From Flavivirga aquimarina (GTDB taxonomy: Bacteria > Bacteroidota > Bacteroidia > Flavobacteriales > Flavobacteriaceae), in the NCBI RefSeq assembly GCF_030540835.1, contig NZ_JAUOEK010000024.1, forward strand, positions 1 to 64,000: a stretch of 64,000 nucleotides of DNA, written 5' to 3'. The notes under the pieces were generated by a model that was not told the DNA's origin, made no database searches, and worked only from the letters and a program-made list of their open reading frames with translations. Positions 1-64,000 of this stretch are shown here, in pieces. Position numbers and translations under genes: made by a program. Position 1 is the stretch's first letter, and each line of letters opens with the position of its first letter.

Positions 1-7
1 TTTTTCA

Positions 8-1559
8 CCTAAATTGGTGTTTCCACAAAAAGACACAAGATGAAAGTATTGAATTCTTCTCAGATAAACGCCTTTGGCGGTATTAATTTTGTTTTGGATG
101 AGTTTGACAAGATGCACCTTGGCGATTTTCTCCAGTCCAATCTTCCTGTTTTAAGCCCGACCACTTTTTACAACTGGAAAGATATATTTTATTCTTTCGC
201 CAGTATCTACTATTGTGGGGGCGATTGTATAGAGGATTCAAAGACAGTACTCTCCAGACAGTTTTCAGGTAATCCGATATTCAATCTCTGCAGCCCGATA
301 CCCTGCTTCGGAGGCTCAGGCAACTAGCCACTTTGCAGCAGAGTTGCAGTACTGCCAGAGGACGTACCGTACACCAATATAATTGCAATGACCTGCTGGC
401 AGACCTCAACATAGGATGGCTTAAAAGGAATGGTGCATTCAAGCAGGCAACAACCTTCATCGATTACGACAATACGATCATCTTCAACGAGAAGAGCGAT
501 AGCCGGATGACCTATAAACGTGCATATGGATACCAGCCAGGAATATGCTTTTTGAACGGGGACAGGGTACTTTATCTTGAAAACCGCAATGGAAATAGTG
601 ATGCAAAGTCATTTCAGGGGGATACCCTTGAGCGCCTGTTCAAAATCCTGGCCAAAAATGGTATATCCCGTCTTGATTTTTTTAGAGCAGATGCGGCCTC
701 CTATCAATATGAAGTTATCGAAACGTTAGAAGGCAAAGTCGATACCTTTTACATTGGAACCAGAAGGAGTTATGTGGAAAAGTACTATCCACAGGTCAAA
801 AACTGGCAAAAGGCAAAGGACAGGAAGGGAGAGGATATTCAGGTAGGGGATATCAGCTTCAAGCCTTTTTCCAATCGCTATAGAAAGGGAGAGCCCCAAA
901 AAACATATAGGCTACTGGTAAAGAAAAAGAAAAGGAACGATGGTCAAATAGACGTATTTACACAGGACGGCTTATGACTACCATTCTGTGATAACAAATG
1001 ATTTTGGGCTCTCCCCGCAAGAGGCGCTGGAACGTTACTACAACAGGGGTAATGCCGAAAAACAATTTGACATCCTTAAGAATGACTTTGGATGGAACCA
1101 CCTGCCGTTCTCAAGTCTGGAAAACAATACTGTTTTCCTCTACTTTACCGCTCTGTGCAGAAACCTCTACACAATTGTTCTGGGAAGGTTGAGCAATAGG
1201 TTCAAAAGCCTCGAGCCTACTTACCGTATCAAGAAATTCATCTTCCACTTCATCGCTGTTCCTGCCAAGTGGGTCAGGCACTCAGGGCAATGGTGCCTCC
1301 GCTTATACAGTGGCGTACCTTGAAAAACCTTATAGACCGACCCAAAAACAATTGATCGTATTGGTAGAAGATTGCCTGGCCTGCATAAGTGGGGTGTGAA
1401 CACATGCCCCAAAAATGGCCGCCTACTAACATCGGGCAATGCATGGCCTAAAATATAAAAGAAACGAATGGTTTTTCTTTATAAACTCAATATCCCGATT
1501 GAAAAATGTCCTATAATATAGGAAACTGGCAAAATATACATACACTTGCGGATTTTAGG
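8..1559 (+). mobile_element. IS1380-family insertion sequence, degenerate
   Basis: The element is bounded by CCTAAA at 8-13 and an inverted TTTTAGG at 1553-1559, giving about 1.55 kb, the usual size for IS1380 elements. It contains one transposase gene broken by three frameshifts. No target-site duplication is obvious (TTCA on the left, AGTT on the right), so the exact ends are inferred from the short inverted matches and the position of the gene. Confidence 0.65.
40..1399 (+). pseudogene. IS1380-type DDE transposase, three frameshifts
   Basis: The reading frame is split into 40-327, 333-977 and 988-1323, plus a C-terminal tail readable to the TGA at 1397-1399. Restoring one base near 297 (AGCCCGATA where a GAT codon is expected), removing one of the two G at 969-970, and correcting one base near 1318 rebuilds a single protein. 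It has the IS1380 DDE landmarks: the FIDYDNT aspartate, the FRADAASYQ aspartate, and the YYNRGNAEKQFD stretch with the catalytic glutamate. Since three independent lesions are needed, the copy is almost certainly inactive and not an example of programmed frameshifting. Confidence 0.85.
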
Positions 1560-2539
1560 AGTTATCGGGACGGGACTCCTCAGAATGACCACCCAATCGT
1601 TTTTTTACAACCAAAAAAGGTTTCTGTTTTACTGAAAATAATATAATTATGTATTTTTTAAAATAATACCCACCCGTTTTTATCTTTTTGTTGTATTTAC
1701 TTATAGATTGAGGTTGTCTGTACGTTTTTTATTTCAGCAGAAATGATACCCACGATTGAGTTTAGCTTTTTATTTCCTTGTGGTGTTGCTACATTATGCA
1801 GAAAAAAATGAAGTTTAGAAGCAAATAACATGTAGATAAGATTGTTTTAAACCATAAATAGTCAAGATGAATTTATAACCCAATTATAATGTAAATGAAT
1901 TATTTCCAATAAAATAAACCCACTTTTTAAAAAATTAGCAGTAGGTCTAATTTAATAAAACCTTGCAAAACTAAAACTAAACTAAATTTACTCAAAACAT
2001 GTATGAAATAAAAGCCCTTCGATTAAAAAAGAATTCCTCAACCTTAATGCTAGATATCTGTTGGCAGATAGGGTATCCATTGAAAATACCATTTTCGAGT
2101 GTTCGCTGAGCCTTTCGGTCGGAGTTTATACTGAGCCTTTCGGCTATGCTCAAGGTAAACTAAACCGAAGTACCCAAGGTAAACTAAGTCGAAGTGAAGT
2201 ATGGCTACTAAGTTTCTCGACTTCAATGACCACAGGAATCAAAATACTCTCAGAAACCTTGCTTTGGTTCTGCTAATAGTCAGGCTGAGCTTCCATTGAA
2301 ATAGATACCTGTCTATATGGTAACAGGGACAAGAATCTCATCTCGTCACCCTAATAGTCATGAAACTTAAGAAAGCACGAGGTTCTGTCACTTAGAGAGA
2401 TTTGTATAATCAACCAATTAGAGATGGATTAGTAAAACAATGATTCCGCTGGAATTGTCACTAGTGTAGTCACTGAGCGTAGCCGAAGTGAACCCATCTA
2501 TCAGAACACAAAAACTAAATTAAAAAATAAACAAACCTA
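1560..2539. other. intergenic region, AT-rich with REP-like repeats
   Basis: No convincing gene is visible. The left half is AT-rich sequence. The right half carries several copies of the GAGCCTTTCGG / CCGAAGT type short repeat common in flavobacterial intergenic DNA (see 2098-2205), and another half-copy near 2470-2490 (ACTGAGCGTAGCCGAAGTGA). A 71-codon open frame at 2061-2276 is made mostly of these repeats and is not credible as a gene. Confidence 0.6.
2098..2205. repeat. cluster of REP-like short repeats
   Basis: Two copies of TGAGCCTTTCGG are followed by inverted TATGCTCAAGGTAAACTAA-type segments and two AGTCGAAGT/ACCGAAGT segments. These can form a small hairpin with TGAGCCTTTCGGCTATGCTCA-like arms. 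The motif resembles dispersed palindromes of flavobacterial genomes. No coding function is apparent. Confidence 0.6.
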
Positions 2540-5500
2540 ATGTCCTATAAACCTAAGAAGTTAACCAATATGCTTTCCTTCTCGATAATTATCGGAATAA
2601 GAAAAGAATTCATAAAATGTATGATGCGGATTGTTATATGCTTGTTTTATACTACCCTATTTAGCTTAACGTTCGAGCATGCGGTATCTCAAAATAGCAA
2701 AACCATTTTTATAAAAGAATCTCATGAGATAGAACAACGAAGCGTTTCAGGCATAGTTAAAGATCAATCCGGAGTTCCTATATCCGGCGCAACCATCTTA
2801 ATAAAAGGTACAAATAATGGTGAAGTTACCAATTTGGATGGCCGGTATACCATTTTGATACCCGACACGTCTCATATATTGGTGTTTATGTCTTTAGGTT
2901 TTGAAACACAAGAAATAACAGTTGGTAATCATCTGCCTGCCGGTCAGGCAGGAACTACTATTGATGTTACTCTTAAAGAAGCTATAAACCAATTAGAGGA
3001 GGTAACCATAGAAGCAGGTTATTATAAAACCTCCCAAAGGTTAGCCACTGGAAGTATTAGTAAAGTTGAGGCAAAAACTATAGAAAAGCAACCTGCTAAT
3101 AATGCTATGGTCGCTATTCAAGGGCATATTCCCGGTGTAAACATAACCCAGAATACTGGAGTTTCCGGTGGAAGTTATCGTATTAGAATTCGTGGGCAAA
3201 ACTTTATAGATTCAGGAGGACCTTTAGGTGAGATCAACGATCCCTTATATGTTTTAGATGGGGTACCTTACAATTCCGGGTCTTTAGAATTGAACTCCTT
3301 AGCGAGCCAAATTATTCCTGATGGAAATGTAAATCCATTAAATGTTTTAAACCCGGCAGACATTAAAAGTATTGAAGTACTTAAGGATGCCGATGCTACG
3401 GCTATTTATGGATCTCGAGGTGCTAATGGCGTGGTACTGATTACTACAAAGAAAGGCAGGAAAGGAAAAATACAGGTGAAACTTAATGTTAGTAGTAGTA
3501 TAAGTGAAGTAACCGGTTTTGTAGATCTATTAAATACCCAGCAATATTTAGGCATGCGCATTGAAGCTTTGAAAAACGAAGGTTTTATGCCAGAAACATT
3601 ACCGGTTGAGTATCATAGTGCTTTTCCGGACTTATATGTATGGAACCAAGATCGTTATACAGATTGGCAAGAGGAGCTTATTGGAGGTGCTGCTTTTAGA
3701 CAGAATGCCCAATTGTCTTTTTCGGGAGGCAGTGCCCGAACACAGTTTTTGCTAAGTGGTGGTTATTCAACAGAGACTACTGTATTTCCAGGAGATTCAA
3801 AATATAATAAAGTTTCAGTATATGCTAATATAAACCACCAATCTAAAGACAATCGTTTCAAACTGAGTTTTTCGGGGAGTTATGGTTCAGATACCAATAA
3901 TTTACCTACTCAAGATTTAACAAAACAGGCAGGAATTTTGCCGCCAAACGCTCCAAGGCTTTATAATGACGCCGGTAATTTAAACTGGGAAAATTCCACT
4001 TGGGAAAATCCTCTGTCTATATTAGAACAAGAGTACCATGCAAGAACACATAGCCTTATTGCTAATACAGTGTTATCTTATCGCCTCATCCCATCGTTGG
4101 AGTTTAAAACCAGTCTGGGGTATACCGATTACCACTTAAACTCTTATGCGACATATCCTCATACCAGTTTTGACCCCAATAGCACTTCTGGGCAAGATAG
4201 CAGTTCGTCAAGAATTAGTACGAATAATGGTTCTCGCTTGTCTTGGGTAGCAGAGCCTCAAATTAATTGGCAACAGCATTGGGGAGATGCTAGTTTGAAA
4301 CTACTGGTAGGTGCCACTTTTCAGCAAGAAAAAGATTGGCAATTGAGTGAGTCCGCATCAAATTTCCCCAGTAATGCACAACTACTTGACTTAACAGCAG
4401 CCGAAAATAGAATGCCTGGTCTAGATACAGAATCTGAATATAAATATCAGGCCTTTTTTGGGAGGATTAATTTTAACTGGAAAGATAAGTATGTTTTAAA
4501 TATAACCGGCCGTCGAGATGGTTCCTCTCGATTTGGACCCGGTAAACAATTTGGTTATTTTGGTGCCATTGGAGCTGCATGGTTATTTTCGGAAGAAACC
4601 CTCTTTGAAGATAATACTGTTCTGAGTTTTGGGAAATTACGTGCCAGTTATGGTATTACAGGAAGTGATAAACCACCTAACTATGCTTTTTTAGATACTT
4701 ATGAGGTTTTTGGAAACTACAATGGTTCGGGTTTAAAGCCAACGCGCCTTTTTAATCCTAACCGTGCTTGGGAAGCAAATAAAAAGTTGGAAGCAGCTTT
4801 AGAACTAGGTTTTTTTAAGAACCGTATTTTTCTGTCTGGAGCATGGTATCGTAACCGGTCTTCCAATCAATTACTTCCTATTCCTTTACCCAATACTACT
4901 GGGTTTTCCAGTATAAATGCGAACTTAGATGCTATTATAGAAAATACAGGTATAGAGATCGATTTGCGTACCATAAATATTCAAAGTGGCTCCTTTACAT
5001 GGCGAACAGCCTTTAATATTTCGGCAAATAGAAACAAATTAGTAGCATTTCCACAATTGGAAAACTCTACCTATGCTAATCAACTTCTGATAGGAGAGCC
5101 TTTAGGAATTACAAAACTATATCATGTTTTACAGGTTAACCCTGAAACAGGTATATGGGAGTTCGAAGATTATAATAAGGATGGGGTTATAAATACAGAT
5201 GACCGTCAATGGCTTGAAGACTTTACACCTAAGTATTTTGGAGGCTTAGGGAATACCATCACTTACAAGAATCTGCAATTAAATGTGTTTTTCCAATTTG
5301 CAAAACAAAAAGGACGAAGTTATTTTCAGTCCGGGTTTTTTAACCTGGGAGAGATTGTGCAAAATACGCCTGTATCAGTCTTGGATCGTTGGCAACAAGT
5401 AGGTGATGAGAATCCGATTCAACGTTATTTTCTATCTACAAACCATGAAGCAGCGATGGCATCAGTGAAGTATCAGAATAGTAATGCATCAGTCACTGAT

Positions 5501-5704
5501 GCTTCCTTTATAAGATTACGAAACATATCTTTAAATTATACGATTCCCAAAATTGTAACAAAGAATACCGATATAAATATCTACTTCCAAGGTCAGAATC
5601 TGTTTATTATAACTGGGTACGATGGTTTAGACCCTGAAGTACAAAATTCATCTATTTTACCACCACTACGACAATTTACTTTAGGATTAAATGTGTCATT
5701 TTAA
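2540..5704 (+). CDS. SusC/RagA-type TonB-dependent outer-membrane receptor, no SusD partner
   Basis: A 1054-residue receptor, the usual length for SusC-like transporters. After an N-terminal extension comes a signal peptide (MMRIVICLFYTTLFSLTF, cut near VSQ), a carboxypeptidase-regulatory-like beta-sandwich at about residues 66-150 (GIVKDQSGVPISGATI), a TonB plug with PLYVLDGVPYN and a DATAIYGSRGANGVVLITTKKG-like segment near 240-315, then a long 22-strand-type barrel. Such proteins import oligosaccharides or peptides across the outer membrane with a SusD lipoprotein, but no SusD gene follows. The ATG at 2621 would give a more normal signal peptide than 2540. Residues 132-138 (LPAGQAG) are encoded by a palindromic repeat inserted in frame. 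Confidence 0.92.
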   Translation: MSYKPKKLTNMLSFSIIIGIRKEFIKCMMRIVICLFYTTLFSLTFEHAVSQNSKTIFIKESHEIEQRSVSGIVKDQSGVPISGATILIKGTNNGEVTNLDGRYTILIPDTSHILVFMSLGFETQEITVGNHLPAGQAGTTIDVTLKEAINQLEEVTIEAGYYKTSQRLATGSISKVEAKTIEKQPANNAMVAIQGHIPGVNITQNTGVSGGSYRIRIRGQNFIDSGGPLGEINDPLYVLDGVPYNSGSLELNSLASQIIPDGNVNPLNVLNPADIKSIEVLKDADATAIYGSRGANGVVLITTKKGRKGKIQVKLNVSSSISEVTGFVDLLNTQQYLGMRIEALKNEGFMPETLPVEYHSAFPDLYVWNQDRYTDWQEELIGGAAFRQNAQLSFSGGSARTQFLLSGGYSTETTVFPGDSKYNKVSVYANINHQSKDNRFKLSFSGSYGSDTNNLPTQDLTKQAGILPPNAPRLYNDAGNLNWENSTWENPLSILEQEYHARTHSLIANTVLSYRLIPSLEFKTSLGYTDYHLNSYATYPHTSFDPNSTSGQDSSSSRISTNNGSRLSWVAEPQINWQQHWGDASLKLLVGATFQQEKDWQLSESASNFPSNAQLLDLTAAENRMPGLDTESEYKYQAFFGRINFNWKDKYVLNITGRRDGSSRFGPGKQFGYFGAIGAAWLFSEETLFEDNTVLSFGKLRASYGITGSDKPPNYAFLDTYEVFGNYNGSGLKPTRLFNPNRAWEANKKLEAALELGFFKNRIFLSGAWYRNRSSNQLLPIPLPNTTGFSSINANLDAIIENTGIEIDLRTINIQSGSFTWRTAFNISANRNKLVAFPQLENSTYANQLLIGEPLGITKLYHVLQVNPETGIWEFEDYNKDGVINTDDRQWLEDFTPKYFGGLGNTITYKNLQLNVFFQFAKQKGRSYFQSGFFNLGEIVQNTPVSVLDRWQQVGDENPIQRYFLSTNHEAAMASVKYQNSNASVTDASFIRLRNISLNYTIPKIVTKNTDINIYFQGQNLFIITGYDGLDPEVQNSSILPPLRQFTLGLNVSF

Positions 5705-5717
5705 AGAAAGCTAATAT

Positions 5718-5754
5718 AAAAAGGGTATCTGAAAAGTGAAACACCCTCTTTTTA
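5718..5754 (+). terminator. candidate intrinsic terminator of the SusC-like gene
   Basis: AAAAGGGT and ACCCTCTTTTT flank a 16-base interior 14 bp after the stop codon, giving a short stem followed by a T-run on the + strand. Confidence 0.5.
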
Positions 5755-5766
5755 CTTTAAAATTTA

Positions 5767-5945
5767 ACGTGAAACTTGAATAAGAAAATTTGTGTCAGTT
5801 TGAGTGATTTTTGCAAAAAATCGTATCGAAAACCTGTTTGCCGACAGGCTGACAAGTAAATTTTCGACTAAAAAAGCTTCTCGATACAAAATTCTTTCAG
5901 AATTTCACTCGAAGTGACTTCCGAACTCTTAAACAAGTTTCACGT
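5767..5945. repeat. nested inverted-repeat element, about 180 bp
   Basis: The outer arms are the perfect 12-bp pair ACGTGAAACTTG (5767-5778) and CAAGTTTCACGT (5934-5945). Inside lies a second pair of roughly 40-bp arms (5794-5832 with 5878-5918), imperfect but clearly complementary around GAGTGA and GTATCGA, and at the centre a CCTGT/ACAGG hairpin (5833-5848). The whole could fold into one long cruciform or RNA hairpin. It looks like a non-autonomous palindromic element. Confidence 0.75.
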
Positions 5946-5996
5946 TATATTTAAGGAACTAGAGACCAAAAATAGACTCTTATTCCTTTTTTAAGA

Positions 5997-6296
5997 TTAT
6001 TCGAAACCTTTGTATAAAATAACATTACATGGTGATATACTGTTCTGTTTTTGATATACTTGATGGACACTGAAACCTACCGTATAAGTGCATATTGGAT
6101 TATATGAGGAAGTACAGTCACAATTAATAGGAGATACCAGTGTGCAGCTAATCTCATTAGGGTTTTGGTACCACCCTTGAGTAACTACTATATCATCTGC
6201 CATACTGTTTTCGGCAGAAGTAAAAGCAAGCGAAGCAGTGATAGCCAATATCAATGCTAAAGCTGGAAAAGCGATTTTGAAAATTTTTGTTTTCAT
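5997..6296 (-). CDS. DUF6520-like small secreted protein
   Basis: A 99-residue protein with a strong signal peptide (MKTKIFKIAFPALALILAIT followed by ASLAFTSAE). The N-terminus and size match the DUF6520 family, short secreted Bacteroidota proteins of unknown function that often occur in multicopy families. The mature part has six cysteines (ISC, NCDC, PIC and SPC among them), so disulfides are likely outside the cytoplasm. It stands alone, convergent with the SusC-like gene. A pair of GGAT boxes lies about 360 bp upstream at 6654-6678, leaving room for a long leader. Family assignment rests on overall resemblance; no function can be given. Confidence 0.75.
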   Translation of the reverse strand: MKTKIFKIAFPALALILAITASLAFTSAENSMADDIVVTQGWYQNPNEISCTLVSPINCDCTSSYNPICTYTVGFSVHQVYQKQNSISPCNVILYKGFE

Positions 6297-6613
6297 AATA
6301 ACATATTTAAAAATTAATGACCTACTCTCTTTTACAGGTTTTCGGTCTTACCCTGACTATAGTATTTTAAAGCCTTGATCTTTGATTCTTGTGGTAGGTA
6401 AGTCGTATAAAAAATGCTTGATCTAAATCCATTTATTTACAATGGTATCGTAATCTTTGGCTTTATACCTTAAAAATGAGAATTAGATATCGTTAATAGT
6501 TAATAATTCGCTTATCGCTATATAAACTAGCATAGGTGGAATATAAAAACACAAATAAAGTATTGTTATAGTGATGAATTTTTGTAATTGTCTGTATGTT
6601 AGTAATATACGAT

Positions 6614-6678
6614 CAAATATAGAATTTATAGTGTATAAAAAATTACTCAAAAAGGATAATAACTTGCCTGAGAGGGAT
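6614..6678 (-). promoter_or_regulatory. tandem GGAT-box site with offset -7 element
   Basis: GGAT occurs at 6654-6657 and 6675-6678, exactly 21 bp apart, within the same degenerate unit seen at six other sites. On the minus strand a TATATTTG -7 element (CAAATATA, 6614-6621) lies 36 bp from the inner box, one helical turn further than the 26 bp seen at five sister sites. It would point toward the DUF6520-like gene. Confidence 0.45.
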
Positions 6679-6910
6679 TAGTTAATACGGCTTGATTTTG
6701 AAATGTTATTAATATGAGCTCTAAATTAACGTGATTTCTATGATATTTCCATTTGATTTTTATAAAAAGTTTTGTTTTTGATTAAAGTACAAATAAAGAG
6801 ATGGACATACCATACCCTAAACATACTACAAAAAAATGACACTAATTTTACGAGTTTATTTGGTGGTCTGCAGATTTCAAATCAATATAGATTAAACCTC
6901 TTTGAACAAG

Positions 6911-6973
6911 AAAAAGCCAGAGCGCATTCGTTTTTTGAAAAGTAATTAAAAATTGAATATAAATTGCTCTGGC
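6911..6973 (-). terminator. 3' hairpin/terminator of the gene at 7031-7645
   Basis: GCCAGAGC (6916-6923) pairs perfectly with GCTCTGGC (6966-6973) across a loop of about 42 bases; on the minus strand the stem is followed by five T. The downstream paralogue has the same hairpin with a compensating base-pair change (8611-8674), which supports a real RNA structure. Confidence 0.65.
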
Positions 6974-7030
6974 CTTTTGGGGGCTTTTTAGAGTAAATCC
7001 TTAACGTCGGATACTAATATTACTATAGGG

Positions 7031-7645
7031 TTATAAAGTAACATGTGGTAGATTGCCTAACTTAAATAAGGATTCGCCCGATTTTATTTGTTTAACAAGC
7101 TCAGCTCTATCAATACCAAAAGCATTGGACAAATAATGCAGCTGCTTATGTTGCTTAAAACCATTAAACGTTGTAAGAAAACAATGCCAATGCTCACCAT
7201 AATCTATAATTTTAGCAACTGCTTTAAAATTTTTTTTTGAAACTCCAGAGATATATTGACTTAATGTAAACCCGAAATCATGATAGGCTTTAAAGATAAA
7301 AGAAGTTAAAATTTCTAGGGGAAGAAAGCACCAATTAAGTAACTTTATCTGATCCTCTTTCTTGTCGGTTTTTAAAAGTAACATTAAATTTTCTGGAACT
7401 TTTATTTTTTGAAATTCCTTTTTTAGTTTTAACCAATGAGTACGCGCATTTTTAAATATGTCACTATCCGTATCTGTAAGAACCTTTTCACCGACCTTTT
7501 CTTTAGAACCCCTATTTAAAATCATTTGCTTTACAATAATGCGATTGCCGTATTGTTTAATGGGATTCTCCATTTCAAATTCCCTATCTTCAAATATGAA
7601 ATGTGATTTGTGAGTCTTTTTATGTGTCAATATGCTTTGTATCAT
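7031..7645 (-). CDS. uncharacterised protein, paralogue of 8734-9303
   Basis: A 204-residue protein that I do not recognise. It has no signal peptide or membrane helix and is rich in Lys, Phe and His. About 75-80% of positions appear identical to the protein at 8734-9303, notably FQKIKVPENLMLLLKT, a FGFTLSQYISGVSKK segment, GEHWHCFLTTFNG and AFGIDRAELVKQIKS. Alignment with the paralogue suggests translation may start at the internal Met25 (MENPIKQYG, 7573). A canonical promoter (-7 TAAATTTG) with tandem GGAT boxes lies just upstream and a covarying hairpin just downstream, so gene, promoter and terminator were duplicated as a unit. Confidence 0.75.
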   Translation of the reverse strand: MIQSILTHKKTHKSHFIFEDREFEMENPIKQYGNRIIVKQMILNRGSKEKVGEKVLTDTDSDIFKNARTHWLKLKKEFQKIKVPENLMLLLKTDKKEDQIKLLNWCFLPLEILTSFIFKAYHDFGFTLSQYISGVSKKNFKAVAKIIDYGEHWHCFLTTFNGFKQHKQLHYLSNAFGIDRAELVKQIKSGESLFKLGNLPHVTL

Positions 7646-7686
7646 TGCTTTAGGTTACAGGTAGCTTTACAAGTTAGCTTAACAAA

Positions 7687-7741
7687 CAAATTTAGGAAGC
7701 AATACTTATTCCAAAAGGATAAAAACTTATCTGAGAGGGAT
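7687..7741 (-). promoter_or_regulatory. GGAT-box promoter for 7031-7645
   Basis: Read on the minus strand: ATCC boxes at 7741-7738 and 7720-7717 (21 bp apart), a TTG 17 bp upstream of the -7 element, and TAAATTTG at 7694-7687, a textbook Bacteroidota -7 sequence. The inner box lies exactly 26 bp from the -7 element. The start codon follows about 40 bp downstream. Confidence 0.65.
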
Positions 7742-7979
7742 TAATTTGTAATACCTAATTTTAAGAAGACAGTAATACGAAAGTATGATTGTGCTGTATT
7801 TAAACGAAACTACACCAATGAATTTAGCACAAGTAAATTTTAAAAAAATGTTTCAATATGTTAAGATCTAATGAAATATTGAGTTTGTATTTTTTTATTA
7901 AGGCTATATTATTTCTTTTGACAAGAAGTACGATTGAGATATCACATAATCTAGGTCTTTGAACATATTATTAATCTAA

Positions 7980-8538
7980 GTTTGATTAATAATATTTATT
8001 TGAAAATCAAGATACTAGATTGTGTGTCAGGTTGGGCCCTGAGACCAAAAAAAATATCAAGCGGATGAAATGACGTTATTGAGTATGGTCTGTTAGTAGT
8101 TTTACTGTCATTCCAGTGTGGTCGCTGAGCGTTTTGTGCTGAGCGTAGTCGAAGTAAGCCGAAGAGAAGGAAGGAATCTTATAGTTTTTGATATGTATCA
8201 TATTTATTGATACAATATTAATATTTGTATTTCCCAATCATGAAATTCCAGTCTTCATTTTGACTCAGCAGCAACCAGAGGATTGGGGCTCATTTCAAGG
8301 TATTTATTATTACGTTTTCTTGTCCATAATTATAATTTAACCCTTCCGTCTTTGATTTCTTTTATTGAAATCAAAGCCACCTTCCCTCACAAGGGAAGGT
8401 GTTTTTGTTTCTAACTTAATTTTGAAATTGTAATCTACTTTTTCAACTCTCCTGCTTTACTTTGACTGTGCTCCTTTAGGTGACAAGTAAGAATATTACT
8501 GAGTTTATCACTAAAATTAGTTTGTCTTAAATCGAAAC
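7980..8538. repeat. MITE-like element, copy 1 (expanded)
   Basis: The ends (GTTTGATTAATAA at 7980, TCTTAAATCGAAAC ending 8538) are imperfect inverted repeats. The first ~95 bp match 13251-13345 (shared TGTCAGGTTG and AAGCGGAT..AATGACGT), and the last ~60 bp match 13421-13480 (GAGTTTATC and TTGTCTTAAA). The interior is about 330 bp longer than in copy 2 and contains REP-like and hairpin sequences. Confidence 0.55.
8350..8406 (+). terminator. two consecutive perfect hairpins, the second with a T-run
   Basis: CTTTGATTTC/GAAATCAAAG (8350-8376) and CACCTTCCCT/AGGGAAGGTG (8378-8401) are both perfect 10-bp stems; the second has a 4-base loop and is followed by TTTTT. It has the form of an intrinsic terminator, but no gene ends nearby on the + strand, so it may be part of a dispersed element. 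Confidence 0.5.
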
Positions 8539-8610
8539 TCAAGTTATTATTATTGGTCAAACAGAAATAAATTTTCTTATTCAAGATTCGTTTTGCTAGT
8601 ATATAAAAGA

Positions 8611-8674
8611 AAAAAGCCAGAACGCACTCATTTTTTGAGAAGTAGTAAAAAAATGAAATAGATATTGTTCTGGC
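8611..8674 (-). terminator. 3' hairpin/terminator of the gene at 8734-9303
   Basis: GCCAGAAC (8616-8623) pairs with GTTCTGGC (8667-8674), followed by a T-run on the minus strand. Compared with 6916-6973 one G-C pair has become A-T on both sides, so the pairing is conserved. Confidence 0.65.
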
Positions 8675-8733
8675 TCTTTTGGGGGACGTTTAGAGTAAAC
8701 TCTTAGTTTTTAATTATAAATTATCATATCAAT

Positions 8734-9303
8734 TTATATAATAACCTGAGGTAGGTTATCTAATTTAAACAAGAATTTATTCGATTTTATTTGTTTAACA
8801 AGTTCAGCTCTATCAATACCAAAAGCACTGGACAAATAATAAAGTTGCTTTTGTCCTTTTAAACCATTAAATGTTGTAAGAAAGCAATGCCAATGCTCAC
8901 CACAATCCATAATTTTACCAACAGCTTTAAACTTTTTTTTTGAAACTCCAGAGATATATTGACTTAGTGTAAATCCGAAATCGTGATAAGCTGTAAACAT
9001 AAATGAGGTTAAAATTTCCATGGGAAGAAAGCACCCGTCAAGTAACTTTATCTGATCCTCTTTCTTGTTGGTTTTTAAAAGTAACATTAAATTTTCTGGA
9101 ACTTTTATTTTTTGAAACTCTCTTTTTAGTTTTAACCAATGGGTATACGCGTTTTTAAATATGTCATTACTCATATCTGTAAAGGCTTTTTTACCAGCCA
9201 TTTCTTCTTTAGGAACCCCATTCAACATCATTTGCTTTACAATAATGTGGTTACCATATTGTTTAATAGGGTTTTTCATTTCAAATTCCCTGTATTCAAA
9301 CAT
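8734..9303 (-). CDS. uncharacterised protein, paralogue of 7031-7645
   Basis: A 189-residue soluble-looking protein of unknown function and the second member of a local duplicate pair. It lacks the first 17 residues of the paralogue and starts at MFEYREFEMKNP, with MKNPIKQYG (9279) as an alternative start. Conserved blocks are FQKIKVPENLMLLLKT, CFLPMEILTSF, FTLSQYISGVSKKKFKAV and CGEHWHCFLTTFNG. The pattern of strongly conserved aromatic residues and one Cys/His-rich block (CGEHWHC) suggests a folded domain under selection, not decay. The promoter with GGAT boxes lies 30-85 bp upstream and the hairpin terminator 60 bp downstream. I infer a recent tandem duplication with regulatory parts. Confidence 0.75.
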   Translation of the reverse strand: MFEYREFEMKNPIKQYGNHIIVKQMMLNGVPKEEMAGKKAFTDMSNDIFKNAYTHWLKLKREFQKIKVPENLMLLLKTNKKEDQIKLLDGCFLPMEILTSFMFTAYHDFGFTLSQYISGVSKKKFKAVGKIMDCGEHWHCFLTTFNGLKGQKQLYYLSSAFGIDRAELVKQIKSNKFLFKLDNLPQVII

Positions 9304-9332
9304 AATTTGTTCTTAATTTAGAATTAGATGTA

Positions 9333-9387
9333 CAAAAATCGGAAACGATACTTATTCTAAAGGGATAATAACTTGTCTAATAAGGAT
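9333..9387 (-). promoter_or_regulatory. GGAT-box promoter for 8734-9303
   Basis: On the minus strand: ATCC boxes at 9387-9384 and 9366-9363 (21 bp apart) and a GATTTTTG -7-like element at 9340-9333, 26 bp from the inner box, the same geometry as 7687-7741. The start codon at 9303 is about 30 bp downstream. Confidence 0.6.
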
Positions 9388-9596
9388 TAACTAACACGGT
9401 CAGTTTTAAAGTGATGTTAATTGAATAAGATAACAGTGATTTCTAAGATAACAACAAGCGATCACTATCTGTTTTATGGATTATTACAGGTAATAAGTTT
9501 TGTCTTAAGAATGATTATTTGCTATTAGAATTTTAATTGCCGGAAAGTTGAAGGCTATATATGTTGGTTTGCCAGTGTTGCTTTTTATTGATTTTA

Positions 9597-9731
9597 GCTA
9601 CACTCAATCTCCAGAATCCCTATAAAAAAAGAGATCGAGCGCAACCGAAATCGTTATAAATCTTAAAAGACAACAACAAAGGTCGTTGATAAAATTTAGT
9701 TTAAAAGGATTAAAATTTAGTTTATAAGGAT
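9597..9731 (-). repeat. dispersed promoter-plus-hairpin element, copy A (possible small RNA)
   Basis: Read on the minus strand: two ATCC boxes (9731-9728, 9710-9707), a GACCTTTG -7-like element (9684-9677) 26 bp from the inner box, then about 40 bp later a ~22-bp stem whose arms are GATTTCGGTTGCGCTCGATC and its partner ending 9597. Most deviations from perfect pairing are G-U on the minus-strand RNA and would be A-C on the other strand, which favours minus-strand transcription. The element may instead be a mobile palindrome. Confidence 0.5.
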
Positions 9732-9792
9732 TAAATTATTTGTAGAATAAGAATCTGTTTTTTTGGATTTTTGACTATTGCTTTTTGTTTCG

Positions 9793-9927
9793 GCTACGCT
9801 CAACCTGTAGAATCCAACTAATGTGGTGATTGGGCGCAACCGAAGTCAAAAGACAAAAATTACTAACCAAAACAAAGATCGATCATATAGTTTAACTGAA
9901 ATGGATTAAAACTTGCCTGAAAAGGAT
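9793..9927 (-). repeat. dispersed promoter-plus-hairpin element, copy B (possible small RNA)
   Basis: The layout matches copy A: ATCC boxes at 9927-9924 and 9906-9903, GATCTTTG at 9880-9873, then TTCGGTTGCGCCCAATC pairing with a GGTTGAGCGTAGCCGAA arm. No downstream open frame was found. Confidence 0.5.
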
Positions 9928-9954
9928 TTTACCATGTTTGTTTTAGTTTTAACC

Positions 9955-12618
9955 TTAAAAATTATTGAATTTCCAGCTAAAACTTAACATAAAGTATTGT
10001 TTAAGAACCATACTTTGGGAATCTTGAATATAATCATTGGTCGCTATTCGTCTTGCGTTTGTGTTTTGATTTAATAGATCATAAACTTTTAAAGTTAAAA
10101 TGCCTTGGTCTTTAAACATAGTATAAGCCAAGGTCGTGTTCCAGAACCAGGCACTTTTTTGAAAATCTGTAGCCACGTTTGGATTATAATTAAAGCTTAT
10201 GTTGTGTAGCCATTCAAATTTTTTAGGAACGAATGTTGTCATTTGTAACCCTACTGAATGATTAAGAAACTCTTGATCGTTAAAATTCTCCAGGTCAAAT
10301 GTGGTTTTGTTAAAAGATATCCTATAATTTGGTGTAATCATCATAACATCATCCCATGAAAAAGTTATACCGGCGTGAGGTGTTAGAGCAGTATTGTTGG
10401 AAACATATTGCACATCATTATTAAAATTAACAGATTTGTTTATACTTGTAGACAGCCCCAGACTATACTTAAATGTTTTTAAAGAATCTATTTTTACTTC
10501 CTTATTATAACTACCACTGGCACTTAAACTATAGCCTCCATTTACATTGGCATAGCTTGTGTTTCGTACAAAATTTTCATCTATACTTGTTTTAGTAACT
10601 ACCTGATTGTTACTTAAACGGGCATTGATATGGCTAAAAAAACCGCTACGTTTTTGAAAATTAAAGGCATGGTACCCAAAATAAAAACTATGGGTATTTG
10701 TAGGTTTTAAATTGGGATTTCCTGTCACCGTATTTAAAGGGTTAGAGACATCTTGAAATGGCTGTAATTGTGATAATAACGGAGGCGTATTGCTTAGGTT
10801 ATAACTAGAATATACGTATGATTTTGGATTAAATCGATAATGAAAATTAGACCTTAATTCAATATTTTCAAAATCTCGCCCTAAACTTAAATCGGGTCTT
10901 AAAAAATCGATATTCTCCAGCGTTCTGAATACATATCCCATTTCTGAACTAACAGACCACTTTTCTTTTTTATAAGTGAGTTTTAACGCAGGAGTACTTC
11001 TTTTGTTTATATATTCAAAATCTGTGCTTAAGTCTTCATCAAATAAAGTGAAATCCTGTGTATCTGCTTCAAAAGTATAGGTGCTTTTTATATTTTCCTG
11101 TGTATCATTTCTATAATTAAACTTAAAATCTAAGAAGAATTCTTTTGCTTTTAAGGGCCATCTAAAAATGGCACTTGTATAGAATCCTTTTAATTTTTCG
11201 TCGCCATCTGTAAATTGGTTTCTATTGGTAGTTTCCGAGTCCGATCCAAAAATAGAAGTTTCAGAATTTAAAAAGGCATCGCTTTTTGTGGACTGATACT
11301 TATTCGAAATAAGGAATCTAACATAAGTTCCCTTTTTACCAAATCGTTTCGTGATACTTAAATGGTTATTAAAGTTTTTATTTGTAGTTTCTGTAAAAGA
11401 AGATAAAATAGATTGGTTTGTTAAGGTGTCTTCTTCGTCTAAGGACGTTTCATCTGTAGACGTTTCTGCTTTATTAGTGCTGATGTTAAATGATGGATTT
11501 ATGTTGATTAAAAGCGTAGAATCGACTTCGATATTTAGTCCTAAATTAACATTATGATTACCACTTTCATTATATGAACTCGTATTAGAACTGGTGGAAT
11601 ATCTAGAGTCGGGGAGAATATATTCTCGTTGTATTGTGTTTTCGTTTTCAGAACGGCTATCAGAGAAAAAATAATTGGCAGAGAGATCACTTTTTTTTCT
11701 CAATTTGTCAACATAATTGGCACCATAATTTTGAGATATTGTAATGCCTTCTCCACTGGTAAGCCCTCTCCCAAAACTAAATCCAGGCGAATTAATATTG
11801 TTACCTCCGGCAAGAATACTGATACGTTTATCGTTATCGAAAAGATTAAGCATACCGGCAAGCTCGTAACGCTTATTAGTTCCTGTACCTGCTGCAACTT
11901 GCCCAAAGATACCATCATTATTTTCTTCTTTTATAACGAGGTTAATAGTTTTTTTTTCTTTGTCGCCTTCGTCTCCGGCAAAAGCTTCTGCTTTGGTTTT
12001 TGTGTCTGTAATTTGAATGTTTTCAATAATTTCTTTGTTTAAATGTCTGGTTGTTATAGTAGGATCATTGCTAAAAAAGGGTTTTCCATTTACCAAAATA
12101 TTATCCACCTCTTTACCGTTTACGGTTATTTTTCCTTCTTCGGTAACTCCTACGCCAGGCAGTTGCTTTAATAAATCTTCAACATTAGCATCCTTTTTAG
12201 TTTTAAAAGAGGCTGCATTAAATTTTAAAGTATCTTTTGCTATAATAACAGGAGGACTCACTTTTATAAGAATTTCGTCCAAAGCATTAACATCTGTTTT
12301 TAGATTAATGGTGTCCAAATTAATAGATTCTTGATCTAAATTAATAGATTGAAAGTGGGTTAGATAACCAACATAAGAAATATAAAGGTTTAAATGCCTA
12401 TCTGCTGTTTTTCCTTCTAAAGAAAACCTGCCATTTTTATCCGAAATGGTATAAGTGACTAATAGGCTATCTTTAGCGCGTTGTAAATAAATAGTGGCAG
12501 CTTCCAAAGCCATTTTATCGGTTTCGGTTATTAAAGTTCCGGAAATTTTAAATGGTTTCGTTTGGGAGAAAGCCTTTATTGTGCAGAGCATTGTTAATAT
12601 GAAAAAACAATATTTCAC
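9955..12618 (-). CDS. outer-membrane beta-barrel receptor (PF14905-type) with regulatory N-domain
   Basis: An 887-residue outer-membrane protein. Signal peptide MKYCFFILTMLCTIKAFSQ is followed by a CarboxypepD-regulatory-like domain (ISGTLITETDKMALEAATIY, about 24-105), a plug-like domain (LLKQLPGVGVTEEGKITVNG and ILVNGKPFFSND, about 145-235) and a long beta-barrel ending MLSFSWKFNNF, where the terminal aromatic residue suits BAM recognition. It is a clear paralogue of 32669-35431 and 35576-38353. The start codon is GTG; the next codons give a normal signal peptide, so I accept it. TonB dependence and substrate are unknown. A 19-bp palindrome lies 58 bp upstream (12676-12694). Confidence 0.9.
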   Translation of the reverse strand: MKYCFFILTMLCTIKAFSQTKPFKISGTLITETDKMALEAATIYLQRAKDSLLVTYTISDKNGRFSLEGKTADRHLNLYISYVGYLTHFQSINLDQESINLDTINLKTDVNALDEILIKVSPPVIIAKDTLKFNAASFKTKKDANVEDLLKQLPGVGVTEEGKITVNGKEVDNILVNGKPFFSNDPTITTRHLNKEIIENIQITDTKTKAEAFAGDEGDKEKKTINLVIKEENNDGIFGQVAAGTGTNKRYELAGMLNLFDNDKRISILAGGNNINSPGFSFGRGLTSGEGITISQNYGANYVDKLRKKSDLSANYFFSDSRSENENTIQREYILPDSRYSTSSNTSSYNESGNHNVNLGLNIEVDSTLLININPSFNISTNKAETSTDETSLDEEDTLTNQSILSSFTETTNKNFNNHLSITKRFGKKGTYVRFLISNKYQSTKSDAFLNSETSIFGSDSETTNRNQFTDGDEKLKGFYTSAIFRWPLKAKEFFLDFKFNYRNDTQENIKSTYTFEADTQDFTLFDEDLSTDFEYINKRSTPALKLTYKKEKWSVSSEMGYVFRTLENIDFLRPDLSLGRDFENIELRSNFHYRFNPKSYVYSSYNLSNTPPLLSQLQPFQDVSNPLNTVTGNPNLKPTNTHSFYFGYHAFNFQKRSGFFSHINARLSNNQVVTKTSIDENFVRNTSYANVNGGYSLSASGSYNKEVKIDSLKTFKYSLGLSTSINKSVNFNNDVQYVSNNTALTPHAGITFSWDDVMMITPNYRISFNKTTFDLENFNDQEFLNHSVGLQMTTFVPKKFEWLHNISFNYNPNVATDFQKSAWFWNTTLAYTMFKDQGILTLKVYDLLNQNTNARRIATNDYIQDSQSMVLKQYFMLSFSWKFNNF

Positions 12619-12675
12619 AGATTTAAATTTTAGTTAATTTTTTGATAATAAATGAATTATAAAACTTAAAACTTG

Positions 12676-12694
12676 TGTAAACATGTAGTTTACA
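12676..12694. promoter_or_regulatory. operator-like palindrome upstream of the receptor gene
   Basis: TGTAAAC and GTTTACA are perfect 7-bp inverted half-sites around a 5-bp spacer, 58 bp upstream of the GTG start at 12618. A dimeric regulator could bind here; which one is unknown. Confidence 0.5.
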
Positions 12695-12871
12695 TATTAA
12701 ATATTTTATAATGGTAGTTTTTTGAATTCATACAGTAGGTTTTTAAAAATGTTCTTATATTTTTATAATATGATTGTCAATTGATGGTGAGAATTTATTT
12801 TCAAGTTAAAGACTAAAACTCTACAATTTCATTGCAGCTACTTTAGTTTCTATAAACCTTTTTCAACAACT

Positions 12872-12939
12872 TTGTCATTCTGCACTTGATGCGGAATCCA
12901 TTTTTCATAGGTGGATTCCTATCTTCGAAGGAATGACAA
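12872..12939. repeat. REP-like hairpin
   Basis: Outer arms TTGTCATTC/GAATGACAA and inner arms GGAATCCA/TGGATTCC are all perfect. This is a GTCATTC-type dispersed palindrome. Confidence 0.7.
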
Positions 12940-13055
12940 TTGGTCATAGACTATGCTATGGTCAAAAGGCGTTTCATTCCTTACCCAAAACCATTAATTT
13001 TAAATCCATGTTGATTTATTGTCCGATACTTGAAATTCTTACCTTTTCAATTCCA

Positions 13056-13196
13056 GCTACGCTAAATCCTAAAATCTTAGTAGTAGGTATTAGGCGCAAC
13101 CGAAGTTGAAAAGACAACAAAATTAACTAACAACTATAGAGCAAATATCGATGATAAAAATTATCTCAAATGGATTAAAACTTGTCTGTAAAGGAT
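13056..13196 (-). repeat. dispersed promoter-plus-hairpin element, copy C (possible small RNA)
   Basis: On the minus strand: ATCC boxes at 13196-13193 and 13175-13172, a TTG, GATATTTG at 13149-13142 (26 bp from the inner box), then a stem with arms TTCAACTTCGGTTGCGCC and GCGTAGCTGGAATTGAA. The lower stem differs from copies A and B but is still paired. Confidence 0.55.
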
Positions 13197-13246
13197 GTAT
13201 TTAGTGGTTTACTGAAAAGAAACGTGTTTTTGATTAATTAAGGTGT

Positions 13247-13475
13247 GTTCGATTTAAGAATAAATATATTTATTAGAAAATCAACACGCTAAACTTGAAT
13301 GTCAGGTTGAGACCCGAGATTTTTTTTAAGCGGATATAATGACGTAATGCCTCCTCGAGTACTTCGACTCCGCTTAGCACAGATCGCTCAAGATAAACTA
13401 AAGCCGAAGTACTCAAGGCGGCAAGTAACAATATTATTGAGTTTATCCTTAAAATGAACTTGTCTTAAACCAAAC
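13247..13475. repeat. MITE-like element, copy 2
   Basis: Imperfect 13-bp terminal inverted repeats (GTTCGATTTAAGA at 13247 and TCTTAAACCAAAC ending 13475) frame 229 bp. The interior has a perfect GAGTACTTCG/CGAAGTACTC pair (13357-13366, 13405-13414). Both flanks match the element at 7980-8538. No transposase is encoded. Confidence 0.6.
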
Positions 13476-13507
13476 TCATATTAACTAGTCAGTTAATTAA
13501 AAGCTTT

Positions 13508-14497
13508 TTATTGATTTTGATGAAAATTAGATTGTTTTCTTAAATCTCTTGGAGAAAAGCCATATTTTTCTTTGAAAACTTTAGAAAAATGAGGTGCGCT
13601 AATAAACCCTGTAACATGAGCCACTTCTTTTATAGATGTATCCGTATGTTGGATTAATACACTTGCTTTTCTTAACCTTTGGTCTATTAAAAAACGAAAA
13701 ATAGTTTGTCCATATAATTGTTTGAATCCGTATTTTAATTTGTATTCATTGGTTCCAAAGGTATGTGCTAATTCTATTAATGGTGAAAGCGGTTTATCTA
13801 AATTGTTTATAATATAATCATGTACTTCTCGAATTTTTCTAATATCTAAATAGCTTAGATTTAGCTGTACTTTCTTGCCGGTAGAGTTGCCAGTTGTTTT
13901 TTCTTTGTTCTTTCTCGAATTTACAATTTCTTGTAATTCGTTTTTCCTTTCCATACTACTCTTAATAATTTCTATGGACGTGATTATGATTCTTTCCGAT
14001 TGGTTAATCCGGTCTATATATTTGCTTACCAGACAATTTGTTGGTACGATTAAATCTTGTTTGGATTTAAAATATAACTCTATAGATTTCTCTAAGGTAT
14101 CTTGATTTGAATGTTCTAACTTGGTCTTTAAATCTTTCCAAGCCAATTTAGAATCTTGAGTTAGGAAGGTAGAAAAAGTGTTTTTCTGTAATTCATCATC
14201 ATTAAAAAGCAACATTTGTTTTATTCGAGAATTATAAGTTATAATAACATCTTCTGGGTCTAATACAAAGAACATTTGTACCATATGCTTATAAGTTTCT
14301 GTTAAATTTGTATAGCCTTGATGAAGAAAAGAACCTCTTATTTCTTCAAGAGACATATTAACCAAAGCGATGAGTGCTTCGATGCCATCATTCATGTTGG
14401 ATCTTTCAATTTTGTATGAAAAATTCCCGCTCGCAAATTCCATGAGCATGTTATGGATCTGTTTTATTCTTTTCTCATTGATAACTTCATCGGTCAT
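13508..14497 (-). CDS. AraC-family regulator with N-terminal PAS-like sensory region
   Basis: A 329-residue cytoplasmic regulator. The C-terminal ~100 residues (about 222-322) are a typical AraC double helix-turn-helix: the first helix pair around LIELAHTFGTNEYKLKYGFK, then SIKEVAHVTGFISAPHFSKV and the signature FKEKYGFSPRDLRK. The first ~190 residues lack the usual cupin and instead look PAS-like (MFFVLDPEDVIITYNSRIKQ, then LLFNDDEL), linked by a charged spacer (RKNKEKTTGNSTGKK). Its likely partner is the DUF7793-like gene upstream on the same strand (116-bp gap). The ligand is unknown. Whether it binds the GGAT boxes of this region is a guess. Confidence 0.85.
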   Translation of the reverse strand: MTDEVINEKRIKQIHNMLMEFASGNFSYKIERSNMNDGIEALIALVNMSLEEIRGSFLHQGYTNLTETYKHMVQMFFVLDPEDVIITYNSRIKQMLLFNDDELQKNTFSTFLTQDSKLAWKDLKTKLEHSNQDTLEKSIELYFKSKQDLIVPTNCLVSKYIDRINQSERIIITSIEIIKSSMERKNELQEIVNSRKNKEKTTGNSTGKKVQLNLSYLDIRKIREVHDYIINNLDKPLSPLIELAHTFGTNEYKLKYGFKQLYGQTIFRFLIDQRLRKASVLIQHTDTSIKEVAHVTGFISAPHFSKVFKEKYGFSPRDLRKQSNFHQNQ

Positions 14498-14613
14498 AAA
14501 TCCTAAAGAGTTTAATCATTTAATGTAAGAGGGATATACTTTAATAAACTGAATAAATCAAAAATTATTTTATTTGAAAAATTAGTATGACATTAAAGTT
14601 ATGCGGTTCATAA

Positions 14614-14994
14614 TTATACAGGTTTATAATCATTTAGAAACTTTAAAGCAGCCTCCTTTGTGGTAAAAGCTTTAGTTATGATGGAAGGACTACTTGTTTT
14701 GATATAAAAACCTGATATGGTATAGGTTAATGGACTATTGACTAATAAAGCAACTACCTTTAATAAAGTAGAGCCTTCTATAGCGAAATAGTTTCTTGCT
14801 TCTTTATTTACACTTTTAATACCTCTTATATCACAAAGAATTAAAAGTGATTTGCCTTGTTGTAATGCGAGTCTGTCACTCACAATTTTTTTTGCAACTT
14901 CCAGATCTATCTCGACTCCTTTTTTATAAACAAAGTGAAGAATGTCTTTTTCAATCCAGAATTTTGAGTATTCATTTTCTATATGGTTAGCCAA
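14614..14994 (-). CDS. DUF7793/STAS-like small protein
   Basis: A 126-residue soluble protein. Alternating strands and helices (KSLLILCDIRGIKSVNKEAR) and the C-terminal FTTKEAALKFLNDYK helix resemble the SpoIIAA/STAS-like fold grouped as DUF7793 in flavobacteria. These are short single-domain proteins often encoded beside regulators, which fits the AraC-type gene that follows on the same strand. Translation appears to start at TTG (14994); no in-frame ATG exists near the N-terminus. It may act as a partner-switch or ligand-binding module, but function is inferred only from fold resemblance. Confidence 0.6.
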   Translation of the reverse strand: MANHIENEYSKFWIEKDILHFVYKKGVEIDLEVAKKIVSDRLALQQGKSLLILCDIRGIKSVNKEARNYFAIEGSTLLKVVALLVNSPLTYTISGFYIKTSSPSIITKAFTTKEAALKFLNDYKPV

Positions 14995-15515
14995 AGTGTT
15001 TTAAGATTTAAGGGGTTCAAAAATTTCATATTTATTTTTAAATATACGCACAACTAGTGCTTTTTGTCTTAATTTAATTTGTTTATGAGAGAGAAACATC
15101 TTATATAATTGAATGGATTCAAACAAAACTAACTAGTGCATAACAAATATAATTACAATTATTTTAACATTATTGAGGAAAAACCGTACTTTTTTATACT
15201 TAATGAGTAATTTTTGATGGCAATTGTGTTTTACCCTTCTAGTTAAAAATTAAATGATGTTTTTTAAATCTATATAAATGCAATTACTTGTAATTCAAAT
15301 AGTTATTGATTTGTTTTTTGCTACATAGATAACAATCTATAGTTTTCTACAGAAAGCATTTGTCTTAAAGGGATAAAAACTTATCTGTAGAGGATTTTTT
15401 TCTAACCCCTTATAACCAGTACAAGATTAGATGATTAATTTTAGATTTATTTAACATAAAATTTTAGATAAAAAACCAAATTCTAAATTGAACTAAAACC
15501 TAAATAAACTCCAAA
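14995..15515. other. divergent intergenic region
   Basis: AT-rich region between divergent genes with no open frame. It holds one tandem GGAT-box site (15371-15395) that lacks the -7 element at the position seen elsewhere. Confidence 0.6.
15371..15395. promoter_or_regulatory. tandem GGAT-box site without a -7 element
   Basis: GGAT at 15371-15374 and 15392-15395, 21 bp apart, with the conserved AAAACTTATCTG between them and a perfect GATAA/TTATC inverted pair. No TTTG-type -7 element lies at 26 or 36 bp on the minus strand. It is 121 bp upstream of 15516. Confidence 0.45.
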
Positions 15516-17945
15516 ATGGCAAAAATTAAGCACAATAATTTTCTTAATACAGTTAATGAAGTATTTACAGATGCAAAAGAACAAGGTGTATTACATTTAT
15601 ATGCAGAAGGTACTAATTTCACAGGTAGAAAGATAAAAGTAAAACAAAAAGATCTTTTTCATTTTGGAACTACAGGATATTTAGGCCTAGAACAGGACAT
15701 GCGCTTAAAAGAAGCCGCTGTGGATGCTATTTATAAATATGGAACACAGTTTCCGCTTTCTAAAAGTTATATTTCAAATCCGTTATACCGTGAACTTGAA
15801 GAGAAAATGACCCAGTTGTATAATGCGCCTATTATTATTACAAAAAATAGCACCCTTGGCCATCTTGGAGCTATCCCCAGTGCTGTTGATGATGGTGATG
15901 CCATTATTTTAGACCATCAGGTACACTGGAGTGTACAAAGCGCAGCAAATACACTTAAAACCCGTAGTGTGCCAATTGAGATGATTAGGCATAACAATCT
16001 TGATATGTTGGAAGATAAAATTAAAAAATTATCATCCAAATGTAAAAAGATATGGTATATGGTAGATGGTGTTTATTCTATGTATGGAGATGTAGCTCCT
16101 ATAGATGATCTTATGAAGTTATGTAACAAATATTCGCAATTACATTTATACATAGATGATGTTCATGGAATGAGTTGGGCAGGTAAACGAGGAACGGGGT
16201 ATGCGTTTAGTAAATTAAAGGAATTACCTGAAAATATATTGTTGTTTGGAACGTTAAGTAAAACTTTTGGAGCCAGTGGAGCTGTTGCTGTATGTACCCA
16301 TAAAAAAAGACATCATAAAATTAAAACTTTTGGGGGGCCTTTAACTTTTTCAGTTCAGTTAGAACCTGCTTCTATAGCTGCGGCAATTGCATCCGCAAAT
16401 ATTCACCTTTCACCAGAGATTTATATGCTTCAAAACGAATTGTTAGAGCGCATCACCTTATTTAATACCTTGTTAGCAGACACAGATTTGCCTTTAGTTG
16501 AAGAAAATAATTCGCCAGTATTCTATATAGGAACAGGGATGCCGGTTACTGGATATAATTTTGTGAATAGGTTAATGTCTGAAGGGTTTTTTGTGAATTT
16601 GGGAATATTCCCAGCCGTACCCGTGAAAAATACAGGCATAAGAGTTACTATTTCCAGACATAATCAGGCAGAAGAAATAAAAGGTTTAGTAGACGCTATG
16701 GTTTATCATTATCCGAAAGCTTTAGAAGATACACATACTACACCAAATAAAGTTAGGATGGCTTTTAAACTACCCATTTTAAATGAGGAATCGAAAAAGA
16801 AGAAAGCTGTTGAGGGTATTCGTATTGAATACAAACAGACGATACAAGATATCGATAAAGATAAATGGAATAAACTTATGGGGAAACAAGGGGTTTTTGA
16901 TTGGGATGGCCTGCTTTTTCTAGAAAAAGTTTTTACGAAAAACGAAGGTTATGAAAATAATTGGAAGTTTCATTACATCATCATTAAAGATGAAGCGAAT
17001 ACTCCAATATTAGCTACGTTTTTTACATATGCCTTATCTAAAGATGATATGCTAGCTCCGGTTTCTGTTTCTACTAAATTAGAAGACATACGAAAAGATG
17101 AACCTTATTACCTGACTTCTTACGTGCTGGGTATGGGGTCGCCATTTACAGAAGGAAAGCATTTGTATGTAGATAAATCGCATCCACAATGGAAACTAGC
17201 AGTCAAGCAGATGTTGGATAAAATTGAAGAACTGCAACATCAATGTAATTCCAACTGGGTGGTATTAAGGGATTTTGAAGATGATGAGGAACTTAGTCAG
17301 TTATTTCACCAACAAGGGTTCATTAAGATGATGATACCCGATTCATGCCAGATCCTTGATCTTTATTGGAATACCATGGACGAATATCCAGAGTCATTAT
17401 CTACACGTTCCAGAAAACACTTTAAAAAAGATATTCAACCTTATGAAGATCGTTTTGAGGTTGTATATAATAAAGAACCTGACGAAAATCAAATAAATCA
17501 GTTTTATGAGCTATATAATAATGTTAATAAAAATAATATAGCTTTAAATATGTTTGCCTTACCAAAAAAGCTATTTGTGATGATGTCTCAGCATCCTAAT
17601 TGGGAATTTTTAACACTTTATTTAAAAGAAGAATTTAACATTGGGAAATCGCATATCCCGGTAGGTGTTATGCTTTGTTACAAAAATTTGGGTGCCACTT
17701 ATACACCAGCTTTTATTGGTATGGATTATAATTATACTAAAGAGCATCAAGTTTACAGACAGTTATTATATCAAACCATTAAACGTGCTACAGAACTTGG
17801 ATTTAAAAAGATAGATTTTGGTATGACAGCATCCTTTGAAAAGAAAAAAGTGGGCGCCACTATTATTCCAAAAAACGCCTATATACAGGCAAAAGACAAC
17901 TTTTCTTTGGGATTAATGAGTGTTATGGAAACTACTAATAATTAA
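15516..17945 (+). CDS. alpha-oxoamine synthase / BioF2-like GNAT fusion
   Basis: An 809-residue cytoplasmic two-domain protein. Residues 1 to about 415 are a PLP-dependent fold-type I enzyme of the alpha-oxoamine synthase family (serine palmitoyltransferase, BioF, Kbl relatives), with DGVYSMYGD (184-192), the DDVHGM cofactor Asp/His (214-219) and the Schiff-base lysine K249 in TLSKTFGASGA. Residues about 450-800 resemble the BioF2-like/FemAB-type acetyltransferase fold (DUF482-like, WDGLLFLEKVF). Such enzymes condense an acyl-CoA or acyl-ACP with an amino acid, and the second domain could acylate the product. A sphingoid, sulfonolipid-like or aminolipid product is plausible but unproven. No lipid gene is adjacent. 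Confidence 0.85.
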   Translation: MAKIKHNNFLNTVNEVFTDAKEQGVLHLYAEGTNFTGRKIKVKQKDLFHFGTTGYLGLEQDMRLKEAAVDAIYKYGTQFPLSKSYISNPLYRELEEKMTQLYNAPIIITKNSTLGHLGAIPSAVDDGDAIILDHQVHWSVQSAANTLKTRSVPIEMIRHNNLDMLEDKIKKLSSKCKKIWYMVDGVYSMYGDVAPIDDLMKLCNKYSQLHLYIDDVHGMSWAGKRGTGYAFSKLKELPENILLFGTLSKTFGASGAVAVCTHKKRHHKIKTFGGPLTFSVQLEPASIAAAIASANIHLSPEIYMLQNELLERITLFNTLLADTDLPLVEENNSPVFYIGTGMPVTGYNFVNRLMSEGFFVNLGIFPAVPVKNTGIRVTISRHNQAEEIKGLVDAMVYHYPKALEDTHTTPNKVRMAFKLPILNEESKKKKAVEGIRIEYKQTIQDIDKDKWNKLMGKQGVFDWDGLLFLEKVFTKNEGYENNWKFHYIIIKDEANTPILATFFTYALSKDDMLAPVSVSTKLEDIRKDEPYYLTSYVLGMGSPFTEGKHLYVDKSHPQWKLAVKQMLDKIEELQHQCNSNWVVLRDFEDDEELSQLFHQQGFIKMMIPDSCQILDLYWNTMDEYPESLSTRSRKHFKKDIQPYEDRFEVVYNKEPDENQINQFYELYNNVNKNNIALNMFALPKKLFVMMSQHPNWEFLTLYLKEEFNIGKSHIPVGVMLCYKNLGATYTPAFIGMDYNYTKEHQVYRQLLYQTIKRATELGFKKIDFGMTASFEKKKVGATIIPKNAYIQAKDNFSLGLMSVMETTNN

Positions 17946-18062
17946 TTTTTAGAAATTTATTGGTCCCAACTGTAGTTAAAACTATGTAGTGCATTCCACT
18001 TTTAGCTTCTAAAAATTTTAGACACGAATTCACACGAATTCAGTTTTACCATATTTCACGAA

Positions 18063-18109
18063 GCAGACTTTCAGTCTGCCAAAACGAACCTATGGACTTC
18101 CAGTCCATA
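18063..18109. repeat. doublet of perfect short hairpins
   Basis: GCAGACTTTCAGTCTGC (18063-18079) and TATGGACTTCCAGTCCATA (18091-18109) are perfect 7- and 8-bp stems with 3-base loops and a shared GACTTYCAGTC core. Paired mini-hairpins like these resemble REP/BIME-type elements mobilised by TnpA-REP transposases. Confidence 0.65.
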
Positions 18110-18156
18110 ATGGTTTAGTTGAGACCATATGTTGTATAAATCAAAATCTAGGTAAG

Positions 18157-19188
18157 TTATGAGTTTTTGATATTTGAAGAATCTCTAACGACTAATTCAG
18201 CATCGAGAATTATTTTATTTAAACTTTGTTCTATAATCGTTTTTTTTGCGTGTTCTAAAAATGTTTTAGCAGCCAGTTTCCCTATTTCGGTACTATGCTG
18301 ATTTATACTTGAAATAGCAGGAGTAACCATTGCCGTAAAGGGTTCGTTACCAAAACCAACTAAAGCAATATCTTCAGGGATTCTAATACCCTGTTCATTT
18401 AATACTTGTAGAGCCCCTAAAGCAGCATAATCACCAGCAACATAAACAGCATCTGGTTTGTCTTTTAAAGACAATAATTGTATCATTTTCTCTCTGCCAT
18501 CTTTGGTTGTAAGGCTACTTTCAATTAAAAGCTCATCTTCTAAAGGAAGATTGTGTTTTTTTAGAGCTTCAATATAACCTCTAATTCTATTATTAAAAAT
18601 TCGTGTATGTTTATAACCACCAATATGAGCAATTCGTTTACAGCCTTGTTGCACTAAATGATCAACAATTAAATGACTACTGTCGTAGTCATTAATTCCT
18701 ATATAATCTACGTTTAAATCGTTTTCACCGCGATCGAACAGAATTAAAGGAATTCCTTTAGATTTAATTTTTTCATAATATTCTAAATTAGTCGTTTCGT
18801 TAGCCATAGAAGCTATAATGCCGTCCACTTGTGTAAATAAAAGTGTATCAATATTACGACACTCTTTTTTATAAGATTCGTTAGATTGTGTTATAATAAT
18901 ATTATAGCCTTCTTTATTTAATGCTTCCTCCATATTCTCAATCACGGAAGAAAAGAAGTTGCTATTAGTTCTAGGTACAATAACGCCAACTAAATTGCTT
19001 TTTCCTTTACGTAAAGCACTGGCAAGATGGTTGGGTTGGTAGTTTAAGTCTTTTGCTACTTTTTTAACAGCTTCCTTAGTTTTAAGGCTAATTCGAGAAT
19101 CGTTGTGAAGCGCTTTAGATACAGCTGCAGGCGAAATATTTAAAACACTTGCAATATCTTTAATAGTAGTCTTTTTGTTATTACTCAA
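18157..19188 (-). CDS. LacI-family transcriptional repressor of the KDG genes
   Basis: A 343-residue LacI/GalR regulator. The N-terminal helix-turn-helix (TTIKDIASVLNISPAAVSKA) and hinge helix (NYQPNHLASALRKGKS) precede a periplasmic-binding-protein-like effector domain (GVIVPRTNSNFFSSVIENME to the C-terminus). It diverges from kdgK, and two perfect palindromes of LacI type lie between them, one at each gene start, so it very likely represses both itself and kdgK-eda until a pathway metabolite such as KDG or KDPG binds. The start appears to be TTG at 19188; this gives the normal distance to the HTH. Effector identity is inferred from the neighbours only. Confidence 0.9.
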   Translation of the reverse strand: MSNNKKTTIKDIASVLNISPAAVSKALHNDSRISLKTKEAVKKVAKDLNYQPNHLASALRKGKSNLVGVIVPRTNSNFFSSVIENMEEALNKEGYNIIITQSNESYKKECRNIDTLLFTQVDGIIASMANETTNLEYYEKIKSKGIPLILFDRGENDLNVDYIGINDYDSSHLIVDHLVQQGCKRIAHIGGYKHTRIFNNRIRGYIEALKKHNLPLEDELLIESSLTTKDGREKMIQLLSLKDKPDAVYVAGDYAALGALQVLNEQGIRIPEDIALVGFGNEPFTAMVTPAISSINQHSTEIGKLAAKTFLEHAKKTIIEQSLNKIILDAELVVRDSSNIKNS

Positions 19189-19200
19189 ATTTTTATATAT

Positions 19201-19220
19201 TTGCTTAAACGTTTAAGCAA
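19201..19220. promoter_or_regulatory. LacI operator O1
   Basis: TTGCTTAAACGTTTAAGCAA is a perfect 20-bp palindrome with the central CG typical of LacI/GalR operators, 13 bp upstream of the repressor start at 19188. An identical 18-bp core recurs at 19292-19309. Confidence 0.85.
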
Positions 19221-19290
19221 ATATAATGCTTTAGTTTAAAAATCAAAACTTCGATCGTTTGTATTAAGGTTTTGGTTTTATTTATAACAA

Positions 19291-19310
19291 CTGCTTAAAC
19301 GTTTAAGCAA
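19291..19310. promoter_or_regulatory. LacI operator O2
   Basis: The second copy of the GCTTAAACGTTTAAGC palindrome, 37 bp upstream of the kdgK start. The two centres are 90 bp apart, suitable for looping or for independent control of the divergent genes. Confidence 0.85.
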
Positions 19311-19346
19311 TAACGCAAAACTAATATTTAAATAAGAATTAAAAAC

Positions 19347-20387
19347 ATGAAAAAAGTAGTTACTTTTGGAGAGATTATGCTAAGATTAGCACCTCAAGGA
19401 TTTTTAAGATTTTCTCAAGCCAATAATTTTGATGTTGTTTATGGAGGAGGAGAATCAAATGTAGCAGTATCGTTAGCCAATTATGGTGTTCCGGTAGATT
19501 TTGTAACACGTTTACCAAAAAATGATATTGGTGAGTGTGCCATGATGGAAATGCGTAAAAGAGGCGTTGGTGTTGATAAAATTGTTTACGGAGGAGATCG
19601 TTTAGGGATCTATTTTTTAGAAACCGGAGCTGTTTCAAGAGGTAGTAAAGTTGTTTATGACAGAGCCCATTCTGCAATTGCAGAAATTGAATCAGGTATG
19701 ATTGATTGGGATGCTGTTTTTGAAGGTGTAGAATGGTTTCATTGGACAGGGATTACTCCAGCGATTTCTCAAGGAGCTGCCGATGTTTGTTTAGAAGCTG
19801 TAAAAGCTGCCAGCTCAAAAGGAATTACTATTTCTACCGATTTAAACTATAGAGCTAAATTGTGGAAATATGGTGGTGATCGTGAAGCTATTATGACGGA
19901 GTTAACGTCTTATTGTGATGTTATTTTAGGAAACGAAGAAGATGCCGAAAAGCATTTCAATATTAAACCAGAAGGTTTAGATATTACTACGCAAGGGCAC
20001 GATGTAAAAGCAGAAGCTTTCTTATCGGTATGTAAGCAGATGATGGAGAAATTCCCAAGAGCTAAAAAAGTAATTACAACCTTAAGAGGTTCTATTTCTG
20101 CATCACATAATACATGGGCAGGTGTTTTATATGATGGAACAAAAATGTACGAAACACGCCAATACCAAATTACAGATATTGTTGATAGAGTAGGTGGTGG
20201 AGATAGCTTTATGGGTGGTTTAATTTACGGATTACTTAAATATCCTGAAGATGACCAGAATGCATTAGATTTTGCTGTAGCGGCATCATGTTTAAAACAT
20301 ACCATAAAAGGTGATGCTAATCTAGTTACTGTAGATGAAGTACAAAAATTAATGGGTGGAGATGCTTCTGGTCGAGTTGCACGATAA
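19347..20387 (+). CDS. kdgK: 2-keto-3-deoxygluconate kinase
   Basis: A 346-residue PfkB-family sugar kinase. It phosphorylates 2-keto-3-deoxygluconate to KDPG in the cytoplasm, a late step in degradation of alginate, pectin and other uronates. The ribokinase N-terminal GGGESNVAVSLANYG motif (33-47) and the PfkB-2 signature VGGGDSFMGG (282-291) with catalytic D286 are intact. The next gene, 33 bp on, encodes KDPG aldolase, so the two consecutive steps are in one operon under the LacI operators. KdgK is preferred over fructokinase because of the aldolase partner and the long variant length. No lyase or transporter is in the window. Confidence 0.9.
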   Translation: MKKVVTFGEIMLRLAPQGFLRFSQANNFDVVYGGGESNVAVSLANYGVPVDFVTRLPKNDIGECAMMEMRKRGVGVDKIVYGGDRLGIYFLETGAVSRGSKVVYDRAHSAIAEIESGMIDWDAVFEGVEWFHWTGITPAISQGAADVCLEAVKAASSKGITISTDLNYRAKLWKYGGDREAIMTELTSYCDVILGNEEDAEKHFNIKPEGLDITTQGHDVKAEAFLSVCKQMMEKFPRAKKVITTLRGSISASHNTWAGVLYDGTKMYETRQYQITDIVDRVGGGDSFMGGLIYGLLKYPEDDQNALDFAVAASCLKHTIKGDANLVTVDEVQKLMGGDASGRVAR

Positions 20388-20420
20388 AATAAGACGGTTT
20401 AACAATTAAACAATTACAAA

Positions 20421-21089
20421 ATGTCACAATATACAAGAATAGAAGTTGCAGAAGTTATGAAGAACACAGGATTAGTTCCTTTGTTTTATCATAAAGATGT
20501 TAAAGAAAGCAAAAAAGTATTAAAAGCTTGTTATGATGGCGGTGCCAGATTACTTGAGTTTACTGCTCGTGGTGATTTTGCTCATGAGGTTTTTGGTGAG
20601 TTAATAAAATATGCCATAGAAGAGTTACCGGGAATGATTCTAGGAGTTGGGTCTGTAACCGATGCAGCAGCAGCTTCGAGATTTATGGCTTTGGGAGCTA
20701 ATTTTATTGTAACACCTGTTTTAAGAGAAGATATTGCCATAGTATGCAATAGAAGAAAGGTTTTATGGTCTCCTGGATGTGGTACTTTAACAGAAATAGC
20801 CAGAGCAGAAGAGCTAGGTTGTGAGATTGTTAAATTGTTTCCTGGAGATATTTACGGACCACAATTTGTAAAAGGGGTTAAAGGACCGCAACCTTGGACA
20901 AGTATTATGCCTACAGGTGGTGTGTCTCCAACAAAAGAAAGTATAGAAGCTTGGTTTAAAGCAGGTGTTACTTGCGTTGGGATGGGGTCTAAATTAATTG
21001 CCAAGGATGCTAACGGACAATTTGACTATACTAAAATAGAAGCGCTTATAAAGTTTTCTATTGGACTCATTCAAGATGTTAGAAGTTAG
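20421..21089 (+). CDS. eda: KDPG/KHG aldolase
   Basis: A 222-residue class I aldolase that splits 2-keto-3-deoxy-6-phosphogluconate into pyruvate and glyceraldehyde-3-phosphate. The Schiff-base lysine is in EIVKLFPGD (K138), the catalytic glutamate in LLEFTARG (E46), and the phosphate-binding MPTGGVSP loop is near 163-170. Length is normal for a (beta/alpha)8 Eda. It is co-transcribed with kdgK and closes the pathway from KDG to central metabolism. A strong intrinsic terminator follows at 21122. Confidence 0.93.
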   Translation: MSQYTRIEVAEVMKNTGLVPLFYHKDVKESKKVLKACYDGGARLLEFTARGDFAHEVFGELIKYAIEELPGMILGVGSVTDAAAASRFMALGANFIVTPVLREDIAIVCNRRKVLWSPGCGTLTEIARAEELGCEIVKLFPGDIYGPQFVKGVKGPQPWTSIMPTGGVSPTKESIEAWFKAGVTCVGMGSKLIAKDANGQFDYTKIEALIKFSIGLIQDVRS

Positions 21090-21121
21090 CAAAAGAATAT
21101 TATAATATTTACTATCGTTAA

Positions 21122-21153
21122 AACCTTCCAATATTCAGGAAGGTTTTTTTTTT
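21122..21153 (+). terminator. terminator of kdgK-eda
   Basis: AACCTTCC and GGAAGGTT form a perfect 8-bp stem with a short AATATTCA loop, followed by ten T, 33 bp after the eda stop codon. Confidence 0.9.
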
Positions 21154-21293
21154 AGTGTGGGTAAATTTGTTACTTTTGGCATCTAACAAAAAACTAAAAA
21201 AATATAGCATTTATAGTTGAGCTTCTAAATTGAGAAATTTGAATAAGACATATAAATGTTACACTTAACAATTAAAAAAATAAATATAAACAG

Positions 21294-22019
21294 ATGAAAA
21301 CAATAAAATTTTTAAGTTTAATAACAATTGCTTTACTTGTAGTTTCGTGTAATAAAAATGGTGTATCAAATAAGCCATTAGTAACAGAAGCAGATTCGGT
21401 AAGTTATGCAATAGGATTAAGCAATGGATACCAAGTAAGAGCAGGTTTTGAAGAAGCTAACATAGATCTTTTTGTTCAAGGGCTTAGAAATGGTGTTGAT
21501 TCAACAAATATTTTAATAGAGCAAGATAAGATTAATAGTATTATTCAAGCTTATTTCCAGAAAAGACAGCAAGAAGAAATGAAGAAGAAGCAAGAAGAAG
21601 CTGCTAAAAAAGCAGAAGAACAATATGGTGAAAATAAAGCTGCAGGAGAAAAGTTTTTAGCTGAAAATATATCAAAAGAAGGTGTTGAAACTACAGAAAG
21701 CGGATTACAGTATATCGTTTTAAAAGAAGGAAGTGGTGAAAAACCTGTAGCAACTTCAAAAATAAAAATAGATTATCATGGAACTACAATTGATGGTGCT
21801 GTGTTTGATAGTTCTGTAGATAGAGGAACTCCTTATGAATCTTTAGCAAATCAATTTATTAAAGGGTTTACAGAAGGATTACTATTAATGCCAGTAGGGT
21901 CTAAATATAGATTTTTCATTCCACAAGAATTAGCATACGGAGCTCAAAACAGAAGTAAAGAAATAAAGCCATTTAGCGCATTAATTTTCGAAGTAGAATT
22001 ATTAGAAATAGTTAAGTAA
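21294..22019 (+). CDS. FKBP-type peptidyl-prolyl cis-trans isomerase lipoprotein
   Basis: A 241-residue envelope protein. The lipobox LVVSC puts the lipidated cysteine at residue 19, so it should sit in the inner or outer membrane facing the periplasm. A helical dimerisation arm of the FkpA/Mip type (about 30-125), including a Lys/Glu-rich coiled stretch (KKKQEEAAKKAEEQYG), precedes an FKBP domain (about 135-241) with VFDSSVDRG, a FIKGFTEGLLLMPVG stretch and the usual FEVELLEI end. It catalyses prolyl isomerisation and acts as a chaperone for secreted proteins. It is monocistronic, with a terminator at 22051. Confidence 0.92.
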   Translation: MKTIKFLSLITIALLVVSCNKNGVSNKPLVTEADSVSYAIGLSNGYQVRAGFEEANIDLFVQGLRNGVDSTNILIEQDKINSIIQAYFQKRQQEEMKKKQEEAAKKAEEQYGENKAAGEKFLAENISKEGVETTESGLQYIVLKEGSGEKPVATSKIKIDYHGTTIDGAVFDSSVDRGTPYESLANQFIKGFTEGLLLMPVGSKYRFFIPQELAYGAQNRSKEIKPFSALIFEVELLEIVK

Positions 22020-22050
22020 TTAATAGTTACTAACATTATTTATACAAAAA

Positions 22051-22077
22051 GCAGGAAGATATCTTCCTGCTTTTTTT
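22051..22077 (+). terminator. terminator of the FKBP gene
   Basis: GCAGGAAGAT/ATCTTCCTGC is a perfect self-complementary 20-base stem-loop followed by seven T. Confidence 0.9.
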
Positions 22078-22119
22078 GTTTTACATCTTGTTAATAGTGC
22101 TATAAATAAACCAAGGTTG

Positions 22120-22127
22120 TAACTTTG
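22120..22127 (+). promoter_or_regulatory. -7 promoter element of era
   Basis: TAACTTTG matches the Bacteroidota -7 consensus TAnnTTTG, 22 bp before the era ATG. A well-spaced TTG -33 element is not evident. Confidence 0.6.
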
Positions 22128-22149
22128 TAGCCTAATAAATTAAGATTAT

Positions 22150-23028
22150 ATGAGCCATAAAGCTGGTTTTGTAAATATTATTGGTAATCCAAATGTAGGT
22201 AAGTCAACCCTAATGAATGCCTTTGTGGGTGAAAAACTATCTATTATAACATCTAAGGCACAAACCACGCGTCATAGAATTTTAGGTATTGTAAATGGTG
22301 ATGATTTTCAAGTGTTGTTTAGTGATACACCAGGTATAATTAAACCAGCATATGAGTTACAAGAATCTATGATGGGATTTGTTAAATCTGCTTTTGAAGA
22401 TGCCGATGTATTACTTTATATGGTTGAAATTGGTGAGCAAGCGTTAAAAGATGAAGCGTTCTTTAAAAAAATTACAAATTCGAAGATACCTGTATTACTG
22501 CTTTTAAATAAGATAGATAAATCAAATCAAGAACAATTAGAAACGCAAGTGCAAATTTGGGCAGAAAAAGTGCCAAATGCAGAAATTATACCTATTTCGG
22601 CGTTAGAAGGTTTTCAAGTAAAAGAAGTATTTGATAGAATTATAGAATTACTTCCAGAATCTCCACCTTTTTACCCAAAAGATCAATTAACAGATAAACC
22701 CGAACGTTTTTTTATAAATGAAAGTATAAGAGAAAAAATACTGATTCATTATAAAAAAGAAATACCCTATGCCGTTGAGGTCGATACAGAAGAGTTTTTA
22801 GAAGAAGACACCATTATTAGAATTCGTTCGGTCATTATGGTAGAACGAGAGACCCAAAAAGGGATTATTATTGGGCATAAAGGAAGTGCTTTAAAACGAG
22901 TTGGAGTAGAGGCCAGAAAAGATTTAGAAACGTTTTTCGGAAAACAAATTCATCTGGAACTTTATGTTAAAGTAAATAAAAATTGGAGAAGTAATCAAAA
23001 TCAGTTAAAACGCTTCGGTTATAACTAA
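22150..23028 (+). CDS. era: GTPase Era
   Basis: A 292-residue ribosome-assembly GTPase that binds the 3' end of 16S rRNA during 30S maturation. The G1 loop GNPNVGKST (12-20), G2 region TSKAQTTRHR, G3 DTPG, G4 LNKID and G5 SALEG lie in order in the first ~165 residues. A KH domain follows, with the RNA-binding GIIIGHKGSALKRVG loop near residue 240. Length and order are standard. It is a housekeeping gene with its own -7 element and a terminator from the preceding gene. Confidence 0.97.
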   Translation: MSHKAGFVNIIGNPNVGKSTLMNAFVGEKLSIITSKAQTTRHRILGIVNGDDFQVLFSDTPGIIKPAYELQESMMGFVKSAFEDADVLLYMVEIGEQALKDEAFFKKITNSKIPVLLLLNKIDKSNQEQLETQVQIWAEKVPNAEIIPISALEGFQVKEVFDRIIELLPESPPFYPKDQLTDKPERFFINESIREKILIHYKKEIPYAVEVDTEEFLEEDTIIRIRSVIMVERETQKGIIIGHKGSALKRVGVEARKDLETFFGKQIHLELYVKVNKNWRSNQNQLKRFGYN

Positions 23029-23089
23029 GAATACACGAATACTTTCATCTTAAGAGGAAAACTTTTTACGAGAACAATTAACTACTTTT

Positions 23090-23590
23090 TTAAGATTGAG
23101 ATTTTATAACATCATACATAAAATCATTCAATATTTGCATGTCGTTTTTACTGGAAGCTTTTCCAATATGACCGGCAAAGTATAAAGTAACCCAGACAAC
23201 TACCATTAAAAGCATTAAGCTTAATTGGATGGTATAGCTTTGTTTTAAAGACCAATTAGTATAAGCCCATATGCCAAAAGCTATAAACAAGCCTGCTACA
23301 ATAAAATGAAAAAACATAAACATAGTCCATACCGTTGGACTGGGGCCAAATAGACCATGAAGTAAACTAGAATTATCATCAATCTCGTCAATCTCTAAAT
23401 GTAGTTGTGGCGACCAAAAATGCTGTTTTTCTTTTGAGAATTTAATAAAAACATGCTGGTCTAGTCGCGTTATAATAAAGTTAGATTGGCTCGTTTTAGT
23501 ATCCTCAAAAGCTTTTAGTAAAACATCGTTGTTTTGATTTAATGTCATCTTAAATCGAGGGCGTAAAATAATGTCATTTGTTGTCGGCAC
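23090..23590 (-). CDS. small two-helix membrane protein of unknown function
   Basis: A 166-residue protein I cannot name. Residues 1-85 look like a soluble beta-rich domain (NDIILRPRFKM, then FIITRLDQHVFIKFSKEKQHFWSPQLHLEI) and are followed by two hydrophobic helices (about 90-112 and 125-147: MFMFFHFIVAGLFIAFGIWAY and LMLLMVVVWVTLYFAG). It sits between era and der on the opposite strand. The start is read as GTG at 23590, since the homologous-looking NDIILRP block lies before the first ATG (23548), but the shorter form is possible. Confidence 0.75.
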   Translation of the reverse strand: MPTTNDIILRPRFKMTLNQNNDVLLKAFEDTKTSQSNFIITRLDQHVFIKFSKEKQHFWSPQLHLEIDEIDDNSSLLHGLFGPSPTVWTMFMFFHFIVAGLFIAFGIWAYTNWSLKQSYTIQLSLMLLMVVVWVTLYFAGHIGKASSKNDMQILNDFMYDVIKSQS

Positions 23591-23646
23591 TTGGTTATAG
23601 GTTTTAGGGATAGTAAAATACTATTTTTTCTTCAAACAGTAAACAC

Positions 23647-23654
23647 TACCTTTG
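23647..23654 (+). promoter_or_regulatory. -7 promoter element of der
   Basis: TACCTTTG matches TAnnTTTG, with the der start codon 17 bp further on. Confidence 0.6.
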
Positions 23655-23671
23655 CAGACAATTTATAGATT

Positions 23672-24976
23672 ATGAGTAATATAGTAGCTATAGTGGGAAG
23701 ACCAAATGTAGGGAAATCAACATTTTTCAATCGTTTAATACAGCGAAGAGAAGCCATTGTTGATGCAGTAAGTGGAGTTACTAGAGACCGTCATTACGGT
23801 AAAAGTGATTGGAACGGTAAAGAGTTTTCTTTAATAGACACAGGAGGTTATGTACTGGGGAGTGACGATGTTTTTGAAGCTGAGATCGATAAGCAGGTAG
23901 AATTAGCTATAGATGAAGCTGATGCCATTATTTTTATGGTAGATGTGGAGGCCGGTGTTACAGGAATGGACGAAGATGTTGCAAAATTACTTAGAAAGGT
24001 TAGTAAACCCGTATTTTTAGTTGTAAATAAAGTTGACAATGCTAAACGAGCTGAAGATGCCGTTGAGTTTTATTCTTTAGGTTTAGGTGAGTATCATACT
24101 ATTGCAAGTATTAATGGTAGTGGTACCGGCGAATTATTGGATGCTTTGGTTGAAGCTTTACCAGAAAAAGAAGAAATTGAAGAGGAAGAATTACCTCGTT
24201 TCGCCGTAGTAGGTCGCCCAAATGCGGGCAAGTCTTCGTTTATAAATGCCTTAATAGGAGAAGATAGGTATATTGTTACCGATATAGCAGGCACCACACG
24301 CGATGCTATAGATACAAAATACAACCGTTTTGGATTCGAATTTAATTTGGTAGATACTGCTGGGATTCGTCGTAAATCGAAAGTAAAAGAAGACTTAGAG
24401 TTTTATTCAGTGATGCGAAGTGTACGCGCCATTGAACATGCCGATGTGTGCTTGTTAGTTTTAGATGCAACTCGTGGTTTTGATGGGCAGGTTCAAAATA
24501 TATTTTGGTTAGCAGAACGTAACCGAAAAGGTATTGTGGTTTTGGTTAATAAATGGGATTTGGTTGAGAAAGACCATAAGTCTGTAAAAGAATACGAAAA
24601 AGCCATTAAAAAACAAATGGAACCATTTACAGATGTCCCGGTTATATTTATTTCTGCATTAACAAAACAGCGTATTTTTAAAGCTATTGAAACGGCTGTT
24701 GAAGTATATCAAAATCGTGCTAAAAAAATAAAAACGAGTCAATTAAATGATATTCTATTGCCTATAATAGAAAATTATCCGCCGCCGGCTTATAAAGCTA
24801 AGTATGTTAAGATTAAATATATCATGCAGCTACCAACACCGCAACCACAATTTGCTTTTTTCTGTAACCTTCCGCAGTATATTAAAGATCCTTATAAACG
24901 CTTTTTAGAAAACAAAATTCGCGAGCATTTTGGGTTTAAAGGTGTGCCCATTAGTGTTTATATGAGGAAGAAGTAA
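23672..24976 (+). CDS. der: GTPase Der (EngA)
   Basis: A 434-residue double-Era-like GTPase required for 50S ribosomal subunit assembly. Two G domains are in tandem: the first with [12 protein letters not shown] (8-19), DTGGY and NKVD; the second with [12 protein letters not shown] (about 181-192), [10 protein letters not shown] and NKWD. A C-terminal KH-like domain (about 350-434) ends in [14 protein letters not shown]. All nucleotide-binding motifs are intact and the length is typical. It is separated from era only by a short opposite-strand gene. Confidence 0.97.
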
Positions 24977-25024
24977 TTTACAGTTAAAAAATATTAAAAA
25001 GGATTCTGGTTCGTTTTAACAGAT

Positions 25025-25090
25025 TACTCATTTTTTTTCCAACAAATTACTAATAAGGTGAAAATTTCATTTTATTGCATAGTATATTTG
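25025..25090 (+). promoter_or_regulatory. candidate LytTR-controlled promoter of 25108
   Basis: Half-sites TACTCAT (25025) and TACTAAT (25048) precede a TATATTTG -7 element (25083-25090) by 35 bp from the second half-site. No TTG lies at -33, as expected for an activator-dependent promoter. About 75 bp of this region is nearly repeated before 27388. Confidence 0.5.
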
Positions 25091-25107
25091 TTTAAAATCT
25101 ATAAACC

Positions 25108-27276
25108 ATGAAGAAACAGCTTTTAATCCTACTTGTTGTAATATTTTCTCAAAGTGTCATTGCTCAAAAAATTATTGAAAACCCAGAATATGGATTATCT
25201 TCTTTTCCAGGGGTAATAACTAAAATAGAATTAGTAGATACCACTACAGTTTTACATTTTCATATTAAAAAAAGATCTGGTCGAAGAATAACTATTCCTA
25301 GAAAAAGTTATATAGAAGAAGTAGACAGTGGTAATAAATTATTTATGACTAAAGCTGTTGGAGTCGAAATAGGTTCAAATACTCTACCTGTATCTGGAGA
25401 GCTTGTTTACGCATTACATTTTCCTAAATTAAGAGCTAGTGTAAAAACCATTGATTTTAGAGGAGGAATTAATGATAGTCATTGGGCTGTTTATGATATT
25501 ATCGTAAATGAAGAAAGTGACGCTTTTGTATTACCAAAAATACTTCGGGGAAATTGGATGTTAATAGATGGGAGTAATCGTTGGGACTATGGTTTTTATA
25601 ATAAAAATGCTATAATAAATAGAGGTGTCTGGAATTATAAATCGGTTAAGGTAAAAGGAGAAAAATATACAATTACTTTAGAAAGAAACGGCAATTTAAA
25701 AACAGTTTATGCTAAGCTTAACAAAAATGGACAGGTAAATTTTGGTATTGAACCAAAATTGCTAAAAACATATAGTTTAGAAAAAGTATATAACCCCAAT
25801 TATAAATTAGAAAATGATACGCCATATGAAGCGGCATCTTTATTTCAATTAGATTCAGCTACCTATGCTGGAGTTGTTAAAGGTTATACAAATAGGGCTA
25901 AAGGTGTAAAAGATATTCCAATAATTATGCAGGACTGTTTTACACTTAAAAGAGATCATTATAAAGTTAGGATAGCAGACGATGGTAGTTTTTCAATAAA
26001 ACTTCCCGTAAGTTACCCGCAGAATATAATAGTAGTTTTACCTTACGGTAATGAAAAGGTTTATGTAGAACCAGGAAAAGAAACATTCCATTTAGTAGAT
26101 GGAAATAATACGCTTTTTATGGGAGATTGTGCTATGTTAAATTCAGGTTTACGAGATATGGAATCTATAGATTCTTTTGGTAATAGGGAAATTATGATGG
26201 AATTAGTGGAAATGTCTGTTGGGAACCCTGATGATTATAAAAAAGCATGCTTTGAACTTAGAGATAAAGAAAATAATGCACTTAAAGAATTAAATAAGAA
26301 ACAGTTTTTTAGTCGTAAAGCACTTCAAATAAAAAAAATAGGGATTGAGTTTTCGATGATAACAACTGTTTTGGCTTATGAACGCTATAGAAAATATATG
26401 AAGGCTAAGATGGATAAGGATAAAATTGGTATTAAAGATTTTAAGGTTGAAGCATCGTTTTATAATTTTATTTCAAAAGAGGTATTAGATAATCGTTTGA
26501 TGGTTCTGGAACCGCTCCAATTTACTTCTTTTACAAGAAATTTAACTTCTGCTTATGCTTTTAGAAATAAAGCAGAGAACTATACAGAAGATAATCCGAA
26601 GGCACTTTTTGGAAAATCAGATAGTGTTATAGAAAATAATATTAAAGAATTTTTTGGGATGACAGAAGGTTTTGCATTCGATTATATTAGACTTCATAGA
26701 GCAACAAAAATATTTACAGATAGCTTGAAAATATATACAAACTTAGAAGTGAAAAATATTCAACAAGAAATTAAAGATCCATTTTTATCAAAATATATAG
26801 AAGTTGTTAATAATAAAGCTAAAGAGATAGCAGAAGCAAATAAGTTAAAAAAGGGGTATCACATTAATGTCGTAAAAAAAGCAAAAGATGAGGACTTAGT
26901 TGATGCGATGCTTAAAAAATTTAAAGGAAAAGTGGTTTATATCGATTTTTGGGCAACCTGGTGTGGAGCATGCATTCCTGCAATTAATAGAATAAGGCCT
27001 CTTAAAGAAGAAATGAAAAATGAAGATGTTGTATTTTTGTATATAACAAATCAAACGACTCCTGAAGTGCAATGGAAAAAGCTTATCGTAGATATTAAAG
27101 GAGAACACTATAGAGTCTCAAAAGACGAATGGAATTACTTAGAACAGAAGTTTAACATTAGAGGAATCCCGCATTATGCATTGGTAAATAAACAAGGTGA
27201 AATTGTAAACCCTAAGATGGAGCATAACTCTAATGCTACATTAAAAGCGATTTTTAAAACTGAAATGCAGAAATAG
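25108..27276 (+). CDS. secreted TlpA-like thioredoxin protein with GxW module
   Basis: A 722-residue periplasmic or surface protein with signal peptide MKKQLLILLVVIFSQSVIAQ. The N-terminal beta-rich domain (about 21-140: ENPEYGLSSFPGVITKIELV) is shared with 27388 and 41525. A GxW module follows at about 143-225 (LPKILRGNWMLIDGSNRWDY). The middle (240-600) is helical. The last 116 residues are a TlpA/thioredoxin domain with FWATWCGAC (C619, C622) and the cis-proline GIPHY. It should be a thiol reductant or oxidoreductase acting on envelope proteins or on its own N-terminal part. It stands first in the block, with a promoter resembling that of the next gene. Confidence 0.85.
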   Translation: MKKQLLILLVVIFSQSVIAQKIIENPEYGLSSFPGVITKIELVDTTTVLHFHIKKRSGRRITIPRKSYIEEVDSGNKLFMTKAVGVEIGSNTLPVSGELVYALHFPKLRASVKTIDFRGGINDSHWAVYDIIVNEESDAFVLPKILRGNWMLIDGSNRWDYGFYNKNAIINRGVWNYKSVKVKGEKYTITLERNGNLKTVYAKLNKNGQVNFGIEPKLLKTYSLEKVYNPNYKLENDTPYEAASLFQLDSATYAGVVKGYTNRAKGVKDIPIIMQDCFTLKRDHYKVRIADDGSFSIKLPVSYPQNIIVVLPYGNEKVYVEPGKETFHLVDGNNTLFMGDCAMLNSGLRDMESIDSFGNREIMMELVEMSVGNPDDYKKACFELRDKENNALKELNKKQFFSRKALQIKKIGIEFSMITTVLAYERYRKYMKAKMDKDKIGIKDFKVEASFYNFISKEVLDNRLMVLEPLQFTSFTRNLTSAYAFRNKAENYTEDNPKALFGKSDSVIENNIKEFFGMTEGFAFDYIRLHRATKIFTDSLKIYTNLEVKNIQQEIKDPFLSKYIEVVNNKAKEIAEANKLKKGYHINVVKKAKDEDLVDAMLKKFKGKVVYIDFWATWCGACIPAINRIRPLKEEMKNEDVVFLYITNQTTPEVQWKKLIVDIKGEHYRVSKDEWNYLEQKFNIRGIPHYALVNKQGEIVNPKMEHNSNATLKAIFKTEMQK

Positions 27277-27303
27277 CTTTATTTCTAAATCATTAAGGCC
27301 AAT

Positions 27304-27368
27304 TACTCATTTTTTTCCAACAAATACTAATAAGGTAAAAATTTCATTTTATTAGTTGAGTATATTTG
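27304..27368 (+). promoter_or_regulatory. candidate LytTR-controlled promoter of the GxW/LytSR operon
   Basis: TACTCAT (27304) and TACTAAT (27325) are 21 bp apart, and TATATTTG (27361-27368) starts 36 bp after the second half-site. The operon downstream encodes the LytTR regulator itself, so positive autoregulation is plausible. Confidence 0.55.
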
Positions 27369-27387
27369 TTTTAAAACTTATGGGATT

Positions 27388-28542
27388 ATGAAAAAACGCT
27401 TCTTGCTTTTATCTATTATGTTTTTGTGTAAAAGTATTGTTGCCCAAAAAGTAATTAATAATCCAAATTATATTAGTAAGAATTTTTCGGCCAATGTAAC
27501 TAAGGTAGAGGTTACAGGTACCGAAACAATACTTCATTTTAATATGAAAGGCCCCATAGGAAGCAAGTTTTTAATAGCCAAACTAACTTATATTGAAAAT
27601 GCTGCTGTTAACGGAAAACGATTGTATATAACAAAATCTGAAGGCGTAAATATATCTCAATGGAATACCATGTCAGATTCTGATGAAGTTAGATATAAGT
27701 TATACTTTCCACCTTTAGAAAAAGATGTAAAAAAAATTAATTATGGTGAAGCGAACCCTAAAGGCCATTGGTTTATTTATAAACTAGATATTTCTAAAAA
27801 CGGAGAGCGTTTTTTAAATCCTTTTAACAAAGCGAGCCTTAATGGTTGGAAAGTATCTGTAGGTTACCCCAGCCCTGAAGCTGCTAATGCTGCTAAAATT
27901 GAAGCATTAAATGAATATAAAATAAACGCAACAAGTCTTAATAATCCTTCATTTGGTAATCCTTCAAGTAGTTATATTGAAACGGGAGAAAACATGGTGC
28001 TTCCAGAAGAATTGCCGAAAGAATTTTTTGGAAATTGGTATGATAAATACGGTACGTTAATGTTAATTACAACACCAGATTATATAGTCTCAAATTCTAG
28101 AATTGAATATTATAGAAGTATTCAAAGAAATGGAGAGAATAAATTTGTTATTAGGTCTACGAGAGGCGGTTTTGAAGTTTTAAATTTAGATAGCAAAACG
28201 ATCACTATAAGAACGGATAAATTAAGTACCTTAAAAAGAAAACCCATTGATAATACAGTGCCTTTATCTATTAAAGGAGACTGGTTACATTGGGGAAAAA
28301 TCAAAAAAATTAAGGTGACTGATAATTATTTTTATAATGATGATAAAGGTGTTTTAGGAGTTAACGATATTGTAAAGAGCCGTATTGACCATGTTGCAAA
28401 ATCTGATTATGGAAATATAATTTGGTTTGTTTTATATAATGAAGGAAACTATAATTTGTATAAAGCAAGTAAAATAGATGGCGAGTTTGTATTAAGACCC
28501 AGAGGATTTGTTAACGCTAGATATAAAAAGGTTAAAAATTAA
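27388..28542 (+). CDS. secreted GxW-module protein lacking thioredoxin domain
   Basis: A 384-residue secreted protein with signal peptide MKKRFLLLSIMFLCKSIVAQ. Residues 21-150 match the N-terminal domain of the TlpA-like proteins at 25108 and 41525 (NNPNYISKNFSANVTKVEVT, then TILHFNMKG). After a linker come two GxW modules: VLPEELPKEFFGNWYD to about 290 and PLSIKGDWLHWGKI to the end. There is no CxxC domain. The kinase gene starts 11 bp after its stop, and the kinase sensor carries the same two modules, so this protein is the best candidate for a secreted partner or ligand-binding companion of the kinase. Its molecular function is not known. Confidence 0.8.
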   Translation: MKKRFLLLSIMFLCKSIVAQKVINNPNYISKNFSANVTKVEVTGTETILHFNMKGPIGSKFLIAKLTYIENAAVNGKRLYITKSEGVNISQWNTMSDSDEVRYKLYFPPLEKDVKKINYGEANPKGHWFIYKLDISKNGERFLNPFNKASLNGWKVSVGYPSPEAANAAKIEALNEYKINATSLNNPSFGNPSSSYIETGENMVLPEELPKEFFGNWYDKYGTLMLITTPDYIVSNSRIEYYRSIQRNGENKFVIRSTRGGFEVLNLDSKTITIRTDKLSTLKRKPIDNTVPLSIKGDWLHWGKIKKIKVTDNYFYNDDKGVLGVNDIVKSRIDHVAKSDYGNIIWFVLYNEGNYNLYKASKIDGEFVLRPRGFVNARYKKVKN

Positions 28543-28552
28543 TCGTGTTCAT

Positions 28553-29902
28553 TTGAAACTCAAAAAAGGATTTTTTTTATTTCTATTATTTATTCCCAAA
28601 TTAATATTGGGTCAAGGTGTAAGTGTTTTACCTTCTTATCTTCCAGAATATGTTTTTGGTACTTGGGTAAATGATAAAAATGAAATTGTACTCATTATAT
28701 CCGAAGATTATATTGTTATTCAAAATGAGTTATATGGTTATAACAACATTGTAAAAGAAAAAGAGAAAATAAATTTTACTTGTGTACATAATGATAATGT
28801 ACAATACATAAATGTAACAAAAATAAATGCATCTAATATACTTTTAGATGAAGGTTTTAAAATAACTCAACTCAATAAAATAGCAGTTAACAAAACAAAT
28901 AAATTACCTAAATCTATTATTGATAATTGGTATTCATTAAAAAATAAGATTGAACTTAAAGAAAATGAAGTTTTATTTTCTGATAATTCTTATAAGATAG
29001 ATTATGTGACTTCATCAAATGGGGTTAATTATCATATAATAGTATATAATTCTGGCGAATATAGCCTCTTATATAATTATATAAACGATAATGGTCATTA
29101 TTTAAATGCAAATTTTCTAAAAACAATTGTTTTTGAGAAGGCATCTTTTTTTAGAAAATACAAGTCAATATTAATCACATTGTTTATAGCTTTAGTTTTA
29201 TTAATTAGTTATTGTTTAATAAAATGGAAGATTACTATAGCTAAAAACAAGGAGGTTACGAAACGCTTGTTAGTAGAAATGCAACTTAAGAGCATTCGGT
29301 CTCAAATGAATCCTCACTTCCTGTTTAATGCACTAAGCGCTATTCAAAATCTTATAAATAAGGGTGATAACGATAAAGCTAATCATTATTTAACTGAGTT
29401 TTCACAACTTATGCGGTTAACTTTAGATAAAAGTGAAAAAGGTTTGGTGCCGTTGTATGATGAAATTGAATCTATAAAAAAATATTTAGAATTGGAATGC
29501 TTACGTTTTCCTTTTGAATATAGAATATACGTAGATTCAAAAATAAATAAGCATAACATTGAAATTCCTGCGATGCTTATACAACCATTTGTCGAGAATG
29601 CTATTATTCACGGATTGAATGAAAAAAAAGGAGAAAAACATGTGTCAATTGACTTTAAAATAGATGAAAAAAACTTGATATGTTATATTATAGATAATGG
29701 TATAGGTATAAATAAGGTACAGGCTAAAAAAACTTCAAACTTAAAGCGAGAGAAATATGGCTTGAAATTAGCAAAAGATCGTATTAATTTAATTAATGAA
29801 AATTATAAAACCAATGCGATAATCAAAATAACTGATATTTCTGATAGTGAAAACGAAAAGACAGGAACAAAGGTTGAAATTTCAATGCCTTTAAAGTATT
29901 AG
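28553..29902 (+). CDS. LytS-type sensor histidine kinase with GxW-module sensor
   Basis: I start it at TTG 28553 (449 residues, MKLKKGFFLFLLFIPKLILG signal/anchor), 11 bp after the previous stop; an upstream TTG at 28508 would overlap that gene. Two GxW modules face the periplasm (about 24-100: VLPSYLPEYVFGTWVND; about 103-185: LPKSIIDNWYSLKNKI). A membrane helix (ILITLFIALVLLISYCLI) and a short linker lead to a His_kinase domain with QMNPHFLFNAL (phospho-acceptor H255) and HATPase-like ENAIIHGLNE and DNGIG motifs. It should phosphorylate the LytTR regulator 30 bp downstream. Homology of its sensor to the preceding secreted protein is visible by eye. Confidence 0.88.
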   Translation: MKLKKGFFLFLLFIPKLILGQGVSVLPSYLPEYVFGTWVNDKNEIVLIISEDYIVIQNELYGYNNIVKEKEKINFTCVHNDNVQYINVTKINASNILLDEGFKITQLNKIAVNKTNKLPKSIIDNWYSLKNKIELKENEVLFSDNSYKIDYVTSSNGVNYHIIVYNSGEYSLLYNYINDNGHYLNANFLKTIVFEKASFFRKYKSILITLFIALVLLISYCLIKWKITIAKNKEVTKRLLVEMQLKSIRSQMNPHFLFNALSAIQNLINKGDNDKANHYLTEFSQLMRLTLDKSEKGLVPLYDEIESIKKYLELECLRFPFEYRIYVDSKINKHNIEIPAMLIQPFVENAIIHGLNEKKGEKHVSIDFKIDEKNLICYIIDNGIGINKVQAKKTSNLKREKYGLKLAKDRINLINENYKTNAIIKITDISDSENEKTGTKVEISMPLKY

Positions 29903-29932
29903 TATAAAAAAATAATACTAAATTTAATATAG

Positions 29933-30685
29933 ATGATAATTAAAAGCATCATAATTGATGATGAAGTTCACAACCTAGAAAATCTAAAAAGGTTATTAGA
30001 AAAGAATTGCCCTAATGTTGAGGTAGTTGCAATGGCATCCTCTGCAGAAGAAGGTTTAGAACTCATTATAAATCAAGTACCCGACTTGGTGTTTCTAGAT
30101 ATTGAAATGCCTAATAAGAACGGATTTGAGATGCTGGAATCTATTGGTAATGTAAATTTTGAAATCATTTTTGTTACAGCATACAACCAATATGTGCTTC
30201 AAGCTATTAAATCGTGTGCGTTAGATTATTTAATGAAACCCATATCAATTTCAGAATTAAAAGAAGCAGTTTTAAGAGTGTCTCAAGTAGTTACTCATAA
30301 AAGAGAAAACCAGAAACTAAAGGTGCTCGTTGATAATTTAAAAAGTATTAATCAACCTAAAAAAATAGCATTACCTACTACAGAAGAACTTCACTTTGTG
30401 TCTATTGATGAAATAGTAAGATGTAAAGGCGAAAATAATTATACCATGTTTTTTTTAACAAATGGGACTTCCATATTGGTATCTCGTACCTTAAAAGAAT
30501 GGGACGATTTGCTGTCTTCACATCAATTTATTAGAACCCATCAATCGCATTTAATTAATAGTATTCATGTAAAATCTTATGTAAAAAAAGATGGAGGCTA
30601 TATTTTAATGAACGATGGGAGCATGGTAAGTGTTTCTAAACATAAAAAAGAACAAGCCCTAAGTAAGCTAGCATCCGTAAAATAA
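29933..30685 (+). CDS. LytTR-family response regulator
   Basis: A 250-residue regulator. The receiver domain (1-120) has the acidic pair IIDDE (8-11), phospho-acceptor D56 in VFLDIEMPNK, a T in FVTAYNQYV and K in YLMKPIS. The C-terminal LytTR DNA-binding domain (about 148-245) has the usual IVRCKGENNYTMF, FIRTHQSHLIN and DGSMVSVSKHKK blocks. It is the partner of the kinase just upstream. LytTR proteins bind two direct repeats about one to two turns apart, and such repeats with 21-23 bp spacing occur at four promoters of this block, which are its likely targets. Confidence 0.93.
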   Translation: MIIKSIIIDDEVHNLENLKRLLEKNCPNVEVVAMASSAEEGLELIINQVPDLVFLDIEMPNKNGFEMLESIGNVNFEIIFVTAYNQYVLQAIKSCALDYLMKPISISELKEAVLRVSQVVTHKRENQKLKVLVDNLKSINQPKKIALPTTEELHFVSIDEIVRCKGENNYTMFFLTNGTSILVSRTLKEWDDLLSSHQFIRTHQSHLINSIHVKSYVKKDGGYILMNDGSMVSVSKHKKEQALSKLASVK

Positions 30686-30778
30686 ATTCTAATAAGATAT
30701 ACCAGTTACTAAGTAAATAATGGTAATAGCTAATTGTGGCAGTATTTATTGATTGATATGTAATATGTTTATGTTGTA
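30683..30778 (+). repeat. duplicated promoter segment, copy 1
   Basis: About 95 bp match 32542-32636 at roughly 88% identity (shared ACCAGTTACTAAGTAAATAA and TGATTGATATGTAATATGTT). The segment contains TACTAAG (30707) and AGCTAAT (30728), 21 bp apart, and a TATGTTTA -7-like element at 30764, 36 bp after the second half-site. In copy 2 it drives a receptor gene; here it precedes only a 24-codon frame. Confidence 0.7.
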
Positions 30779-30797
30779 ACATTTTAAAGAACTAAAC

Positions 30798-30872
30798 ATG
30801 AAATTAATAAAACGAGCCCTAATCCTATTGTTTTTAACGTCTTTGAATAGTTATTTATATTATAGAAAGTGA
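30798..30872 (+). pseudogene. 24-codon orphan signal-peptide frame, likely receptor gene relic
   Basis: MKLIKRALILLFLTSLNSYL plus four residues reads as a signal peptide that stops at TGA 30870-30872. It sits behind a copy of the promoter used by the receptor at 32669, at the same distance. I infer the remnant of a lost duplicate receptor gene; an expressed micro-peptide is the alternative. Confidence 0.4.
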
Positions 30873-30935
30873 CTATAGACAAATTAATAGTTATAATACA
30901 TTTGTTATATCACATAAGCCAAAATAAAAACACAT

Positions 30936-32435
30936 ATGAAAATCATCAAAATCACCTTAATATTAAATATCCTTTTTATTTCATTTTGCTGTACACAAAA
31001 AAAAACATTTAATGATAAAAAACAAGTTGTCGTTACAGGGAAAGTCCATCATTATAATGGAGAAAATGCCAAGTTGTATTTTATATATTCTCAACCAGGA
31101 GTATTAGGGTCAAGGGAATTAATAGACATTGATGGAGAAGGAAACTTTGAATATAAAATTGATGGATATATCCCTTTAGACGCCGTGCTATTAGAGCAAA
31201 ACACATTTGCAAACATTAATTTCATTTATCATCCTGGAGACAGTATACATATAGAGTTTGAAGCAAAAGAAAAAAAAATACCACTTTTAAAAACGGTAAA
31301 GTTTAGTGAAGATGGAAATAAAACCAACAATCAAATAATTAATTTTCAAATTTTACGAGAAGAAAACAATCTCGGTTATGGAGCCATTAATCAAGCTGAA
31401 TCATACAAGAAAAACGTTACAGATTTTATCCTCGAGATGAATTCAGTTAAAGAAAAACAACTAAAAATGTATAAGACATTTGTTGAAGAACAATCTCCAA
31501 GTGATGAAGCAAAAAATTGGGCGAAATTATTTGCATTAGAAACTTATTACTATTTTTTAGATAATTATGCAAATGGAAAGGAGAACCTTCCGGATAACTA
31601 TTCAGATTATAATAACGAAATTCTTCCTATTACTCTTGATAATTTAATTTGTTGGAGCGTTATTGAAGGTAGAATCACTAGTGTCGTTTATTTAGATTTG
31701 TTTCCGAATTTTTCAAAGCAAAATACAGACCTTAATTTAATATCTTATTTAACTGACAAAACATTAAAATCAGATTCATTATTTGTCAATTTTGTTCGAG
31801 AAAATTATACAGATAATCTACAACGTCAGCTTATATTTAGTGGTCTTTATAAAAATTTATTCGGTATGACTTCGCTAGAAAGTTACCAAAGGAATCAAGA
31901 TGTTTTGAAAACGGAGTTAAATACTCCTTTCATTTCTAAAGCACTCTATGAGAGTTTTGAAAAGACTATTGATTATTTAAAAAGTCCAAAAGAAAGAACT
32001 GCTTTAGTTTTGAAAAAAATGAAGGACTCCCCTATTGAAGAAACTTTTAATAAGATTCTTGAAGACAATAAAGGAAAAGTTATTTACATAGATTGTTGGG
32101 GAACTAATTGTGTACCTTGCATTAAAGAAATGCCAGATTCAAAGTTACTTATGTCTAAATTTAAAGAACAAGATGTACAATTCGTATACCTGTGTCTTAG
32201 TGGAGATGAAAAAAATTGGAATAAACTTTTGTCAAAATTCCAACTTGATGGAGGCCAACAATACCTATTAGATAATAAACAAGATCAATCTTTAAGAGAC
32301 ATTATGCAATTCAATGGAATTCCATATCATATTCTTATTGATAAAAATGGTTCTATTATTGAAAGTGGAAATCAGCTTGGACCAAGCATGAAATCTACAG
32401 AAGTAAAAATAGCAGAATTAGCAAGTGAATCATAA
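30936..32435 (+). CDS. TlpA-like thioredoxin lipoprotein
   Basis: A 499-residue envelope protein. N-terminal MKIIKITLILNILFISFCC ends in a Cys pair that suits lipidation. Residues about 30-120 form a beta-rich DUF4369-like domain (VTGKVHHYNGENAKLYFIYS), the middle is helical, and the last ~130 residues are a TlpA-like domain with IDCWGTNCVPC (C392, C395) and the cis-proline GIPYH. The active-site dipeptide Val-Pro and the additional Cys before it are unlike its neighbours (WCGAC, WCGPC). It lies between the LytTR gene and the receptors on the same strand, and is probably part of the same envelope redox system. Confidence 0.85.
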   Translation: MKIIKITLILNILFISFCCTQKKTFNDKKQVVVTGKVHHYNGENAKLYFIYSQPGVLGSRELIDIDGEGNFEYKIDGYIPLDAVLLEQNTFANINFIYHPGDSIHIEFEAKEKKIPLLKTVKFSEDGNKTNNQIINFQILREENNLGYGAINQAESYKKNVTDFILEMNSVKEKQLKMYKTFVEEQSPSDEAKNWAKLFALETYYYFLDNYANGKENLPDNYSDYNNEILPITLDNLICWSVIEGRITSVVYLDLFPNFSKQNTDLNLISYLTDKTLKSDSLFVNFVRENYTDNLQRQLIFSGLYKNLFGMTSLESYQRNQDVLKTELNTPFISKALYESFEKTIDYLKSPKERTALVLKKMKDSPIEETFNKILEDNKGKVIYIDCWGTNCVPCIKEMPDSKLLMSKFKEQDVQFVYLCLSGDEKNWNKLLSKFQLDGGQQYLLDNKQDQSLRDIMQFNGIPYHILIDKNGSIIESGNQLGPSMKSTEVKIAELASES

Positions 32436-32541
32436 ATTACGTGCTATAACAAAGAACTGAGTTAAAAAAGTAAGTCTTTTTTAAGCTAATATTGGCACAC
32501 CTTTTTATCATATGGGACTTATCAATATAATACAGTACTAA

Positions 32542-32636
32542 ATAAATTCTAAGAAAATTATACCAGTTACTAAGTAAATAATGTTAATGGCTAATTGTGA
32601 TAGTATTTAATGATTGATATGTAATATGTTTATCGT
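32542..32636 (+). promoter_or_regulatory. duplicated promoter segment, copy 2; promoter of the 32669 receptor
   Basis: TACTAAG (32568) and GGCTAAT (32589) are 21 bp apart, and TATGTTTA (32625-32632) begins 36 bp after the second. Geometry is identical to 27304 and 30707. It is the copy of 30683-30778 that retains its gene. Confidence 0.55.
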
Positions 32637-32668
32637 GTATTAACATATATTCATCAATCAATCAACAC

Positions 32669-35431
32669 ATGAAATACTTTTTATTACTACTAACAGTTTT
32701 AGTTGCAACAAACACTTTTTCTCAATCAAATACTTTCGAAATTTCAGGAACTTTAACTTCAGAAGATGATAAAATACCTTTAGAATCTGCTACGGTTTAT
32801 TTGCAGCGAGTAAAAGACAGCTCGTTAATTACCTATACTATTTCAGACCAAAAAGGGAGGTTTCTTTTAGGAAATAAAATTGGCGATAATCAAGCTAATC
32901 TTTATGTGTCTTATGTTGGGTATCAAACATATCAAAAACTAATTAATATAAATAAATCAAAAATAGATTTAGGAAATATTAGTCTTAAAATAAGTACAAA
33001 TGCTTTAGATGAAGTCATTGTTAAATCTCAAGCACCAATAACCATAAAAAAAGACACTTTAGAGTTTAATGTAAAATCTTTTAAAACTAAAAAGGATGCT
33101 AGTATTGAAGACTTGTTAAAAGAATTGCCCGGAGTTGAAGTTGATCCAGATGGTAAGATAAAAGTAAATGGTAAAGAAGTTAATAAAGTATTAGTTAATG
33201 GGAAGCCTTTTTTTGGCAATGACCCCACAATTGCTACAAGAAATTTATCTAAAGAAATTATTGAAAAAATTCAGGTATCAGATACTAAAACAGATGAAGA
33301 AGCTTTTGCAGGAGAAGAAGGAGATAGAAGCAACAAAACAGTTAATCTGGTTGTTAAAAAAGAGAATAATAAAGGTGTATTTGGGCGTTTAGCAGCGGGA
33401 GCAGGAACAGATAAAACTTACGAATATGCAGGTATGTATAATAGATTTAATGATGATTTGCGATTTAGTGTCTTAGTAGGTGGAAATAATATTAATTCAC
33501 CTGGATTTAGTTTTGGGGAAATTCGAAAAATGTTTGGAGGATCATCATCATATAATATTAATAAACAAGTATTTAATTATGGGAATGATGGTATTATTAC
33601 TTCCAGGAATGTAGGCTTAAATTATGTTGATGATTGGGGAAAGAAAGCAGATGCATCAACAAATTATTTTGCGTCTAATTCCGACTTAGAGAATATTGTG
33701 AAATCTGAGCGTGAAAACATACTGCCAGATAGTCGTTTTTTTACAAACTTAAACTCTAAAACAATTTCCAATACAGAAAGACACAGTACCGAAACTAAAG
33801 TTAAAATTAAGGTAGATTCTACATTGTTAATTACCATAGAGCCGAAGTTTAGGTATATAAAAACTACCAATGACTTTAATAGCGATGAGAAATCTTTTGA
33901 TGAAAATAGCGTGTTGATTAATGAGTCTACAAGTAAATCGTTTAAAGAAACTACAGAGAATTTCTTTTCTAATAATATTAATTTAACCAAACGATTAGGA
34001 ACTAAAGGGGCGTTTTTTAAATTAGATATTTTTAATAGAAGTACTAAAACTGATACCGAGAATATTTTAAATAATCAAGTAGATATTTATGGTAATGGAC
34101 TGGAAACTATTACTCTAAATCAATTAAGAGAAGTTGAAGGTAATGATAATACGTTTATTATATCTTCTTCTTACAGATTACCTATTAAAGGAAAAGAATT
34201 ATCATTAGATATAGGATTTGGGTATAGAAATAATACACAAAAAAATATTAGAAACTCATACGATTTTAATGACTTAACACAAGATTATGAAACCTCAATC
34301 AATGAAGACTTAAGTTCAGATTTTGAGTATGCTAATATAACCAAAACCCCAAAGCTTACTTTAGAGTATAAAAAGAAAAAATGGTCTGGTTCTTTTAATG
34401 CTGATTTTGTTTTTAGAACCTTAGAGAATACCGACTATTTAAGACCAGAATTTAATTTGAAACGCAATTTTAACGCGGTAGTAGTAAAATACCGATTAAA
34501 CTACAGAAGCCCTAAATCATCTTTAGGTTTAGGCTATAATTTAAGTAATAATGCACCTAGTTTATCTCAATTACAAACGTTTATAGATGTTACAAATCCT
34601 TTAGATATTATAGTAGGTAACCCTGAGTTAAAGCCATCAAATCGACATAACTTTTATATGTATTTCAATAAAAACAATTTTCAGAAAGGGATTGGGTTTA
34701 ATACTTATTTAAGTTCTGATATTCTAAACAATAATGCAGTTGCTAAAAGATCAATTAATGAAGATCTTATTAGAGAAACCACATATACTAATATAGATGG
34801 AGGTTACACATTTCAAGCGTATATGGATTTTAATAAAAAAGTTAAAATAGATAGTTTAAAAACGGTTCAGCTAAACTTAGGATTTAATCCAAATATAAGA
34901 AGGTCTGTAAATTTTAATAATGATGTACAATATGCAAGTCTGTCAAAAACACTTTCACCCAATTTAGGTGCCAGATTCATGTGGAAAGATGTTGCAGAAT
35001 TTGGAGTAAATTATAGTTTATCATTTACCAATAATACTTTTGATACTGATGTTTTTGACAATCAAGAATTCTCATATCATTCTATGTTTATTAGAACAAT
35101 AAACTATTTCAATAAAAAATTTGATTGGAGAAATGAAATACGCTATAATTATAACCCCGATATTGCAGATGATTTCGAAAAAAGTGCATGGTTTTGGAAT
35201 TCCACATTGGCATATTCTTTCATGAAAGACAAAGCCACTTTAACCTTAAAAGCATACGATTTGCTTAATCAAAATACTAATGCGAGAAGAATAGCGAATC
35301 AAAACTTTATAGAAGATAGACAAAGTACGGTTTTACAAAGGTATTTTATGCTAAGCTTTAGTTGGAAATTTAATACATTAGGAAAAGCTGGAGAGGTTAA
35401 AGGAGGGAACGGGTACTATATAGTGCGTTAA
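32669..35431 (+). CDS. PF14905-type outer-membrane beta-barrel receptor, copy 1 of tandem pair
   Basis: A 920-residue outer-membrane protein with signal peptide MKYFLLLLTVLVATNTFSQ, a carboxypeptidase-regulatory-like domain (FEISGTLTSEDDKIPLESAT, about 24-105), a plug-like region (LLKELPGVEVDPDGKIKVNG and VLVNGKPFFGND, about 145-235), then a beta-barrel. The barrel terminus MLSFSWKFNTLGKAGEVKGG is followed by a short tail. It is highly similar to the next gene, especially at both ends, and to 9955-12618. Genes of this class usually serve as TonB-linked uptake or surface receptors; no SusD-like partner is present. Expression from a copy of the LytTR-like promoter ties it to the two-component pair. 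Confidence 0.9.
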   Translation: MKYFLLLLTVLVATNTFSQSNTFEISGTLTSEDDKIPLESATVYLQRVKDSSLITYTISDQKGRFLLGNKIGDNQANLYVSYVGYQTYQKLININKSKIDLGNISLKISTNALDEVIVKSQAPITIKKDTLEFNVKSFKTKKDASIEDLLKELPGVEVDPDGKIKVNGKEVNKVLVNGKPFFGNDPTIATRNLSKEIIEKIQVSDTKTDEEAFAGEEGDRSNKTVNLVVKKENNKGVFGRLAAGAGTDKTYEYAGMYNRFNDDLRFSVLVGGNNINSPGFSFGEIRKMFGGSSSYNINKQVFNYGNDGIITSRNVGLNYVDDWGKKADASTNYFASNSDLENIVKSERENILPDSRFFTNLNSKTISNTERHSTETKVKIKVDSTLLITIEPKFRYIKTTNDFNSDEKSFDENSVLINESTSKSFKETTENFFSNNINLTKRLGTKGAFFKLDIFNRSTKTDTENILNNQVDIYGNGLETITLNQLREVEGNDNTFIISSSYRLPIKGKELSLDIGFGYRNNTQKNIRNSYDFNDLTQDYETSINEDLSSDFEYANITKTPKLTLEYKKKKWSGSFNADFVFRTLENTDYLRPEFNLKRNFNAVVVKYRLNYRSPKSSLGLGYNLSNNAPSLSQLQTFIDVTNPLDIIVGNPELKPSNRHNFYMYFNKNNFQKGIGFNTYLSSDILNNNAVAKRSINEDLIRETTYTNIDGGYTFQAYMDFNKKVKIDSLKTVQLNLGFNPNIRRSVNFNNDVQYASLSKTLSPNLGARFMWKDVAEFGVNYSLSFTNNTFDTDVFDNQEFSYHSMFIRTINYFNKKFDWRNEIRYNYNPDIADDFEKSAWFWNSTLAYSFMKDKATLTLKAYDLLNQNTNARRIANQNFIEDRQSTVLQRYFMLSFSWKFNTLGKAGEVKGGNGYYIVR

Positions 35432-35575
35432 TATGAAGAAATTTACAAGAATTAATACCGTATTTTGTTGGATGTTTAAAGATATGTTAAAGTTAACTTA
35501 AAAAAAGAGGTTTGTGTTTCTGTTGGTACGAATATTGTTAAAGAATTGTCAATCATCAATCAACTAATTAACCAA

Positions 35576-38353
35576 ATGAGATCCCTTTTTTTAGCTATCC
35601 TACTATTATTTGTTTTTACTTCATTTTCACAATCAAAAGAATTTAAAATATCCGGAACTTTAATCTCCGAAGAAGAAAATATTCCTTTAGAATCGGCCAC
35701 AATATATTTACAACGTGTCATTGATAGCAGTTTAATAACTTATACCATTTCTGATAGGCATGGGAAATTCGCATTAGAAAATAGGACTCCAGATGCAAAG
35801 GCGAACCTCTATGTGTCTTATGTGGGCTATCAAACCTATTTCAAAACAATTAATTTAGACAAAAAGATCATAGATTTAGGTAAAATAAACTTAAAGATAA
35901 ATACAGATGCTTTAGATGAAATTGTGATTACTGCTGTAGCTCCTATTACAATTAAAAAAGATACATTAGAGTTTAATGTGAAATCCTTTAAAACAAAGAA
36001 AGATGCTAATGTTGAAGACTTACTAAAAGAACTTCCCGGAGTAGAAATTGATGAAGAAGGAAAGATAATAGTAAATGGAAAAGAAGTTAATAAAGTATTA
36101 GTAAATGGAAAACCATTTTTTGGAGACGACCCAACAATAACGACAAGAAACTTAACTAAAGATATCGTTGAAAAGATTCAGATTTTAGATACCAAAACGA
36201 AAGATCAAGCCTTTACGGGCGAAGAAGTAGATGGCGAAAACAAAACAGTAAATCTGGTTATAAAAGAAGAAAACAATAAAGGTGTTTTTGGTAGAGCGGC
36301 AGCTGGGGTTGGTACAGACGATCATTATGAGTATGCTGGTATGTTTAACTATTTTGATAACGATCGGCGAATAAGTGTTTTAGCAGGAGGTAATGATATT
36401 AACTCGCCAGGCTTTAGTTTTGGTGAAATACGCAAAATGTTTGGCGGAGGTAGTATGAATTTTAATAGTAATGGATCGTTTAGTGTGGGTGGACGGTCTT
36501 TTGGCGGAGGTCAAGGTATTACAGAATCTGAAAACTATGGAGCTAATTATGCTGACAAATTTGGAGAAAAAGTAGATGTAGCTGCAAACTATTTTTATTC
36601 TGGAAGTAACTCAGAAAATAAAACAGTGAGAGATAGAGAGAATATTTTAGCAGATTCAAGATACTTTACAGCTTCTAATTCCAATTCTTTTAATGATAGT
36701 GATAGTCATAGTGCAGATTTTGAGTTTGATATAAAAGTAGACCCCACACTTTTAATAAATATAGAACCATCATTTAGACGTTCAAAAAGTAAAACAGTAT
36801 ATTCTGAAAATGAAACATCAGAAGATGAATTAAATACACTAATAAATCAATCTACATTAACATCAAATGTAGAAACAATAGGTAAAAACTTTGGTAATGA
36901 TATTGACATTACAAAACGATTTGGTTCTAATGGTGCATTTTTAAGGTTTAGTATAGAAAATGAAATAAATGTTAGTGAAAGTGATGATTTTTTAAATTCT
37001 GAAACTAATATTTTTGGTGACAATCCAGAAGACATCATAAGAGAGCAATATACAGATGGAGAAAACAAGGTTGTTAATTTTAATTCAGATATAACATATC
37101 GGTTACCGTTAATAGGAAAGGAATTCTTTTTAGAATTTAAATATGATTATAGAAGGAATAAACAGGAGGATAGAAAAAGCACATTCGATAGAGATGAAGA
37201 TACTAATGAGTTTGCAATTTTTAATACAGAATTAAGTACCGATTTTGTATATATTAATGAAACCAGCACACCTTCTTTTGAGTTAGAATATAGAAAGAAA
37301 GAATGGTCTGCAAGATTTGAAGCATTATATATTTTTAGAAACTTGGAAAATAATGATGAATTGAGGCCGGAATTAAGTTTAAAACGAGATTTTGAAGCTA
37401 TAGAATTAAGATCTAGATTTCGGTATAGGTTTAACTCCAAATCATCATTTAGTTTGGGTTATAACTTAAATAATAATCCGCCACAATTATCACAATTACA
37501 ATCATTCAAAGATGTTTCAGATCCGTTAAATACAGTTACGGGAAACCCGAACTTAGAGCCGGAAAATAACCATCGAGTTTATATACGTTATAACAGTTTT
37601 GATTTTCAAAAAGGCTCTGGTTTTTACGGATATTTAAGTGCCAACTTTCGAGACAATACGGTAGTTAGAAAAACCATAATAGACGAAAATTTAGTTAGAG
37701 AAACGACTTATGCCAATGTAAATGGTAATTATAATGTTAATGGATACATATCGGTTAATAAAAAAGTGAAACTAGATAATTTGCTTTCTGTCGATTTTAG
37801 ATTAGGATTTGGACCAGGCATAAGAAGAACAATAAACTTTAATAACGATGTTCAATATGCAAGTACCAATAAATCTATAACCCCTAATTTAAGGATAAGA
37901 TTTGTTTGGAAAGATGTTTTAGAACTTACCCCTATGTATAGAATGTCGTTTACTAAAAACACATTTGATTTGGATAATTTTGAGGAACAAGAATTTGTTA
38001 ACCACGCTTTAAATATAAATACAGCTACTTTTTTACCAAAAGCATTAGAATGGCGAAACGATATTCAATTTAGTTATAATCCTAATATATCAGACGATTT
38101 TCAAAAAAGTGCCTGGTTTTGGAATTCCACTTTAGCATATTCTTTTATGAAAGATAAAGCAACAGTAACACTCAAGGCTTACGACTTGTTAAAACAGAAT
38201 ACCAATGCCAGAAGAGTGGCCACCCAAAACTATATAGAAGATACGCAAAGTACCGTATTACAACAGTATTTTATGCTAAGTTTTAGCTGGAAGTTTAATA
38301 CTTTAGGAAAAGCAGGTGAGGTAAGAGACGGGAGAAGATATAGAATAAATTAG
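35576..38353 (+). CDS. PF14905-type outer-membrane beta-barrel receptor, copy 2 of tandem pair
   Basis: A 925-residue paralogue of the preceding receptor. ATG at 35576 gives MRSLFLAILLLFVFTSFSQ, a clean signal peptide, so I prefer it to the upstream TTG at 35546. Domain order is the same: regulatory domain (about 25-105), plug-like LLKELPGVEIDEEGKIIVNG, then barrel ending MLSFSWKFNTLGKAGEVRDG. A Gly-rich insertion (MFGGGSMNFNSNGSFSVGG and following) distinguishes it from copy 1. Identity is highest in the plug and the last ~80 residues and lower in mid-barrel, where surface loops would set ligand specificity. The 144-bp gap upstream carries no LytTR-like repeats, so it may be co-transcribed with copy 1. 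Confidence 0.9.
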   Translation: MRSLFLAILLLFVFTSFSQSKEFKISGTLISEEENIPLESATIYLQRVIDSSLITYTISDRHGKFALENRTPDAKANLYVSYVGYQTYFKTINLDKKIIDLGKINLKINTDALDEIVITAVAPITIKKDTLEFNVKSFKTKKDANVEDLLKELPGVEIDEEGKIIVNGKEVNKVLVNGKPFFGDDPTITTRNLTKDIVEKIQILDTKTKDQAFTGEEVDGENKTVNLVIKEENNKGVFGRAAAGVGTDDHYEYAGMFNYFDNDRRISVLAGGNDINSPGFSFGEIRKMFGGGSMNFNSNGSFSVGGRSFGGGQGITESENYGANYADKFGEKVDVAANYFYSGSNSENKTVRDRENILADSRYFTASNSNSFNDSDSHSADFEFDIKVDPTLLINIEPSFRRSKSKTVYSENETSEDELNTLINQSTLTSNVETIGKNFGNDIDITKRFGSNGAFLRFSIENEINVSESDDFLNSETNIFGDNPEDIIREQYTDGENKVVNFNSDITYRLPLIGKEFFLEFKYDYRRNKQEDRKSTFDRDEDTNEFAIFNTELSTDFVYINETSTPSFELEYRKKEWSARFEALYIFRNLENNDELRPELSLKRDFEAIELRSRFRYRFNSKSSFSLGYNLNNNPPQLSQLQSFKDVSDPLNTVTGNPNLEPENNHRVYIRYNSFDFQKGSGFYGYLSANFRDNTVVRKTIIDENLVRETTYANVNGNYNVNGYISVNKKVKLDNLLSVDFRLGFGPGIRRTINFNNDVQYASTNKSITPNLRIRFVWKDVLELTPMYRMSFTKNTFDLDNFEEQEFVNHALNINTATFLPKALEWRNDIQFSYNPNISDDFQKSAWFWNSTLAYSFMKDKATVTLKAYDLLKQNTNARRVATQNYIEDTQSTVLQQYFMLSFSWKFNTLGKAGEVRDGRRYRIN

Positions 38354-38391
38354 TGCTTACATGCACAAGAAATAAACTTTTATAATTCCAT

Positions 38392-38421
38392 TTGGTTAAC
38401 TAAAATTAAATTATATCTTTG
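38392..38421 (+). promoter_or_regulatory. canonical promoter of the ABC transporter operon
   Basis: TTG (38392-38394), a 19-bp spacer and TATCTTTG (38414-38421) match the Bacteroidota consensus exactly. Because the -7 element overlaps the possible GTG start at 38421, the ATG at 38457 must be the real start of the first gene. Confidence 0.8.
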
Positions 38422-38456
38422 TGTCATACTTGAATAGGACACTAATACATTACTGT

Positions 38457-39278
38457 ATGATTTATATAAATGACCTGGTATTTAATTATGATAAACAAAA
38501 AAGTTTATTTAATAATTTGAGTTTAGAACTTGAAAGTGGACAAATAGTTGGTTTGTTTGGTAAAAATGGATCAGGAAAATCTACTTTTCTAAAGTTAATC
38601 TCTGGATTAATAAATCCAAGATCTGGTGTTGTGAAATTAAATGGAGATAACCCTTTTAAGCGTTTACCTTCTTTGATGGAAGATGTTTACCTAGTATCAG
38701 AAGATTTATATATACCCGACATTTCTATTAAAAAATACATTGATGCTTATGCGTTCTTTTACAAAAAATTTGATTTAGAAAAAATGCATAAAATCATGAA
38801 AGATTTTGCGCTTCAAGAAACAGATTATTTGCACAAAATATCATACGGTCAAAAGAAAAAATTTTTGATTGCTTTCGCACTTTCCACCAATTGTCAATTT
38901 TTGCTCTTAGACGAACCTACTAATGGAATAGATATCACATCAAAAAGTATATTTAGAAAGGTGTTAATAAATTCTATAACAGATCATCAAATGGTAATTA
39001 TATCCACACACCAAGTAAGAGATATTGAAACTATTATAGACCGTGTTTTGGTTTTAGATGATGGAAATAATGTTTTTAATTATCATGTTAATGATATATC
39101 AGAACACTTAAAGTTTGAAAGGCTTGCAGATATTTCAAACAAAAAAAATATAGTGTTTTATGAAAAAGAATTAGGGGCGTATAAAGTTATTTCTCCAGTC
39201 GATAATAGCGAAGAAACAGATATTGATTTAGAATTATTATTTAATGCAATTATAAGTAAGGCTCAAATAAAATTATAA
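38457..39278 (+). CDS. ABC transporter ATP-binding protein (YtrB-like)
   Basis: A 273-residue ABC ATPase with Walker A GKNGSGKST (about 35-43), Q-loop region, a signature variant ISYGQKKKF in place of LSGGQ, Walker B FLLLDEP, and the H-loop in IISTHQ. It powers the membrane subunit encoded 2 bp downstream. A YtrA-type GntR gene in the same operon points to the BcrA/YtrB class of exporters linked to envelope stress or antimicrobial resistance, though the substrate is unknown. The start at ATG 38457 is set by the promoter just upstream. Confidence 0.92.
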   Translation: MIYINDLVFNYDKQKSLFNNLSLELESGQIVGLFGKNGSGKSTFLKLISGLINPRSGVVKLNGDNPFKRLPSLMEDVYLVSEDLYIPDISIKKYIDAYAFFYKKFDLEKMHKIMKDFALQETDYLHKISYGQKKKFLIAFALSTNCQFLLLDEPTNGIDITSKSIFRKVLINSITDHQMVIISTHQVRDIETIIDRVLVLDDGNNVFNYHVNDISEHLKFERLADISNKKNIVFYEKELGAYKVISPVDNSEETDIDLELLFNAIISKAQIKL

Positions 39279-39280
39279 TA

Positions 39281-40102
39281 ATGAATTTACAGGAGTATTT
39301 CAATTTAAACAGGTTCTGGTTGTATTTAAAGCATGATTTAAAATTGTATAAAAAAAAATATCTTGGTTTTATTCTAAGTTTTATTCTTGTACTTTTTTTA
39401 ATAGATTTATTTGTAATTGAACAGAATTTATATATAGTTAAAGTAGAAAATAATTATGTTAGAACGTTTAGAACAGAAATCTATCAAGTCGTTTTCTTGT
39501 TAACACTTTTAATGAGTTGGGTGTTAGTAATTGGATCAAGCTTTTTACCATTGAGAAAAAGAAGTAGTACTATTAATTATTTGCTTTTGCCAGTATCTTT
39601 ATTGGAGAAGGTTTTAGTGCAGTTTATTATAAGAGTAGTCGTATTTACATGTCTGTTTGTTTTTTTGTATTGGATAGAGTTTAAATTGGCGCTTTCTATA
39701 ATTTATTTATTTGAAGATAAGCAAAGTTTAATTGTACCTAGTTTTGGAGTGTTTGACTTTTTTGAAAAATCGTTAATATTTTCTCATAAAATAATTATAA
39801 TACTGTCTTTATTCTCTGTGACCTCATTTTTATTTGCAGCGACAACTTATTTTCAAAAACGCCCCGTTTTAAATACAGTACTTGCATTAGGAGTATTAGT
39901 TTTATTAGCCTTTGTTTTTTCGGTTGTAATGTCTCATGTATTATTACCTGATGAAGTTAATGGATTTGAAATGAAAATATTTGATAGAGAATTGCCTAAT
40001 AAATGGAATACCATACAAATATGCCTTTCTACTATAGGAGTGATGTCTAGTTTATTTTTCTTTCCAATTGCTTATTTTAAATTAAAAGAAAAGGAAGCTT
40101 AA
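39281..40102 (+). CDS. ABC transporter membrane subunit
   Basis: A 273-residue integral membrane protein. About six hydrophobic segments are visible: YLGFILSFILVLFLIDLFVI, VVFLLTLLMSWVLVIGSS, FIIRVVVFTCLFVFLYWI, IIIILSLFSVTSFLFAA, VLALGVLVLLAFVFSVVM and ICLSTIGVMSSLFFFPIAYF. This is the topology of ABC-2-type permeases. It has only 2 bp between it and the ATPase gene and 1 bp before the GntR gene, so one complete transporter (two of each subunit) is encoded. Sequence gives no hint of the cargo. Confidence 0.85.
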   Translation: MNLQEYFNLNRFWLYLKHDLKLYKKKYLGFILSFILVLFLIDLFVIEQNLYIVKVENNYVRTFRTEIYQVVFLLTLLMSWVLVIGSSFLPLRKRSSTINYLLLPVSLLEKVLVQFIIRVVVFTCLFVFLYWIEFKLALSIIYLFEDKQSLIVPSFGVFDFFEKSLIFSHKIIIILSLFSVTSFLFAATTYFQKRPVLNTVLALGVLVLLAFVFSVVMSHVLLPDEVNGFEMKIFDRELPNKWNTIQICLSTIGVMSSLFFFPIAYFKLKEKEA

Positions 40103-40103
40103 T

Positions 40104-40484
40104 ATGGAGTTTAAATCAAATAAAGGTATATATCTCCAAATTGCTGAAAATATTTGTAATCAGATATTAGAAGGTAAGTTAGAAGAAAATAAAAGAGTGC
40201 CATCTATACGAGAATTAGCTGTAGAGATGGAGGTTAATAGAAATACTGTAATGCGCACTTTTAGCTTTTTACAGGATGAGGAAATATTTGTAAATAAAAG
40301 AGGAGTCGGTTTTTTTGTAGCAGATAATGCCTCTAAGTTAATCTTAAAAAAAGAAAAGCAGAATTTTTTTAAAAATGAGTTTCCGTACCTAATAAAAAAA
40401 ATTAAGCTACTAAAACTTAATAGTGAAGATTTACAAGAACTTATTTTAGAAATGAAGAATAACGATACTCATGAAAACAAGTAA
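40104..40484 (+). CDS. GntR-family regulator, YtrA subfamily
   Basis: A 126-residue transcription factor. The N-terminal winged helix-turn-helix (KGIYLQIAENICNQILEGKL, then RVPSIRELAVEMEVNRNTVM) is typical of GntR, and only a short C-terminal helical tail (about 80-126) follows, which defines the YtrA subfamily. YtrA proteins usually repress their own ABC transporter operon and are relieved by cell-envelope agents, and here the gene lies third in such an operon. It overlaps the next gene by 14 bp, suggesting translational coupling. Confidence 0.92.
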   Translation: MEFKSNKGIYLQIAENICNQILEGKLEENKRVPSIRELAVEMEVNRNTVMRTFSFLQDEEIFVNKRGVGFFVADNASKLILKKEKQNFFKNEFPYLIKKIKLLKLNSEDLQELILEMKNNDTHENK

Positions 40485-41445
40485 ATATATATTAATTGCA
40501 TTTTTGATTTTCTTTTTTGGATCAATAACAGTGTTGCATATAGACTCGAAATTACACGAAGAGAGCTATAAAGCCTTAAGGATTGAAAAAGCGAAAAATA
40601 GAGAGATAAGAGATGATTTTTATATAGCTCGTGATGAATTTCGAAATAATAAGAGTAGAGAGAATTGGGGAAAATTATTAGAAAAAACAAAATTATATTT
40701 TACAGGTAATATCTTGTATGTAGAAGATTATAATACTGCTTGTTGGACTATTTATAATAACTATAAGAAATTTGGTAGCCTTGATGCTTTAAAAATGGTA
40801 AAAACTTGGGCAGAAACAGCTGTTAAGTTAACCCCTCAAGATGGACACATGCACGATACCTATGCAAATATTTTATTTGAGTTAGATTATGTTGAAGAAG
40901 CTGTAAAACATCAAGATACAGCAGTGAAGATACTTGAGAGAGAAGGACACGGATGGACAGATTTGTATAGAGAACGATTAAATAGATTTAAAATGCATTT
41001 ACAAGATAGTGATGTTAAAGTAGGTGATAAATACATTGATGTTACAGCAACAAGTTTTGATGATAAAAAGATTAATTTCTCCGAGTTGATTGATGGGCAA
41101 GTAGCATTAATAAATTTTTGGAGGTTATGGGATGAGAAAATCAATGAAAGGAATAAGTCTTTGTTGACCATTTATAATGAATTTAATGCTAAAGGGTTAA
41201 TTATCGTTGGTGTAACTAAGGGGGGCAGTTCAAATGTTCTTGAGACTATACATGATATGACTGCTAAAAATAAGCAACCTTGGGTAAATCTTTTAGATTT
41301 AGAAGGAGGTGACAGAATTTGGGATAGGTATAATGTTATAAATACACATTATAGAAGGTTATTAATTAATAAAGAAGGTGTTATTATTTCTATAAACCCA
41401 ACTGAAGAGGAACTAAAAGAACAGTTAAATCAATTATTAAAATAA
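40471..41445 (+). CDS. membrane-anchored thioredoxin-like protein without active-site cysteines
   Basis: A 324-residue protein with an N-terminal anchor or uncleaved signal (YILIAFLIFFFGSITVLHI). Residues 60-160 are helical and repeat-like (TPQDGHMHDTYANILFELDY resembles a TPR). The last ~140 residues follow the TlpA fold: VGDKYIDVTATSFDDKKINF, then ALINFWRLWDEKINERNKS. Where TlpA has WCxxC it has WDEKI, so both cysteines (positions 221 and 224) are replaced and redox catalysis is impossible. It is translationally coupled to the GntR gene and so belongs to the ABC operon. It may be a structural or chaperone relative. Confidence 0.8.
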   Translation: MKTSKYILIAFLIFFFGSITVLHIDSKLHEESYKALRIEKAKNREIRDDFYIARDEFRNNKSRENWGKLLEKTKLYFTGNILYVEDYNTACWTIYNNYKKFGSLDALKMVKTWAETAVKLTPQDGHMHDTYANILFELDYVEEAVKHQDTAVKILEREGHGWTDLYRERLNRFKMHLQDSDVKVGDKYIDVTATSFDDKKINFSELIDGQVALINFWRLWDEKINERNKSLLTIYNEFNAKGLIIVGVTKGGSSNVLETIHDMTAKNKQPWVNLLDLEGGDRIWDRYNVINTHYRRLLINKEGVIISINPTEEELKEQLNQLLK

Positions 41446-41524
41446 AATACGTATTAAATAGTTTTTTAAAAAACAGTTTTAAATTTTAACAAACAATAAT
41501 TTAATTATCAATCAAAAATCGAAC

Positions 41525-44101
41525 ATGAGAAAAAATGTATTCATCCTTTTATTGTCATTAATTTGTACTTTTTCATTTGCACAACAAACAATTGAAAATC
41601 CAGATTATAGTTATAGTACCGTTCCAGGAGATTTAACTAAAATAGAAATTTTAGAAGATGCTACAGTATTGCATTTTCACATTAAGTACAAACCGAAATA
41701 TTGGATTTTTATACCTAAAAAAACGTTTATAAAAAACGTCGATTCAGAAGAGAAACTTTTCGTTACTAAAGCTGAAGGGATTCCTTTGTCCAAACGTTTT
41801 TTCATGCCAGAGTCAGGTGAAACTAGGTATAAATTATATTTTCCTAAATTAAATAAACCTATAAATAAAATTGATTTTGGAGAAGCCAATGATGGAGGTA
41901 CTTGGTTTATGTATGATGTAATTATTAATGAGGATGAAAATGATTTAATGTTGCCAAGAGTGTTGCGTGGAGATTGGTTATTAACAGACGGTAGTAACCG
42001 TTGGGATTATACTTTTAATCCAAAAAATGCGATAGTAGATAAACGTGTTTGGACTTATAAGTCGGTTGAAAATAAAGGAAAGACATATAAAATAACTCTT
42101 GAGAGTTCTGGGGAATTTAAAATAGTTTATGGAAAGCTAAGTAAAAAAGGGAAAGTAGATTTTGGGTTAACCCCTAAAGCATTACAGACTTATAGTTTAG
42201 AAAAAACAAATAACCCTAAATTTAAGTTAGAAAATGATGAGGTTTTTAAAGCATCTAATATTCTTAATAAAGATTCAGCAATCTATTCTGGTGTAATAAA
42301 AGGTTACACAGAAAGAGTCGGTATGAAAACAGGAATGGTCTATGTTAACAATGTTTTTAAAGGAAATCAAGAATCTAATTTGGTTAAAATTTCTGCAGAT
42401 GGTAGTTTTTCAATTAAACTTAATTTGAGGCACCCTCAGTTTGTTCTTGTAAGAATAGCAGGCCTTAATGAGTTTGTTTTTGTAGAACCTGGAAAAGAAA
42501 CATTTCATTTTATAAATGGTAAAAAATCGCTTTTTATGGGAGATTGTGCTCAAGTAAACTCTGATTTATATGCAATGAAAGATATACGATATTTTGATTC
42601 CCAATCAGCAATAGACAGTATAGGGATAACATCTCCTGAAGCATACAAAAAAATGTGTTTTGATGCTATGGATGAAGAGTTGAAAGCAGTTAAGGAGCTT
42701 GCAGAAAAACAATTTATTAGTAATAAATCACTTCAAATTAAAAAGATAGATATAACATATGGAGCCTTTGAAGAAGCATCCGGTTATAATATGTATAGAG
42801 GGAGTTTAGAAAGAAGAAATAAATCTGCTAAAACAGAAAAACAAAAAAAACCTTTTAAAGCATTTGAAGTTGATAGGTCTTTTTTTGATTTTGTAACAAC
42901 AGAGTCTATTAATAATAAGTTAGCTGTCTTATCTACAAATTATAATTATTTTATAAACAGATTAATGTATGATAATGTTTTTAGAGCAGATAATGCAAAA
43001 CGACCAACTATTGCTGAGCGTGCAGATTGGATACAAAGGCAAGGGAAAGAATTGTCATTAGAAGAACTAGAGATGGTAGAAGCGAGTAAAGAAATAGAAA
43101 CACCTGAAATAGTAATAAAACAAGAGAAATTTAGAAAAGCTCATGGAAACGTTGAGCAAACTTTTTATAAAAAATATGCTAAAGAATATCAAAGTTTTTC
43201 AAAAGAGAACAAAGAAAAACCAAAATTTAATCATTATGTTTTGAATTTAGCTGATTATGTGACAACCAAAGGCGATACTCTTTCTGATGAAGAGATTAAA
43301 ATGGTTGAAGCTGTTAAAATATTAAAAACAGCTATTGAATTAGAAAATGAAAAAAGGTTTAATGAAATATATGGAAAAGTAAGAGGAGAATTTTATAAAA
43401 AATATAGTAACAGTATTTCAAGTCTAAATAGGCATAACTATTATTCTAAAATAGATAAAAATATTAAAGATTATTTTGGCGATTCAGATGTTTTTCTATA
43501 TGATATTATAGCTTTTCAAAGAGCGAATAAAAGATTAGAAGATTACAATGTGTATTCAGATGATGAGCTAAAAACTATTCAACAAAAAATTAAAGATCCC
43601 TTTCTGGTGACGTATATGGCTGCTATAAATGAGGATACAAAAGAAAAAATTGAATTAAATAAAACAAAAGGAGGTTATAATGTCAATGCAGTCGAAAATA
43701 CTGAAGGAGATGAGTTGTTTAATGCAATGATTAAAAAGTTTAAAGGAAAAGTAATTTATGTCGATTTTTGGGCTACTTGGTGCGGGCCATGTAAATCTGG
43801 AATTAGTAGAATTAAACCTTTAAAAGAAGAAATGAAAAATGATGATGTTGTGTTTCTTTATATAACAAATCAAACATCTCCAGAAGGTACTTGGAAAAAC
43901 GCTATTGCAGATATTAAAGGAGAACATTATAGAGTGACTAAGGATGAATGGAATTATCTTACAGACAAATTTAAAATATCGGGAATCCCTCATTATACTT
44001 TAGTTAATAAAAAAGGAGAGATTGTTAAGCCTAAAATGGGGCATAACTCAAACTCAAAACTTAAAACTATTTTAAAAAAACAAATTAAAAGTGACATATA
44101 G
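41525..44101 (+). CDS. secreted TlpA-like thioredoxin protein with GxW module, long form
   Basis: An 858-residue homologue of the 25108 protein. Signal peptide MRKNVFILLLSLICTFSFAQ, shared N-terminal domain (ENPDYSYSTVPGDLTKIEIL), GxW module (LPRVLRGDWLLTDGSNRWDY, about 141-225), a longer charged helical middle (about 240-735) and a C-terminal TlpA domain with FWATWCGPC (C753, C756) and GIPHY. The insertion in the middle is Lys/Glu-rich (EKADWIQRQ-like, EEIKMVEAVK) and partly duplicated (ELEMVEASKEIETPEI vs EEIKMVEAVKILKTAI), suggesting an internal repeat. It is likely exported to the periplasm or surface. The 79-bp upstream gap has no clear promoter. Confidence 0.85.
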   Translation: MRKNVFILLLSLICTFSFAQQTIENPDYSYSTVPGDLTKIEILEDATVLHFHIKYKPKYWIFIPKKTFIKNVDSEEKLFVTKAEGIPLSKRFFMPESGETRYKLYFPKLNKPINKIDFGEANDGGTWFMYDVIINEDENDLMLPRVLRGDWLLTDGSNRWDYTFNPKNAIVDKRVWTYKSVENKGKTYKITLESSGEFKIVYGKLSKKGKVDFGLTPKALQTYSLEKTNNPKFKLENDEVFKASNILNKDSAIYSGVIKGYTERVGMKTGMVYVNNVFKGNQESNLVKISADGSFSIKLNLRHPQFVLVRIAGLNEFVFVEPGKETFHFINGKKSLFMGDCAQVNSDLYAMKDIRYFDSQSAIDSIGITSPEAYKKMCFDAMDEELKAVKELAEKQFISNKSLQIKKIDITYGAFEEASGYNMYRGSLERRNKSAKTEKQKKPFKAFEVDRSFFDFVTTESINNKLAVLSTNYNYFINRLMYDNVFRADNAKRPTIAERADWIQRQGKELSLEELEMVEASKEIETPEIVIKQEKFRKAHGNVEQTFYKKYAKEYQSFSKENKEKPKFNHYVLNLADYVTTKGDTLSDEEIKMVEAVKILKTAIELENEKRFNEIYGKVRGEFYKKYSNSISSLNRHNYYSKIDKNIKDYFGDSDVFLYDIIAFQRANKRLEDYNVYSDDELKTIQQKIKDPFLVTYMAAINEDTKEKIELNKTKGGYNVNAVENTEGDELFNAMIKKFKGKVIYVDFWATWCGPCKSGISRIKPLKEEMKNDDVVFLYITNQTSPEGTWKNAIADIKGEHYRVTKDEWNYLTDKFKISGIPHYTLVNKKGEIVKPKMGHNSNSKLKTILKKQIKSDI

Positions 44102-44206
44102 TTTTTTTGTATAAAAAAGAACAGTAAAAATTGTAGTATTAAAGAAGAGTATTGAATTAATCTAAATATTTCGATCGGTAGATTTCGTGCTTTATTAAAA
44201 CCAGCG

Positions 44207-45547
44207 ATGAAAAAGAAACTCAATATAATACTTTTAATTTTATTTATTTTTTTAGGTTTAAAATTGCAAGCTCAATTAGGGTTTTGTACAGGTAATTCTG
44301 GAGACCCTATTTTTAGTGAAGATTTTGGAGTTGGTTATAATGATGAACCAATATCTTCTGGTAGTACGACATATAATTTTACTACAGGAATACCAAGAGA
44401 TGGGTATTATAAAGTATCTAGTAATACAAATTGGTTTGGATGGTTTAATACTAGAGATCACACACCAAATGATAAAAATGGAAGAGCTCTTATTGTAAAT
44501 GCAAGCACTGAACCAGGAGAATTTTTTAAAATTTCAGTTTCTGGTTTATGCGAAAACACAACCTATGAATTTTCATCTTGGTTAATTAATTTGTTTCCTT
44601 ATAATCATAAAGTATGTGGTTTTTTTAAAAATGAAAGTGCCATACCAATAAATGTAACATTTGAAATTTGGGATAGTACAGATACTGTGCTGATAAAAAG
44701 TGGAGATACAGGAAATATAAAAGGTTCTTATGCTCCTAATTGGGAGCAATATGGGTTAGTATTTCAAACAAAACTAGGGCAAACATCGGTGATTTTAAAA
44801 ATGAGAAATAATAGTATAGGTGGTTGTGGTAATGACCTAGCTATAGATGATATCATGTTTAAAACGTGTGGCGATTCTGTTATTATAGAAGATGCATCAG
44901 GAAATAAAAACAATATTTCTTTATCTAATGATGAATTGCCTTATTCTACAATACTTAAAGCTGCTCCAGACTTTTCAGTTTTTTCGACACATTTTTATCA
45001 ATGGCAAAAAAGTGAAAATGGTATTGATTGGGTTAATATTATAGGAGAAAATAGAAGTGATTTTTCAATAAAAAAGATAAGTACTTTAAGTTATTATAGA
45101 GTATTGGTTGCTGAAGATGCTATTAACTTATTGAATTCATCATGTAATTCAACTTCAGAAATTTATAAGGTTGAGATTCCTCAACCAAAGGAACGTGCCA
45201 AAATTCGAGAAAAAGTAACTCGAATTAATGTTATTGATTCAATAAAGCTAAAAGAATTTAAAACACCTAGTATAGCTGATTTTCTTGATGAAAATAAAAA
45301 AGTAGCGGAAGTTATAAACCCAAAGGAGAGTATTAAAACTAAAAAGCAAGTTACCATAGTGATGGATGGACATAAAATTATTAATCATGAAGTATGGATT
45401 GATGGTGCTCTAGGTAAATATGTACAAACAAGTGAAAAGATAATAAAGCAAGGAGATATTAACGCAGGTGCAATTATAGAAGAAACTATTTATTATAAAA
45501 CGGTTTACGGTTATAATTCTAAAAAACGGATTTATAATACAAAATAA
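44207..45547 (+). CDS. secreted protein with adhesin/carbohydrate-binding-like domain
   Basis: A 446-residue exported protein with signal peptide MKKKLNIILLILFIFLGLKLQAQ. Residues 24-220 form a domain seen in flavobacterial surface proteins: FSEDFGVG, the FEFSSWLIN-type YEFSSWL strand, and the end GGCGNDLAIDDIMFKTCGD, resembling jelly-roll modules that bind glycans. An Ig-like stretch follows (YQWQKSENGIDWVNI, about 262-320). The C-terminal ~100 residues are charged with a repeat-like KQVTIVMDGHKI segment. I see no type IX sorting domain. It ends the 25-45 kb block and converges with the TPM gene. The exact function is unknown. Confidence 0.75.
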   Translation: MKKKLNIILLILFIFLGLKLQAQLGFCTGNSGDPIFSEDFGVGYNDEPISSGSTTYNFTTGIPRDGYYKVSSNTNWFGWFNTRDHTPNDKNGRALIVNASTEPGEFFKISVSGLCENTTYEFSSWLINLFPYNHKVCGFFKNESAIPINVTFEIWDSTDTVLIKSGDTGNIKGSYAPNWEQYGLVFQTKLGQTSVILKMRNNSIGGCGNDLAIDDIMFKTCGDSVIIEDASGNKNNISLSNDELPYSTILKAAPDFSVFSTHFYQWQKSENGIDWVNIIGENRSDFSIKKISTLSYYRVLVAEDAINLLNSSCNSTSEIYKVEIPQPKERAKIREKVTRINVIDSIKLKEFKTPSIADFLDENKKVAEVINPKESIKTKKQVTIVMDGHKIINHEVWIDGALGKYVQTSEKIIKQGDINAGAIIEETIYYKTVYGYNSKKRIYNTK

Positions 45548-45727
45548 AATTTAGCTATTTTACTCTGAATAGAACTGATTATACAGTGGTAAAATGAGGT
45601 AGAGGGAGAAACTAAAATAAATCTTTTCATAACCAAAATTATTTGAAATTTTTGAAGATGCTAAATTCGGTATGTTTATATGAAGCCACATACGCAGTTG
45701 ATGAAAAGTTGGAAAAAATAATTATAA

Positions 45728-46567
45728 TTACCAACCACCAGAAGCACCGCCACCGCCAAAACCACCGCCGCCGAAGCCACCACCAAAACCACCGCCACCT
45801 CCAAAGCTTCCTCCGCCTGATGTCCAGCCACCTCCAGATGAGCCTCTTCGGTAACTGCCGCGTCCCATATTGCTTAATATGATAGCCTCTAAAATATCAG
45901 AGCCAGTAGACCTATTACCTCTATTTCCACCACCACCGCGTCGGTTTTTAGAAATAGATATAAGAATAATAATAAATATAAAAATTAGTATAAAAATAAA
46001 CCCGGCAGGGAATTCATTATTAGATTTACGAGTCCCTTTATATTCGCCGTTTAAAACTTCAAAAATAGCGTCAGCCCCACGATTTAACCCACCGTAATAG
46101 TCATTTTTCTTAAAAAAAGGAATAATATCTCTATCTATAATTCGCTTAGACATCGCATCAGTTAAAAGATGCTCAACTCCATAACCAGTACTGATAGCTA
46201 TTTTTCTATCATCTTTAGCTAATAAAATTAAAATACCGTTATCTTCTTTTTCTTGTCCAATACCCCATTTGTGACCCCATTGAGCACCTAAGAAATTAAT
46301 ATTTTCGCCTTTGGTGGAATTAATAACTGCAATTACAATTTGAGTAGATGTAGTGTCTGAATATTTAATGAGCTTTTGCTCTAAACTGTTTTTTTGCGTT
46401 GAGGAAAACAGGTTAATATAGTCGTAAACACTGGTTTGAGATTTAGGTTTCTCAGGAATATCAAATTGTGCATGAGCACTAGTAAACACAAAAAGAAACA
46501 TTATTAAAGTAATAATAAGGCTTTTTGTTTTTAAAAGAAGCTGTATGCTAATGACTGAATGTTTCAT
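45728..46567 (-). CDS. TPM-domain membrane protein, Gly-rich C-terminus
   Basis: A 279-residue protein with signal peptide (MFLFVFTSAHAQ), a TPM domain in about 40-180 (VYDYINLFSSTQKNSLEQKL, then ILILLAKDDRKIAISTGYGVE), one membrane helix (FIFILIFIFIIILISI) and a Gly/Ser-rich tail (FGGGGGFGGGFGGGGFGGGG). This is the YgcG-type architecture; the tail is usually cytoplasmic or poorly ordered. The TPM domain has been linked to acid phosphatase activity and to photosystem repair in plants, but its bacterial role is unsettled. It is the last gene of a LemA-TPM-TPM operon. Confidence 0.9.
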   Translation of the reverse strand: MKHSVISIQLLLKTKSLIITLIMFLFVFTSAHAQFDIPEKPKSQTSVYDYINLFSSTQKNSLEQKLIKYSDTTSTQIVIAVINSTKGENINFLGAQWGHKWGIGQEKEDNGILILLAKDDRKIAISTGYGVEHLLTDAMSKRIIDRDIIPFFKKNDYYGGLNRGADAIFEVLNGEYKGTRKSNNEFPAGFIFILIFIFIIILISISKNRRGGGGNRGNRSTGSDILEAIILSNMGRGSYRRGSSGGGWTSGGGSFGGGGGFGGGFGGGGFGGGGASGGW

Positions 46568-46575
46568 ATCAAAAC

Positions 46576-47013
46576 TTAGCCTTTAGAAATTTCATTAGGC
46601 AGTTCGTTGGTATCCGAATCTGTATAAGGAAAATAGTGTTTAAGTTGCTCACCGGATTTTAAAATTCCATCAACCAATCCTTGTTTAAAGTTACCTACTT
46701 TAAAATGCGATTGCATGATATCTTTAGTGCTATCCCAAAAATCATTTGAAACAACATCATTAATACCTTTGTCTCCATAAATAACAAAGGCTTTATCATT
46801 TACCGCCACATAAATTAACACTCCGTTTTGAAGTTTGGTGTTGTCCATTTTTAAGGTATGAAAAAGCTCTAAAGCACGATTTGTTGCATCCCCGTTAGAT
46901 GTTTTTTCAATATGAACACGTATTTCACCAGAAGTATTTAATTCGGCTGTTTTAATAGCCTCAACAATTTCTTGTTCTTCACTGGTAGAAAGGAAAGCTT
47001 CAATGTTTGACAT
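46576..47013 (-). CDS. TPM-domain protein, short form
   Basis: A 145-residue protein without signal peptide that matches TPM domains along its length (EIVEAIKTAELNTSGEIRVH, then VLIYVAVNDKAFVIYGDKGI). It abuts LemA (start directly after its stop codon) and is followed after 8 bp by the larger TPM gene. The set LemA plus one or two TPM proteins is a conserved flavobacterial operon, presumably one membrane-associated complex; biochemical function is unclear. Confidence 0.88.
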   Translation of the reverse strand: MSNIEAFLSTSEEQEIVEAIKTAELNTSGEIRVHIEKTSNGDATNRALELFHTLKMDNTKLQNGVLIYVAVNDKAFVIYGDKGINDVVSNDFWDSTKDIMQSHFKVGNFKQGLVDGILKSGEQLKHYFPYTDSDTNELPNEISKG

Positions 47014-47628
47014 TTAAAATTCTACTTTAGGGGCATTTTCACTACCTGGAGCACTTTTAAATCTTGCCATTTCTTTAAAACCAAATAGACCAGCGAATAG
47101 TTTTCCAGGAAATTTTGTAGTATAGATATCATAAATGTTTACCGTCTCATTGTAACGATTGCGCTCTACGTTTATTCTGTTTTCAGTACCTTCAAGTTGC
47201 GATTGCAATTCTAAAAAACTTTTGTCAGCTTTTAAATCAGGATAACGCTCTACAGTAACTAATAATTTAGATAAAGCACCGCTTAAACCTTGCTGCGCTT
47301 GTTGGAACTGAGCCATGGTTTCTGGGGTTAAATTATTAGCATCAATGGTTGTTTTTGTCGCTTCGGAACGCGCTTTAATAACACCTTCTAAAGTTTCTTT
47401 TTCGTGAGCGGCATATCCTTTTACGGTAGCCACCAAGTTTGGAATTAAGTCTGCACGACGTTGATAAGCACTTTCTACATTAGCCCATGCTGTTTTTGCA
47501 TCTGCTTCATATTCTACTGCGGTATTGTTAAAATTATATGCAAATGCTCCTCCAAATAAAGCTAATACTATAATTCCAATTAATAATAATGCACCACAGC
47601 CTAAACCGGCAATAACCCCTTTTTTCAT
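47014..47628 (-). CDS. lemA: LemA family protein
   Basis: A 204-residue membrane-anchored protein. A single N-terminal hydrophobic segment (GVIAGLGCGALLLIGIIVLA) is followed by long helices typical of LemA: VESAYQRRADLIPNLVATVKGYA (about 50-72), then YPDLKADKSFLELQSQLEGT and NRINVERNRYNETVNIYD. The C-terminal FKSAPGSENAPKVEF is also family-typical. LemA proteins have been found with TPM partners and proposed to stabilise or regulate membrane histidine kinases or proteases, but the role is unsettled. It is the first gene of the three-gene operon. Confidence 0.93.
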   Translation of the reverse strand: MKKGVIAGLGCGALLLIGIIVLALFGGAFAYNFNNTAVEYEADAKTAWANVESAYQRRADLIPNLVATVKGYAAHEKETLEGVIKARSEATKTTIDANNLTPETMAQFQQAQQGLSGALSKLLVTVERYPDLKADKSFLELQSQLEGTENRINVERNRYNETVNIYDIYTTKFPGKLFAGLFGFKEMARFKSAPGSENAPKVEF

Positions 47629-47749
47629 AATAGTTAATTTATTAGATGTTGTTTTTGTTGTTATAAATAAGACACATAATTAGTATAAAAGTTACTCGTC
47701 TAAGCATTTTTTTTGAGAAAAGCTTTTGTTTTAAGTCAAAATAAAATAC

Positions 47750-48079
47750 TTAAAGATGTTGTTTTATTTTTATAAGTTGGTTTTTTACATCTTCTAACTT
47801 ACTTATAATTTCAAAATTAGAAAGAGTGTCTTTTTTGTCTTCTTTTAGATGGATTTTAGCACCTTCTAGAGTAAACCCGCGTTCTTTAACGAGATGATAA
47901 ATAAGCTTAAGGTTTTTTATATCTTCTGGAGTAAACTTACGATTTCCCTTAGCGTTCTTTTTAGGTTTTAGTACATCAAATTCTTTTTCCCAAAAGCGAA
48001 TTAAAGAGGTGTTAACATGAAATGCTTTGGCGACTTCGCCAATACCATAATATCGTTTTTCAGGTAAATCTATATGCAT
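47750..48079 (-). CDS. MerR-family transcriptional regulator
   Basis: A 109-residue regulator consisting of a MerR winged HTH (YYGIGEVAKAFHVNTSLIRF through RKFTPEDIKNLKLIYHLVK, about 10-80) and a short helical tail. There is no C-terminal effector domain or metal-binding Cys, so it is the small type widespread in Bacteroidota. Its ATG overlaps the stop of the M23 peptidase gene by 1 bp, so it is translationally coupled to it. Target genes are unknown; involvement in envelope or cell-wall control is suggested only by linkage. Confidence 0.9.
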   Translation of the reverse strand: MHIDLPEKRYYGIGEVAKAFHVNTSLIRFWEKEFDVLKPKKNAKGNRKFTPEDIKNLKLIYHLVKERGFTLEGAKIHLKEDKKDTLSNFEIISKLEDVKNQLIKIKQHL

Positions 48080-49050
48080 TAATCCAGAGATTGATTTTCT
48101 AAAGAAGCATGCTCCAGTAGTTTGTTAAACTCTTCAGCTGTTAAACTGCCATAGTAAAAATTAATAGGGTTAATACGTGAGCCGTCCTTAAAAATTTCAT
48201 AATGTAAATGAGGCGCTTCAGAGCGACCAGTACTACCAACAAAACCAATTAAATCTCCACGTTTTACCTTTTGATTTTTTTTCACATTATATTTATACAA
48301 ATGCGCATATAAACTAGTATATCCAAAACCATGATTAATTCTTATGTGTTTACCGTAACCACTAGATCTTGAATCGGCACGAACAACAATCCCATCACCA
48401 CTAGCATAAATGGGGGTGCCTCTAGGAGCAGTAAAATCCATGCCCCAATGCATTTTACGGGCTTTTGTAAAGGGATCAGATCGCATACCGTAACCAGAAG
48501 CCATTCTTGTTAAGTCTTCATTACTCACTGGTTGAATGGCAGGAATAGCTGCTAAAATTTTTTCCTTTTCTTCGGCCAATACAGCAATTTCATCAAGTGA
48601 TTTAGATTGTACAACGATTTGCTTTTGTAATATATCTATGCGTTTGTTACTTTCTATTATTAATTTAGAATTATCAAAGCCTTCTAAATTCTTATATCTG
48701 TTTATGCCTCCAAATCCGGCTTTACGTTGTGCTTCAGGAATAGGGTTGGCTTCAAAATAAACACGATAAATATTATTGTCTCTATCTTCAATATTTGCTA
48801 AAACAGTTTCAGCTTCGGCCATTTTTTTATTAATCAATTCGAATTGTAATTGCATGTTATGCAATTCTCTTTTTAAGGCTTTTTCCTTTGGAGATTCAAT
48901 ATATTGACTTGCAATAAAAACAAAAATAAAAGCAAAGAAAACACAACCTAAAATAAAAAAGGATGCGTACTTAAAAGTTGTTCTTTTTTTTCGCTCTATT
49001 TTTTTATAAGAAAGCGATTCAGAATCGTAATAATATTTTACCTTACTCAT
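48079..49050 (-). CDS. M23-family peptidoglycan endopeptidase, membrane-anchored
   Basis: A 323-residue cell-wall hydrolase. One N-terminal membrane helix (ASFFILGCVFFAFIFVFIAS) is followed by a coiled coil (about 55-95 and 125-160) and an LytM/M23 domain (about 185-300). The zinc ligands are recognisable as H and D in HWGMDFTAPRG and the HLHYE pair in EAPHLHYEIF. The full motif set suggests an active enzyme, unlike degenerate EnvC/NlpD types, acting in the periplasm on peptidoglycan cross-links. It is the first gene of a two-gene operon with MerR. Confidence 0.92.
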   Translation of the reverse strand: MSKVKYYYDSESLSYKKIERKKRTTFKYASFFILGCVFFAFIFVFIASQYIESPKEKALKRELHNMQLQFELINKKMAEAETVLANIEDRDNNIYRVYFEANPIPEAQRKAGFGGINRYKNLEGFDNSKLIIESNKRIDILQKQIVVQSKSLDEIAVLAEEKEKILAAIPAIQPVSNEDLTRMASGYGMRSDPFTKARKMHWGMDFTAPRGTPIYASGDGIVVRADSRSSGYGKHIRINHGFGYTSLYAHLYKYNVKKNQKVKRGDLIGFVGSTGRSEAPHLHYEIFKDGSRINPINFYYGSLTAEEFNKLLEHASLENQSLD

Positions 49051-49064
49051 TTCTCAAATTATAC

Positions 49065-49072
49065 TATTTTTG
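49065..49072 (+). promoter_or_regulatory. possible -7 element upstream of alaS
   Basis: TATTTTTG matches TAnnTTTG on the + strand, 195 bp before alaS. The long leader that this implies is AT-rich and holds no open frame. Confidence 0.35.
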
Positions 49073-49266
49073 CAACTAAATTAGGGTAAAGAAAATCGTT
49101 GTATATGATATATAAACGAACAAACCTACAAAAAAATATATAATCATTTACGATTATTTTTTGATTGTAGGTTTACGATATCTTAAATATAAAATATAAA
49201 AGTAAATATAAAAATTGTTTCTTATTAAAAGTAATTTAAAAGAATCAAAATTTTTAATAAAAATAT

Positions 49267-51882
49267 ATGAAGTCACAAGACGTCCGATCAAAATTTTTAA
49301 GTTTTTTTAAAGAAAAGAAGCATAGTATTGTTCCATCTGCACCTATGGTTTTAAAAGACGACCCTACCTTAATGTTTGTAAACTCAGGAATGGCGCCTTT
49401 TAAAGAATATTTTTTAGGTAATGGGCAGCCAAAGAATAGTCGTATTTCCGATTCTCAAAAATGCTTGCGAGTTTCAGGAAAGCACAACGATTTAGAGGAA
49501 GTTGGTTACGATACGTATCACCATACACTTTTTGAAATGCTTGGTAACTGGAGTTTTGGAGACTACTTTAAAAAGGAAGCCATTGCATGGGCATGGGAGT
49601 TGTTAACAGAAGTTTACGGCATAGATAAAGAGATACTATATGTAACGGTTTTTGAAGGAAGTGATGATGCAGATAGCCTTCCAATGGATACAGAAGCATA
49701 CGATTTTTGGAAACAATACATTGCAGAAGATCGTATTTTAAAAGGCAATAAAAAGGATAATTTCTGGGAAATGGGAGAACAGGGGCCTTGTGGTCCTTGT
49801 AGTGAAATACATGTTGATATTCGATCGGCAGAAGAAAAAGCCAAAGTTTCTGGAAAAGATTTAGTAAATCAAGACCATCCGCAGGTGGTGGAAATATGGA
49901 ACTTGGTTTTCATGCAATACAATAGAAAAGCCAACGGTAGTTTAGAGAACTTGCCAGATAAACATATTGATACAGGTATGGGGTTTGAGCGTCTTTGTAT
50001 GGTATTACAAGGGGTGCAGTCTAATTACGATACAGATGTATTTACACCTTTAATTAGAGAAATAGAAACAATTGCTAAAAAGAAATATGGAGAACAGGAA
50101 GAAGCCGATGTCGCCATTCGTGTTATTGCAGACCATGTTAGGGCTGTAGCATTCTCTATAGCAGACGGGCAGCTGCCTAGTAACACAGGTGCTGGTTATG
50201 TTATTCGTAGAATTTTAAGGCGTGCAGTACGCTATGGTTTTACGTTTTTAGATAAAAAAGAAGCTTTTATTTATAGATTAGTTGATATCTTGAGTAAGAA
50301 AATGGGAAAAGCTTTCCCAGAATTAAAAGCTCAAAAACAACTTATTGAAAATGTTATTAAAGAAGAAGAACAATCATTTTTAAGAACCTTAGATCAAGGC
50401 TTGGTGTTGTTAAACAGAATTGTTGAAGAAACAAAAAATGACATAGTTTCTGGAGAAAAAGCTTTTGAGTTATACGATACTTATGGTTTCCCAATAGATT
50501 TAACAGCTCTTATTTTAAGTGAAAAAGGATTAAAACTTGATGAAAAAGGTTTTGATGACGAACTACAAAAACAGAAAAACCGTTCGCGTGCAGCCAGTGA
50601 AATGTCGACGGACGATTGGACGATTTTATTTGATGACAAAGAAGAAGAGTTTGTAGGATATGATACGCTTGAAGCTCATGTTAAATTAACCCGATATAGA
50701 AAAATTGTTTCGAAAAAAGAAGGAGAAATGTATCAATTGGTGTTTAATATAACACCTTTCTATCCCGAAGGAGGAGGCCAGGTAGGCGATAAAGGATATT
50801 TAGAAGATACACATGGGGATGTTATTTATATTTTAGATACAAAGAAAGAAAACAATGTAATTATTCATTTTACTAAAAATTTACCGAAACATATAGAAGA
50901 AACGTTTAAAGCAGTTGTAGATTCAAAACAGCGTTATAGAACTGAATGTAACCATACTGCCACGCATTTGTTACATCAGGCTTTAAGAGAAGTTTTAGGA
51001 ATACATGTAGAGCAAAAAGGAAGTGCTGTACACTCAAAATATTTGCGTTTCGATTTTTCTCATTTTTCAAAGCTAACTGTTGAAGAACTACGTGATGTCG
51101 AAAATTTTGTAAATGCTAGAATAGAAGGGAAATTACCTTTAATAGAGAAGCGAAACATTCCTAAAGAAGAAGCTATAGCAGAAGGAGCCATGAGTTTGTT
51201 TGGTGAGAAGTATGGTGATACAGTTCGCGCTATTCGCTTTGGACAATCTATCGAACTTTGTGGAGGTACACACGTGAAAAATACAGCAGATATTTGGCAT
51301 TTTAAAATAGTATCGGAAGGAGCAGTAGCAGCAGGAATTCGTCGTATAGAAGCGATTACTAACGATGCTGTTAAAGATTTTTATTTTGAAAATAACCGCA
51401 CTTATTTTGAAATGAAAGATCTGCTTAACAATACTAAAGAACCTGTAAAAGCATTACAAAATCTGCAAGAAGAAAATGCGAATCTAAAAAAACAAATAGA
51501 GACACTTTTAAAAGATAAAGCTAAAAATATAAAGAGCGAACTTAAAAGTGAATTGCAAGACATTAATGGAATTCAGTTTTTAGCAAAAAAGCTAGATTTA
51601 GATGCCGCAGGTATAAAAGATGTTGCTTTTGAGTTAGGGAGCCAGTTTGATAATTTGTTCTTGATATTTGGAGCTGAACAAAATGGAAAAGCATTATTGT
51701 CTTGTTATATTTCGAAAGCATTAGTAGCTAGTAAAGAACTAAATGCAGGACAAGTAGTAAGAGAGCTTGGAAAATACATCCAAGGTGGTGGTGGTGGACA
51801 GCCATTTTTTGCAACTGCGGGAGGTAAAAACCCTGCTGGGATTGATGAGGCTTTGGTTAAGGCTAAGGATTATCTGGTTTAA
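49267..51882 (+). CDS. alaS: alanyl-tRNA synthetase
   Basis: An 871-residue class II aminoacyl-tRNA synthetase. The catalytic core (1-240) has [15 protein letters not shown] and [16 protein letters not shown]; the editing domain has the zinc-binding HTATHLL and CGGTHVKN sets (about 560 and 660); the C-terminal coiled coil and DHHA1-type Gly-rich end ([16 protein letters not shown]) are complete. Length and motifs are standard. It charges tRNA-Ala and removes mischarged Ser and Gly. The stop codon is only 4 bp before the inverted repeat that frames the GxxExxY gene. Confidence 0.98.
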
Positions 51883-51886
51883 CCAG

Positions 51887-51918
51887 TTTTTCTCGAAAAG
51901 ATGCGAAGACACAAAGTT
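51887..51918 (+). repeat. left arm of inverted repeat framing the GxxExxY gene
   Basis: The stretch containing TTTCTCGAAAAGATG and GAAGACACAAAGTTT is nearly the reverse complement of 52322-52353, with about 3 mismatches in 28 bases. The TCGCAAAGACGCAAAG theme is a dispersed element often seen next to GxxExxY genes. Confidence 0.85.
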
Positions 51919-51934
51919 TTATGGAAAAAAAGAA

Positions 51935-52315
51935 GTGCTTTTTGAAAATTATTTAGCTACTAAAATAGTTGATTGTTGTTATCATATTCATGTTAATTTA
52001 GGGCCTGGTCTTTTGGAATCTGTTTATGAAGAAGTGTTATTTTGTGAATTAACTGAGAAAGGATTTGAAGTAGAACGTCAAAAACAATTGCCTGTTGTTT
52101 GGAAAAATAAAAAATTGGATTTAGGTTTTAGAACTGATTTAATTGTCGAAAACAAAGTCATGATTGAAATTAAATCAGTACAAGAAATCCATCCTGTACA
52201 TCCTAAGCAATTGTTAACATACTTGAAATTAAGCGGATTAAAACTAGGGTTACTAATTAATTTCAATAGTCCTTTAATAAAAACAGGAATAACCAGAATA
52301 GTTAATGGTTTATAA
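51935..52315 (+). CDS. GxxExxY protein (PD-(D/E)XK-like)
   Basis: About 126 residues. The family signature appears as GPGLLESVYEEVL, followed by GFEVERQKQLPVVW and the nuclease-like VENKVMIEIKSVQ, where E and K of the IEIK motif would be the catalytic pair of a PD-(D/E)XK fold. Function is unproven in the family. The start is uncertain: GTG 51935 works, but a run of seven A at 51925-51931 separates ATG 51921 from the frame; one additional A would give MEKKEVLFENYL. The frame also extends backwards into alaS, which is not meaningful. The gene sits exactly between two arms of a 28-bp inverted repeat. Confidence 0.85.
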   Translation: MLFENYLATKIVDCCYHIHVNLGPGLLESVYEEVLFCELTEKGFEVERQKQLPVVWKNKKLDLGFRTDLIVENKVMIEIKSVQEIHPVHPKQLLTYLKLSGLKLGLLINFNSPLIKTGITRIVNGL

Positions 52316-52321
52316 TAGAGT

Positions 52322-52353
52322 AAACTTTGCGTCTTCACATCTTTGCGAGAAAA
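52322..52353 (+). repeat. right arm of inverted repeat framing the GxxExxY gene
   Basis: AAACTTTGCGTCTTCACATC plus CTTTGCGAGAAAA. Only 6 bp separate it from the GxxExxY stop, and the next gene starts 1 bp after its end. With the left arm it delimits a ~465-bp cassette. Confidence 0.85.
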
Positions 52354-52354
52354 T

Positions 52355-53320
52355 ATGAAACTACAAACAAAAATACCATTAGAAAAACAATCTAATAACC
52401 CAATAGACTATACCTCTAATATTCTATTATTAGGATCTTGTTTTGTAGAAAATATTGGAAAAAAGTTAGACTATTTTAAATTTCAAAATCTTCAGAACCC
52501 ATTTGGCATCTTATTTCACCCTAAAGCGATTGAAAGTTTAGTTTTTGATGCCATAAATGAAAAAACGTACACAGAAGAAGATGTTTTTTTTCATAATGAA
52601 CAGTGGCATTATTTTAATGCACATTCAAAGTTAAGTAATAACTCAAAAGAAGATTTGTTGCATAATTTAAATGAAAGTATAAGGTTGACAAATCAACAGA
52701 TCCAGAAATCAACACATATTATTATTACTTTAGGTACCGCTTGGGTGTATCGTTCTATTAATACCAAACAAATTGTGGCGAACTGCCATAAGGTTCCTCA
52801 AAAACAGTTTACGAAAGAATTACTCACAGATGATGCGATTACTACATCAATAGAAGCAACAGTAAGTTCGATTAAAAGTATAAACCCTAAAGCATCAATC
52901 ATTTTTACAGTATCTCCCGTACGCCACATAAAAGACGGTTTTATCGAAAATACGCAGAGCAAAGCATATTTAATAACAGCAATACATCAGTTTTTAAATC
53001 AAAAAGCATCAATCGTTAATCAGCAATCATTTTATTTTCCTTCCTATGAAATTATGATGGACGAACTGCGCGATTATCGTTTTTATACCGAAGATATGAT
53101 TCATCCCAATAAAATAGCTATCGATTATATTTGGAATCGTTTTCAAGAAGCTTGGATGTCCCCAAAAGCAGATAAAATAATGGAGCAAGTTGATACGATT
53201 CAAAAAGGATTACAGCATAAACCATTCAACCCAAATTCTGAAGCGCATCAAAAGTTTCTTCAAAACTTAGAAGTTAAAAAAACTCAAATTCAATCTCAAT
53301 TCTCGTATATTTCATTTTAA
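52355..53320 (+). CDS. GSCFA-domain protein
   Basis: A 321-residue cytoplasmic protein with the name-giving GSCFVENIG motif near residue 28, followed by NPFGILFHPKAIE, TLGTAWVYR (about 127), VSPVRHIKDG (about 191) and a DDMIHPN-like EDMIHPNKIAIDYIW (about 245). These blocks match the SGNH-hydrolase-like fold (GDSL family), where the Ser of GSC and the D..H pair would be catalytic. Substrate is unknown. ATG 52355 is chosen over a TTG at 52343 because the latter lies inside the inverted repeat. Confidence 0.92.
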   Translation: MKLQTKIPLEKQSNNPIDYTSNILLLGSCFVENIGKKLDYFKFQNLQNPFGILFHPKAIESLVFDAINEKTYTEEDVFFHNEQWHYFNAHSKLSNNSKEDLLHNLNESIRLTNQQIQKSTHIIITLGTAWVYRSINTKQIVANCHKVPQKQFTKELLTDDAITTSIEATVSSIKSINPKASIIFTVSPVRHIKDGFIENTQSKAYLITAIHQFLNQKASIVNQQSFYFPSYEIMMDELRDYRFYTEDMIHPNKIAIDYIWNRFQEAWMSPKADKIMEQVDTIQKGLQHKPFNPNSEAHQKFLQNLEVKKTQIQSQFSYISF

Positions 53321-54009
53321 ATAATTAATAGTCAGTATGTTAAAAGGTGATGTTGCGTGTGCGAAAAATTATATATAAATAATATTTAAAAGGTGAGTTT
53401 TGTAGTTGAAATTTGTTGATTAAGAACAACCAATTTTATTATTACATTTTATCTTTTTTTAATAACGTTTTATCGAAGAATTACGAATTCTAAAGCTAAT
53501 AATTGTAGATTTAGGTGCTATTAATCAGTTCGTAACAAAAAACATCAATTGTAATAATCAGTAAAAATGATTTCGATTGGTGTTTTTTTTATGCTGTTTT
53601 TTTAATCTAAAATATCAGTGTTAATGAGTGATTAAGCATAACCTTTGTTTAACTTTTATTTAATGCTGCTTGCAGGCAAGTTTATTATTTTTGACATGAA
53701 TTTGGTTTGAATGCCTCAAGTTTAGTTTTGAGCTTTTTATTAAAGTTATTATAACTTATCGATTTGAGCACATTCGAAGTGATACGGGAATATATAAATG
53801 CATTGGTTAGACTTCTTATGTCGAAGGAAACTGATGTTTTTTTGTTTAAATAAGAAAAGAATTCTTCTTAAGTTTACTAAGAAGCATCAATTAAAATTGT
53901 TATTCTTGCTAACTTGTTTGTTGATAAACAGGAGCGGGAATCTAAATTAAAAATGAATACATAGGTATATATGAAGATGTATATTCCAAAATATTTCTTT
54001 ACTTAGCGT
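53321..54009. other. 690-bp intergenic region, no gene seen
   Basis: AT-rich. The only structure I can support is a stem near 53547-53590 (AACATCAATTG with CGATTGGTGTT, two G-U pairs) followed by eight T, which could end a transcript. The 200 bp before it has no open frame and the 400 bp after it shows nothing identifiable. Confidence 0.5.
53547..53590 (+). terminator. possible terminator of an unannotated or long 3' transcript
   Basis: An 11-bp stem with G-U pairs, ~20-base loop and T8 tract, 230 bp downstream of the GSCFA stop codon. Confidence 0.45.
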
Positions 54010-54624
54010 ATGCGTAAAATTCTATTTGGTGTTGTAGTCACTTTAATTATCCTGTTTACTTTTAGATATTGTGGAGATAAACAGGAAGATAAAATAATGC
54101 TTCAAGAAAACTCTGCACTTATCCAGCAGCAAATAAACAATGTAGGAAAGCTAATAGTAACAGAAGGGCATTTTAGCGAAGTATTTAATTACAAGAACTC
54201 TAAAGATATTTTTGGAGAATATTTTACTTCGGAAAAAAAAGCTTTGGTTGTTGTTAATGCTGAGGTTGTTATAGCTTATGATTTGAGTAAAATTGAGTTT
54301 GAAATAGACGAAACCAGTAAAACATTAACCATCTCAAGCATTCCAAAGGAAGAAATAAAAATTACTCCGGATTTGGAATATTACGATATTCAGTCAGATT
54401 TTCTAAACCCATTTGAAGCAAAAGATTATAATGATATAAAGAACATTGTTAAGGCATCATTAAATAAAAAAATAGAAGCCTCCGATTTAAAGACAAATGC
54501 TAAAAACAGATTGATAAGCGAGCTCTCAAAATTTTATATTCTAACAAATTCTCTAGGATGGACTTTAAAATACAACGAGAATCCGGTATCGACTATGGAT
54601 GCTTTACAAGGTTTAAAATTATAG
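54010..54624 (+). CDS. DUF4230 protein
   Basis: A 204-residue protein with an N-terminal membrane helix (ILFGVVVTLIILFTFRY) followed by an extracytoplasmic domain whose GKLIVTEGHFSEVFNYKNS, KALVVVNAEVVIAYDLSKI and TSKTLTISSIPKEEIKI blocks match DUF4230. The family is common in Bacteroidota and has no known activity. Four residues of context (DLKTNAKNRLISELSKFYIL) form an amphipathic helix near the end. The dehydratase gene follows 9 bp later and may be co-transcribed. Confidence 0.88.
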   Translation: MRKILFGVVVTLIILFTFRYCGDKQEDKIMLQENSALIQQQINNVGKLIVTEGHFSEVFNYKNSKDIFGEYFTSEKKALVVVNAEVVIAYDLSKIEFEIDETSKTLTISSIPKEEIKITPDLEYYDIQSDFLNPFEAKDYNDIKNIVKASLNKKIEASDLKTNAKNRLISELSKFYILTNSLGWTLKYNENPVSTMDALQGLKL

Positions 54625-54633
54625 TTGCTAACA

Positions 54634-55569
54634 ATGGATAAGCTTACTTTTCAAAACACGTATCACCTTATAAAACCTTATATACATAGAACTCCGGTTT
54701 TAACATCTCAATCGTTAAATGCGATTTGCGAAACCGAAATCTTTTTTAAATGTGAAAACTTTCAAAAAACAGGAGCATTTAAAATGAGAGGCGCGGTAAA
54801 TGCTATTTTAAGTTTAACCGATGTACAAAGAAGTAAAGGTGTTGTAACACATTCGTCAGGGAATTTTGCTCAAGCATTATCATTAGCAGCTAAAAACCTA
54901 AATGTAAAAGCATACATAGTGATGCCAAGTAATGCGCCAAAAGTTAAAAAAGAAGCTGTTAAAAATTATGGAGGTATTATTATTGAATGTGATCCTAATA
55001 TAAATGCCAGAGAAAATGAAGCCTTACGAATTCAAAAAGAAAAAAAAGCAACTTTTATCCACCCTTCTAATCACGATGCTGTTATTTATGGACAGGGTAC
55101 TGCTGCTATTGAATTATTAGAAGATTATGGTGATTTAGATTATATTTTTACACCAGTAGGCGGTGGTGGTTTGTTGGCTGGTACTATTTTGGCAGCAAAT
55201 TATTTTTCTAATGGATGCAAAGTAATAGCAGGAGAGCCAGAAGAAGCAGATGATGCTTATAGATCATTGATTTCTGGTAACATTGAAATAAATAAAACGT
55301 CCAATACATTGGCAGATGGTTTACGGACGCATTTAGGAGATAGAAATTTTCCGATTATAAAAGAGTATGTTGAAGAAATAATACGTGTAGATGAAAAGGA
55401 AATTATTAAAGCAATGCAATTGATCTGGGAGCGTATGAAAATTATAATTGAACCGTCCAGTGCCGTAGCTGTAGCTGCTGTTTTAAAGGATAAAAAAAGA
55501 ATAAAAAATAAAAAAATAGGAATTATAATATCAGGTGGAAATATAGATGTGTCTAATCTGCCTTTTTAA
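54634..55569 (+). CDS. serine/threonine dehydratase-like PLP enzyme
   Basis: A 311-residue fold-type II PLP enzyme. The Schiff-base lysine K50 is in KTGAFKMRGA, the substrate loop is HSSGNFAQAL, and the phosphate-binding loop is GGGGLLAG (about 187). Length and lack of an ACT domain match catabolic threonine dehydratase or serine racemase (TdcB/Srr type), not biosynthetic IlvA. It releases ammonia from serine or threonine, or racemises serine; sequence does not decide. ATG 54634 is preferred over TTG 54625. Confidence 0.9.
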   Translation: MDKLTFQNTYHLIKPYIHRTPVLTSQSLNAICETEIFFKCENFQKTGAFKMRGAVNAILSLTDVQRSKGVVTHSSGNFAQALSLAAKNLNVKAYIVMPSNAPKVKKEAVKNYGGIIIECDPNINARENEALRIQKEKKATFIHPSNHDAVIYGQGTAAIELLEDYGDLDYIFTPVGGGGLLAGTILAANYFSNGCKVIAGEPEEADDAYRSLISGNIEINKTSNTLADGLRTHLGDRNFPIIKEYVEEIIRVDEKEIIKAMQLIWERMKIIIEPSSAVAVAAVLKDKKRIKNKKIGIIISGGNIDVSNLPF

Positions 55570-55591
55570 ATAATTATCGCAATTTATAGTT

Positions 55592-56344
55592 ATGTTAGAG
55601 TCTTATGTTAAGTTAACCATTAATAACGAAATAGGGTATATTGAATTCTTTCATCCGAATCGTAATTCTATGCCTAGTGATGTTCTGTTAGAGCTGACAC
55701 AAACCATACAAGAAGCAGGGAATAATAATGCTGTTAAAGTTATTGTTTTAAAAAGTGGAGGTAATAGAACGTTTTGTGCAGGAGCTAGTTTTAGTGAGGT
55801 TATTTCAATAAAAGATGAAATAACGGGCAAACAGTTTTTTTCTGGGTTTGCTAATGTTATTAACGCCATGCGAAAATGCCCTAAACTAATTATTGGTCGT
55901 GTGCAAGGTAAAGCAGTAGGAGGAGGCGTTGGTTTAGCAGCAGCAACAGATTATTGTTTAGCAACCCAGTATGCCTCTATAAGATTAAGTGAATTAAGTA
56001 TTGGTATAGGGCCGTTTGTTATAGAGCCAGTAGTTTCTAAGAAAATAGGAAAAACAGCCATGTCTCAAATGACTATTGATGCTGAAACATTTTTCTCATC
56101 AGAATTCGCTAAAGACAAAGGCTTATATGCCGAGGTTTTAGAGACAACAGAAGAATTGGACGAAGCCGTTGAAAATTTGGCCGTAAAATTAGCATCGTAT
56201 AACCCTGAGGCTTTACAACATATGAAAACAGTGATTTGGGAAGGTACAGATCATTGGGACGATTTGCTTTTAGAGCGCGCTAAAATTAGCGGAAAACTAG
56301 TATTGAGTGAGTTTACTAAAAAGACTTTAAAGCGGTTTAGATGA
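55592..56344 (+). CDS. enoyl-CoA hydratase/isomerase
   Basis: A 250-residue crotonase-fold enzyme. The oxyanion-hole residues are in TFCAGASFSE and the GKAVGGGVGLAAATDYCLA helix, and a candidate acidic residue is in RLSELSIGIGP. In the CoA-binding superfamily this pattern suits hydration or isomerisation of an enoyl-CoA; methylglutaconyl-CoA hydratase of leucine breakdown is one possibility. It follows the dehydratase by 22 bp, so the two may share a transcript. Substrate is not determined. Confidence 0.88.
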   Translation: MLESYVKLTINNEIGYIEFFHPNRNSMPSDVLLELTQTIQEAGNNNAVKVIVLKSGGNRTFCAGASFSEVISIKDEITGKQFFSGFANVINAMRKCPKLIIGRVQGKAVGGGVGLAAATDYCLATQYASIRLSELSIGIGPFVIEPVVSKKIGKTAMSQMTIDAETFFSSEFAKDKGLYAEVLETTEELDEAVENLAVKLASYNPEALQHMKTVIWEGTDHWDDLLLERAKISGKLVLSEFTKKTLKRFR

Positions 56345-56473
56345 GATTTCATGCTAAATAACCCGATGTTATAAATATAAATTTTATCTGACTTCCAATT
56401 AATTAATGGTATGTCAGGTCTAGTCTTTTGGCTATGCTCAAGACAGGCTAAAGTCGAGATAATTTTAATCGAG

Positions 56474-58231
56474 TTAAATACGAACTGTTTGTTTAATAAT
56501 CTCCAGCCCATCATCAATTAAGTGACCAACTTCCGGTCTGTTTTGTTTTATGGTCTCTAAATGCTGCAAAATGTTGTCGCTAAGTTTGGTTTCATTAGCA
56601 TTAGAAGCTAATTCATAAAGTTCAACAGGCAATAACCAATCATTAGGGTGTTTTTCAATAAGTTGTTCTAACACTTTTGTTCTGGAAATAGTTTTGTTTT
56701 TATTTTCTCTGTAATCTCTAACTTGTTGATAAAGTATCTCTAATTGTAATTGTTCGTCTGACTTTTTTAATTGAATTGTTTTGGTAGATGGTACATGCGT
56801 TATCATATCAAAGCTATTTAAATCGGCTGGTCCAGAGTATGCAGAAACAATGTCTTTTCCTATTGCCATATCGTAAATACCCCATTCTGGTTGAAACAAT
56901 ACCGTATTGTTATAGGTAACTGTACAATTTTTAAAACTAATCAATATTATTTTCCCTTGCAGATTGCGCTTACCGGTAATAATTTCTCCAGAAACGATGA
57001 TGCCACCTTCAAACTCTAAGGTAACACTTTGTTCTTCGTAAATGTTATAAGCGCTTAAGTCACGCGGGCTCATATCTTCAATCGCTAAATTAATACCTTT
57101 AAGTTTGCCAATAGGAGACCCAAAACCTTTATTGTGGGTACTTGTACCATGTCCAACCAATTCTTTTTCATGATATGCCAAAGCTGTTTTTCCAGTAGTT
57201 TGAATATAAATAGGGTTTCCGTTACTTTCAATGGCGTTGGTAAATACTCCAGAAATTTGGAGCCCGGTACTCAATTCTATAGAACCTAATTCTTTAGAGT
57301 GGATTAATTTATTAATACCAGAAAGCCCGCCTTTACGTAAAGCCATGGTATTTGCAAATTCTTCTAGAATAAGACTTAGATGCGCAAAATTTGGTGTGAC
57401 AAAAAGTTGAGGTTGAGGTTTTGTAATATCAAAACCTTTATAAGTCGCACTAACATCATAAGGGACTTTTTTTACTTTGTCGGTCATACACCAAGCACTT
57501 TCACCTATAGAAGATAATAGCCCAGCACCATATATTTTTGGTTGTTCCAATGTTCCTATTAAGCCATATTCAACAGTCCACCAATGCAAGTTTCTAATAA
57601 GAGCCATTTCACTTGGTTTGCCCATATTTTGTTGCAATTTTTCTATTACTTTTTCCGCGGAAGCGATATCTTGTTTATGGGTGTTAGGAGCTTCTTTTAT
57701 AATAGAAAGATGTCTTACCGCTTCATACAATTCATAATCTTTAGCCGAAGAGATCGCTTTACAACCTATTTCGCCAAAGCGCCTTAAATATTCGGCATAT
57801 TCTGGGTTTGCAATAATGGGGGCATGCCCTGCGCCTTCATGAATAATATCGGGAGCTGGTGTGTATTCGATATGCTCCAATTGCCTGATATCGCTTGCAA
57901 TCACCAAAACATTATAAGCTTGAAATTCCATAAAAGCATTTGGAGGAATAAAACCATCAACCGCTACAGCTGCCCAACCAATGTCTTTTAAAATACGGTT
58001 CATGCCATACATATTTGGGATATTGTCAATAGAAATTCCTGTTTGCTTTAAACCCTCTAAATACGATTTATGAGCAACCGTTTTTAGAAAATCGACATTT
58101 TTACGCATCACATACCTCCAAACAGCTTGGTCGATAGCCGAATAATCTTCATAATTCTGAGGTTTTATAAACTGTTTTAAATGTTTAGGTAAACGATTTA
58201 AAATGGGATTGGACTCTATTGAATTATTCAT
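56474..58231 (-). CDS. phhA: aromatic amino acid hydroxylase (phenylalanine 4-monooxygenase type)
   Basis: A 585-residue tetrahydropterin-dependent hydroxylase that should convert phenylalanine to tyrosine. The iron ligands are clear: H131 and H136 in HEGAGHAPI and E221 in WWTVEYGLIG. The catalytic domain ends near 330; proteobacterial PhhA stops there. A C-terminal region of about 250 residues follows (ISGVFTNAIESNGNPIYIQT, then EFEGGIIVSGEIITGKRN), rich in beta strands, with a helical end. Such long forms occur in Bacteroidota; the added domain's role is unknown. The gene is monocistronic, convergent with the crotonase gene. Confidence 0.92.
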   Translation of the reverse strand: MNNSIESNPILNRLPKHLKQFIKPQNYEDYSAIDQAVWRYVMRKNVDFLKTVAHKSYLEGLKQTGISIDNIPNMYGMNRILKDIGWAAVAVDGFIPPNAFMEFQAYNVLVIASDIRQLEHIEYTPAPDIIHEGAGHAPIIANPEYAEYLRRFGEIGCKAISSAKDYELYEAVRHLSIIKEAPNTHKQDIASAEKVIEKLQQNMGKPSEMALIRNLHWWTVEYGLIGTLEQPKIYGAGLLSSIGESAWCMTDKVKKVPYDVSATYKGFDITKPQPQLFVTPNFAHLSLILEEFANTMALRKGGLSGINKLIHSKELGSIELSTGLQISGVFTNAIESNGNPIYIQTTGKTALAYHEKELVGHGTSTHNKGFGSPIGKLKGINLAIEDMSPRDLSAYNIYEEQSVTLEFEGGIIVSGEIITGKRNLQGKIILISFKNCTVTYNNTVLFQPEWGIYDMAIGKDIVSAYSGPADLNSFDMITHVPSTKTIQLKKSDEQLQLEILYQQVRDYRENKNKTISRTKVLEQLIEKHPNDWLLPVELYELASNANETKLSDNILQHLETIKQNRPEVGHLIDDGLEIIKQTVRI

Positions 58232-58377
58232 TTTTATTTATGGGTTTTCTTTAGTAAAAATACGAATTCTTTATTTGTTTTAATTAAATATTGGTTTTTT
58301 AATATTCAAATAGACTGTTTTGCTGTTTTTATTTAAATCAATCTATTTTTATATATTTATAATTCTTAAAAAACACT

Positions 58378-59481
58378 ATGTATACAAGACGAATATTTCC
58401 CGTAAGAGGTGTGCTAAAATGGACACGTCGATATATTTTTTTATTTCTTTTCTTGGCCTTAATCCCTGTGGTGCTTTTTGATATTGTTGGGTTAAAATGG
58501 TTGCATGTGCCCTGGTTACCTTTAGGCGCTTTAGCCACAGCAGTCGCATTTATAGTCGGGTTTAAAAATAATGCATCGTACGATAGATTGTGGGAAGCCA
58601 GAAAAATTTGGGGAGGTATTGTTAATGCATCACGTTCCTGGACTATTATGGTGAAGGATTTTATAACAAATGACCATGCTAAGCTTAAAAGAACAGAAGA
58701 GGAATTGCAATCTATAAAACGGGAGTTGGTACATAGGCATGTTGCCTGGTTAACAGCATTACGATATCAACTGCGTAAAGATAAACCCTGGGAAATGCAT
58801 TTAAAACAAAAAAAATCTAACAAAGAGTTTAGGGAATCTCATTATAGGGTATGTGAAGACGTTGAACCTATTGAAGGGGCTATAAAACCTTATATTTCTG
58901 ATGCCGAATATAAAGCCATTTTTGCAAAAGGTAATCAGGCGTCGCAATTGTTAGGTATCCAGTCTAAGCGTTTAAAAGAATTAATGAGTGATGGGTTGAT
59001 TGAAGATTTTCGCCATATGGAAATGGCAAACATACTAGTAGAATTTTATACGCTTCAAGGTAAGAGCGAACGTATTAAAAACTTTCCGTACCCCAGACAG
59101 TTTGCAACATTAAACTATCTTTTTGTCTGGATTTTTATCATTCTTTTACCTTTTGGAATTATGGAAGGATTTGAAACTATAGGAGACCATATTTTGGAAG
59201 ATTTATTAACGCATAAATCTCGAACATCATTAGGGCATCTGGTACAGGAGTTTATAGCGAAGCATTTTGTATGGTTTTCAATTCCGTTTAGTGCCTTAAT
59301 TTCTTGGGTGTTTCATACTATGGAAGCTATAGGAGAAAACACAGAGAACCCTTTTGAAGGAGGGCCAAACGACATTCCTATAACCGATATGAGTAGAGGT
59401 ATAGAAATAGATATACGTCAACTTATTGATGATACCGATATTCCAGAACCTTATGTTTGGAAGAATGATATAGTGATGTAG
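58378..59481 (+). CDS. bestrophin-like channel protein
   Basis: A 367-residue membrane protein of the bestrophin/UPF0187 (YneE) family. It opens with MYTRRIFPVRGVLKWTRRYI, has two hydrophobic pairs near the N-terminus (about 24-45 and 50-65: PWLPLGALATAVAFIVGFKN) and in 250-315 (YLFVWIFIILLPFGIMEGF, FSIPFSALISWVFHTMEAIG), and a conserved FKNNASYDRLWEARKIWGG segment and the ENPFEGGPNDIPI end, which are family-typical. Such proteins form pentameric ion channels. Substrate ion is not visible. It is divergent from phhA, with 146 bp between. Confidence 0.92.
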   Translation: MYTRRIFPVRGVLKWTRRYIFLFLFLALIPVVLFDIVGLKWLHVPWLPLGALATAVAFIVGFKNNASYDRLWEARKIWGGIVNASRSWTIMVKDFITNDHAKLKRTEEELQSIKRELVHRHVAWLTALRYQLRKDKPWEMHLKQKKSNKEFRESHYRVCEDVEPIEGAIKPYISDAEYKAIFAKGNQASQLLGIQSKRLKELMSDGLIEDFRHMEMANILVEFYTLQGKSERIKNFPYPRQFATLNYLFVWIFIILLPFGIMEGFETIGDHILEDLLTHKSRTSLGHLVQEFIAKHFVWFSIPFSALISWVFHTMEAIGENTENPFEGGPNDIPITDMSRGIEIDIRQLIDDTDIPEPYVWKNDIVM

Positions 59482-59486
59482 AAAAC

Positions 59487-61763
59487 TTATCTGGCACTGA
59501 TTTTATGTTTACCGCTTTTTACACGGTATATGTTATAAGCGTCTTCTTTTATATTGGTATAAACTTTTTTACCATCTATAATGACATTTTTATTTTTTAG
59601 AGGAACATAAACCAAAGCTTCACTTGCATTTGGTACTGTGAGCACAATATCCAGTCCTTTATCGACTTTGGCGATTTTTACATTTACATTTCCAGCTATT
59701 GTTTTATTGCCTGTTTCGGCATAATCAAGATCGCCTAGTTGAGGTTTTACCATAAACGTTTTCCATGCAGGTTCTATTGGATACAATCCACAAACATACT
59801 GGGCTAAAATAGTAAGTCCGCCACCGCTCCATGCATGATTGTTTGTTCCATAATCAGGTTTTTTGGTAGTAGTTTCATCACCAAAATTCTCATTAAGGGT
59901 TGTCCAGGGCGATACATTTACCATATTATGATATCTTTTCTTCATTCGTTCTAATCCAAACTTACTTTCTTCCATAACGAATAGTGCCTCAAGAACATAT
60001 TTTTCCATATATGGGCTTGCTAAATGGGACGTCTTAAAAATTTTAAGTAGTGTTTTGTATTTAGTTTTATCTGCCAATCCAGATACTACGGCCAAGGCTT
60101 GAGCTCTATCATCGTAAGTTCCTTTATAATCGGATCTGCGATAGCCTTTTCCATCCCAGAATATGTTATTAAATGCCTCTTTAAAAGCTAATAACTCTTT
60201 TTGGGTACGGTCAGCTTCTACTGTTTTGCCTAATAATTCAGACATATTTAAGTAACCTTTTAAAGCTAAATAATACCAAGCATTGTAAAGTAACTGTTTA
60301 TCTATTTCTTTTCCCCAATCTCCCCAGTACCAATCACCTTTACGGTCTATAAGCGTGCCATTTGGTTTTAGCTTCCAAACATCTAAATAGCGTTTTACAC
60401 CATCGTAAACATTTGCAATGGTTTCCTTGTCTCCTGTATTGATATAATAATTCCAAAAGCCATAATATCCTATACTGGCGAGCATTTGTCCTGGTAATTC
60501 AGCGTTCCAGTTGCCTTCTGGTATTGGCGAATAGATGATGCCATTTGCTCTTTGCCAATTAATTAATTCCAGGATGCCTTTTTTTGCAATACTAGCAGAA
60601 GATGGGCTTAAAGCATAAAATGCCTCACCACTTTCGTTGACCAAATCTCCCCACCATTGTGCCCGTTCTCTATCTGGGCAATCCATGTATGTGTCACGCA
60701 TAGTCACATATAGTGTTCTAGTTGCTTTTTGCCATAGTTTTTCATAAAAAGGGTCGCTACTTTTAAAATAGCCTGTAAACTCGGTATTAAAACCAGTTTC
60801 CCTATAAGTAAGTGTGTTAATTTTAACACCTTTTGGAATCCAATATTTTACTACGTGCCCGTTCATCCAACCTAATGATTCATATTGTTGTGCCCCTTCT
60901 TTGGTTATATATTCCGCTCTCACCGAAGCAACATGTAACCCCATATAATCAAAATTATCCGTTTGCATTTTAATTGTTAATCCTGCTGGTGCTTCTATAT
61001 CAAGAATTGGAGTAACATGGCAATTATATGGGAGTTTGCAAATAATCCATTCTCCATGGCCTTCTTTAGGGATTTCTGTAGGATTGGTATAGTTTGCTAT
61101 GCCGTAATTTTTCCAATGTGGTATGGGACGTAATACAAGTTTGTTCCAAGGTTTTGATTCTGCAGTTCCTAGTACATTTGCTTTACTTGATCCTGTTAAT
61201 TCTTCATTAGGATCAATCCATTTAAAATCACTTTTTCTAGCATCAAATAATATATTGGATTCTGGCAATCGATAATTAGGGTTTTTATCAATAGTGCTGC
61301 TAAAGCCGCGATCTAATTTACTAAGCCAGTTACCATCACTATAAAGGTTTAATGCAGCACAGTCAAATACCAAACCTGCTTGTCCGCTACTGTTATGCGA
61401 AAAACCATCTTTGCCAAAATACCATAGCAAAATGGCTATAGTATTTTTGCCTTCAGTCAAAAAGGGGGCAATATCAATTTCGTCATAATAGGTATCGTTA
61501 GGGTTTGGGCCTCTTTTAAGTTGGCCTTCAAAAACAACCATATTCCCATTGACCCATAGCCAATATTTTGAATCGCAGGCTATTTTGGCAATAGCTTGAT
61601 TTGGTATAGAATTGATATTTATATCTCTACGAAAGTTTATCCAAGTATTCGATTTGTTTTGATTTTCTCTATTGGTAATACGTTTTCCTTTCCAATCATG
61701 ACCTTGACCGTAAAAGGACATAGTAAATAAAAAAAAGATAAAGAATAGAAATTTTATTCTCAT
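59487..61763 (-). CDS. alpha-L-rhamnosidase-like glycoside hydrolase (GH78 type), secreted
   Basis: A 758-residue enzyme with signal peptide MRIKFLFFIFFLFTMSFYGQ. N-terminal beta-sandwich domains (about 22-330: AKIACDSKYWLWVNGNMVVF, then YWIPKGVKINTL) lead to an (alpha/alpha)6 barrel (about 345-670) with the acidic DCPDRERAQWWGDLVNESGE motif, and a C-terminal beta-domain. Order and motifs match bacterial GH78 enzymes that remove terminal alpha-L-rhamnose from plant or algal glycans. It lies alone, without SusCD. The exact catalytic residues cannot be assigned by eye. Confidence 0.85.
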   Translation of the reverse strand: MRIKFLFFIFFLFTMSFYGQGHDWKGKRITNRENQNKSNTWINFRRDININSIPNQAIAKIACDSKYWLWVNGNMVVFEGQLKRGPNPNDTYYDEIDIAPFLTEGKNTIAILLWYFGKDGFSHNSSGQAGLVFDCAALNLYSDGNWLSKLDRGFSSTIDKNPNYRLPESNILFDARKSDFKWIDPNEELTGSSKANVLGTAESKPWNKLVLRPIPHWKNYGIANYTNPTEIPKEGHGEWIICKLPYNCHVTPILDIEAPAGLTIKMQTDNFDYMGLHVASVRAEYITKEGAQQYESLGWMNGHVVKYWIPKGVKINTLTYRETGFNTEFTGYFKSSDPFYEKLWQKATRTLYVTMRDTYMDCPDRERAQWWGDLVNESGEAFYALSPSSASIAKKGILELINWQRANGIIYSPIPEGNWNAELPGQMLASIGYYGFWNYYINTGDKETIANVYDGVKRYLDVWKLKPNGTLIDRKGDWYWGDWGKEIDKQLLYNAWYYLALKGYLNMSELLGKTVEADRTQKELLAFKEAFNNIFWDGKGYRRSDYKGTYDDRAQALAVVSGLADKTKYKTLLKIFKTSHLASPYMEKYVLEALFVMEESKFGLERMKKRYHNMVNVSPWTTLNENFGDETTTKKPDYGTNNHAWSGGGLTILAQYVCGLYPIEPAWKTFMVKPQLGDLDYAETGNKTIAGNVNVKIAKVDKGLDIVLTVPNASEALVYVPLKNKNVIIDGKKVYTNIKEDAYNIYRVKSGKHKISAR

Positions 61764-61790
61764 TTTATTGATATTAAATGTTTAAAAATT

Positions 61791-61833
61791 AAAAACCCAT
61801 ATAAATTATCTAATTTAAAACAATTTATATGGG
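61791..61833 (-). terminator. terminator of the DUF4136 gene
   Basis: CCCATATAAATT (61796-61807) and AATTTATATGGG (61822-61833) form a perfect 12-bp stem; on the minus strand TTTTT follows. Confidence 0.8.
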
Positions 61834-61857
61834 CTATTTCTATAGAGAATGGTCTAT

Positions 61858-62424
61858 TTATAGTTTTACTTCCGGAGGGTATTTCGTCATAATTTCTGTC
61901 ACGAATTCATTAATACGTGCTTCTTTTTTTTCCATATTTCTACTTAAGTAACCAGTTCCCATGCCTTGCCAAATTAATTCTTTTTTATTAGCATCAATAA
62001 GGTCTATATATAAAACACCTTGTGTGCTGGTAGATACATTAGGTTGGTTCCAACCCCAGCCCCAACCAGGTCCGAAGCCACCCCAGCCTCCCCAGCCACC
62101 CCAACCCCAGCCACCATAACCCCAAGAGTTATTGTAAACGTCTACACGTTGCTGAGATTTTGTAAAAAGGCTTACTAATAAATCAGGCTTTTCAGATTTT
62201 GTAAAGCCTTTAGCTAATAATTCGGCCTCAATGGCACGAAGGATTCTTCGTTTGTCTAAATCACTAATTTCTGCTTTGTCAATACCTGTTTTAAAAAACG
62301 CAAAGGTTTTGTACTCTCCAAAATTTGCATTCTTATCGTAATCTGCAGCTACACGTACAGAACTGCATGAGGTAACCACAATAAGCAACGCTAAAAGTGG
62401 TAAGGTGTTTAATAATTTTTTCAT
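61858..62424 (-). CDS. DUF4136 lipoprotein
   Basis: A 188-residue lipoprotein. The start is taken at MKKLLNTLPLLALLIVVTSC, which has the lipobox VTSC; the upstream ATG at 62454 adds 10 residues before it. The DUF4136 domain (VAADYDKNANFGEYKTFAFF to the end) contains a Trp/Gly-rich tract (GGWGWGGWGGWGGFGPGWGW, about 109-128) and ends VTEIMTKYPPEVKL. Family function is unknown; it is a common outer-membrane-associated protein in Bacteroidota. Confidence 0.9.
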   Translation of the reverse strand: MKKLLNTLPLLALLIVVTSCSSVRVAADYDKNANFGEYKTFAFFKTGIDKAEISDLDKRRILRAIEAELLAKGFTKSEKPDLLVSLFTKSQQRVDVYNNSWGYGGWGWGGWGGWGGFGPGWGWGWNQPNVSTSTQGVLYIDLIDANKKELIWQGMGTGYLSRNMEKKEARINEFVTEIMTKYPPEVKL

Positions 62425-62551
62425 AGCCTTTTTATTTAGTTCTACATTATACAATTATTCTTAAAATTATTGATTTTAAAAACTTTTTTTGTTAATAATG
62501 GCATCAATAATCATACCAAGCCTATGGTATATAGTGTAATAGCGGTGTTTG

Positions 62552-62704
62552 TTACCCCTTATTTCTATCATATCCATATGGGCAATGTCTACATCCGCTC
62601 TCGCAACAATAACCTCTTCTTAAGTGGTATTGTTCTGTAAAACAGCGGTAGCCTTCAGGTGTTAAGTAGTAATCACCTTCCTCAATAGGAATTATTTTTT
62701 TCAT
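62552..62704 (-). CDS. DUF5522 small Cys-rich protein
   Basis: A 50-residue protein: MKKIIPIEEGDYYLTPEGYR then CFTEQYHLRRGYCCESGCRH and CPYGYDRNKG. The GYCCxxGCRHCPYG block is the family signature (DUF5522); the Cys pairs and His suit a metal site, probably zinc or iron-sulfur. It is short enough to be missed by ORF length cut-offs. Function is unknown. Confidence 0.9.
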   Translation of the reverse strand: MKKIIPIEEGDYYLTPEGYRCFTEQYHLRRGYCCESGCRHCPYGYDRNKG

Positions 62705-62763
62705 CTAAATAGTATTAAAACAAAGATAATGTAATTTGGATTGATTTTTGAGTGTCTTAAAGT

Positions 62764-63102
62764 ATGATTTTGATTTCGAAGCATCTAGTTCCAAAAGGTT
62801 ATAATAGCTTAACTATTTTTCCTTTTGTATTTTTAAAATCACAGCATTTAAAAAGTCATATAGTTTTAATTAATCATGAAAAGATTCATTTAAAACAGCA
62901 ATTAGAGATGTTGTTGATTCCTTTTTATTTTGTGTATGCTATTGAATTTTTATTTCGATTGTTTCAATATAAAAAATGGGATTTAGCATATCGAAATATT
63001 TCTTTTGAGCGTGAAGCTTACGCTAATGAATCAAATCTCGATTATTTAAATCAACGATCACTTTTTAGTTTTTTCAAGTATCTTCGTACCCATGATATTT
63101 AA
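62764..63102 (+). CDS. small membrane protein with HExxH motif
   Basis: A 112-residue protein. It contains NHEKIHLKQQLEM, an HExxH-type zincin motif (HEKIH, about 40-44), followed by a membrane helix (LLIPFYFVYAIEFLFRLFQY) and FEREAYANES, where a Glu of EREAY could be the third zinc ligand. That is a minimal gluzincin arrangement, but no known peptidase family is recognised with certainty. It overlaps the next gene by 11 bp, implying translational coupling. Confidence 0.75.
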   Translation: MILISKHLVPKGYNSLTIFPFVFLKSQHLKSHIVLINHEKIHLKQQLEMLLIPFYFVYAIEFLFRLFQYKKWDLAYRNISFEREAYANESNLDYLNQRSLFSFFKYLRTHDI

Positions 63103-64000
63103 GTTTGGGCATAGTATAAATCAACAAATAAACTTACCTGATAATAAAGGGGTTGAGTTATTTATAAAAAGAGAAGACGAGATACACCCTTTTATATCTG
63201 GGAATAAATACCGGAAACTTAAATACAACCTTCTTGAAGCTAAAAAAGAAGGCTTTAAAACGTTGCTTACTTTTGGAGGTGCTTTTTCCAATCATATAGC
63301 AGCAGTGGCTTCTGCCGGAAATTTATTAGGTTTTAAAACCATTGGTGTTATTAGAGGCGAGGAACTGGAAGATAAAATTTTTGATAATGACACATTAAGT
63401 TTTGCAAAACAAAACGGGATGCAATTTAAGTTTGTTTCTAGAGATGCTTATAGAGATAAAACGTCTGAGACCTTTTTGAAAATGTTAAAAGAGACCTTTG
63501 ATGATTTTTATCTTATTCCTGAAGGCGGTACAAATGCCTTGGCTATTAAGGGGTGTGAAGAAATACTAACAGAAGCAGATAGCGTTTACGATTATATTTG
63601 TTGTGCAGTTGGAACAGGCGGAACAATTTCCGGACTTATAAATTGTTTAAAACCTGGTCAACAAGTTTTAGGTTTTCCTGCTCTAAAAGGTGATTTTTTA
63701 CAACAAGATATTAGTAAATTTGCAACCAATACCTGTTGGGGATTAATAACCGATTATCATTTTGGCGGGTATGCAAAAATAAACGAAGAATTAGTGGCGT
63801 TTATCAATCAGTTTAAAAAGTTAAATAATATTCCGTTAGACCCTGTCTACACAGGTAAAATGATGTTTGGGATTTTAGACTTAATTGATAAGGGGTATTT
63901 TAAAAAAGATTCGAAAATTTTAGCAATCCATACTGGAGGCCTACAAGGTATTAAGGGTATGAATGCTGTATTAAAAAATAAAAAACTTTCAATAATTGAA
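63092..64000 (+). CDS. ACC deaminase / D-cysteine desulfhydrase-like PLP enzyme, truncated by window end
   Basis: At least 303 residues; the frame stays open to the last base. It is a fold-type II PLP enzyme: IKREDEIHPFISGNKYRKLK carries the Schiff-base lysine in SGNKYRKLK, FGGAFSNHIAAVASAG is the substrate loop, and GTGGTISGL (about 185) binds the phosphate. This is the pattern of 1-aminocyclopropane-1-carboxylate deaminase and D-cysteine desulfhydrase; the two cannot be separated here, and the latter activity is more general in bacteria. It overlaps the upstream gene by 11 bp. Confidence 0.9.
   Translation, partial: MIFKFGHSINQQINLPDNKGVELFIKREDEIHPFISGNKYRKLKYNLLEAKKEGFKTLLTFGGAFSNHIAAVASAGNLLGFKTIGVIRGEELEDKIFDNDTLSFAKQNGMQFKFVSRDAYRDKTSETFLKMLKETFDDFYLIPEGGTNALAIKGCEEILTEADSVYDYICCAVGTGGTISGLINCLKPGQQVLGFPALKGDFLQQDISKFATNTCWGLITDYHFGGYAKINEELVAFINQFKKLNNIPLDPVYTGKMMFGILDLIDKGYFKKDSKILAIHTGGLQGIKGMNAVLKNKKLSIIE

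Follow-up and report, generated by a model that had tools for sequence, protein, structure and literature searches.

Genetic organization of the locus

The window, a stretch of 64,000 nucleotides from a Flavobacteriaceae genome (contig C104) with Flavivirga jejuensis as a genus mate, includes a gene cluster in which three adjacent genes, named here S, K and RR, encode a secreted protein, a LytS-type histidine kinase and a response regulator, respectively (Table 1). Other genes of the cluster code for TlpA-family proteins, named by the coordinate of their starts, and for an outer-membrane β-barrel protein.

Table 1. Location of the genes, sensor modules and predicted regulatory sites of the cluster.
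Feature	Coordinates	Strand	Characteristics
Gene cluster	between der (23672) and TPM-domain gene (45728)		
Predicted RR site and -7 box before TlpA 25108	25027..25090	+	repeat period 23
TlpA 25108, TlpA-family thiol-disulfide protein	25108..27276	+	S-type N-domain, one M3 module
M3 of TlpA 25108 (LRGNW)	25528..25788	+	
Predicted RR site and -7 box before S-K-RR	27306..27368	+	21-bp direct repeat
S	27388..28542	+	384 aa; secreted, signal peptide, no lipobox; N-terminal domain common with TlpA proteins, then tandem lipocalin-like modules (predicted)
S module M1 (FFGNWYDKYGTL...)	27997..28245	+	among the S and K modules, the one best conserved across six orthologues
S module M2 (SIKGDW...)	28252..28539	+	
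K, LytS-type histidine kinase	28553..29902	+	probable start; signal peptide, periplasmic dimodule sensor, one TM, His_kinase PF06580, HATPase_c
K sensor module M1 (VFGTWVND...)	28628..28885	+	
K sensor module M2 (SIIDNWYS...)	28895..29152	+	poorly modelled
RR, response regulator	29933..30685	+	receiver and LytTR DNA-binding domain
Predicted RR site and -7-like box (TAnnTTTA) before TlpA 30936	30709..30771	+	
TlpA 30936, TlpA-family lipoprotein	30936..32435	+	GxW module not detected; predicted to belong to the regulon
Predicted RR site and -7-like box (TAnnTTTA) before OMP 32669	32570..32632	+	
OMP 32669, outer-membrane β-barrel OMP_b-brl_3 with CarboxypepD_reg-like plug	32669..35431	+	predicted regulon member
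TlpA 41525, TlpA-family protein	41525..44101	+	one M3 module; not preceded by a predicted RR site
M3 of TlpA 41525 (LRGDW)	41948..42208	+	

The start codon of K is probably the TTG at 28553, which was preferred because it fits the orthologues better, provides a signal peptide and lies 10 nt past the S stop codon; the start originally listed, a TTG at 28508, overlaps the S gene and was rejected. K matches PF06580 at E 3e-24 and includes a HATPase_c domain as well, and the motifs RSQMNPHFLFN, PFVENAIIHGL and DNGIGI, which supply the histidine of NPHFLFN and the N and G boxes, are invariant in three orthologues. A regulator with receiver and LytTR domains adjoins K in all six genomes that harbor it, which places the pair among the LytS/LytTR systems. 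A Treponema locus considered as a possible relative was discarded since the match is confined to the kinase domain.

Family- and phylum-wide profile searches detected the K sensor in six genomes of four genera, all of them marine Flavobacteriaceae (G000, G004, G007, G278, G803 and G812; three of the 12 genomes of the genus plus three from elsewhere in the family). The gene order is S, K, RR in every one of them, and no genome with K but without S was found by these searches. The gap between S and K is 18-24 nt in five genomes and 10 nt in the window if K starts at TTG 28553. Since no TlpA gene was found in the neighborhood examined around the trios of G278, G803 and G812, the trio itself can be considered the unit.

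Residues 19-140 of S resemble the N-termini of TlpA 25108 and TlpA 41525, defining a shared β-rich domain for which no match was found in Pfam. The presence of this domain raises the possibility that S has a job of its own, although the G812 version of S is a shorter lipoprotein that lacks it. The TlpA homologues also vary in length: one from F. jejuensis (L034:10297-11529) consists of 410 amino acids without the thioredoxin end, and one from G004 (L036:9053-10900) has 615 amino acids and no N-domain.

A comparison of neighborhoods revealed that in most relatives the same chromosomal place is occupied by one TlpA-family gene of the 41525 type and little else. The region of the window between 38421 and 45547, which includes an ABC transporter, a GntR gene, TlpA 40471, TlpA 41525 and gene 44207, shows 92-99.6% protein identity to the F. 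jejuensis locus L034, while the adjoining S, K and RR are just 46-83% identical to their F. jejuensis counterparts. This contrast looks like the product of recent transfer or of recombination at a hotspot.

The K sensor and the C-terminal half of S are built from related modules

The GxW motifs that the initial annotation had quoted for K and S were located in both proteins. BLASTP comparison of the K sensor with the C-terminal half of S showed 25% identity over 160 residues (E 4e-7, single comparison), and a profile alignment with hhalign, using three orthologues on each side, gave 97% probability and E 2.5e-11 over 139 colinear columns that span both modules. On the basis of these alignments the two regions are judged to be colinear homologues, each composed of tandem modules of about 85 residues. 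In a phylogenetic tree the K sensors form one clade (95/91) and the S proteins another (96/94), the two being sisters with the TlpA dimodules outside, which indicates one old duplication followed by long co-existence.

With three-sequence profiles the internal repeat was weak in K (E 5e-5 between its two modules) and was not detected in S, and the relation to the TlpA module was weak too; deeper profiles, with 18-19 rows per module type, established both. The two modules of K define types M1 and M2, and the single TlpA module a third type, M3. Comparison of M1 to M2 with 18-row profiles yielded 89% probability and E 2.2e-6, with a score of 35.5 versus at most 22.2 in 150 column shuffles, while M1 to M3 gave 95% and E 3.2e-8, and M2 to M3 93% and E 4.2e-7. 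All three scores were far above those of 150 shuffled profiles and also above those of reversed profiles, and therefore the single TlpA module is a member of the family as well. In other genera single TlpA proteins carry M1, M2 and M3 in that order, so that the modules can be considered parts of one family.

These results agree with the initial annotation, which had described a second module copy in both K and S, a related module in the TlpA proteins (LRGNW and LRGDW), and at least six modules within 17 kb. The six are two in K, two in S, and one each in TlpA 25108 and TlpA 41525. Its main proposal, that the kinase sensor is built from the same module as the secreted protein, is borne out by BLAST, the HMM-HMM comparisons, the duplication tree and the fold predictions described below.

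In an alignment of 15 modules the G and W of the GxW motif are invariant, and so is a lysine near the module end, which may correspond to the basic residue that in lipocalins and calycins lies on the last strand and packs on the conserved tryptophan. Searches with the modules against Pfam, NCBIfam and PDB sequences returned nothing significant. DUF7043/7044, DUF3300 and Lipocalin_8 were considered as the module family and rejected, their matches being at E 0.002 to 0.1 and with one or two members only. Outside the family, the phylum-wide profile search returned only marginal matches (E 0.002-0.01, L090-L095), possibly distant GxW modules or chance.

Two loci of other genera (L076:6940-12369 and L079:8430-14929) include a TlpA gene with three GxW modules beside LytS kinases and LytTR regulators. 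The periplasmic sensor of these kinases differs from that of K, and the L079 TlpA frame is split after about 270 amino acids.

Predicted fold of the modules

AlphaFold models, generated from alignments of seven rows for S and four for K that drew on sequences of the window and its related loci, predict that residues 201-384 of S fold as two small antiparallel barrels with a pLDDT of about 90. The K sensor model is weaker, with a pLDDT of about 57-78 for M1 and of 39-65, mostly below 60, for M2. A joint alignment in which TlpA M3 rows were spread across both S modules was excluded from folding. As for the structural comparison proposed in the initial annotation, the S barrels are modelled with confidence, K M1 moderately so, and both are predicted to be lipocalin-like, but the model of K M2 is poor, and for this reason the fold of K M2 rests on its homology to S M2.

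The structural matches were Tp0751 for S M2 (Z 10.1) and K M1 (Z 9.2), BT_0869 for S M1 (Z 6.7), and the two barrel domains of the D-aminopeptidase 1EI5 for the tandem pair (Foldseek E 7.7e-5; Z 8.5, 161 residues, rmsd 5.2), several of the fold-match Z values being below 8, which may mean a common arrangement and nothing more. The predicted S M1, S M2 and K M1 also align to BT_0846, avidins and fatty-acid-binding proteins. DSSP assignments at the start of the modules in the S and K models (HHH-EEEE) show a helical turn followed by strand A, which carries the G-x-W. Calycin barrels usually open with a helical turn followed by GxW, which gives the motif a structural reason. We therefore predict that the modules are small lipocalin/calycin-like barrels. 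In this they would be like those of BT_0869 and BT_0846 (from Bacteroides), Tp0751 and 1EI5, the last resembling the tandem pair, but no sequence relation to the modules was found for any of these proteins, and none is a kinase sensor.

Candidate regulatory sites and predicted regulon

The region upstream of S includes, in all six genomes, the direct repeat NCT[CA]A[TG]-N15-NCT[CA]A[TG], which has a 21-bp period and lies 80-83 bp before the S start. The usual distance from the repeat to the -7 box is 28-29 bp; five of the genomes have a TAnnTTTG box that starts exactly 29 bp past the repeat, and in G803 the box is off the standard distance. The -7 consensus of Bacteroides and Flavobacterium is TAnnTTTG (PMC2483708), and the sites bound by LytTR regulators consist of two 9-11 nt repeats with spacers of 11-13 nt (PMC4847170). 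Autoregulation through such repeats is documented in LytTR systems (PMC6193735). The repeats before S, which have the geometry of LytTR boxes and are conserved in geometry and position, are candidate sites for RR.

The same layout of repeat and box precedes three other genes of the window (Table 1), the outer-membrane protein gene of G278, and two further TlpA genes, each from a different relative. A scan of the window's own genome with the full pattern, which was derived in part from the window's own promoters, returned eight matches, four of them inside 7.6 kb of the window; the other four (C28, C47, C89 and C183) are at chance level. The full pattern was absent from about 20 homologous loci without the trio, the Markov expectation being 0.4 per Mb per strand. 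A matrix trained on the five other genomes only ranked the window S promoter first, with a score of 18.6 versus 13.4 for the next. When the promoter pattern was made stricter, the sites of the window escaped it owing to a single base that follows the second repeat. Taken without the -7 box, the repeat shows no enrichment in the window (4 occurrences versus 2.35 expected), and for this reason the regulon is argued from position, conservation across genomes and phasing. On these grounds we predict that S is co-regulated with TlpA 25108, TlpA 30936 and the outer-membrane protein gene. Two pairs of promoter stretches are near-identical (25020-25090 with 27300-27368, and 30686-30780 with 32550-32640), as if the promoters had been duplicated together with the regulatory site.

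Since the M3-bearing TlpA 41525 has no such promoter site, K is linked to S in the first place, and a link of K to every M3-bearing protein is not supported.

Proposed mechanism

We propose that S, K and RR constitute a feedback two-component cassette in which S modulates K by way of the shared barrels, and we give this proposal about an even chance of being correct. S would be exported to the periplasm, where K would sense through its M1 and M2 barrels and phosphorylate RR. The phosphorylated RR would bind the 21-bp repeats and presumably switch on S-K-RR together with the adjacent TlpA and outer-membrane genes. The newly made S would then feed back on K at the same site, either by pairing with its homologous barrels or by taking up its ligand, and would thereby determine the threshold and end the response, in the manner of CpxP with CpxA. 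In its most probable form the cassette would involve a direct contact between S and K through the M1 barrels. The stronger version, a homotypic co-sensor in which the barrels of the secreted lipocalin-like twin bind those of the K sensor and adjust its threshold, with synthesis of the twin driven by the same regulator, is put forward tentatively. Mean identity across the six orthologues is 57% for S M1, 45% for K M1 and 43% for S M2; the higher conservation of S M1 would be expected of a contact surface but could instead reflect a ligand site, and does not decide between the two.

The initial annotation had suggested that the kinase reads the same ligand as the secreted protein or competes with it for the same partner. 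This may be so, and its likelihood is raised by the fixed order of S, K and RR in six genomes and by the predicted co-regulation of S with two TlpA genes and the outer-membrane protein gene. The barrels of S and K could share a small molecule or peptide without any contact, S being an effector or scavenger and K the sensor of the inducer. The paralogy of S and K, their predicted co-regulation and the predicted fold are consistent with this explanation, as lipocalin-like proteins often bind small hydrophobic molecules. There is also a precedent in BlaR1, whose sensor is structurally homologous to class D β-lactamases (PMC5957439). On the other hand, modules of only about 85 residues are comparable in size to minimal barrels like BT_0869 and Tp0751, which makes a deep pocket doubtful, and most of the residues invariant in S M1 (FGNWYDK.GTL..I.TP.Y.V) vary in K M1, so that we consider a shared ligand without contact rather doubtful.

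It is improbable that the duplication provided raw material only, with K having recruited the domain of a neighbor and the two proteins now sensing unrelated things and being linked merely as an operon. The age of the duplication, the divergence of S and K to 25% identity, and the different sensors of the LytS kinases found beside other GxW TlpA genes would be compatible with it, but their strict co-occurrence and adjacency in six of six genomes, in four genera and at different chromosomal sites, argue for a functional pair. Least likely of all is that K watches the TlpA and outer-membrane machinery, its barrels binding TlpA M3 modules or their clients and reporting thiol-redox or outer-membrane-protein status: the homology of M1, M2 and M3, the predicted RR site before two adjacent TlpA genes and the outer-membrane protein gene, and the three-module TlpA genes that adjoin LytS/LytTR genes in two other genera point that way, but three of the six trios have no TlpA gene in the neighborhood examined, the M3-bearing TlpA 41525 has no site, and comparison of orthologues revealed no conserved cysteine in K.

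Relation to known systems

LytS/LytTR systems are common. Like those of the YpdA/YpdB, BtsS/BtsR and AgrC/AgrA type, the locus described here has a PF06580 kinase beside a receiver-LytTR regulator, and candidate direct-repeat DNA sites with a period in the 20-24 bp range. It differs in that the sensor is predicted to be a pair of periplasmic lipocalin-like barrels and the first gene of the operon codes for a secreted paralogue of the sensor. A self-controlling cassette of S, K and RR with a shared DNA switch was not found described in the open-licence literature, where the only relevant precedent found for a lipocalin-like sensor in a kinase is that of the VtrA/VtrC co-component systems. K would thus add a type of histidine-kinase sensor, tandem lipocalin-like barrels, that lies outside every domain library searched.

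In VtrA/VtrC the partner is a lipocalin-like protein (PMC9214523), and these systems and ToxR/ToxS share with S and K the adjacency of genes coding for a lipocalin-like extracytoplasmic protein and a membrane signalling protein. In them, however, the partner is anchored in the membrane and there is no kinase, the receptor being a membrane HTH transcription factor with a different periplasmic fold; K, in contrast, is a histidine kinase whose regulator is a separate protein. BlaR1 and the class D β-lactamases provide another case in which the sensor domain of a receptor has homologues in a family of secreted proteins, but that sensor works by enzymatic acylation, its output is a metalloprotease and not a kinase, and the fold is unrelated. 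S and K can be considered a clean natural case in which a sensor and its secreted partner arose as copies by duplication and are predicted to share one promoter switch, and the division of work between a sensor and its periplasmic twin becomes directly testable with this pair. They also provide a way to approach the TlpA and outer-membrane barrel genes of marine Bacteroidetes, which are poorly understood.

The proposed feedback resembles that of CpxP, an accessory periplasmic protein that inhibits the kinase CpxA (PMC4160245). In CpxP/CpxA-CpxR, as is proposed for S and K, the system controls the production of a periplasmic accessory protein that acts on the sensor kinase. The components are different: CpxP is α-helical and not homologous to the CpxA sensor, and CpxA is not of the LytS type, while S is predicted by AlphaFold to be all-β apart from its signal peptide and a linker helix of low confidence, and can be considered a copy of the sensor itself.
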